In this document: piece by piece, positions 1 to 29,474 of the stretch
How positions within the stretch are numbered: the first letter of the stretch is position 1
How the letters are laid out: each line of letters opens with the position of its first letter
IMG/VR virus record: IMGVR_UViG_3300029798_000022
Coordinates: 1 to 29,474 of that record
DNA: 29,474 nt
Reading direction: 5' to 3' (one strand)
Source of the DNA: a virus
Notes under the pieces: generated by a model
What the model saw: the letters and a program-made list of their open reading frames with translations, nothing else
Database searches by the model: none
Told to the model about the DNA's origin: nothing
Translations under genes and position numbers: made by a program

Positions 1-2
1 GG

Positions 3-122
3 TTTAGTGCAATGACCTATGCAAGCCTGATAGACCTTGCTAAGAACCATACAGCCCGTTTAAAAGTGGCTTATTGGGACTTACCTAACTTTGAAACAAA
101 GAGATTGGATAAACACAATTGA
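3..122 (+). CDS. C-terminal end of an unidentified protein (5' partial)
   Basis: Frame 3 is the only plus-strand frame open at the window edge; it gives about 39 residues ending in LKVAYWDLP and a short charged tail, then TGA at 120-122. The stop overlaps the TTG start of the next gene (TTGA), the same coupling seen throughout this phage, so this is very likely the end of a real upstream gene. An in-frame ATG at 12 could not by itself make a sensible protein. The VAYWD stretch weakly resembles ICYWDGK in the neighbouring glycosyltransferase, so it might be a related enzyme, but too little is visible to assign a function. Confidence 0.55.
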   Translation, partial: FSAMTYASLIDLAKNHTARLKVAYWDLPNFETKRLDKHN

Positions 123-838
123 AAACCGCAGCCGTAGTGACCGTAACCAATGGAAAACGCCCAGGTGAGTTATTAAATTGCCTTATGTCTGTTGCAAGCC
201 AACGAGGGATAACCCCTACGCATTACATTTTGTGTGACGGGGACTTTAATACCTTTGTCGAACTCAGAAGGCTTTACGCCAATGGTTGCGTAAAGATCTG
301 CTATTGGGATGGCAAGATTGGCGGTAACGGGTATGCGGGGCAACGCTGGTTAGCTGCTGCGCCTCAATTGATTACCGAGGATGTTACTTTCTTTTGTAAT
401 GACGATGATTGGTATTCTCCTGACCATGTAAAAAGTATCATGGATAAAATTGATGAGGGCTATGATTGGGCTTATAGCCTTAGATCAGTTCACGATAAGG
501 AGGGTAACTTTTTGTTTGATGACAACTGCGAAGCCCTCGGAGAGCTACACGATACTTGGAATATTCCTGGTCATCGCTTTGTGGACTGGTGTATGTGGGG
601 TATGAAAACAGAATACCTTAAACAACTCGCTATTTTGCTAAACCGCCCTGATCCTACGGTAGATCGCCAGTTCTATCAGGCAGCTACCCGTATTGTTCCC
701 AAGTTTGCCTCTACAAATAAGCACACCTTTCATTTTCGGATGGGTGGAAGCTGTGGCGTACAGCCTGAGTTCTTTATTGAAGGCAACAAGCGCATTTTGG
801 AGAAGTTTGACGGTAAATTGCCTTGGATCACTACATGA
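119..838 (+). CDS. GT-A fold glycosyltransferase (family 2-like)
   Basis: Predicted 239-residue cytosolic glycosyltransferase that would transfer a sugar from a nucleotide-sugar donor. The N-terminus (AAVVTVTNGKRPGELLNCL, residues 4-22) matches the first beta strand and helix of GT2 enzymes. The NDDDWYSPDHV segment (about 94-104) supplies the acidic DxD-type metal and donor site. There is no signal peptide or membrane segment. The start is TTG, because an in-frame TAA at 110-112 leaves no other upstream start, and it overlaps the preceding stop. The end overlaps the terL start at 835 (ATGA). A glycosyltransferase directly upstream of terL suggests modification of virion, DNA or host surface, but the acceptor is unknown. 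Confidence 0.7.
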   Translation: MKTAAVVTVTNGKRPGELLNCLMSVASQRGITPTHYILCDGDFNTFVELRRLYANGCVKICYWDGKIGGNGYAGQRWLAAAPQLITEDVTFFCNDDDWYSPDHVKSIMDKIDEGYDWAYSLRSVHDKEGNFLFDDNCEALGELHDTWNIPGHRFVDWCMWGMKTEYLKQLAILLNRPDPTVDRQFYQAATRIVPKFASTNKHTFHFRMGGSCGVQPEFFIEGNKRILEKFDGKLPWITT

Positions 839-2598
839 GCGACTTTAACCTCAAGCATTTCTATCATTTTTGTAATCAACTCAAAATTGAAACAAAAGAG
901 CAAGGTTTACGCAAGCTCGATAACCTCATGGGTTCTCAGACCTATGTAATGAACGAAATGGCTAAAGGATTGGCAGAAGGTGTCCATTTCTTTGTCATTC
1001 TGAAAGGAAGGCAACTTGGAATCACCACAATCTCCCTCGCACTTGACCTTTATTGGCACTTCACCCACCCAGGATTGCAAGGAACGCTCACAACAGACAC
1101 CGAAGAAAATCGAGATATGTTCAGAAGCACCCTCGCAATGTACATGGATGGTTTACCCAAAGAGTACAAAATCCCGATCCTTACTCACAACAGGAACGCC
1201 CTTGCCCTCAAGAATCGCAGTCGATTATTTTATCAAGTCGCTGGGCTTAGAGCGAAAGGATCTTTGGGTCGTGGGAAAGGTATCACCTTCCTTCATGGCA
1301 CAGAAACAAGCTCGTGGGGTGACGAAGAAGGACTAGCTTCCCTGTTAGCTTCTTTGGCGGAAACCAACCCTGATCGGCTGTACACCTTTGAATCTACAGC
1401 TCGTGGTTTTAATATGTTTCACGATATGTACACCACTGCTAAACGGGCTAAAACCCAACGGGCAATCTTCTGTGGCTGGTGGCGCAATGAGATGTATAGC
1501 CTAGATCCTGAAGGTCAGACCTACAAGGTGTATTGGGATGGCAAGCTCACTGGTGAGGAAAAGGAATGGGTACGGGACATTAAGAAACTCTATGGGGTAG
1601 AGATCAATTCTCGCCAGATAGCGTGGTGGCGTTGGAAGTTGTACGAAGGGATCAAAGATGATAGCCTGATGTATCAGGAGTTTCCGCCTACCGAGGACTA
1701 CGCCTTTGTGATGACGGGAACATCGTTCTTCTCCAATGCGAGGTGTACCGATGCTGTCAAGAAGCTCAAGAAAGTTAATTGCGATTATTACCGCTACAGC
1801 TTTGGCGTTAATTTCCAAGATACCGAAGTGCTTAAATCTACAGAACGCCTTGCCACGCTCAAGATTTGGGAAGAGCCTGTGGATACTGCTTATTATGTTA
1901 TTGGAGCTGATCCTGCTTATGGTTCTTCTGACTGGGCTGACAGATTTTGCATCCAGGTACTACGAGTTTACGCTGACGGGTTGGAGCAAGTAGCTTCCTT
2001 TGCCACTTCTGAATTAAACACTTACCAGTTTGCATGGGTGATCTCTCACTTGGCGGGTGCGTACAAGAACTCTACCTTAAACCTTGAGATCAATGGTCCA
2101 GGGCAAGCTGTCATCAATGAACTACGAAACCTCAAGCGCCAAGCCTCTGCAATGGGGACAGCATTAGGAAAAGACCTTATGGATGTGTACGGCAATATGC
2201 AAAACTACATCTGGCGCAGAAACGATACCCTTGGCGGAATCAGTAATTCTATTGGGTGGATGACTACGGCAGCTACCAAAGAGCGTATGCTCACTTACAT
2301 GAAAGACTACTTTGAAAGAGGTATGTTGGACTTGTGGGATATGGACACCCTTGAAGAAATGAAAACCACCATTCGGGATGGCGGATCAATTGAAGCATCA
2401 GGTAGGAACAAAGACGATAGGGTCATTGCTTGCGCCCTAGCTTGCGCAGCCTTTGCCGAACAGGTGCAGCCCAGGCTTATTGCGCAGAAAATTACCAGAC
2501 AAGTTTCTAGGGTACAGGATGACTTTTCCCCCGAACAACTCACAGTCGGAAGAAATGTCAGTGATTATCTGAAAAAGATTGGGGTGTACGGCACATGA
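835..2598 (+). CDS. terL: Terminase large subunit (TerL)
   Basis: Packaging motor ATPase and nuclease, 587 residues from ATG 835. I chose this start because ATG 835 overlaps the upstream TGA (ATGA); the TTG at 823 would add only four residues. The ATPase domain has a Walker A-like KGRQLGITT (57-65), a Walker B/catalytic region ITFLHGTETSSW (150-161) with E157 as the likely catalytic glutamate, and a coupling motif FESTARGFN (about 185-193). QEFPPTEDYAF (281-291) is typical of the hinge in this family. The nuclease domain begins IGADPAYG (D359), continues with LEINGPG (E419) and ends with a late DDR (NKDDRVIACA). It docks on the portal encoded downstream. Confidence 0.95.
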   Translation: MSDFNLKHFYHFCNQLKIETKEQGLRKLDNLMGSQTYVMNEMAKGLAEGVHFFVILKGRQLGITTISLALDLYWHFTHPGLQGTLTTDTEENRDMFRSTLAMYMDGLPKEYKIPILTHNRNALALKNRSRLFYQVAGLRAKGSLGRGKGITFLHGTETSSWGDEEGLASLLASLAETNPDRLYTFESTARGFNMFHDMYTTAKRAKTQRAIFCGWWRNEMYSLDPEGQTYKVYWDGKLTGEEKEWVRDIKKLYGVEINSRQIAWWRWKLYEGIKDDSLMYQEFPPTEDYAFVMTGTSFFSNARCTDAVKKLKKVNCDYYRYSFGVNFQDTEVLKSTERLATLKIWEEPVDTAYYVIGADPAYGSSDWADRFCIQVLRVYADGLEQVASFATSELNTYQFAWVISHLAGAYKNSTLNLEINGPGQAVINELRNLKRQASAMGTALGKDLMDVYGNMQNYIWRRNDTLGGISNSIGWMTTAATKERMLTYMKDYFERGMLDLWDMDTLEEMKTTIRDGGSIEASGRNKDDRVIACALACAAFAEQVQPRLIAQKITRQVSRVQDDFSPEQLTVGRNVSDYLKKIGVYGT

Positions 2599-2990
2599 GA
2601 GCCACACTACCTAGAGCCGAACTCAGACGGGTGATGATGCGTTTTTTGCAAGATAAAGATCGGGGAATCTCCATGCCTTTGTTTGCAGACCTTGCGGGGA
2701 TCTCTTTGTCACATTTGAAGGATGTTTTCTTAAATGAAACCGAACCTTTAACCGAATATGTACAGCGTAGGGTGTCAAAAGCCTATAACGAGTGGCTAAA
2801 CGGTGAAGTAGCGATCATGCAAAACCGAGATACCTCTAAATTTGTTCAATATCGTAAAGAAGCACGCCCAACACTACATCGTAGTACGGGCTTGCAAGTG
2901 GTGAATGGAGAGATTAAGATTAAGGTAGGGATTAGCAATAGATATGATTATTCAGAATTAACGCTTGACGAACAATTGAAGGGGAGATAA
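2595..2990 (+). CDS. Small protein with HTH-like segment
   Basis: 131-residue protein whose ATG overlaps the terL stop (ATGA). Residues about 24-70 (GISMPLFADLAGISLSHLKDVF and following helix) look like a helix-turn-helix of the XRE/lambda-repressor kind, followed by a basic C-terminal half (about 80-131). Its place directly after terL makes a DNA-recognition role in packaging, for example a small terminase subunit, an attractive inference. Known small subunits usually precede terL, and I recognise no diagnostic motif. A transcriptional regulator remains possible. Confidence 0.7.
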   Translation: MRATLPRAELRRVMMRFLQDKDRGISMPLFADLAGISLSHLKDVFLNETEPLTEYVQRRVSKAYNEWLNGEVAIMQNRDTSKFVQYRKEARPTLHRSTGLQVVNGEIKIKVGISNRYDYSELTLDEQLKGR

Positions 2991-2992
2991 CA

Positions 2993-3574
2993 ATGGCGGT
3001 AGTTAACGATTTTCACTGTGCAGTACACGGGTATTTTGAATCACGGGAGGCTAAATGCCCCATGAAAGGTTGCCATGAAGAAGTTATGGTCGTATTTTTG
3101 CAAGCGCCTAACCTCGTTAGTGCAAAAACCAGATTTACCGATAAGTCCACCAAGCAACTCGCTATCGAGTTCGGAATGTCAGACATTAAAAGCACCCGTG
3201 AAGGCGAGCATCAAGAAGGCTTCCTCGCCAAGAAAAACAAGTTCACCGAAAAAGAATACGCAGATGCCGAAAAGTTCGCCACCCGTAAAAAAGGTGTTAA
3301 CAAAGATCGAATTAAACCAACAGCGCCACAAGCGCCACAAGAAGGTCCAAGAGAAGCAAGACCAGGCGATGCAGCGGTCTGGGGTGGGGGTATGCAAGGA
3401 ATGAATATGCAATCTATCCTAGCGGGAAGATTCTCTCAGCCAGTAGGACCATCACTTGGCAAAGAAGCAGAAGCAACTAATTTTGCTCCAAGCCAAGCGG
3501 GTATTAAAACTGGACCAGTTACGCTTCCTGGGGGTACACTGAGAGATCCACAAAACTTACAGATTAAAAAATGA
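2993..3574 (+). CDS. Hypothetical protein with N-terminal zinc-ribbon-like motif
   Basis: 193-residue protein. The N-terminus carries C9-x2-H12 and C22-x4-C27 (HCAVH, KCPMKGC), a likely structural zinc-binding knuckle. The middle (about 65-105) is lysine-rich and charged. The C-terminal half is rich in Gly, Pro and Ala (GGGMQGMNMQ, GTLRDPQNL) and probably disordered. It sits between the terL-linked gene and the portal; its stop overlaps the portal ATG (ATGA). A small head or packaging accessory role is inferred from position only; no family recognised. Confidence 0.75.
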   Translation: MAVVNDFHCAVHGYFESREAKCPMKGCHEEVMVVFLQAPNLVSAKTRFTDKSTKQLAIEFGMSDIKSTREGEHQEGFLAKKNKFTEKEYADAEKFATRKKGVNKDRIKPTAPQAPQEGPREARPGDAAVWGGGMQGMNMQSILAGRFSQPVGPSLGKEAEATNFAPSQAGIKTGPVTLPGGTLRDPQNLQIKK

Positions 3575-5190
3575 AAATACCTAGCGGAGAAAGTCGTGAG
3601 GATTTTTACTTAGACATCATCAACAAGTGCATGGTGTCCAAGGAAGAAAGAAGGGGTGACTACACGACACTCCGAGCGTATTATTTATTTGGAGCTGGTC
3701 CTGAAGAGCCACCTGCATACTTCAATAAAATTCATCCACATTTAGATCAGCTTACGAGCTTTTTATATTCTGCTGAAACTACTCGTTTTTCTATTGCTCT
3801 AGGGGCTTCTGTTCCCCCCAACGAACACAAAAAAACGCCTTCATTAACCCAAGCCCTCAATGATGAGTGGTTAAATTCCAATGCAGATCAAGTGTTTTCT
3901 ACTGCGTTGACATGGGCTTTGGTGTACAACAGTTCTTTTATTAAACTCGTTTATAAGAACGGTATTCACCCATACATGATTGAGCCATCCGCTATTGGAG
4001 TATTGCGGGAGGACACCCCTTATACAGACAGGCAAGAGGCGATTGTTCAAACATACTACATTACGAAAAGCGAACTCTACGCCCGTCTGTATTCCCATCC
4101 AAAGCGTGAAAGCATTGTTTCAAGGATTTCTACAGGCACTAGAGTATCCGAATCGGACATTCCTGATGCAGTAAACCGTATTGTGATGAGCCAAACCAAC
4201 CCTACCATCTACGGTAATGTGAATATGGACTTGTACGGTATGAACCGTTACAAAGCTAGAGTAGCTGAAGATACTGTGGAGATGACTGAGCTGTGGGTAT
4301 GGAACGATGACACCGAGGATTATCAAGTAGTCACAATGGCAGCTCCAAATGTCATTGTATATGACAGACCAGGCGCATCTTTATTCCTAAAAGGTGAATG
4401 TCCATTCATTCAGATCTGCCCTAACCCTTTATATGACTATTTCTGGGGTGCTTCTGAAACCCAACAACTTTTATTGCTTCAAGAATTGCGCAATACCCGT
4501 ATGACAGAGATTTTGGACCTGTTATCCAAGCAAGTGAATCCTCCAACAGCCCTAACAGGCTTTACGGGCATCTTGGATGAGAAAAACTTTGCTTTAAATC
4601 GTGCTGGCGGTCTTTTATCTTCGGATATGCCTAATGCCAAGGCAGATCGCCTTGCTCCAACCATGCCACCTGATTTATTTGAGGTGATCCATGAAATTGA
4701 TGCGATGTTCTCCGAAGTATCAGGAATATCTAATGTTCTTTCTGGTAAAGGCGAATCAGGCGTAAGAAGTCAGGGTCATGCAAGCCAATTAGCTCGCCTT
4801 GGTAGCTCAAGAGCTAAAAAACGGGCATTGATTGTGGAAGATAGCCTAGAGAAGGTGGCAACACTGTATCTCAAGCTCATGCAAGTGTATGACAACACGC
4901 ATTTTAGGGATACCGAAGATGTGCCGTTCATTCCAGAGCAATTTACCAAAGACTTTGTGGTTAAAGTCGATGCGCACAGCAATAGCCCAATCTTTACTGA
5001 AGATCTTAAAACCCTTGCGTTTAACCTACATAAAGCGGGTGCAATTGATAAAGAATCTTTACTTGACTTATTAGAACCACCGATGAAACAATTGCTTAAG
5101 GATAAACTTAAGCGTAAAGAGAAAGAAGGTGGCGATCAGAAGCAAGCACCTCCTGCTCCCAAAGGCAAAAAAGAACCAGAGGTGGGCTAA
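3571..5190 (+). CDS. Portal protein (head-tail connector)
   Basis: 539-residue protein expected to form the dodecameric portal ring at one capsid vertex. The N-terminal region (DFYLDIINKCMVSKEERRGDY, YFNKIHPHLDQLTSFLYSAE) and the central region (EVSGISNVLSGKGESGVRSQGHASQL, then a long helix AKKRALIVEDSLEKVATLYL) follow the layout of podovirus portals, with the stem and clip helices in the second half. The last 30 residues are a Lys/Glu/Pro-rich tail. Its place after terL and before scaffold and capsid genes agrees. Assignment rests on overall pattern and synteny rather than a short catalytic motif. Confidence 0.88.
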   Translation: MKIPSGESREDFYLDIINKCMVSKEERRGDYTTLRAYYLFGAGPEEPPAYFNKIHPHLDQLTSFLYSAETTRFSIALGASVPPNEHKKTPSLTQALNDEWLNSNADQVFSTALTWALVYNSSFIKLVYKNGIHPYMIEPSAIGVLREDTPYTDRQEAIVQTYYITKSELYARLYSHPKRESIVSRISTGTRVSESDIPDAVNRIVMSQTNPTIYGNVNMDLYGMNRYKARVAEDTVEMTELWVWNDDTEDYQVVTMAAPNVIVYDRPGASLFLKGECPFIQICPNPLYDYFWGASETQQLLLLQELRNTRMTEILDLLSKQVNPPTALTGFTGILDEKNFALNRAGGLLSSDMPNAKADRLAPTMPPDLFEVIHEIDAMFSEVSGISNVLSGKGESGVRSQGHASQLARLGSSRAKKRALIVEDSLEKVATLYLKLMQVYDNTHFRDTEDVPFIPEQFTKDFVVKVDAHSNSPIFTEDLKTLAFNLHKAGAIDKESLLDLLEPPMKQLLKDKLKRKEKEGGDQKQAPPAPKGKKEPEVG

Positions 5191-5355
5191 ATGGCAACAG
5201 GCAATGTACAACCAAAGGCAGATCAACCAAGAGTAACCACTGAATCATTAAAGCGTGGTGAAAAATCACCGAATTTGCAGTATCGTGTACAAGGTGTAAA
5301 GAGTTTGGATAGATCTGCTAAAACAAGGGATCTAGGTCGTTCAGTTAGGGGATAG
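5191..5355 (+). CDS. Small basic hypothetical protein (54 aa)
   Basis: ATG directly follows the portal stop, with GAGGTGG just upstream as a ribosome-binding site. The 54-residue product is polar and basic (many Lys, Arg and Gln; ends DLGRSVRG), with no membrane segment or cysteine. The tight spacing and good ribosome-binding site support a real gene. It may be a small head-associated protein; function unknown. Confidence 0.55.
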   Translation: MATGNVQPKADQPRVTTESLKRGEKSPNLQYRVQGVKSLDRSAKTRDLGRSVRG

Positions 5356-5373
5356 CTTAACTTGGAGATTAAA

Positions 5374-5415
5374 ATGCGCAAGTCACATAAAAAAGCACGC
5401 AAGTCACGCAGATAA
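5374..5415 (+). CDS. 13-residue polybasic mini-ORF (copy 1)
   Basis: Encodes MRKSHKKARKSRR, preceded by TTGGAG seven bases before the ATG. Nine of 13 residues are Lys or Arg. A second ORF of identical length and near-identical composition lies 80 bases downstream, and both share the 13-base string AAAGCACGCAAGT. Two independent short ORFs of the same length, composition and ribosome-binding-site context are unlikely by chance, so I call it as a candidate gene. A polyanion-binding role (DNA, RNA or capsid interior) is inference. Confidence 0.5.
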   Translation: MRKSHKKARKSRR

Positions 5416-5495
5416 GGTTTCTTCCTTCACGAGGAAAGGGTTGTGGCTGCCTTACCCTATAAATAGGTGACCGTATGCTATCAGGAGAAATTCAC

Positions 5496-5537
5496 ATGGC
5501 ACGCAAATCTCGCAAAGGTCGTAAAGCACGCAAGTAA
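5496..5537 (+). CDS. 13-residue polybasic mini-ORF (copy 2)
   Basis: Encodes MARKSRKGRKARK with a strong AGGAGA ribosome-binding site at 5483-5488, eight bases before the ATG. Eight of 13 residues are Lys or Arg, in a regular RK-rich pattern. It parallels the mini-ORF at 5374 in length and content. It is followed by several hairpins and then a promoter for the scaffold and capsid operon. It may be a DNA-condensing virion peptide or a leader peptide; there is no experimental basis for either. Confidence 0.55.
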   Translation: MARKSRKGRKARK

Positions 5538-5543
5538 TCGGAT

Positions 5544-5622
5544 GAGGGCTAAAACCCTCTGAAGTTACTTCGGGTTGACCGAATAAGTCCTAGAGGGGGA
5601 GGGAAACTAAATAATTCCCCCC
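5544..5622 (+). terminator. Cluster of hairpins after the portal operon; possible terminator
   Basis: Short inverted repeats follow one another: GAGGG-CTAAAA-CCCTC (5544-5559), GAAG-TTA-CTTC (5561-5571), TCGG-GTTGA-CCGA (5570-5582, overlapping the previous stem), and GGGAA-9 nt-TTCCC (5601-5619) inside a longer G-run/C-run pairing (5595-5622). No U-tract follows, so a standard intrinsic terminator is not clear. The cluster sits immediately before a TTGACA promoter, where operon separation or a structured RNA is plausible. Confidence 0.35.
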
Positions 5623-5624
5623 AC

Positions 5625-5652
5625 TTGACATTCAATAGATTAAGATTACGAT
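5625..5652 (+). promoter_or_regulatory. Sigma70-type promoter for the scaffold/capsid genes
   Basis: A perfect -35 TTGACA (5625-5630) is separated by 16 bases from TACGAT (5647-5652), a 4/6 match to TATAAT. Transcription would begin near 5659, about 20 bases upstream of the ATG at 5679, with the ribosome-binding-site-like AATAGGAAAA in the leader. It follows a gene-poor stretch and the hairpins at 5544-5622, which is where a new operon start is expected. Confidence 0.55.
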
Positions 5653-5678
5653 ACAGAGAAACTTAATAGGAAAATGCT

Positions 5679-6179
5679 ATGGGCGTACCCTCAGATCAGT
5701 TAATGCAAATGATTAAATCCCAACGGGATGGCGCAACACCTGCTGGTATTCCACCCGCCCCAGAAGGCGTAACGGGAATGTCTGATACTTCAGCTCCTCC
5801 AATGGCTTCACCAATGAGTACCCCAGAACCAAAGATGGGTAATCGTGAAGCAGCTATGATTAACTTAGCTATGGCAATGGACTTGCTAGAGCAATCACTT
5901 CCAGCGCTTGGTAGCGAAACTCCTGAAGGTCAAAAGATATTAGGTGCTATTCGCACTATGACTTCAGTGATTGGACCTAAGAAAGCTAAAACGAATGAAT
6001 TGCAACCTGCTGAAATTATGCAGATGCTGCAAACATTACCTCAAGCTGGTGGAGCAACGGCTGAAGGAAAAGCAATGCAACAAGCTCCGCAAATCCCAGG
6101 TATGTCTGCCCCAACACCACCTCCAGCAATGCCAGGTGGTATGCCAGGTGGCGCACCTTCCGCAACTCCACAAATGTAA
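5679..6179 (+). CDS. Pro/Met/Gly-rich head-region protein
   Basis: 166 residues. Both ends are low complexity: Pro/Ala/Ser-rich at 18-55, and Pro/Gly/Met repeats such as MPGGMPGG at about 140-166. They flank a predicted helical core (NREAAMINLAMAMDLLEQSLPAL and following, about 54-105). The ribosome-binding site is AGGAAAA. First gene after the promoter at 5625 and upstream of the scaffold-like and capsid genes, so probably a head assembly or minor virion protein. I do not recognise a family; a scaffolding role shared with the gene at 6393 is one option. Confidence 0.75.
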   Translation: MGVPSDQLMQMIKSQRDGATPAGIPPAPEGVTGMSDTSAPPMASPMSTPEPKMGNREAAMINLAMAMDLLEQSLPALGSETPEGQKILGAIRTMTSVIGPKKAKTNELQPAEIMQMLQTLPQAGGATAEGKAMQQAPQIPGMSAPTPPPAMPGGMPGGAPSATPQM

Positions 6180-6188
6180 GGAATTACT

Positions 6189-6374
6189 ATGGAACTCTTT
6201 AAACCTCGTGGTTCAGCAATGCCACGCAGACCTACTGACAACAATCAGAAAAACGGTCAAGTTATCAATACTCCTCGTTACTCAGAGTTTGGTGGCTTAA
6301 CATCTGCACCTAAAGCTGGCTACAAGAACATGATGTCTATGTCTAAGCCAGGCGATACCAAAAAAGTCATCTAA
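6189..6374 (+). CDS. Small hypothetical protein (61 aa)
   Basis: ATG nine bases after the preceding stop with AAGGAATT as ribosome-binding site. Polar and basic, with no cysteine or membrane segment (KPRGSAMPRRP near the start, KPGDTKKVI at the end). Its place between two assembly-type genes and its clear ribosome-binding site support it being real. Function unknown. Confidence 0.65.
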   Translation: MELFKPRGSAMPRRPTDNNQKNGQVINTPRYSEFGGLTSAPKAGYKNMMSMSKPGDTKKVI

Positions 6375-6392
6375 CGAATAAGGGGATAGAAG

Positions 6393-6917
6393 ATGAGTTT
6401 AGAAGATCTTTCACTAGAACAGCGTGATGAATTAGCTATGTTGGCTCGCCAATTAGCTGATAATCCTGCTACAAGAAAACAATTTTTACGCATGACAAAA
6501 CAGGTTAAGCCTGAAATGTCCATTCCTGAACTCGATATTGAGGACTTTACAAATACTAAAGTATCCGCAGCCGAAACACGGGTAATGAATTTGGAAGCAA
6601 AAATGCGTGAGCGTGATGCCGTAGAAGAACTCAATAAGCGTAGAGCAAGATTAAATCGCCCTACCAAAGAAATTGAAGAAATCGAAAAGCTCATGCTTGA
6701 TAAAGGCATGACCAATCACGAAACAGCAGCAGAGTATTTTGATTGGATGCGCCAAGCAGCAGAGCCTACGCCTAATTCTGCTATGGGCTATACACCAAGC
6801 GCTTTAAGCAAATTTGACCTTTCTAAGTATTGGAAAAATCCGCAAATGGGCGCTAGAGATGAAGCAGCACAAGCACTAAAGGACTTGCGTAAAAACACAA
6901 GACCAATAGGTATTTAA
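6393..6917 (+). CDS. Probable scaffolding protein
   Basis: 174 residues, highly charged and almost wholly helical by composition. A coiled-coil-like stretch spans about 58-105 (AAETRVMNLEAKMRERDAVEEL onwards), and the C-terminus is basic (KDLRKNTRPIGI). Phage scaffolds are typically charged coiled-coil proteins with a basic capsid-binding C-terminus, encoded just before the capsid gene, and this one lies 42 bases upstream of it. It has an AAGGGGAT ribosome-binding site. Assigned by position and composition, not by a diagnostic motif. Confidence 0.65.
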   Translation: MSLEDLSLEQRDELAMLARQLADNPATRKQFLRMTKQVKPEMSIPELDIEDFTNTKVSAAETRVMNLEAKMRERDAVEELNKRRARLNRPTKEIEEIEKLMLDKGMTNHETAAEYFDWMRQAAEPTPNSAMGYTPSALSKFDLSKYWKNPQMGARDEAAQALKDLRKNTRPIGI

Positions 6918-6922
6918 ACAGC

Positions 6923-6945
6923 AGTAAATGGGGATATTTACTTTT
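6923..6945 (+). terminator. Hairpin with short T-run just before the capsid gene
   Basis: A perfect 7-bp stem AGTAAAT/ATTTACT with the 6-base loop GGGGAT is followed by TTTT. The stem is AT-rich and the T-run short, so it is a weak terminator at best. It could attenuate read-through from the scaffold gene or, more likely, give the abundant capsid mRNA a protected 5' end after processing. The capsid ribosome-binding site (ACGGAGAA) follows within 15 bases. Confidence 0.4.
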
Positions 6946-6959
6946 AACGGAGAATTATT

Positions 6960-7970
6960 ATGCCAATAGGTGGCGGAATAGTCCCAGCATCAGGATCAAG
7001 CCAATACAATGAGCTTACTTATGTAACTCGTAGAGCGTTTATCCCCAAGCTGGTAGTACAGCTTTATAACAGCACACCATTGATGGCTGCGTTGATTGCA
7101 AATAGTCAACAGGCTTCAGGCGGTGTATCCCAAGTAACCGTACCAGTACAAGGTGCGCAGTTTGTTAACGCTCAGTGGTCTGACTATTCTGGTTCTTTTA
7201 ACCAGCCTTCAGTACAACAGGGTGCTTTCAATGCTGAATTTAATCTGAAGCTAATGATTGCTCCAGTACCGTTTCTCGGTATGGAAGGTGCAGTACAGCA
7301 AGATTACGCCATTATTCCATTGATCGAAGCTCGTATGAACGATGCGACCAATGTAATGATGGATGCAATGGCTACTGCCTTGTACAACAACTACACCAAT
7401 ACCCAACAGTTCATTGGACTGCCTGGTGCTATTGATGATGGTACAAACATGACTACCTACGGTAACATCAATCGTTCTACCTATACATGGTGGAAATCGA
7501 AGGTGTACAACGCAGGATCTGTAAACCCAACTCGTCAAAACATTCTCCAGTACATTTCAGGTACTGTTAAGAATGGCGCTGAAGTTCCAACTTTTGGCGT
7601 TTGCGGATTTGGTACATGGACACTCTTAGCCCAAGACTATGTTGGTCAAGAGCAATATGTAATTACGCCAGGACATGGTTTTGATAGCGATAGCAACGGT
7701 CCTCAAGCTGCATTTAGAGCTTTGATGGTTGCTGGTGTTCCAATCTATCCAGACCCATACTGCCCAGAAGGTACTGTTTATTTCATTAACTCAAACTACT
7801 TGAGCTTGTATATTCACGATCAAGGTTCGTTTGTATTTACTGGATTTGAGTCCACTCTACCTAACTGGCAGATTGGTTATGTTGGCGCTGTCTTGATGAT
7901 TGCTGAATTAGTAAGCACCAAGCCTAAGTCAATGACCAGAGTATCTGGCTATAACTCTATTTCAATCTAA
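6960..7970 (+). CDS. Major capsid protein
   Basis: 336-residue coat protein, expected HK97 fold. Recognisable features are the N-terminal RAFIPKLVVQLYNSTPLMAAL helix region, the QVTVPVQGAQFVNAQWSDYSG strand/loop, the central FIGLPGAIDDGTNMTTYGNI...STYTWWKSKV block, and a C-terminal VGAVLMIAELVSTKPKSMTRVSG. The FIGLPGAIDDGT and WWKSK blocks recur in capsid proteins of many podovirus-like phages. It has a strong ACGGAGAA ribosome-binding site and a preceding hairpin. No N-terminal pro-domain is apparent, which agrees with a separate scaffold gene upstream. Confidence 0.9.
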   Translation: MPIGGGIVPASGSSQYNELTYVTRRAFIPKLVVQLYNSTPLMAALIANSQQASGGVSQVTVPVQGAQFVNAQWSDYSGSFNQPSVQQGAFNAEFNLKLMIAPVPFLGMEGAVQQDYAIIPLIEARMNDATNVMMDAMATALYNNYTNTQQFIGLPGAIDDGTNMTTYGNINRSTYTWWKSKVYNAGSVNPTRQNILQYISGTVKNGAEVPTFGVCGFGTWTLLAQDYVGQEQYVITPGHGFDSDSNGPQAAFRALMVAGVPIYPDPYCPEGTVYFINSNYLSLYIHDQGSFVFTGFESTLPNWQIGYVGAVLMIAELVSTKPKSMTRVSGYNSISI

Positions 7971-7982
7971 GGAGAATTAGTC

Positions 7983-8324
7983 ATGGCACTCGGTTTAAAT
8001 AAAATCCTCATAGCAGGTACTTATGCAAATACGCCAGCTTCGTATTTTCAAAACGCTTCAAACATTGCTGCAACCACTCTTGGAAATGTCGTACCTGCTG
8101 GAACTTATCTAGTAGTTGGCGCATCCAATGTGGTCATTCAAACTGTCACCAATTACAACACCACTTCTAATGTGGCTACATGGTCAAATGTGTATCCTAT
8201 TAACTCAGGTGGTATGGTTATTTCTGACGGTGTGAATCTGCAGTTATTGGCTACTACCAACGCTACAGTGCAATTAGTGACTGTAAATGGTGGTTCTCCT
8301 GTATCTGGCACTTTCTTAAGTTAA
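7983..8324 (+). CDS. Small beta-rich head protein
   Basis: 113 residues, rich in Thr, Asn, Val and Gly with alternating hydrophobic strands (TYLVVGASNVVIQTVTNYN) and almost no charge, so probably a single beta domain. It follows the capsid gene by 12 bases with the ribosome-binding site AAGGAGAA. Position and size suit a capsid decoration or head-completion protein, but no family is recognised. Size and style resemble the two related proteins at 13245 and 21203. Confidence 0.72.
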   Translation: MALGLNKILIAGTYANTPASYFQNASNIAATTLGNVVPAGTYLVVGASNVVIQTVTNYNTTSNVATWSNVYPINSGGMVISDGVNLQLLATTNATVQLVTVNGGSPVSGTFLS

Positions 8325-8334
8325 GGGGTAATAA

Positions 8335-8808
8335 ATGGCTAATCCAGATTCAGTATCACAGTATTACCTTGATAGTTTCGGGAATGGTCGTATTGCTGTT
8401 AATCAGCAAACCACTTTTAACACAACGGGAAATGCTACTGTAACTGGTATCAAACTTCCGTTGTTAAGCGGTGGATTGACTAATGCTAATGCAACAGTTG
8501 GTTCTGGCGGTGTTATTGTTCGTAGAATTACTGTAAATAATCCAGTTGGTAATATTGCCAATGTGGTCATTTCAGTCACTACTAGCTCTGACGGCAACAT
8601 TTCTAACGCTGTAGTAGCCAATAGTACGCTTACCAATTTGACTGGTGCTGGTACTTACCAAGACCTGACGATTGCTAGTCCGTACAACAGCAGTTCTGCT
8701 ATTACTGGTTTTACAACACAAGCACTATATGTCAATGTCAATACTGGAAGCGGTAATGTTTCCAATACTGCGACTGTTGCCGTATATGGCGATGTAGTGA
8801 GTTTCTAA
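8335..8808 (+). CDS. Beta-rich virion protein
   Basis: 157 residues, strongly beta and Asn/Thr/Gly/Val-rich, with patterns such as VIVRRITVNNPVGNIANVVISV and TQALYVNVNTGSGNVSNTATV that suggest an Ig-like or jelly-roll domain. Few charged residues and no cysteine. Ribosome-binding site AAGGGGTAA. It lies between the capsid gene and the adaptor, so a decoration or minor head protein is likely; exact role unknown. Confidence 0.72.
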   Translation: MANPDSVSQYYLDSFGNGRIAVNQQTTFNTTGNATVTGIKLPLLSGGLTNANATVGSGGVIVRRITVNNPVGNIANVVISVTTSSDGNISNAVVANSTLTNLTGAGTYQDLTIASPYNSSSAITGFTTQALYVNVNTGSGNVSNTATVAVYGDVVSF

Positions 8809-8809
8809 A

Positions 8810-9148
8810 ATGTCAAATATCTTCGTAACCAATCGTTCTGACAAAAAGCTAAAAGATGGCTATGCAGGAGTGTTTTATAGTTTCCCTAAAGATGAAACTG
8901 TAGAGATCCCTGAAGATGTAGCTCGTCACATTTTTGGTTATGGAGATGACAACAAAGAGCCTTATTTGGCAAGGTTAGGATGGATCATCTCTCAAAATGA
9001 CTTGGAAAAAGGCATGGAGCTTTTATCCCAGTGGGAGATTTCTACCCAACCCCCAAGCAAGAACCAATCGTTATCCCCGTTGGTGGAAAGAGTACCCCTC
9101 CCAACCTCTAGGAAGGGCGGGGGAAAAGTCCTTCAAGCGGTAGCATGA
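8810..9148 (+). CDS. Small head-region hypothetical protein
   Basis: 112 residues; ATG one base after the preceding stop. The N-terminal 75 residues look like a compact domain (VFYSFPKDETVEIPEDVARHIFGYG, LARLGWIISQNDLEKGMELLSQW), while the C-terminal 35 are Pro/Ser/Lys-rich and probably disordered. The pattern of phage proteins describing an acidic VEIPEDVARHIFG motif beside adaptor genes is familiar, but I cannot give it a function. Possibly a head-completion protein. Confidence 0.72.
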   Translation: MSNIFVTNRSDKKLKDGYAGVFYSFPKDETVEIPEDVARHIFGYGDDNKEPYLARLGWIISQNDLEKGMELLSQWEISTQPPSKNQSLSPLVERVPLPTSRKGGGKVLQAVA

Positions 9149-9162
9149 GTTATGGTCAATAA

Positions 9163-10080
9163 ATGGCAACGCTTAATTCGTACATTACGGAAGTCCGTAG
9201 GTTACTGCATGATGCTAACGGGAATTTCTATAGCGATTCGCAGTTAACCGATTACATTAACTCTGCCAGAGAAAGAGCTGTCAGAGATACTGGATGTTTG
9301 CGTGAAATTGTTGTTACGCAAACGCCATGTCAAGTCGCACCCACAGCAACCATTGGTGGTGTGACACCAACTAACCCAACTGCATGGGTAGCAAATACAG
9401 CCGTTACTTTAAACAGTTTTGTATTTTCAAATATTTTTATTTATCAATACACTACTGCGGGAACTTCAGGATCTACTGCTCCCGCTTACCCTGCTAGTGG
9501 CACAAACAATTACAGCAATTACCCTCCAACAGCTCCCTTTGCAGACGGATCAGCTCAGTTAACTTATGTGGGTAATTGTGAAAATATTAGCTATGCAGCT
9601 TTAACTCAATTGATGGGGTCATCCCCATTGTCACCAAGCTCTGGCAATACAGTCTTAGACATTATCAACATCAATCTGTACTGGGGTAACACTCGTGTAC
9701 CGATGGATTATTTGGCATGGAGTGACTTCAATGCTCGTTTGCGCTTTTGGCAAAACTACATTGGCAGACCTTTAGCCTTTAGTATTTACGGGCAAGGACA
9801 GATCTATTTAGGACCAGTACCCGATCAAATTTATCAAATTGAGATTGATTGCGTAGTCTTGCCTAATCCATTGTCATTAAACACGCCAGCAGTAACGGAT
9901 GTCATTAACGATCCGTATAGCACTATGGTTAAGTTCTACGCTGCTTATTTAGCTAAGTATTACGAGCAAAGTTACGGGGAAGCCGAAATTTACAAGCAGG
10001 AATACAGCAAGCAAGGCGCAAGTGTCATTAACAGCACCTTTACTCGTAGGATTCCTAGCGTTTACAGTAGCCCAATGTAA
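9163..10080 (+). CDS. Head-tail adaptor protein
   Basis: 305-residue protein. The N-terminal helices (LNSYITEVRRLLHDANGNFYSDSQLTDYINSARERAVRDTGC) are a hallmark of podovirus head-tail connector/adaptor proteins in the P22 gp4-like class. A large insertion (about 60-150) of Thr/Asn/Ala-rich beta sequence follows (VAPTATIGGVTPTNPTAW). The C-terminal part has LRFWQNYIGRPLAFSIYGQGQIYLGPVPDQIYQIEIDC, a strand block seen in the same family, and ends with a helix containing YAAYLAKYYEQSYGEAEIYKQEY. It would dock beneath the portal. It has a weak ribosome-binding site. Confidence 0.75.
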   Translation: MATLNSYITEVRRLLHDANGNFYSDSQLTDYINSARERAVRDTGCLREIVVTQTPCQVAPTATIGGVTPTNPTAWVANTAVTLNSFVFSNIFIYQYTTAGTSGSTAPAYPASGTNNYSNYPPTAPFADGSAQLTYVGNCENISYAALTQLMGSSPLSPSSGNTVLDIININLYWGNTRVPMDYLAWSDFNARLRFWQNYIGRPLAFSIYGQGQIYLGPVPDQIYQIEIDCVVLPNPLSLNTPAVTDVINDPYSTMVKFYAAYLAKYYEQSYGEAEIYKQEYSKQGASVINSTFTRRIPSVYSSPM

Positions 10081-10082
10081 TC

Positions 10083-12104
10083 ATGGCTGCTGCTGAACAG
10101 AAAAAATCGTACCAAGTTGTTAAGCAGTTTAAAGGGCTTAATACCAAGGCAGACCGTACAGCCATTGATGAATCTGAATTTTCTTGGATTGAGAACGCAC
10201 AGCCTATCGGTTTTGGTAACATTAAAATTACCCCGAACAGTTCGGCAGTCACCAACGCTTCAAATGTAGCCGTTACCTTTTCAAATGATGTCATTTATCT
10301 GACATCGTGCAATATTGATGTTACAGACTATGTAGTAGCCTTTTTGACCGATGGTAGCGCTGAATATTACAACATTGCCACTAAAGTTAAGGGTACGGTA
10401 GCTACTGCGGGTACTTTTTCTACTTCCGTTGTTTCTAATCAATACCCAATCAATACTACCCAGTGGTACAACGACAGGATGCTTATTCTTGATCCAGCCA
10501 AGGGGTATTTTTCTTGGGATGGCAACAATGTAGTCACTATTGGCTCAGTAGGCTCAATTGGCATCACCAATTCAGGATCAGGGTACAACACTGCTCCTAC
10601 CGTTGTTATCTCTGGATATGACCAGACAGGCGGTACTCAAGCTAATGCGACTTCTAGTTTAGTCAGTGGTGGTAGCACTGTAGGCTTTGTTTCTTTATCA
10701 AATGGCGGATCTGGCTATACCAATGGCGCTAATTTAACCGTTACTTTTAGCGGTGGTGGTGGATCGGGAGCTAGTGCGGTAGCGGGAATTACTACTTTTG
10801 CTACGGGTACAGTCTATGTCAATGTGATTTCAGGTGGATCAGGATATACCAACGCAGCCAATATTGGGGTAACTATCTCAGGTGGCGGTGGTACAGGCGC
10901 TGCGGGAACACCAATTATTTCAGGAAACGCTGTTACTTCGGTCATTATGACCAATAACGGTACGGGCTATACCAACTCTGCCAACATCACAGCAACCATT
11001 ACTGGCGGTGGCGGAACAGGCGCTGTTCTAAAAGCTGGCGTAAACACTCAAAACAATGTGGGAATAGCGAGCTTCTCAGGGCGTGTTTGGATTGCCCAAG
11101 GGCGAACTATCTACTATTCTGCTGCGGGGTCTTATACGGACTTTACAAGCGTTTCTGCGGGATCTGTAACACTAACGGACAGTACATTACATGGCAACAT
11201 ACAGCAGCTTCTTTCTGCTAATAACTTTTTGTATATTTTTGGGGATGATTCCATCAATGTATTTTCGGATGTTAGGGTTACTACTAGCGGTACTACTTTA
11301 TTTACTAACACCAATGTAAGCGCATCGGTAGGGACTAAGTTAGCGTATGCTATTTTTCCTTACTTCAGGTCTGTGTTGTTTATGAATAACTACGGTATTT
11401 ATGCCTTAGTAGGTTCAACAACTAGCAAAATATCCGATTCCCTTGACGGGATGTTCCCAAATATTGACTTTGCCACCGAAGAAGTTACTGCTGGACAAGT
11501 GCTTTTAAACAACATTTTGTGCGCTGCGTTTAATTTTAGATACTACGATGCCGTATTTACTCAAAGCTATCGCTACATTCAAGTAGTGTTTTTTGAAAAG
11601 AAATGGTTTATTACAAGCCAAGGTAACGATCTTCAGTACACCACTTCTGTACCTGTAAGTGGAATTATCAATATGTACGGTGTAAGAGGCAGAGATTTGT
11701 ACCGCTTATATCAGGATTCAACATCGGCAATTACTAGCCGTATTCAGACTGCTTTGTTGCCGATGGGTGATCCAATTCGCACTAAACAAGCGCTTAAATT
11801 TGCGGTTGAGGCTACGGTCACTTCTGGCGTGGAATTGAGTGTCACAGTAGATTCTGAATCAGGGTCTAGTCCCGCTTATATATTGGGTAATTACATCACT
11901 TGGTTTAATACTTCTGGCACTACCATCCCTTGGATTAACAACGGTTCTACTGTAATATCTTGGATAGGTGGTACAGGGTATGAACTGTACAAGTCAGATG
12001 CGCAACAATGGGGTAAATATTTAGGGTTGACACAAACTTCAAACTCAGTAGGTTTTGTGGTCAATACATTTGAATTTGAACATGAATTGAGAGTGAGGTT
12101 CTAA
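10083..12104 (+). CDS. P22 gp10-like tail stabilisation/hub protein with GSGYT repeats
   Basis: 673 residues. The N-terminus (FKGLNTKADRTAIDESEFSWIENAQP) and the later beta-propeller-like blades (GIASFSGRVWIAQGRTIYYS at about 325-345, QQLLSANNFLYIFGDDSINVFS, FRSVLFMNNYGIYAL, YRYIQVVFFEKKWFITSQG) match packaged-DNA stabilisation/tail hub proteins of podoviruses. These plug the portal-adaptor channel. Residues about 155-320 are an insertion of four imperfect 40-odd-residue repeats around GSGYT(N)xA and GGGGTGA. They are probably surface-exposed Ig-like or glycine-rich beta modules. The gene starts two bases after the adaptor stop. Confidence 0.75.
   Translation: MAAAEQKKSYQVVKQFKGLNTKADRTAIDESEFSWIENAQPIGFGNIKITPNSSAVTNASNVAVTFSNDVIYLTSCNIDVTDYVVAFLTDGSAEYYNIATKVKGTVATAGTFSTSVVSNQYPINTTQWYNDRMLILDPAKGYFSWDGNNVVTIGSVGSIGITNSGSGYNTAPTVVISGYDQTGGTQANATSSLVSGGSTVGFVSLSNGGSGYTNGANLTVTFSGGGGSGASAVAGITTFATGTVYVNVISGGSGYTNAANIGVTISGGGGTGAAGTPIISGNAVTSVIMTNNGTGYTNSANITATITGGGGTGAVLKAGVNTQNNVGIASFSGRVWIAQGRTIYYSAAGSYTDFTSVSAGSVTLTDSTLHGNIQQLLSANNFLYIFGDDSINVFSDVRVTTSGTTLFTNTNVSASVGTKLAYAIFPYFRSVLFMNNYGIYALVGSTTSKISDSLDGMFPNIDFATEEVTAGQVLLNNILCAAFNFRYYDAVFTQSYRYIQVVFFEKKWFITSQGNDLQYTTSVPVSGIINMYGVRGRDLYRLYQDSTSAITSRIQTALLPMGDPIRTKQALKFAVEATVTSGVELSVTVDSESGSSPAYILGNYITWFNTSGTTIPWINNGSTVISWIGGTGYELYKSDAQQWGKYLGLTQTSNSVGFVVNTFEFEHELRVRF
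10559..11040 (+). repeat. Four imperfect ~125-bp tandem repeats (GSGYT modules)
   Basis: The codons for GSGY/GTGY recur near 10577, 10708, 10837 and 10960, spaced about 131, 129 and 123 bases. Units two to four each end in a run encoding GGGG(S/T)GA. They sit inside the gp10-like gene and preserve its frame. The DNA copies are diverged, so this is an old protein-level repeat rather than a recent expansion. Confidence 0.7.
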
Positions 12105-12956
12105 ATGGCTGGAGTTCCGTTTATCTTTGGTAATGCTACAACGAGCATACCGTTAACCAATTTAGATGCCAATTTTAATACTGGCTTAACTATTGGAAAT
12201 ACCACCGTTGGTCTAGGAAACACTGTTACCACGCTTGGTAATGTGACTATAGCTAATGCAACAACTATATCGGCTGCTGGTAATGTATTTTTAGCAACTT
12301 CTAGTGGTAGTGTAGGTATTGGAACTACATCACCTACTGTAGAATTAGATGTTATTGGGCAAATTAGATGTGTTCAAACTCAAGCTGCATCTACTGGAGC
12401 TATTATTTTACGCCAAAATTCAGGCAATACAGTTGGCGGGTATATCCAATGGGTAGATAACGCCAATGTGGCTGAAAAAGGCTGGATTGCAGTTAATCCA
12501 ACTGCAAATATGCAGTTTTCTACAAATGGGTTAGTTTCTGAAACACTTGATTCAGGTGGAAGAAGAACAAATGCTTATCAAACATTCTTTGGTGTAAAAA
12601 AAGACAATGGTGTTGATGTAAGTGCGACAACTTATCCAGTTATTTTTAATAATGCATATTACAATACTGGCTCTGCATATAATGGCACTACTGGATTATT
12701 TACTGCACCTGTAGCAGGAAGATATTTCTTTCAAATAGAAGGTTTAAGCACTTTATCTACTGTTTTAGAAATGTCTCTTTTTGTAAATGGTGGATATTTC
12801 TTATCTGGTAGAAATGTTGGGTCAGCCTATGCAAGCACAGCATATTGCACAGCAATAATTCAATTAAATGCAAGTGATACAGTTGGTGTTCAAATAGCAG
12901 GAGGAACTATGTACGGTTCAGGTTTCAATCAATTTACTGGTTATTTATTAGGATAA
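12105..12956 (+). CDS. Tail fibre/appendage with C-terminal C1q-like head
   Basis: 283 residues. Residues 26-57 hold a GNTTVGLGNT-type repeat module shared with the fibre at 14081. Residues 69-85 (SVGIGTTSPTVELDVIGQI) form the short motif common before shaft domains of trimeric fibres. Residues about 159-283 resemble a C1q/TNF-type globular domain: a strand ending in NNAYYNTGSAYNGTTGLFTAP, then VAGRYFFQIEG, a SLFVNGG turn, and a closing FNQFTGYLL strand. Such domains trimerise and bind surface ligands, so it likely contacts the host. The start abuts the gp10-like stop. The 3' half is visibly more AT-rich than its neighbours, hinting at exchange. Confidence 0.75.
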   Translation: MAGVPFIFGNATTSIPLTNLDANFNTGLTIGNTTVGLGNTVTTLGNVTIANATTISAAGNVFLATSSGSVGIGTTSPTVELDVIGQIRCVQTQAASTGAIILRQNSGNTVGGYIQWVDNANVAEKGWIAVNPTANMQFSTNGLVSETLDSGGRRTNAYQTFFGVKKDNGVDVSATTYPVIFNNAYYNTGSAYNGTTGLFTAPVAGRYFFQIEGLSTLSTVLEMSLFVNGGYFLSGRNVGSAYASTAYCTAIIQLNASDTVGVQIAGGTMYGSGFNQFTGYLLG

Positions 12957-12960
12957 AAAA

Positions 12961-13224
12961 ATGGCAACTTACACAATTACACTATCAGATTCAGAAGATA
13001 AAGCTCTTGGAGTAGCAGCAGTATCTCAAGACTTTTGGATTCAAAATGCAGTACATGAGCGTTGCAGAATTGCAATGGAAGAAATTATTGCTGCTGAAGT
13101 TCAGCGTTTATTAGCTGAAGGAAAGTCTATTACTGGCTCTAAAGACGATATAGTTATGTCAGCACCAGTTAAATCTGCTGCTGAAAAACAAGCCGAATAT
13201 GAGGCAAGTTTGCAAACTGTTTAA
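12961..13224 (+). CDS. Small conserved phage protein after fibre gene
   Basis: 87 residues, beginning MATYTITLSDSEDKALG and continuing with an acidic helical core (FWIQNAVHERCRIAMEEIIAAEVQRLLAEG, about 26-55). I have a strong impression of this N-terminal pattern from small proteins next to phage fibre or structural genes, but no established function. It has AGGAT as ribosome-binding site. A fibre assembly helper is one guess from position. Confidence 0.7.
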   Translation: MATYTITLSDSEDKALGVAAVSQDFWIQNAVHERCRIAMEEIIAAEVQRLLAEGKSITGSKDDIVMSAPVKSAAEKQAEYEASLQTV

Positions 13225-13244
13225 TTTTTTACAAGGAGAATGAC

Positions 13245-13571
13245 ATGGGCATTAACGCTTTCTGCAAAACTGGCAACACCGTTACTTTTACGGCTGGCGT
13301 TACTGCGCCCACACCTGTACAAGTGTCATCTACTACTTTAGGTGGTAATCAGTATCGGATTATCAATGCTGGATCAACGCTAGTATTTTTGGGTTATGGC
13401 AACGATGCTGCAACTGCTAATACTGCTTCAGCCAATGTAACCAGTACGGGATTAGCTTTTCCATTGTTAGCGGGTACAGATGAAATTTTGACCTTTGCTC
13501 CCAATGCTTACTTTACTGGCACAAGTACGGCTAATGCCGTTGTGTACATTACCCCAGGTGACGGTGTATGA
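13245..13571 (+). CDS. Small beta-rich virion protein, paralogue of the one at 21203
   Basis: 108 residues, beta-rich and nearly uncharged, with AAGGAGAATG as a strong ribosome-binding site. It ends VVYITPGDGV; the 114-residue protein at 21203 ends CYITPGEGI, and both share the order N-terminal TVTF/TVSV strand, an N(A/N)G(S/N)(T)xV(F/Y)(L/V)G strand, then a hydrophobic FPLLA/IPVLA segment. These look like two copies of one domain, perhaps a capsid or fibre decoration unit. The stop overlaps a 9-codon ORF (ATG 13568), and the HNH gene follows. Confidence 0.7.
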   Translation: MGINAFCKTGNTVTFTAGVTAPTPVQVSSTTLGGNQYRIINAGSTLVFLGYGNDAATANTASANVTSTGLAFPLLAGTDEILTFAPNAYFTGTSTANAVVYITPGDGV

Positions 13572-13599
13572 CCATCATAGGAGTAAATGTAGTATGATG

Positions 13600-13620
13600 A
13601 AACCTTCCATTAGGAGGTTT
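13600..13620 (+). promoter_or_regulatory. Hairpin masking the HNH gene ribosome-binding site
   Basis: AAACCTTC (13600-13607) can pair with GGAGGTTT (13613-13620) through a 5-base loop, with one G-U pair. The 3' arm contains most of the AGGAGG Shine-Dalgarno sequence (13612-13617), so folding would block translation of the HNH gene starting at 13622. A comparable arrangement is established for phage T4 I-TevI, where a hairpin in long transcripts limits expression of the homing enzyme. Confidence 0.5.
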
Positions 13621-13621
13621 T

Positions 13622-14077
13622 ATGAAAGTTTGCAGATGTTGTAACAAAGAAAAAGATTTAAAAGATTTTTATGCAAGATACGCAAAATGTAAAAGTTGTT
13701 GCAATGAGGTTAAAAAGAAATATAGAGCATCGGAAATAGGTAAAGCAGTAAGAAAGCGAGAGGCTGTAAACGCAAGGATAACTGGAAAACAGCAAGTTAG
13801 ACAAAAGCGTTATGAGCAGACTGAAAAAGGTAAATTGCAACAAAAGAAATATGATGCAAAGCGTTACGAAGGAGTTGAAGGTAAAGCTAGAATGGCAGCC
13901 AAAAATGCTGTGAAATATGCGTTAAAAGTAGGAAAATTAGTTAAAGAACCCTGTTGGATTTGTGGAGAAAATATGTCAGAAGCGCATCACCCATCTTATG
14001 CAAAAGATATGCGGTTAGCCGTTACATGGCTATGTTCTGCCCATCACAACGCAATTCATAATCCAAGAGGGGTATAA
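13622..14077 (+). CDS. HNH endonuclease, probable free-standing homing enzyme
   Basis: 151 residues. An N-terminal Cys-rich knuckle (CRCC at 4-7; CKSC at 23-26) and a long very basic middle (30-110) precede the nuclease. The C-terminal part has C111-x2-C114 and C138-x2-H141 framing AHHPSY (121-126) and HHNAIHN (141-147), the layout of zinc-bound beta-beta-alpha HNH nucleases. It interrupts a row of fibre genes, is AT-rich and lysine-rich unlike them, and has its own ribosome-binding site in a hairpin. These are typical features of a mobile homing endonuclease. Its target site is unknown; a neighbouring gene is the usual case. Confidence 0.82.
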   Translation: MKVCRCCNKEKDLKDFYARYAKCKSCCNEVKKKYRASEIGKAVRKREAVNARITGKQQVRQKRYEQTEKGKLQQKKYDAKRYEGVEGKARMAAKNAVKYALKVGKLVKEPCWICGENMSEAHHPSYAKDMRLAVTWLCSAHHNAIHNPRGV

Positions 14078-14080
14078 GAC

Positions 14081-14746
14081 ATGGTCCTTAAGGTCGTTAC
14101 AAGCGGAACTACTACTAACGGTACAGTAACCTCAATTACTGCGGGTACTGGCATCAATGTTAGCCCTAGTCCTATTACGACTACTGGTACGGTTGCGCTT
14201 GCCAATACAACTGTTACGGCTGGCACTTATGGCAATGCCACTATCAACGGGGTATTTACGGTTGATGCTCAAGGTAGATTGACTAATGCTGCCAATGTGG
14301 TGATTAGCGGTACTTCTCCTGGTGGTGTTGCGGGTGGAGATCTTACTGGTACATATCCTAGCCCTACTTTAAATACTAGCGGTGTAGCTGCGGGTGTTTA
14401 CGGCAATGCAACCACTGTTTCACAAGTTACCGTTGATGCCAAAGGCAGAGTAACCACAGCATCAAATGTAGCAATTGCTATTGCTAACACAGCAATTACG
14501 GGTGGAAACATTACCCTTGGTAACACCACAATTGGTTTGGGTAATACGGCTACAACCGTTGGAAACTTAACATTAACTAATGTGACTATTCCTAGCGGAA
14601 CAATGAATGTCACCATTATTAACAGCACTTCCAATACGGCTGCAAACGCCACTTTTGGCACATCAAGTTTGTTATTAGTACCTGCTGCGTTTCTCATCAT
14701 TAACTTAAACGGTGTTAATGTCAAAATCCCTTACTACTCGGTCTAA
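14081..14746 (+). CDS. Tail fibre-like repeat protein
   Basis: 221 residues, low charge, Thr/Asn/Gly/Val-rich. Two copies of a 28-30-residue unit occur at about 46-75 and 104-132, around [23 protein letters not shown] and [19 protein letters not shown]. They are separated by [13 protein letters not shown] (85-97), a motif found in many phage fibres. Residues 142-171 repeat the [10 protein letters not shown] module of the fibre at 12105. The hydrophobic end ([23 protein letters not shown]) looks like a capping strand block. Probably a trimeric fibre or its distal part; it follows the HNH gene by three bases. Confidence 0.75.
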
Positions 14747-14747
14747 C

Positions 14748-14969
14748 ATGGATAGCCAATTTTTGTTTAATATCGTTGCTACCCTTGCGGGAACTCTAGT
14801 CGGGTGGGTTCTCAAGGTCTTATGGGATGCTGTGCGTGATCTTCGTGATGATGTCAAGGAGATTGAAAAAGGCTGTGTAATGAAGGATGATTACCGTATT
14901 GATATTGCAGAGATCAAAGGGATGTTGGCTAGAATCTTTGATAAGCTCGATACAAAGGCTGATAAGTGA
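14748..14969 (+). CDS. Small membrane-anchored coiled-coil protein
   Basis: 73 residues from ATG 14748, one base after the fibre stop; the upstream start at 14712 would overlap the fibre gene by 35 bases and is unlikely. Residues 5-27 (FLFNIVATLAGTLVGWVLKVLWD) form one membrane segment, followed by a heptad-rich charged helix (about 28-73, DLRDDVKEIEKG to DKLDTKADK). This small TM-plus-coil type recurs in phages. A holin-like or lysis-accessory role is possible, but it lies 6 kb from the endolysin. Confidence 0.75.
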   Translation: MDSQFLFNIVATLAGTLVGWVLKVLWDAVRDLRDDVKEIEKGCVMKDDYRIDIAEIKGMLARIFDKLDTKADK

Positions 14970-15307
14970 ATTTCGAGACCCTCTCCATTGTTAAATTTGG
15001 CGATAAAGATTCGCTAGGAGAGTTTTTGTTTGAAAATGGCACTCAACACAAGCTATTTCAGGATACTTTCATGGATAAAGGCATTTCAGTGCCTATTTTC
15101 CCTATAACGGATGCTGATACAGACAATTTAGATGATTGGTTACTGGCTCATCAGGTAGAGCATCAGGCTTTTTCATCGCTATTAGGATTAAATAATCCAT
15201 TCAATATGTTGGATGTGGACTTTAATAATGAAAATGATTTCTACGATTGGATAGCTTCCCACTTGTACATTCATCAGCAAATTGCTGCTGCCCTTAACCT
15301 TTCATAG
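14966..15307 (+). CDS. Hypothetical protein, His/Asp-rich
   Basis: 113 residues starting at GTG 14966, which overlaps the preceding TGA (GTGA). Two similar helical blocks each end in a His-rich helix: LDDWLLAHQVEHQAFSSLLGL (about 54-74) and FYDWIASHLYIHQQIAAALNL (about 92-112). Together they suggest an internal duplication, with histidines that could bind metal. Mostly acidic. I recognise this type only as a phage hypothetical. Confidence 0.7.
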   Translation: MNFETLSIVKFGDKDSLGEFLFENGTQHKLFQDTFMDKGISVPIFPITDADTDNLDDWLLAHQVEHQAFSSLLGLNNPFNMLDVDFNNENDFYDWIASHLYIHQQIAAALNLS

Positions 15308-15313
15308 GCAAAT

Positions 15314-15694
15314 ATGGATAACGCTTCCCCCTCCCCAAAAAAAATGGAAAATCCAGCTTTAGCTACACAACCTATTAACCAGGATGTGATGGATTTAGTT
15401 GCAAACAAAGGCAAGCCTAAAAATGATCTTAAAGTTGAACAAGCCAAAGAGCAGATTAAAAAAATAATTGCAGAACAAAAACTTGATCCTCAAAAAATTG
15501 TCCGTTCTGGTCAATTAGCTGAGTTTGCATTAAAAGACAACAAGTCTTATCCAATGATTGTTCAACAAGCAATTAAAGAAGGCTTGGCAAATCCTGAGGA
15601 TGCCAACGAACCTATGAATCCTAAAGAATTGGCTGGGATGGTTTCCGCTGGCAAAATAGCGCAAATGATTATTGATGAAGGGCAAGGAGTATGA
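15314..15694 (+). CDS. Hypothetical protein upstream of ejection genes
   Basis: 126 residues, mostly helical and charged (KVEQAKEQIKKIIAEQKLDPQKIV about 40-63; GMVSAGKIAQMIIDEGQGV at the end). No membrane segment or cysteine. Its stop overlaps the next ATG (ATGA at 15691), so it is translated with the ejection-protein block and may be a small internal virion protein. No family recognised. Confidence 0.7.
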   Translation: MDNASPSPKKMENPALATQPINQDVMDLVANKGKPKNDLKVEQAKEQIKKIIAEQKLDPQKIVRSGQLAEFALKDNKSYPMIVQQAIKEGLANPEDANEPMNPKELAGMVSAGKIAQMIIDEGQGV

Positions 15695-16689
15695 CCAATT
15701 TAAAACCGATTGCTCAAGCACTGCAAAGTAAGGGGCGTTATGGCGACACTATTTTGGCGCACATTAACCCTCAAGAAGCTGAACTTTTAAAATTATTAGG
15801 CGGTAGCGGAACAACCAATCCAGATACAGGGTTGCCAGAATATTGGGGTGGATTTGGAAGCATCTTTCATGCCGTAACTCAGTATATTGTGCCAGTAGCA
15901 ATTATTGTTACCGCTATTGTTGCCCCACAAATATTACCAGCATTAGGAAGCACTATAGCAGCTGAATTAGGCATTGGAACTGTGTCTGCAACAACCGCTG
16001 CTGCGATAGGTGCTGGTGCAGTAGGAGCTGGAAGCGCAGCTTTAAACACAGCTGTTGCTGGTGGTAATGGAGAACAAATATTAAAAGCAGCTGCTATTAG
16101 CGGTGCTGCTAGTGCTGCTGGCGCTACTGTTGGTGGTGCTGTTGCAGAGGGTGTAACTGGCGCAACTGGTGGTCCTGTTGCTGTAGCTAGTGATTTAGGA
16201 CCTACTATGGGCGCTAATGCTCCTGGCGCTATTTCGGGTGGAGCTGCTGGTGGTGGAACAAGTGCTTTTACAAGAGCGCAATTATCTGGATCAAACTTAG
16301 ATCAATCTTTAAAACAAGGTGAAATAGGAGCTGCTACTGGAGCAATTACTTCAGCTATTGGTCAAGGAGTTCAAGCAGGTGGCGGTTCTCCAGAAGATAT
16401 TAGACTTGCATCTAGCCTTTCTGGACCATTTGTTGCTCAAAATGTATCTAATCTATTTTCACCTCAAACATCTTCTGAAACATCTGGTAGCAGTTCTTCT
16501 CAACCACCAACAAGCACAGTAGCTACTACAGGTCAACCTGGAACAACTCCTGGTAGTGCTGCATTAGGACAAGCATTGCGTATTGGTGACCCAGGATCTC
16601 CAATTGAATCTCCTGGAGGTGGCGAGAAAACAACCGCACCTGTATGGAATATTGCATCACTTAGAACAAAAGACGAAACAGGGAGTTAA
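15691..16689 (+). CDS. Probable internal virion (ejection) protein, Gly/Ala-rich membrane-active
   Basis: 332 residues. Residues 14-51 form a module with DTILAHINPQEAELLKLLGGSG and NPDTGLPE, repeated in the next gene. A hydrophobic segment (about 56-82, FHAVTQYIVPVAIIVTAIVAPQI) and long Gly/Ala-rich glycine-zipper-like stretches (about 85-185) follow. The C-terminal third is Ser/Thr/Pro/Gly-rich and disordered. Podovirus ejection proteins that enter the host envelope often look like this. Position before three more large virion-type proteins supports the call; which P22 or T7 protein it corresponds to cannot be told. Confidence 0.65.
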   Translation: MTNLKPIAQALQSKGRYGDTILAHINPQEAELLKLLGGSGTTNPDTGLPEYWGGFGSIFHAVTQYIVPVAIIVTAIVAPQILPALGSTIAAELGIGTVSATTAAAIGAGAVGAGSAALNTAVAGGNGEQILKAAAISGAASAAGATVGGAVAEGVTGATGGPVAVASDLGPTMGANAPGAISGGAAGGGTSAFTRAQLSGSNLDQSLKQGEIGAATGAITSAIGQGVQAGGGSPEDIRLASSLSGPFVAQNVSNLFSPQTSSETSGSSSSQPPTSTVATTGQPGTTPGSAALGQALRIGDPGSPIESPGGGEKTTAPVWNIASLRTKDETGS

Positions 16690-16691
16690 TA

Positions 16692-17771
16692 ATGGCTTTA
16701 TCTAAAGCGTTGGGAATGGATTTGCCAGCATTGGCTGAAATGCTACGGGCTAAAGGTCGTGGCAAAGACACTATGCTTGCTCACATTACTCCTAAAGAAG
16801 CTGCCCTTCTTAAAAGACGGGGCGGATCAGGTAGTGTTAACCCTGATACTGGACTTCCTGAGTTTGAAGATTCAGGATCTTATGACTTTAGCCCTCCAGA
16901 ACCCGTTTCTCCAACTTATGATGTTGTTTCTAGCGCTCCTGGTGGCGGTAATACATTTACTCCTACCCAAGCTGAAACTGGCGTACCTGTACAAGTAGGA
17001 TCATCCTACACTCCAGGCGGTGATGCTTATGCTCCCGTTGGTCCATCTGGCAACTATCAATCGGCTGACATATTGAATCAATATGGTCAAACAACACCGT
17101 ACACAAGTACGGGAACAGCTATGCAACAAGCTGGTCCAGCTTTCCCAACGGTTACATCTGCTCCATCAGCCACTGCTCCTGGTGTTGTTAGTCCAGCTCA
17201 ACAAGATGCTGCTCCAACTAAGCCAGATACCTTAGATAAATTGAAAGAGTATCTAACTAGCGAAAAAGGCGTTAATACATTGTCTCGTTTAGGTTTGACT
17301 GCTGGATTAGGTGCTTTTGGTGCAAGTCAAGCTCGTAAAGCGGGAACTCAAACACAGGCTGCTACTGATGAACAAAAAGCTATTGGACAGCCATATACTC
17401 AACAAGGTCAGCAATTAGTTAATCAAGCGCAACAAGGAACATTAAGCCCTGCAAGTCAACAAGCATTAGATGCTGCAAAAGCCCAAGTTAATCAGGGTAT
17501 TGCTAATCGTGGTGGTGTAGGTTCACAGCAAGCCTCCAACCAAATTGGTAATTTGTATCAATCATTGCTTGATAATCAGTACAAATACGGCTTGCAGATC
17601 ATGCAGATTGGTGACAACATTACTTTGGGCGCTATTAAATCAGGATTGCAATTGGATCAACAATTACAAACTACTACCAATAATTTCTATGCTCAATTGG
17701 CTAGTATTGCTGCGGGTGGATCTGGTTACATTCCTGCTGCACCTGCATTGCAAACTCAAGGGATTAAATAA
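16692..17771 (+). CDS. Probable internal virion protein sharing N-terminal module
   Basis: 359 residues. Residues 20-57 (KGRGKDTMLAHITPKEAALL to NPDTGLPEF) repeat the module of the preceding protein. A Pro/Ser/Thr-rich linker (about 60-175) leads to a Gln/Ala-rich helical C-terminal half (YTQQGQQLVNQAQQGTLSPASQQ, NRGGVGSQQASNQIGNLYQSLL). The starts are two bases after the preceding stop. It probably works with the 15691 product during assembly or genome ejection. Motifs such as NRGGVGS and Gln-rich helices recur in phage internal proteins, but the role is inferred. Confidence 0.65.
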   Translation: MALSKALGMDLPALAEMLRAKGRGKDTMLAHITPKEAALLKRRGGSGSVNPDTGLPEFEDSGSYDFSPPEPVSPTYDVVSSAPGGGNTFTPTQAETGVPVQVGSSYTPGGDAYAPVGPSGNYQSADILNQYGQTTPYTSTGTAMQQAGPAFPTVTSAPSATAPGVVSPAQQDAAPTKPDTLDKLKEYLTSEKGVNTLSRLGLTAGLGAFGASQARKAGTQTQAATDEQKAIGQPYTQQGQQLVNQAQQGTLSPASQQALDAAKAQVNQGIANRGGVGSQQASNQIGNLYQSLLDNQYKYGLQIMQIGDNITLGAIKSGLQLDQQLQTTTNNFYAQLASIAAGGSGYIPAAPALQTQGIK

Positions 17772-19126
17772 TGGCTGAGATTGAACAAGCACCAAATCCA
17801 CAGCTAAAAGAAGCCATTGGCGTTGACTTTAAACAGTTTCCGTTCTTAAAACAAGAGCAAGCTGCCAAAGAAAAGGCTTCTGAAGCCAAGATTAAACTTG
17901 AATCGTCAAAAACTGCTTTAGAGGCAGGAGAAAAACGCAAGGCTTTAGAAGAAGAGTCTGCTAAAAACAAAGCTGACTACGAAACATATAAAAAAGCAGA
18001 ATTAGAGCCACCTAAATTTGAACCTACTCAAGATAATGCTATGGATCTGGGCGCTTTATTTAGCGTAATTGCTACTATGGGAGTGGCATTAGGTGGTGGC
18101 GGTAAATTGTCTTCAATGAACGCTTTAAATGCTATGGGCGGTATGCTCAAAGGTTGGCAATCAGGTCGCAAAGACTTGTTTACTAAAGAACAGGCTATTT
18201 TTGACAAAGAAACAACTCGTATTAAAACAATTAACGACAAGTTATTAAAAGACTTAGAGCAATTACAAAAGTTACGGGTAACAGATAAGGATGCAGCGCT
18301 ATTAAAAGCTGCTGAGATTTCAGCTACTCACCCAGGACTTATTGCGCAACAACTTGAATCAGGTAGGCTTGATGTTGCTGCTGATACTGCGCATCAAATA
18401 TCTGTTTCTACTATGAAAATGCGTGAATTAGCTGCTAAACATGGCGTTGGTAGCAAGGGAGTGACTTTAGACTCTTACTTTCCTGGAATTACATTTAGCG
18501 GTACGCCATCTCAAAATGAAGATAAGAGAAAATCTATAAATACTGGTGCTTTGTCATTATCTACAGCTCAAGATTTAAAACAGTACGCTAAAGAGAATCC
18601 ACAATATTTAGGTAGGCAAGGTCAGATTGCTCAAAATATTAATAGGTATATTGATTCTTGGAACTTTATTGATAACACAGCAGACATTGAATCTATGCCA
18701 GATAATGGTCAACCAGCCCTTATTTTTGCTAAGAAGTATGCAGCGTACCTTGTTGGATATGAGAAGACATTGGCTGGTAGCAATCGTGGTATGACACAAC
18801 AATTTCAAAAACGATTTAATACTTTGATGTCGCAAGATCAATTTAATGCTCAAGGTTTTGAACAACTAATGAATGAGCAAATGAATGAGGTTGCTCGTGC
18901 TACAGCAGCTAATGACCCCGCTATTACTGGTAAAGGGTTACTGGATTATGGAAGTAACATTTACAAGCGTGCTGAATTACCTATAGAAACTGCTAAAGGT
19001 GGTAAAGATAACGGTAGTGATGATCTTGAAAAGACTAGATCTCAAGCAAAAGCAAGAATAGCTGCTGGCGCTGATGAAGAAACTGTAAAGAAAAGATTTA
19101 AAGAATTAACTGGCAAGGAATTGTAA
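17771..19126 (+). CDS. Probable internal virion (ejection) protein
   Basis: 451 residues, coupled by a TAATG overlap. The N-terminal charged coiled coil (about 30-80, EQAAKEKASEAKIKLESSKT onwards) is followed by a Gly/Met-rich hydrophobic patch (LGALFSVIATMGVALGGGGKLSSMNALNAMGGML, about 93-127) that could insert in a membrane. A long helical region comes next, and the C-terminus is basic/acidic mixed (EETVKKRFKELTGKEL). This mix of coil and amphipathic helices fits ejection proteins; no enzymatic motif is seen. Confidence 0.65.
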   Translation: MAEIEQAPNPQLKEAIGVDFKQFPFLKQEQAAKEKASEAKIKLESSKTALEAGEKRKALEEESAKNKADYETYKKAELEPPKFEPTQDNAMDLGALFSVIATMGVALGGGGKLSSMNALNAMGGMLKGWQSGRKDLFTKEQAIFDKETTRIKTINDKLLKDLEQLQKLRVTDKDAALLKAAEISATHPGLIAQQLESGRLDVAADTAHQISVSTMKMRELAAKHGVGSKGVTLDSYFPGITFSGTPSQNEDKRKSINTGALSLSTAQDLKQYAKENPQYLGRQGQIAQNINRYIDSWNFIDNTADIESMPDNGQPALIFAKKYAAYLVGYEKTLAGSNRGMTQQFQKRFNTLMSQDQFNAQGFEQLMNEQMNEVARATAANDPAITGKGLLDYGSNIYKRAELPIETAKGGKDNGSDDLEKTRSQAKARIAAGADEETVKKRFKELTGKEL

Positions 19127-20511
19127 TGGCTGATCCATTTGCAGACATCCCTATTAAAAGTGGTTCAAAAGACCCTTTTTCAGATATTCCTGTAAAAACT
19201 GAACCTGAATATCAATATCAAGAACCTTTTGCTGCGCCTTCTTTTGCTGAAGGTGAAATGCCTAAGTACGGTCAAATTGCTAAAGCTGCTTATTTAACAG
19301 CTAAAGAAAACATCCCGATGATTGAAAAAGGGATGATGAAAGGTCCTGAAGCTCGTGCTTTAAAAGCCATTTTTCCAGAAAGAATGGGTAAAGTAGAAAA
19401 AGGTATTGAGCGTAGCGAACAAGATATTCAGCGTGAAATGGCAAAAATTCCTCCAGGTGAGGCTGCTTTTGGTATGGCTATCTCCCCATCCATTCCTTAC
19501 GGGGTTGGCAGAATCCTTCCTAAAGTTGCTAAAACAGTTGGTAAAGCTGGTGAAAAAGTTGTTGAAACTGCTGGAAAATCATTGCCAGGTTCTTTTGAAA
19601 GAGCATCAGAACAATTATCTAAGATTGGTACTGCTACTGATAAAAGCCAATTAGGTAGCAAATTATCTACATTTTTGGAAGAACGCTTGGGTGGATTAAG
19701 AACAGCAAGACAAGCGGAAACAGAAAAGTTAAAAGGCAAGTATTACAAACAAGCTATGGGTAGGGAAGATCTTGTTTCAAATCGTTATAACAAATACCTT
19801 GAAGATCAATTAACCCGAGATTTAAAAAATCTTAATCGTGAAGAATCTAGTTTATTAGGTGATTCCATGAAGCGTTTAGCTGGTGATAAATCCATTGATG
19901 CTATGGAAAAAGAGCTTAGAAGGTTAAAAGCCATTCAATTTGCTCCAAAACCATTGGAAGGTGTTGATGCTATTCCCAGATTAAAAGCGGGTGATATGGC
20001 TGAAAACTTGGAAAAAATATTAAATCGTGTTGCTCCAAAAGGTAAAGTTTATCGAGAAGCATACGAAGTATCTTCAGAACCTATCAATTTGTTTGATATT
20101 GCGTTGGGTAAAAAAGCAACTAAAGGCGCAACAGAGCGTGTAAGTAACTTTAAAGCTGCCGATCCCGCTAATTTGCCAAATGCTTTTTTTGAAACTCGTG
20201 ATTCCGTTAAAAAATTGCGTGCATTAGCTCAGGATGATAAGTTTGTTGTAGATGCAGCAAAAGAACATATTGCCAATGAATTAACTGGTTTAGATGGAAA
20301 ACAAGCTAGAGCTTGGTATAAAAGAAACGAGTTGTGGCTTGATGAATTAAAAGATATTAGCCCAATAAAAACAGAAGTTCGGTCTTATGTAGATAAATTA
20401 GCTTCAACACAAGGAGTTGTTAAAACTCGTAATGATGTATTAAAAGCCCTTGGCGTAGGTGCTATAGGTTATTCAGGATACCAAGGATTTAAAAGCGTAC
20501 TAGGAATATGA
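19126..20511 (+). CDS. Probable internal virion protein with DPFxDIP motifs
   Basis: 461 residues; ATG overlaps the preceding stop (TAATG). The N-terminus carries a tandem motif DPFADIPIK (3-11) and DPFSDIPVK (16-24), a signature I associate with large internal virion proteins. The rest is helical and lysine/glutamate-rich, with a short hydrophobic stretch near the C-terminus (ALGVGAIGYSGYQGFKSVLGI). No catalytic motif, including no lytic transglycosylase pattern. It is the last of four consecutive large proteins that together probably form the ejectosome. Confidence 0.65.
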   Translation: MADPFADIPIKSGSKDPFSDIPVKTEPEYQYQEPFAAPSFAEGEMPKYGQIAKAAYLTAKENIPMIEKGMMKGPEARALKAIFPERMGKVEKGIERSEQDIQREMAKIPPGEAAFGMAISPSIPYGVGRILPKVAKTVGKAGEKVVETAGKSLPGSFERASEQLSKIGTATDKSQLGSKLSTFLEERLGGLRTARQAETEKLKGKYYKQAMGREDLVSNRYNKYLEDQLTRDLKNLNREESSLLGDSMKRLAGDKSIDAMEKELRRLKAIQFAPKPLEGVDAIPRLKAGDMAENLEKILNRVAPKGKVYREAYEVSSEPINLFDIALGKKATKGATERVSNFKAADPANLPNAFFETRDSVKKLRALAQDDKFVVDAAKEHIANELTGLDGKQARAWYKRNELWLDELKDISPIKTEVRSYVDKLASTQGVVKTRNDVLKALGVGAIGYSGYQGFKSVLGI

Positions 20512-20717
20512 GCAAGAAAAGTAAAGGCGTTAACCCCGATTTAGAGGATGCAGTCAGCACCTTGCTAAAACAAGTGATGGCGGATGAAACTGCTTCTTTG
20601 ACTGATAAATGCAAGGTTATTGATCGTGCCGTCAACATTGAGAAGCTCAAACAGAAGCTGAGTGATGAGGAATGGGGTGCGGGATTTACTATTCCAAATG
20701 ACGAAGATGATGAATAG
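20508..20717 (+). CDS. Small helical acidic-tailed protein
   Basis: 69 residues; ATG overlaps the previous TGA (ATGA). Sequence runs SKKSKGVNPDLEDAVSTLLK, then a helix-rich middle (DKCKVIDRAVNIEKLKQKL) and an acidic end NDEDDE. The pattern is familiar from small phage proteins, but I know no function. A DNA- or protein-bridging accessory is possible from its basic start and acidic end. Confidence 0.7.
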   Translation: MSKKSKGVNPDLEDAVSTLLKQVMADETASLTDKCKVIDRAVNIEKLKQKLSDEEWGAGFTIPNDEDDE

Positions 20718-20754
20718 GGTTAAACTATGATATTCATTAGTAAAGGGGATAATT

Positions 20755-20970
20755 ATGGAAGCAGTAGCCTTGGTACGCCTAGCTTTGGCGGTCATTACAG
20801 ACCGTTTGATTACGATTTTGGCTTTAATAGCATCAAGCGTGATGTGCGGTTGGACAATGTGGAATCCCATGTGGGAAAGAGTGGTGACACTAGCAATATT
20901 TGTAGTATTCAGTTACCTTATAGTCAATGTAAAAGAGAGGAAACAAAATGAGCCTAAAACCGACAACTAA
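20755..20970 (+). CDS. Two-TM membrane protein, candidate holin
   Basis: 71 residues from ATG 20755, which has AAAGGGGAT ten bases upstream; the overlapping 20727 frame is rejected. Two membrane segments are visible, about 5-31 (LVRLALAVITDRLITILALI) and 42-60 (RVVTLAIFVVFSYLIV), followed by a charged C-terminal tail (KERKQNEPKTDN). This is class II holin architecture and lies about 0.8 kb upstream of the endolysin. The other holin candidates are the products at 14748 and 22663. Confidence 0.65.
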   Translation: MEAVALVRLALAVITDRLITILALIASSVMCGWTMWNPMWERVVTLAIFVVFSYLIVNVKERKQNEPKTDN

Positions 20971-21202
20971 AGGCAGTGCAGGTGGTACACCTCATAAAAG
21001 ACCATCAGAAAACAATCAGCAAGTATCTAAAGCTGTTCGCCCTCCATTGCCTAGAGATGGATCTGCTGGCGGATTGAACACTACTTTGGGTGGAAAAATG
21101 CCATCAGGGTATGTTTCCGTGTGGAATTTTGATGGTAATAAAAACACCAAAAACTCCGCTACAACTAAGCCTGGCAACGCTGGCGGTAAGGACATTTTCT
21201 AA
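20948..21202 (+). CDS. Small Gly/Lys/Pro-rich hypothetical protein
   Basis: 84 residues, overlapping the end of the holin candidate by 23 bases and preceded by AGAGAGGAAAC as ribosome-binding site. Low-complexity, basic and glycine-rich (KGSAGGTPHKRP, DGSAGGLNTTLGGKMPSG), likely unstructured. It abuts the next gene, which starts one base after its stop. Function unknown; a minor virion component is possible. Confidence 0.65.
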   Translation: MSLKPTTKGSAGGTPHKRPSENNQQVSKAVRPPLPRDGSAGGLNTTLGGKMPSGYVSVWNFDGNKNTKNSATTKPGNAGGKDIF

Positions 21203-21547
21203 ATGGCTAATAATATTGCTTTCCAACCAATGGGGAAAACGGTGTCGGTATCTGTTTCAGGAGCTGCCAATACTGAATCTTCAATTATTACCATTAAGGC
21301 AGACAGTCCTGTTAATCAATATTCCTTGTCAAATAATGGCAATGCTACGGTTTATGTAGGTATTTCTGCTACAACACCATTCAATGTGGCTTTGCCAGGA
21401 ACAGCATCAGGATATGTAATTCCTGTTTTAGCTAATTCCACACGCATTATTACTACTATTCAAACTGGTTTTAACAATGTGTACGCCAAGATTATTGGTG
21501 ATGGCACTAATGCTAGTTGCTACATTACTCCAGGAGAAGGAATATGA
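21203..21547 (+). CDS. Small beta-rich virion protein, paralogue of the one at 13245
   Basis: 114 residues, beta-rich, ending CYITPGEGI like the protein at 13245 (VYITPGDGV). Strands TVSVSVSGAANTESSIITIK and SLSNNGNATVYVGIS match the same order. Starts immediately after the preceding stop and overlaps the next start (ATGA at 21544). Placement just before lysis genes is far from the first copy, so the pair probably decorates different structures or is expressed separately. Confidence 0.7.
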   Translation: MANNIAFQPMGKTVSVSVSGAANTESSIITIKADSPVNQYSLSNNGNATVYVGISATTPFNVALPGTASGYVIPVLANSTRIITTIQTGFNNVYAKIIGDGTNASCYITPGEGI

Positions 21548-21810
21548 ATTATTTTGACCAAATTGAACCATTTTTGAACGCTATTGGCGCTGGTATTGGT
21601 AGTCAATCCCATACTGTTGCTTGTCAATTTGCTGCATTTTTAAGCGGTGGATCAAATCAACAATCAGAACCATTATCAGAAACGCCAGAAGAAATTACAC
21701 CTGAAGTAACTCTAGAGCCAGCGCCTGAACCAATTGTTGAACTTATTACAGAACCAACACCTGAAATCGTGCCTGAAATAGTTACCCCAGAGCAAAATGT
21801 AACTGAATAA
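21544..21810 (+). CDS. Small protein with Pro/Glu repeat tail
   Basis: 88 residues from ATG 21544, which overlaps the preceding stop (ATGA); an earlier in-frame start at 21517 would add only the end of the upstream gene. The first 34 residues look like a short structured region with one cysteine. The rest is an EPxPE-type low-complexity tail (ETPEEITPEVTLEPAPEP and similar, about 42-88), an extended negatively charged spacer. The stop overlaps the endolysin ATG. Possibly a spacer or envelope-spanning peptide; unknown. Confidence 0.65.
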   Translation: MNYFDQIEPFLNAIGAGIGSQSHTVACQFAAFLSGGSNQQSEPLSETPEEITPEVTLEPAPEPIVELITEPTPEIVPEIVTPEQNVTE

Positions 21811-22274
21811 TGGACAGAAGGGCTGTAGCTACCATTGTTGCTAGTGCTTCAGTGCTAGTGGGTGTTGCAGTCCATGAAGGCTATAGCGGTACGGCTTATA
21901 AAGATGTGGCGGGTGTATCAACCATTGGATTTGGACAGGCTGATGGCACTAAAATGGGTGACAAGACAGATCCAGTAAGAGCTTTAGTCAAACTAGAATC
22001 CACCCTTGATACTAGCGCTAAAGGAATGGCTGCTTGTATCCAAGTACCCGTATCTCAAGGTGAGTATGATGCGTATTTGGATTTTACCTACAATGTAGGC
22101 GTATCAGCGTTTTGTCATTCCACATTAAATAAAAAGCTCAATGCCAAAGACTACGATGGCGCTTGTAAAGAACTGTTGAAATGGACAACGGCTGGCGGTA
22201 AAGTAATGCCAGGGCTAGTTAACCGTAGGAGAGAGGAATATGACCAATGTTCGGGACAATCCAATTCAAATTGA
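21810..22274 (+). CDS. SAR endolysin, GH24 lysozyme
   Basis: 154-residue muramidase that cleaves peptidoglycan glycan strands. The N-terminus (RRAVATIVASASVLVGVAV, residues 3-21) is weakly hydrophobic, rich in Ala, Ser and Gly, with no cleavage site: a signal-anchor-release sequence. The T4-lysozyme-type catalytic triad E-x8-D-x5-T is E23, D32 and T38 (HEGYSGTAYKDVAGVSTIGFG). Late cysteines and the PGLVNRRREEYDQC motif match the family. It is coupled to the preceding gene by TAATG and followed by the spanin genes. SAR form implies holin or pinholin-triggered release. Confidence 0.9.
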   Translation: MDRRAVATIVASASVLVGVAVHEGYSGTAYKDVAGVSTIGFGQADGTKMGDKTDPVRALVKLESTLDTSAKGMAACIQVPVSQGEYDAYLDFTYNVGVSAFCHSTLNKKLNAKDYDGACKELLKWTTAGGKVMPGLVNRRREEYDQCSGQSNSN

Positions 22275-22663
22275 TAGCGATTGCAATTGCAGTTCTGTTG
22301 ACATTTTTTGCTGGATGGATTGTAAACGGGTGGCGCTACGAAAAACAGATAGCTATTACCAAAATAGCAGAACAAAAAGTCATTCAAGAAAAACAACAAG
22401 AAAATCAAGCTCAGACCGACCTAATCAGGAAAGCTAAAGATGACCAAATTGCTTATATTAACAACCAGCTTGCTGATGCTCTTGTCAGCTTGCGCTCAAG
22501 ATCCAGTCGTAGTCAATACAGTGCCGTCAATGGACAAGACGGCACTGGGAGATCCCTTTCTTCCGAGGATGCAACTTTTCTTATCAGGGAAGCTACCAGA
22601 GCAGATCAAATAAGGGTTGCCCTAGATGCTTGTTATAAACAATATAATTCTGTAAACAAATAA
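22247..22663 (+). CDS. Rz: Inner-membrane spanin subunit (Rz-like)
   Basis: 138 residues. An N-terminal membrane anchor (FKLIAIAIAVLLTFFAGWIV, 7-26) is followed by a periplasmic coiled coil (EKQIAITKIAEQKVIQEKQQ and on, to about 80) and a C-terminal Cys (ALDACYKQY). This is the i-spanin pattern, spanning the periplasm to meet the o-spanin that is encoded in the +1 frame inside it. ATG 22247 overlaps the endolysin end by 28 bases; the ribosome-binding site is GGAGAGAGG. The ATG at 22240 belongs to another frame and was rejected. Confidence 0.85.
   Translation: MFGTIQFKLIAIAIAVLLTFFAGWIVNGWRYEKQIAITKIAEQKVIQEKQQENQAQTDLIRKAKDDQIAYINNQLADALVSLRSRSSRSQYSAVNGQDGTGRSLSSEDATFLIREATRADQIRVALDACYKQYNSVNK
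22440..22613 (+). CDS. Rz1: Outer-membrane lipoprotein spanin (Rz1-like), nested in Rz
   Basis: 57-residue ORF in the +1 frame within the Rz gene. Residues 1-18 are a classical lipoprotein signal: basic start MTK, hydrophobic LLILTTSLLMLL, then lipobox LLSAC with Cys18 as the acylated residue. The mature 40-residue part includes prolines (DPVV, VPSM, DPFLPR, LPEQ). Nested Rz1 within Rz is the established lambda arrangement, and finding a full lipobox in exactly the expected place makes the call strong despite the short length. Confidence 0.88.
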   Translation: MTKLLILTTSLLMLLSACAQDPVVVNTVPSMDKTALGDPFLPRMQLFLSGKLPEQIK

Positions 22664-22860
22664 TGGATAGCCATTACAAGTCACTGCTAAAAGCTGTAAC
22701 TTGGCGCATTACAGGCAGTCTTGATACCTTTGTGTTGTCTTGGATAGTGACAGGTCAAGTAAACCTAGCGTTTAGCATAGCCTTTATAGAGCTATTTTCT
22801 AAGATAGCCCTATATTGGTTACATGAACGCATCTGGTTAAAGATCAAGGTGCTGGAGTAA
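22663..22860 (+). CDS. DUF2061 family membrane protein
   Basis: 65 residues. KSLLKAVTWRITGSLDTFVLSWIVTGQVNLAFSI (about 6-40) and FSKIALYWLHERIW (45-58) are the recognisable pattern of DUF2061 membrane proteins, a small two-TM family whose function is not established. It is coupled by TAATG to Rz, so it is part of the lysis transcript. A holin or membrane-perturbing role is a reasonable inference. The last 17 bases overlap the glycosyltransferase on the other strand. Confidence 0.8.
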   Translation: MDSHYKSLLKAVTWRITGSLDTFVLSWIVTGQVNLAFSIAFIELFSKIALYWLHERIWLKIKVLE

Positions 22861-23623
22861 GCTGTCCTTCAAACAAGTAGCTTCCCAAGTGTCCTAAGTT
22901 AGCCCAAGGCGCTGCAAACACTTTTCCACCCGCTAATCTCCAGATACGGCAAAAGTGATAATCCTCAGATAACAAGCGATTGCTACCAGGCTCAATCGAG
23001 GTAGCAAAGTATTCATAAATCTGCTCTGCATGATTTAATTGACCTGAAAGATCTCCTACATCATTGGTGTAAGAAGGTACTTTTTTCTTGAGCTTCTCAA
23101 ACACCTTGCGTTTAATCAGCATAAAGCCAGTGCCACCATTAAAAATCTCTACTGGTTGATCTATGGGAACAGTAACTTCACCTGCATAGTCCACTAGGTT
23201 GACTACAAAACTACCTGTATGGCTTTTTAACTGGTCATTTGGCACACCTGCATCCATTGCTTGCTTGGTGCTATTCCAGTTAATTTCTTTTTTAGGGTAG
23301 ATACCGCAGATGATGTCTTTATCAGCCTGGATCATTCTTACAATGTCCTCTGGTCTGAATTTGATGTCTGCATCAATAAACATCAGATGAGTAGAGTTGG
23401 ACTTTAAGAAAGTATGCGCTAAAGCGTTTCTAGCCCTAGTAATAAGGCTCTCATTAAACATAAAGCTAAACTGAGTTTGGATTCCCGCTTGGCTTAGTAC
23501 GCTAATAGACTGCAATATTGACTGAGTGTAAAAGCCAGCACACATACCGCCATACATGGGGGTAGCAATAAAAATAATCGGTTGTACAGGTGCTTTAGGT
23601 GCTGCTTTCTTTTTAGTTGCCAT
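22844..23623 (-). CDS. GT-A glycosyltransferase (family 2-like)
   Basis: 259 residues, last gene of the leftward operon. After a Lys/Ala/Pro start, strand IIFIATPMYGGM (16-27) and then HLMFIDADIKFRPEDIVRM (79-97) supply the DxD site (D84/D86). SEDYHFCRIWRLAGGKVFAAPWANLGHLG (about 219-247) is a C-terminal block found in GT2-like phage enzymes. No signal or membrane segment. AAGGAAA precedes the ATG. It presumably transfers a sugar whose precursor may come from the upstream TPP and radical SAM enzymes; this link is inference. Confidence 0.8.
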   Translation of the reverse strand: MATKKKAAPKAPVQPIIFIATPMYGGMCAGFYTQSILQSISVLSQAGIQTQFSFMFNESLITRARNALAHTFLKSNSTHLMFIDADIKFRPEDIVRMIQADKDIICGIYPKKEINWNSTKQAMDAGVPNDQLKSHTGSFVVNLVDYAGEVTVPIDQPVEIFNGGTGFMLIKRKVFEKLKKKVPSYTNDVGDLSGQLNHAEQIYEYFATSIEPGSNRLLSEDYHFCRIWRLAGGKVFAAPWANLGHLGSYLFEGQLTPAP

Positions 23624-23631
23624 GATTTTCC

Positions 23632-24726
23632 TTAAATAAAGTTGTCGGTACTAGCGTTAATGACTTCGTTAATCAATATGTTCTTTCTGTCGTTAGAACA
23701 CTCGTGCATACAGGTTGTTTTAGCGTTAAATTTGTCCATGTATTCTTGTGTTTCAGGGCTAAACCATAGCCTATGAAAGCTACTGTCCTTGATAGATCCT
23801 ATACATCCTGACTTATCGTAGGCTTTGTTATGACAGGCATATACATTGAGGTCTGCACCGATGACGGGTACGGTCTGCATAATGAAGCACTTGTGATAGC
23901 TTCTAGTATGAGAGTGACTACTCCCAGGAGTAATGTTGTAAGTGCTATTAACACTAAACTTTTCAGTAGTAATAGCTTGTATGTTTTTAAGTTGTTCATT
24001 AACTTCCTCTGCTATCGGTTTATGGTATTCGTAGAAATCAGGTACATACATTGGACTGAAACGCACATTTTCAACACCGCTATCTTTTAATAACTGGGTT
24101 AGTCCCCCAAGATTTTTGTAATTGTTGCGATGCACAATATAATTAACAGCCAGATCACATCCCGCATCCTTCATTCCCGCAAAACCTCTTAGATTGCGGA
24201 TGATGCTATCAAAGCTCTTTTCTGGCACATTCCTAAACCGCTTCATTTCCTCGCCATTGGTGTAATCCATTGATACACGCACCCATTTGGCTTTGGCTAA
24301 GACTTCCGCCTTTTCTTTAACTAGGTTTTGCCCGTTGGTGATGATGGATAGGTCCATCTTGAGAGCTAGTGTTAAGCGCATAAAGTCTGCTATATCAGGG
24401 TGCATCAGTGGCTCTCCACCACCACTCCATGTAATAGCTTTAGTACCCATGTTAGCTAGGTCATGCAAGATCTCAATCATCTTATCTCTAGGGATGATGT
24501 CATCTTCCTTCATGTCCTCGTGCATACCGCTAACAATATGTTCTTCTTCTCCACCGTCTTTTACCCTAAAACCAGTGCTGTACACGCAAAAGAAGCAGCC
24601 ATGATTACAAAGGTTGATTGGCTTGACCCGAACATACACAGGCGCAGTAACCTTCCCCGCCTCAAAAGAAATCAGCTTTTCTGGATGGTGAAAGATCTTA
24701 AAATCGCTATATTTGTTGCTTTTCAC
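23632..24726 (-). CDS. Radical SAM enzyme with SPASM-like C-terminal cysteines
   Basis: 364 residues. The radical SAM motif CNHGCFFC (C40, C44, C47, i.e. Cx3Cx2C) would bind the [4Fe-4S] cluster that cleaves S-adenosylmethionine, and WSGGGEPLMHP (100-110) is the GGE motif. The C-terminal cysteines C280, C298, C308, C339 and C343 resemble a SPASM/twitch auxiliary cluster domain. GTG start at 24726, with AAGGA six bases upstream, overlaps the E1-beta stop (GTGA), so the two proteins should be made together. Substrate unknown. It could act on a peptide, sugar or nucleotide. Confidence 0.88.
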   Translation of the reverse strand: MKSNKYSDFKIFHHPEKLISFEAGKVTAPVYVRVKPINLCNHGCFFCVYSTGFRVKDGGEEEHIVSGMHEDMKEDDIIPRDKMIEILHDLANMGTKAITWSGGGEPLMHPDIADFMRLTLALKMDLSIITNGQNLVKEKAEVLAKAKWVRVSMDYTNGEEMKRFRNVPEKSFDSIIRNLRGFAGMKDAGCDLAVNYIVHRNNYKNLGGLTQLLKDSGVENVRFSPMYVPDFYEYHKPIAEEVNEQLKNIQAITTEKFSVNSTYNITPGSSHSHTRSYHKCFIMQTVPVIGADLNVYACHNKAYDKSGCIGSIKDSSFHRLWFSPETQEYMDKFNAKTTCMHECSNDRKNILINEVINASTDNFI

Positions 24727-25436
24727 GCTAAATCCTTATATTCGACCAACATTACGGAATCAAAAGTCTTGCTGGCAAGGTCATAAAACACCTCAATATC
24801 ACCCTCGTCTTTGAGTTTCCACACAGGAAAACTGACCATTTTGCGTATTCCATCGGTTAAATCTTGAGTATGAGTAGCGCCTGTATAAAGAGGCTTCTTG
24901 GTATTGCCCACAATGCAACGAATAATGACTTTTGGGTGAAACTCACCATGAGAGATTTTGGCTATTTTGTCTAAATGGTTGACCATTGCATCCATTGCGT
25001 TCATTAAGAAGTCCATACGCTCAATAAAGACCACTGGGAGGTATCCCTTGAGTGATAGTCCTATTGCAAACCCCATCATCAAATTCTCTGCTACAGGCAT
25101 CTCAATAATCTGACTATCTGCCACTTCTTTTAGCGTACCTAATGCTCTGCCTTTTTTAAGACCGTAGCCAATAAAACGCACTTGAGGGTTTTGGGCTAAT
25201 TTGGTATTGGCTTTAATGAGTTCTTCTTTGTAATTCATATTTGCTTGAAAATACCAATTTTTAAAATCATCTTCGTCATACCAATTTTTTGTTTGTCCCT
25301 TACGAATTAACTTTGGTAATGGTCTATTTTTACTTGCCGTAACCTTTCCTTTTAAACTTAATAAAGGAATTTTTAATTCTTCTGCCAATTCCTTTAAATT
25401 TTTTAAAGGTTTTCTGTAAACCTTTTCTTGGCTCAT
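24723..25436 (-). CDS. HTH domain fused to E1-beta/transketolase pyrimidine-domain protein
   Basis: 237 residues from ATG 25436 (CAGAAGGA, a strong ribosome-binding site, precedes it). Residues 10-64 look like an excisionase/MerR-type helix-turn-helix (LKELAEELKIPLLSLKGKV, ending WYDEDDFKNWY). From M67 onward it is a TPP E1-beta-like pyrimidine-binding domain: PVAENLMMGFAIGLSLKGYLP (catalytic Glu117), MDFLMNAMDAMVNHLDKIAK and ATHTQDLTDGIRKMVSFPVW. The usual C-terminal transketolase domain (about 130 residues) is missing. It should pair with the E1-alpha-like protein at 25839. The in-frame HTH is odd. Confidence 0.8.
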   Translation of the reverse strand: MSQEKVYRKPLKNLKELAEELKIPLLSLKGKVTASKNRPLPKLIRKGQTKNWYDEDDFKNWYFQANMNYKEELIKANTKLAQNPQVRFIGYGLKKGRALGTLKEVADSQIIEMPVAENLMMGFAIGLSLKGYLPVVFIERMDFLMNAMDAMVNHLDKIAKISHGEFHPKVIIRCIVGNTKKPLYTGATHTQDLTDGIRKMVSFPVWKLKDEGDIEVFYDLASKTFDSVMLVEYKDLA

Positions 25437-25552
25437 TTTCTTTTCCTTCTGTACCTTCTTCTCTCTATATCTTTTTGGATAATGATTCCACCAAAGTAAA
25501 TTAAGACGGCTAAGTAAAGTGCAATTAAACATCCGTAGATAATTAAGTCCAT
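25433..25552 (-). CDS. 39-residue single-pass membrane peptide
   Basis: ATG at 25552 overlaps the stop of the 96-residue gene (TAATG), and its TGA overlaps the ATG of the E1-beta gene (ATGA), so it is locked between both neighbours. Residues about 2-25 are one hydrophobic segment (IIYGCLIALYLAVLIYFGGI), and the end is very basic (ERRRYRRKRK). It is short, but the double overlap argues for a real gene. Possibly a membrane tether or lysis-type peptide. Confidence 0.65.
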   Translation of the reverse strand: MDLIIYGCLIALYLAVLIYFGGIIIQKDIERRRYRRKRK

Positions 25553-25842
25553 TATTTCTCGTGTGCCTTTCTTAGTATTGCTTGTTCAACAGCCCTACCT
25601 AAACCACACTTAATTCCTGACCAATCTTTTTCGTAAATGCTAATCATTTCCTCATCTGTTAATTGTTCTTTTACTGGATGGGTATAGCTAACTACTGTTG
25701 GCTCTATCTTTGTATTAGTAATAGATTGATATGGGTTTACTGGATGGGTATAGAGTGGTATGTAGTTAAATACGCTATCAGGCTTGTCTATGTATAAAAC
25801 ATACTCTCCATTTTTAACCCAGCCGTATGGTTTATTGTTCAT
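25552..25842 (-). CDS. Conserved phage hypothetical with YTHPV/LTDEE motifs
   Basis: 96 residues. Contains two LYTHPV/SYTHPV copies (near residues 31 and 54) and then LTDEEMISIYEKDW ending in a helix GRAVEQAILRKAHEK. The YTHP-plus-LTDEE pattern is common in small phage proteins of unknown function. It follows E1-alpha by an ATGA overlap (stop 25839, start 25842) with AAGGATG as ribosome-binding site. It does not look like a missing part of the TPP enzyme. Confidence 0.75.
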   Translation of the reverse strand: MNNKPYGWVKNGEYVLYIDKPDSVFNYIPLYTHPVNPYQSITNTKIEPTVVSYTHPVKEQLTDEEMISIYEKDWSGIKCGLGRAVEQAILRKAHEK

Positions 25843-26456
25843 TTAACATCCTTAAAAACAATATGCTTTTTAGTGCCGTTGCCAGCATGAGGATAAGTAG
25901 GATCGTAGTTGTTGCGAATTACGCACCCTGGCAATCTAAATCTAAATTGATAAGGCAAGCGTTCCTCTAGCGTTGAATCTACGCTACGGTTGTTATCTTC
26001 AATAATGAATGTGCAAGGTAAATCATGCCCTTGGACCATCATTACCGCCTCATAAAAGTGTCCTTGCTCCTCTGCGCCATCACCTAAGAAGCACCAGACC
26101 CGATTAGAGCTGCCTTCTTCTTTAAGTGCGTAAGCTACACCCGATGCTATTGCGCAAGTGCCAGAAAGAATACTTGAAGTAAAAAAATGACGATCCCTGT
26201 CAAACACGAACATAGAGTTGCCATCAAGAATCTTTGCAAGAAGCTCATTTCTGGGAACTCCAGATAAAAGAGCATGATGATGATTGCGGTGAGTGCTAAA
26301 AATCCAATCCCCATCTTTAACCTCCTTAAACAAGTCAATTAAAAAGTCCTCATTACCACCTGATAAGTGGATAAGGTAAGGCAAATCACCCGCTTCCCAG
26401 TGAGCTGCCACTTGGTTTTCAAAATCAATAAGATCTTGTTTAGTGCAATAGTTCAT
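25839..26456 (-). CDS. TPP-binding E1-alpha-like (PP domain) subunit
   Basis: 205 residues. The thiamine-diphosphate motif is clear: FLGDGAEEQG (GDG at 125-127), a 27-residue gap, then EDNN (NN at 155-156), the GDG-x27-NN pattern of pyruvate-dehydrogenase-type alpha subunits. FSTHRNHHHALLSGVP (53-68) resembles the E1-alpha YRgHG region with active-site histidines. Usual E1-alpha proteins are 320-400 residues; this one ends about 50 residues after the NN motif, so it is a reduced PP domain. It overlaps the nuclease stop and the 96-residue gene start. With the E1-beta-like protein it should form a TPP enzyme. Confidence 0.85.
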   Translation of the reverse strand: MNYCTKQDLIDFENQVAAHWEAGDLPYLIHLSGGNEDFLIDLFKEVKDGDWIFSTHRNHHHALLSGVPRNELLAKILDGNSMFVFDRDRHFFTSSILSGTCAIASGVAYALKEEGSSNRVWCFLGDGAEEQGHFYEAVMMVQGHDLPCTFIIEDNNRSVDSTLEERLPYQFRFRLPGCVIRNNYDPTYPHAGNGTKKHIVFKDVK

Positions 26457-26890
26457 TCATACTCTTTCAAAATCGTTGCATTTTTAAAAAGCAGTCCCTT
26501 AGGCACTAAAAATGCTTTTTTCTTAGCTGTATCTCCAGTTCCAACAAATTCACGATATTCCAATTTATTCAAAAAAATGCAATTGACAATATCCATCGGC
26601 TTAATCATGGCAAAAACATTGTCATCATAAAAAGCCCAAAAATCAGCTTTAGTAGTAATCAACGCAGAAGGTTTCCCAAACATTTCAATTTCAACCACAA
26701 TGTTTCCTGTTTGATTGCTCATAGAATCGTATTTCACTTCTACAGATTTATTGATCTCTGGAATCCAGATGTCATAACCTTTAAATTTATGAATCATGCT
26801 TGCCGATTGGTATTTTTGCCTTAATCTTTTAAGCAATTTTTCCTCAATCGTAAAACCTCTTTCAAGGTCAACTGCAAAAGTATTAGACAT
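26453..26890 (-). CDS. PD-(D/E)XK family endonuclease
   Basis: 145 residues from ATG 26890, which has AGGGAT upstream; the upstream GTG start (26935) adds a short unlike segment. Core motif: KGYDIWIPEINKSVEVKYDS (37-56) gives D40, E51 and K53 in the PD-(D/E)XK arrangement. TGNIVVEIEMFGKPSALITTKADFWAFYDD (61-90) is a block seen in phage nucleases of this fold. Coming after exonuclease, annealase, SSB and RusA, it probably takes part in recombination or DNA processing. Its stop overlaps the E1-alpha start. Confidence 0.75.
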   Translation of the reverse strand: MSNTFAVDLERGFTIEEKLLKRLRQKYQSASMIHKFKGYDIWIPEINKSVEVKYDSMSNQTGNIVVEIEMFGKPSALITTKADFWAFYDDNVFAMIKPMDIVNCIFLNKLEYREFVGTGDTAKKKAFLVPKGLLFKNATILKEYE

Positions 26891-26951
26891 AGTTATCCCT
26901 ATAAATAGTGGTGAGCTGCTCAGAAAGACCCTCACCGTAGTCCACCTAACT

Positions 26952-26973
26952 ATTTGGCTAATTTACGCCAAAT
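26952..26973 (-). promoter_or_regulatory. Inverted repeat at the RusA 3' end
   Basis: A perfect 7-bp inverted repeat ATTTGGC/GCCAAAT around an 8-base loop straddles the RusA stop codon. On the minus-strand RNA it is not followed by a U-tract, so it is not a clear intrinsic terminator. It may stabilise the upstream RNA or separate RusA from the nuclease and metabolic genes. The rest of the 72-base gap also contains a GGTGAG/CTCACC inverted repeat. Confidence 0.35.
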
Positions 26974-27343
26974 TCGTATCTGAACTTACGGAGTGTTCTT
27001 CCATTCGGTCAATCATTACTACGCATCCACCACCTTTGATTGGTAAACCTCTTTCAATAGTGATTCTCTGCACGCTAACATCGTCTGTATATACGATCCC
27101 GATAAGTGCATCCAATATTGGTTTGACACAGTTATCAATGTCCATAAGTTTTTTTGAGCGTGGTCTAAGGATGATGTCAACCCATACTGGGCTATCTCCA
27201 AAGCTGGATACTCGGTATTCTTTGCAATAAGCTGCCACATCATTTTTAAAATCCCTTCCCCGTTGGCTGATAAACCTACGATGTCCACTAGCGATCCAGT
27301 AGTTATTGATTGAGGGTGGATAAGGTAGGTTTAAATGAATCAT
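26963..27343 (-). CDS. rusA: RusA-type Holliday junction resolvase
   Basis: 126 residues. Family pattern throughout: LPYPPSINNYW (6-16), RRFISQRGRDFKNDV (22-36), then MDIDNCVKPILDALIGIVYTDD (67-88), where D68, D70, the KP lysine K74 and D87/D88 correspond to the catalytic acidic residues and lysine of RusA. It resolves four-way DNA junctions formed during recombination-dependent replication. Its ATG overlaps the stop of the secreted peptide gene (TAATG). Confidence 0.93.
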   Translation of the reverse strand: MIHLNLPYPPSINNYWIASGHRRFISQRGRDFKNDVAAYCKEYRVSSFGDSPVWVDIILRPRSKKLMDIDNCVKPILDALIGIVYTDDVSVQRITIERGLPIKGGGCVVMIDRMEEHSVSSDTNLA

Positions 27344-27489
27344 TAGCAGTTAATTGGTTTAAATGGTCCTTCGGTATTGGTATCCCAACAACAGATGCCA
27401 CCTGTGTAATCACGCTCACATTTAGTAGCTGCAAACACGCTGGTTAAAAAAAGTAAAGATATTACATAAGTAATAACAAATTTTTTCAT
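27343..27489 (-). CDS. Tiny secreted Cys-containing protein
   Basis: 48 residues from ATG 27489, which has AAAAGGAG nine bases upstream; an in-frame ATG at 27534 has a weaker site and would bury the signal peptide. Residues 1-20 are a clear signal peptide (KKFVITYVISLLFLTSVFA), with likely cleavage before ATKC. The mature 27-28 residues have four cysteines, including CC, and Trp, suggesting disulfide-stabilised structure in the periplasm or outside. The stop overlaps rusA. Function unknown; a host-interaction or superinfection role is one possibility. Confidence 0.65.
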   Translation of the reverse strand: MKKFVITYVISLLFLTSVFAATKCERDYTGGICCWDTNTEGPFKPINC

Positions 27490-27598
27490 TTTTAAAACTC
27501 CTTTTGGTGGGGTACTTGCTGATTGCCTTTTCATTTCAGATAACTGGTCAATCCCGACATTGCTATCAGTAACCTAGTCAGTTGCTTTCCCCCGTAAA
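27490..27598. other. 109-base gap between SSB-like gene and secreted peptide gene
   Basis: The longest non-coding stretch in the leftward operon. A TTGACC (minus strand) is present, but no good -10 follows at 16-18 bases. No strong inverted repeat with a U-tract was seen. It may hold an unrecognised phage promoter. Confidence 0.3.
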
Positions 27599-27865
27599 CT
27601 AAAATGGCACTTCCCCGTCATCCACACGATTCAATTCTTTTGGATAAACCCCTGGATTTTGTGGTTTCCAGTTATCCTCAGACAAGCTAATTAGGCTACC
27701 TTTAGGGGTTTGCTTAGTCCAACCAGCAATCTTCAAGGTTTGACCCGCTTTATAGTCCTCTGAGAGCAATAGCGTACCCTTCCAATCAGGTGAGCGCTCA
27801 TTGGTTTTCTTTTCGTTCTGAAACAGAACACCTTTGCCCATCTGGGCGATATGACCATTAGCCAT
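27599..27865 (-). CDS. Small SSB-like protein with acidic PF tail
   Basis: 88 residues from ATG 27865; a longer start reads back into recT. The core (GVLFQNEKKTNERSPDWKGTLLL, then TLKIAGWTKQTPKGSLISLS) has the strand pattern of small phage OB-like or DUF-type single-strand-binding proteins, and it ends DDGEVPF. An acidic tail ending in Pro-Phe is the docking peptide of bacterial SSB. Overlapping the RecT gene by 8 bases and beside an exonuclease, it probably coats ssDNA during annealing. The OB fold itself is inference. Confidence 0.65.
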   Translation of the reverse strand: MANGHIAQMGKGVLFQNEKKTNERSPDWKGTLLLSEDYKAGQTLKIAGWTKQTPKGSLISLSEDNWKPQNPGVYPKELNRVDDGEVPF

Positions 27866-28682
27866 TGTGGATTTCCTTTCTAATTGCTTGGAGTTTTGAT
27901 AAGAACTTCGCTGTAGTATTGCCGTCAAATGTTTTTGTATAGGCTTCATTGACATCTCTAAACGCCTTTATCTTGGTGAACTTTTCCTCTGCGGTCATCT
28001 TGCTTGATTCATGGATCTTGGCGTGCATCTCTGCGAAACCATCAATCCAATCATCTTTACAAACATAATGCGCATACGGAACATCGTTACCAGGAACATA
28101 CATCGGCAATGCCATATCAGGGATGTCATCAGGAATAGCGGAAAGATCGACTACGCTAGGAATGACTGATCCCATGTCTTTTAATACGGTAGGCTTGACG
28201 GTCTGGGTTTCGAAGTTTTCGACTTCATCGGGTGAGTAGAACCCCGTAACAGATCCAGGGAAAACTGATCTAATCCCCTCTGAAATACAACGGCTTCTGA
28301 GCATCGCTCTGGGAAACTTTTGCCATCCGCTTCCTGGTTTAACAAGACCGATTTTGGTGGCTTGTCCAATGGTCCATGTAACCGCAAGGTTACCCCCGTT
28401 GGGATGTGAAAAAACTCCTGTAACTGATTCATCTGTGTATTCCTTCCATTCAACTTTGCCACCTGCATTTTGGAAACGGGCAAGCATCGCATCAGCCTTC
28501 AATGCTGGTCTGCCTTGGATGATGTGAAAGTCACGAGCTGCTGTTGCAGGATGTAAACCTTCCGCCTGTGCTACCGCCATCAACGCTAGAACGCTGTTGG
28601 TGTCCTTCATACCAAACAGACCAGACTTGGCTATTGCTTGTGCCATCTGCTCCATCTCGTTAAAACTGACAATGTTAGACAT
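27858..28682 (-). CDS. recT: RecT-family single-strand annealing recombinase
   Basis: 274 residues from ATG 28682, with CGGAG upstream. Recognisable RecT features are the N-terminal helix (MEQMAQAIAKSGLFGMKDTNSVLALMAVAQAEGLHPATAARDFHII), GRPALKADAMLARFQNAGG, PRAMLRSRCISEGIRSVFPG and GFYSPDEV. RecT proteins anneal complementary strands after 5'-3' resection by a partner exonuclease, here the product upstream at 28761. Overlaps the SSB-like gene downstream and a 29-codon ORF upstream. Confidence 0.92.
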   Translation of the reverse strand: MSNIVSFNEMEQMAQAIAKSGLFGMKDTNSVLALMAVAQAEGLHPATAARDFHIIQGRPALKADAMLARFQNAGGKVEWKEYTDESVTGVFSHPNGGNLAVTWTIGQATKIGLVKPGSGWQKFPRAMLRSRCISEGIRSVFPGSVTGFYSPDEVENFETQTVKPTVLKDMGSVIPSVVDLSAIPDDIPDMALPMYVPGNDVPYAHYVCKDDWIDGFAEMHAKIHESSKMTAEEKFTKIKAFRDVNEAYTKTFDGNTTAKFLSKLQAIRKEIHNG

Positions 28683-28764
28683 GAATAATCTCCGATAAGG
28701 TGTAAATAGTGTCAATGACTGAACTTACAGCCATGATCCAAACTGCTATATCAATATTGCTCAT
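28675..28764 (-). CDS. 29-codon ORF between exonuclease and recT
   Basis: ATG at 28764 overlaps the exonuclease stop (ATGA) and its TAA overlaps the recT start by 8 bases; CGGAGG lies 11 bases upstream. The 29-residue product is mostly hydrophobic with a possible membrane-spanning segment (IAVWIMAVSSVIDTIY). The tight overlaps fit the way this phage arranges genes, but a chance ORF of this length cannot be excluded. Function unknown. Confidence 0.45.
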   Translation of the reverse strand: MSNIDIAVWIMAVSSVIDTIYTLSEIIHV

Positions 28765-29474
28765 TTGACTAAGAACCTCCGAGATCCAGGGGTTTCGACC
28801 ACAAACTGCTCATAAATATCAGGCATGGCACTTTGAAAGAGTGATGATGAGAACTTCTTAGAGCTTTTAGAGGACTTCCAAGACACTAATGTCTGTCCAT
28901 CCACTGTTCTAATCTCCTGGCACTCTCCCATAAGATTACGGACAGCCACTTCAATCTGCTCCTCAGTAGCCTCAAGGTTTTTAATCTGATTCTTGACATC
29001 TCGTAACTGAGCGACAGCCAACTCAACTTGCTGTGTAGCCGTAACCACCGCATTAGAGGATGACGGGTAAATGATCTTGGTTTGCTCAATGGTTTCTGCT
29101 GGAGGAAGCGTACCCGCTTGGCAATGACCCCAAACTGTAGCCATTTTCTGTATGAGGTCATCTTTTTCTTGGTCTGAGATAGTAAATTCAAAGGTATGAA
29201 ACTCTTGACCACCAAATAAAACAGCCAAAAAGATCCGATTAACATTGTGGCAAGCAGCTTCGTGGACAAGTTGTGCGTAATCAGCATCAGGAATCCGATT
29301 GGTATCGGGATCAAACTTAGAGCGAACTGCTGCGTTGTAGTTTTTAGCCTCAACAAGCACACCACCATCAGCACTAATGAAATCAAAATGAGATTTAAAC
29401 CAAGTATGCTTTGAATGGGTAATCGAATAATCAGCATCTTTTAACTCCATCTTTAAACGATCTTGAGCCAGCTT
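28761..29474 (-). CDS. YqaJ/lambda-type exonuclease (5' partial)
   Basis: The frame stays open to the window edge, so the N-terminus is missing; 237 codons are visible. FKSHFDFISADGGVLVEAKNY holds the D and E-x-K of the PD-(D/E)XK core of YqaJ/lambda exonucleases. DADYAQLVHEAACHNVNRIFLAVLFGG matches the Q-containing helix and following strand of this family. The later part is a coiled-coil (QVELAVAQLRDVKNQIKNL) and a basic end. It resects double-strand ends to feed RecT, which is encoded just downstream. Confidence 0.88.
   Translation of the reverse strand, partial: KLAQDRLKMELKDADYSITHSKHTWFKSHFDFISADGGVLVEAKNYNAAVRSKFDPDTNRIPDADYAQLVHEAACHNVNRIFLAVLFGGQEFHTFEFTISDQEKDDLIQKMATVWGHCQAGTLPPAETIEQTKIIYPSSSNAVVTATQQVELAVAQLRDVKNQIKNLEATEEQIEVAVRNLMGECQEIRTVDGQTLVSWKSSKSSKKFSSSLFQSAMPDIYEQFVVETPGSRRFLVK

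Follow-up and report, generated by a model that had tools for sequence, protein, structure and literature searches.

Glycosyltransferases and sugar genes are a known part of phage genomes, and phage TET/glycosyltransferase systems for DNA hypermodification exist. In bacteria, TPP enzymes such as AviB1/AviB2 (an E1-like pair of orthosomycin biosynthesis) and YerE (yersiniose) add two-carbon branches to sugars. The radical SAM enzymes BtrN, BlsE, DesII and MoaA are to our knowledge not known in phages. A fused E1 protein (phrog_34187), annotated as 'transketolase central region', sits in cyanophage clusters that have been described as LPS clusters (PMC3037559) and that hold epimerases, a PfkB kinase, nucleotidyltransferases and a phosphoheptose isomerase.

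The window analyzed here, a stretch of 29,474 nucleotides of viral DNA, carries a minus-strand module inside a RecE/RecT/SSB/RusA operon. Its four main genes, encoding E1-alpha-like, E1-beta-like, radical SAM and glycosyltransferase proteins, are all present, in confirmation of a preliminary description, which missed the two small ORFs that separate E1-alpha from E1-beta. The features, including a second glycosyltransferase gene on the other strand, are as follows.

26963..27343, minus strand: RusA-like resolvase (Pfam RusA 1.2e-11), at the head of the module and marking the recombination operon.
26453..26935, minus strand: upstream gene, phrog_13596 (unknown function), translationally coupled to E1-alpha by overlap.
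25839..26456, minus strand: E1-alpha-like TPP (PP-domain) subunit, 205 aa, with GDG-x27-NN; alpha half of phrog_34187 (Pfam E1_dh 4.6e-20; alignment).
25552..25842, minus strand: 96-aa ORF between E1-alpha and E1-beta.
25433..25552, minus strand: 39-aa ORF between E1-alpha and E1-beta, with one hydrophobic segment and no family match.
24723..25436, minus strand: E1-beta-like TPP (Pyr-domain) subunit, start most likely 25436; beta half of phrog_34187 (Pfam Transket_pyr 3.5e-8; alignment; overlap chain).
25239..25436, minus strand: N-terminal extension of E1-beta, 66 aa, with no relation to E1 and present in this window only.
24723-25238, minus strand: conserved core of E1-beta, 171 aa, with catalytic Glu (PVAEN) and His (GATH).
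23632..24726, minus strand: radical SAM enzyme, CX3CX2C core and predicted C-terminal twitch/SPASM-type domain (Pfam Radical_SAM 2.6e-18, SPASM 1.9e-5; alignments).
22844..23623, minus strand: GT-A-type glycosyltransferase with D-x-D, phrog_1574 family (2.3e-48; AlphaFold model and Foldseek).
119..838, plus strand: second glycosyltransferase (GT2), adjoining the terminase gene (Pfam Glycos_transf_2 2e-6).

The coordinates bear out the unbroken chain of start/stop overlaps claimed for the genes from the upstream gene to the radical SAM gene (26453-26456, 25839-25842, a single base at 25552, 25433-25436, and 24723-24726), followed by a gap of 8 bases to the glycosyltransferase. The upstream gene had been called a nuclease, but it matches no nuclease family. 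Because of the overlap chain, we also place the start of E1-beta at 25436 and not at 25532; homology begins at Met 25238, and for the 66 residues before it neither the fetched loci nor PHROGs or Pfam supplied a homologue. Relatives often do without the two small ORFs, E1-alpha then being joined to E1-beta by a 4-base overlap, and in several relatives variable small ORFs occupy this junction. All four main genes are under purifying selection (dN/dS 0.08-0.16) and are therefore not chance ORFs. Among the genes of the window none was recognized as making a sugar nucleotide or another substrate, which counts against a biosynthetic module, since the substrate would have to be supplied by the host.

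Both E1 chains retain the signatures first noted in them. GDG-x27-NN (or ND) recurs in 87 of 91 E1-alpha homologues, and the PVAEN motif of E1-beta belongs to a wider pattern, E-[MT]-P-V/L/I-A-E, that is seen in 89 of 96 homologues, with the catalytic Glu (E51) invariant in the alignment. Among PDB profiles E1-alpha matches PDH E1-alpha (1.8e-17), than which it is about 110 aa shorter, and E1-beta matches a 2-oxo acid dehydrogenase beta chain (6.6e-14), although its core stops where the Pyr domain does (171 aa, against about 325 in PDH beta) and has no Pfam match to Transketolase_C. A structure model of the fused E1 (pLDDT 87.7, pTM 0.91) finds transketolase, DXS and PDH-beta in Foldseek (best E 2e-13). 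The pair is thus likely, as judged from alignment and model, to form a minimal TPP enzyme of two TPP-binding domains only, without the C-terminal domain of true E1 and transketolase. The pathway proposed earlier was to be abandoned if structure prediction gave E1-like proteins incapable of TPP binding; the E1 fold and the TPP and catalytic motifs are present, and together they rule out a loss of TPP function. The genes listed for the window and for relative G010 include no recognized E2 or E3 partner, and a host E2 could serve.

The CX3CX2C motif of the radical SAM protein is shared by 81 of 83 homologues. The earlier picture of a SPASM-type protein with five late cysteines needs correction: C280, C298, C339 and C343 are invariant in the homologue alignment, spaced C280-x17-C298 and C339-x3-C343, but C308 is not. 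Conservation of four late cysteines and not five, where a full SPASM domain would have seven in two auxiliary clusters, points to a twitch-like C terminus with one auxiliary cluster. The nearest solved structures are BlsE (1.2e-10), MoaA, DesII and BtrN, and thus include enzymes acting on nucleoside-sugars, sugars and aminocyclitols (BlsE, DesII, BtrN).

These genes are not scattered singly among other phages, a pattern that would have told against a common pathway. Of 108 distinct sequence groups, 78 have the full trio of E1-alpha, E1-beta and radical SAM genes, a count that includes E1-beta genes masked by the ORF filter and that favors close relatives, since similarity to the window was the basis on which loci were fetched. 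In another 13 of the 108 groups a Zn-dependent dehydrogenase stands beside E1 in place of the radical SAM enzyme. At least three gene orders are represented (E1a-E1b-rSAM-GT; E1b-rSAM-E1a; fused E1 plus rSAM), the trio spans unrelated phages, including one of 735 kb, and in several phage lineages the cluster is placed after the major capsid gene. In a 230-kb contig (L113), a relative of the radical SAM protein (54% identical) adjoins a split transketolase (Transketolase_N 1.5e-14, Transket_pyr 1.9e-18) with no E1, which argues that its partner is a TPP enzyme as such. The module is carried by many lake and other aquatic phages and has been kept together through many rearrangements, and the co-occurrence and dN/dS values rule out a chance grouping of genes. 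The E1, radical SAM and glycosyltransferase genes could still be independent morons that share an operon but no pathway, as the separability of the glycosyltransferase from the trio and the free insertion of small ORFs between E1-alpha and E1-beta might suggest; persistence of the trio through several gene orders in unrelated phages and purifying selection on every gene make this very improbable.

Cellular copies are rare, their number from the contig scan being a lower bound. Most of them sit in clusters of polysaccharide type, alongside GT2, GT9-like, PMT_2 or heptose-type genes. No further cellular copy of the E1 family was found in two sampled phyla beyond the two starting genomes, and the family is near-absent from these phyla.

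The glycosyltransferase has only sub-threshold Pfam matches (Glycos_transf_2, Anp1), and the GT-A fold attributed to it is seen in an AlphaFold model of moderate confidence (mean pLDDT 73) with a D-x-D motif whose residues, D84 and D86, are invariant in the homologue alignment. Because its Foldseek matches are diverse (GT-A proteins at E 4e-7 and weaker, among them COLGALT1, GtrB, GlfT2 and a PBCV-1 capsid glycosyltransferase) and the model is only moderate, the fold does not name a donor or acceptor; STIV A197 (E 0.13) is not a significant relative. Close relatives have RusA or other recombination genes followed by this glycosyltransferase without the trio. The second GT2 is conserved in module-carrying relatives, and in phages the module is accompanied by GT2 and by a conserved protein, GT9L, for which 'glycosyltransferase' is a guess, as it has no Pfam, PHROG or PDB match.

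In phiM12, phiN3 and RHph_I1_18 the phrog_1574 gene immediately precedes the sliding clamp gene; in DLP_6, Cr30 and OC it is near the clamp, and small phages have it behind RecT/Erf, Exo, SSB or RusA. Such residence in replication/recombination operons of several unrelated phages, like that of the module in the window, fits DNA better than the virion as acceptor. The glycosyltransferase might then glycosylate a modified base in phage DNA, with the TPP and radical SAM enzymes making a sugar-like donor or modifying the base, and Tet_JBP dioxygenases are indeed present in DLP_6 and Cr30, the one in DLP_6 lying about 1.5 kb away from the glycosyltransferase. However, these are the only 2 of 11 named phages of the glycosyltransferase family tested in which Tet_JBP reaches the cut-off. 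No base hydroxylase or hydroxymethylase was found in the genomes of the relatives tested: Tet_JBP (PF12851) and thymidylate-synthase/hydroxymethylase (PF00303) are absent from nine 33-40 kb relatives, whose records may be incomplete, and from MW202753/MW202825, and a C5-cytosine methylase is absent from G010. In other lineages, moreover, the trio sits behind a capsid gene with other glycosyltransferases. We regard DNA hypermodification as unlikely.

The cyanophage LPS clusters with fused E1 and the surface-polysaccharide setting of most cellular copies raise the alternative of host envelope remodelling, in which the product would be added to the O-antigen or core (LPS) or to capsule and block superinfecting phages. 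Against this, no membrane flippase or GtrA-type gene was recognized in the module, nor did the module proteins scanned match the GtrA flippase or GtrB of a gtrABC cassette in Pfam; small phages show no sugar-nucleotide genes, and placement beside recombination or capsid genes is atypical of a serotype-conversion cassette. This explanation seems quite unlikely.

From the domains, catalytic motifs, co-occurrence and selection described above we infer a reaction, an order of steps, a substrate and an acceptor. E1-alpha and E1-beta would form the minimal TPP enzyme and transfer two carbons, as an acyl or ketol unit, to an aldehyde or ketone of sugar type, a step modelled on transketolase and on E1-like or acetolactate-synthase-like sugar enzymes. 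The radical SAM/twitch enzyme would then act on a C-H or C-OH group of this metabolite, by oxidation, epimerisation or dehydration; in other phages the Zn-dependent dehydrogenase presumably fills this role. The product would be attached by glycosyltransferases, the adjacent phrog_1574 enzyme among them, most likely to a glycan of the virion or of the host surface, with DNA also a candidate. That a phage module makes an unusual sugar building block and places it on such a glycan is a reading we hold to be about evenly balanced between right and wrong. Of the dedicated route first suggested, the biosynthetic part is well supported by a trio that recurs across unrelated phages and gene orders with glycosyltransferases in company; the attachment by this particular glycosyltransferase is less secure, since it is separable, and the acceptor may be envelope, virion or DNA. 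More tentatively, and with the chances somewhat against it, a mainly viral TPP family and a radical SAM enzyme may produce a sugar-like group that is carbon-branched or new in some other way and that phage glycosyltransferases place on virion, envelope or DNA, a modification undescribed in any virus.

In many unrelated phages, most of them small, a compact TPP enzyme is tied to a radical SAM partner, which suggests that viruses maintain carbon-bond-making chemistry of their own for decoration. Identification of the product would bring to light a new glycan or base and two small enzymes, and would make it possible to test what unexplained phage glycosyltransferases do.

We found no published description of this gene combination, in agreement with the preliminary description, although one of its pieces was known before, in the fused E1 of cyanophage LPS-type clusters. 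Those clusters (S-SM2, P-TIM68) resemble the module in combining fused E1 with glycosyltransferases and sugar enzymes, but they are large, have their own sugar-nucleotide genes and place a Zn-dehydrogenase beside E1; no relative of the window's radical SAM protein was found in their cluster regions. The TET/glycosyltransferase hypermodification systems have a parallel in DLP_6, where the glycosyltransferase is a near neighbor of a Tet_JBP gene, and in Cr30, where both lie in one region, whereas the module-bearing relatives tested have neither Tet_JBP nor a hydroxymethylase family. With BtrN, BlsE, DesII and MoaA the phage enzyme has the radical SAM core in common and a BtrN-like register of the first two auxiliary cysteines, which alone is not significant; the similarity is weak (E 1e-10 to 4e-3). 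The 2-oxoacid dehydrogenase E1 enzymes (PDH/branched-chain) share PP and Pyr domains on alpha and beta chains, GDG-x27-NN, and the catalytic Glu and His of beta, but the phage chains are both shorter, have no beta C-terminal domain and are often fused (phrog_34187). Transketolase and DXP synthase are alike in fold, and a split transketolase takes the place of E1 in L113, yet the phage pair lacks their C-terminal domain and is nearer to E1 in sequence. AviB1/AviB2 and YerE, as TPP enzymes that branch sugars, are a possible lead.

The window, a 29.5-kb virus record, comes from a tailed phage; its principal features are listed here together with two loci of other viruses.

Features of the window and of two compared loci
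119-838, second glycosyltransferase gene (GT2) adjoining the terminase gene, also in the window's relatives
Plus strand, terminase, portal, major head protein and structural genes
After these structural genes, lysozyme
Minus strand, early operon with RecE, RecT, SSB-like and RusA-like genes
25839-26456, minus strand, E1-alpha
25433-25842, gap between E1-alpha and E1-beta, a hotspot of small variable ORFs by comparison with relatives
24723-25436, minus strand, E1-beta
23632-24726, minus strand, radical SAM enzyme
22844-23623, minus strand, glycosyltransferase (GT), phrog_1574 family
Stenotrophomonas phage DLP_6 (W01, KU682439), 27833-28279, gene annotated 'SNF2 DNA repair protein' with a Tet_JBP dioxygenase domain inside it
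Viral contig L113, 8882-11059, split transketolase (N and Pyr domains) beside a homologue of the radical SAM enzyme found in the window

Downstream of RusA lie a gene of unknown function, E1-alpha, ORFs of 96 and 39 aa, E1-beta, the radical SAM gene and GT, with start/stop overlaps unbroken from the unknown-function gene to the radical SAM gene and a gap of 8 bases before GT. Pfam, PHROGs and PDB profile searches back these identities, and the cassette reported in the preliminary description was borne out, with corrections on the E1-beta start and the late cysteines. Identification of GT leans mainly on predicted fold, the model (pLDDT 73) being GT-A-like with broad Foldseek matches, among them protein, lipid-carrier and capsid glycosyltransferases. 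Median dN/dS values across 22 window-type modules are 0.117 (E1-alpha), 0.156 (E1-beta), 0.109 (radical SAM) and 0.079 (GT), with RecT at 0.200 for comparison. Elsewhere in the window, a DUF2061 membrane protein gene (22663-22860) follows the lysis genes, its 3' end overlapping that of GT on the opposite strand, and an endonuclease-like gene (phrog_2340; 13622-14077) lies amid the structural genes.

Both E1 chains are short, E1-beta ending after its Pyr domain. The overlap chain implies an E1-beta start at 25436 with a foreign extension of 66 residues, absent from every fetched relative; homology starts at Met 25238. In close relatives E1-alpha and E1-beta often overlap directly by 4 bases, and others carry different small ORFs at this junction, which marks the gap as an insertion hotspot. 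A structure prediction lacking TPP binding had been named as a result that would refute the pathway reading; binding is predicted for the family from motifs conserved throughout it and from a modelled fused relative (401 aa; pLDDT 87.7, pTM 0.91) that Foldseek groups with transketolase, DXS and PDH-beta. Four of the five late cysteines described in the radical SAM enzyme are conserved (C280-x17-C298, C339-x3-C343) and the fifth is not; C280 and C298 are in register with BtrN auxiliary cysteines in a match that is not significant.

Three alignment-based scans of IMG/VR yielded 280 E1-alpha, 315 E1-beta and 106 radical SAM relatives; loci were fetched for the best 80 of each, and those sharing an identical 1.5-kb stretch were merged into 108 groups. 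E1-alpha, E1-beta and the radical SAM gene occur together in 78 of these (72 by filtered count, plus six with E1-beta masked by an overlapping ORF yet visible unfiltered), and this persistence across differing gene orders supports the earlier proposal that the module genes share a biosynthetic pathway, of putative chemistry and acceptor. The orders include the window type (E1-alpha, E1-beta, radical SAM, GT); GT2, GT9L (a conserved protein for which 'glycosyltransferase' is a guess), E1-beta, radical SAM and E1-alpha, behind the major capsid gene; GT9L, E1-beta, a Zn-dehydrogenase (MDR), E1-alpha and GT; and E1-beta, radical SAM and E1-alpha in the 735-kb phage LR756501. GT9L heads the early operon in the window's own relatives, which also have the terminase-side GT2; these phages thus hold the same parts, though dispersed.

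In 13/108 groups E1 accompanies MDR and the window's radical SAM enzyme has no relative, and large MDR-type phage records searched whole gave no match to that enzyme; the remaining groups are mostly incomplete contigs or generic E1 proteins. Fused E1 occurs with either partner, and in the 230-kb L113 a radical SAM relative, 54% identical, adjoins the split transketolase in place of E1. Other observations are an MDR-type E1 cluster with an additional, short radical SAM protein (L154:10695-11486); a distant radical SAM gene and two glycosyltransferases directly behind the major capsid gene of MW202801 (L004:10592-16652), with a PhyH-type dioxygenase, a methyltransferase and a NodB-like gene in the same stretch; and, in the module-bearing relative G010 (L209:10870-13217), an early-region Amidoligase_2 gene with a class II glutamine amidotransferase-like gene after it.

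Scanning 85,000 species genomes gave at least six close E1-alpha relatives among the matches listed. In two phyla, of which 395 and 380 genomes were sampled, none turned up at E 1e-30 besides the starting genomes; the E1 family is thus, as far as sampled, mainly viral. Most cellular copies belong to clusters of polysaccharide type, where they are accompanied by GT2, GT9-like, PMT_2 or heptose-type genes or by additional radical SAM genes.

We favour a virion or host-surface glycan as acceptor. DNA stays a real rival, since the phrog_1574 family, which close relatives carry without the other module genes, precedes the sliding clamp gene or is close to it, or follows SSB, RecT, Erf or RusA, in several unrelated phages, and a Tet_JBP dioxygenase is encoded by DLP_6 (near its phrog_1574 gene) and Cr30. 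Nine other named phages with this GT family, however, have no Tet_JBP match above cut-off, nine module-bearing relatives have neither Tet_JBP nor a thymidylate-synthase/hydroxymethylase family, and in several lineages the E1 and radical SAM genes sit in the capsid region with other glycosyltransferases.

Known systems that offer leads are AviB1/B2, YerE and TET-linked phage DNA modification. Our literature search found no paper describing a phage module that pairs E1 and a radical SAM enzyme. E1 fusions of cyanophages carry the annotation "transketolase central region", and the cyanophage clusters containing them are of LPS type (PMC3037559).
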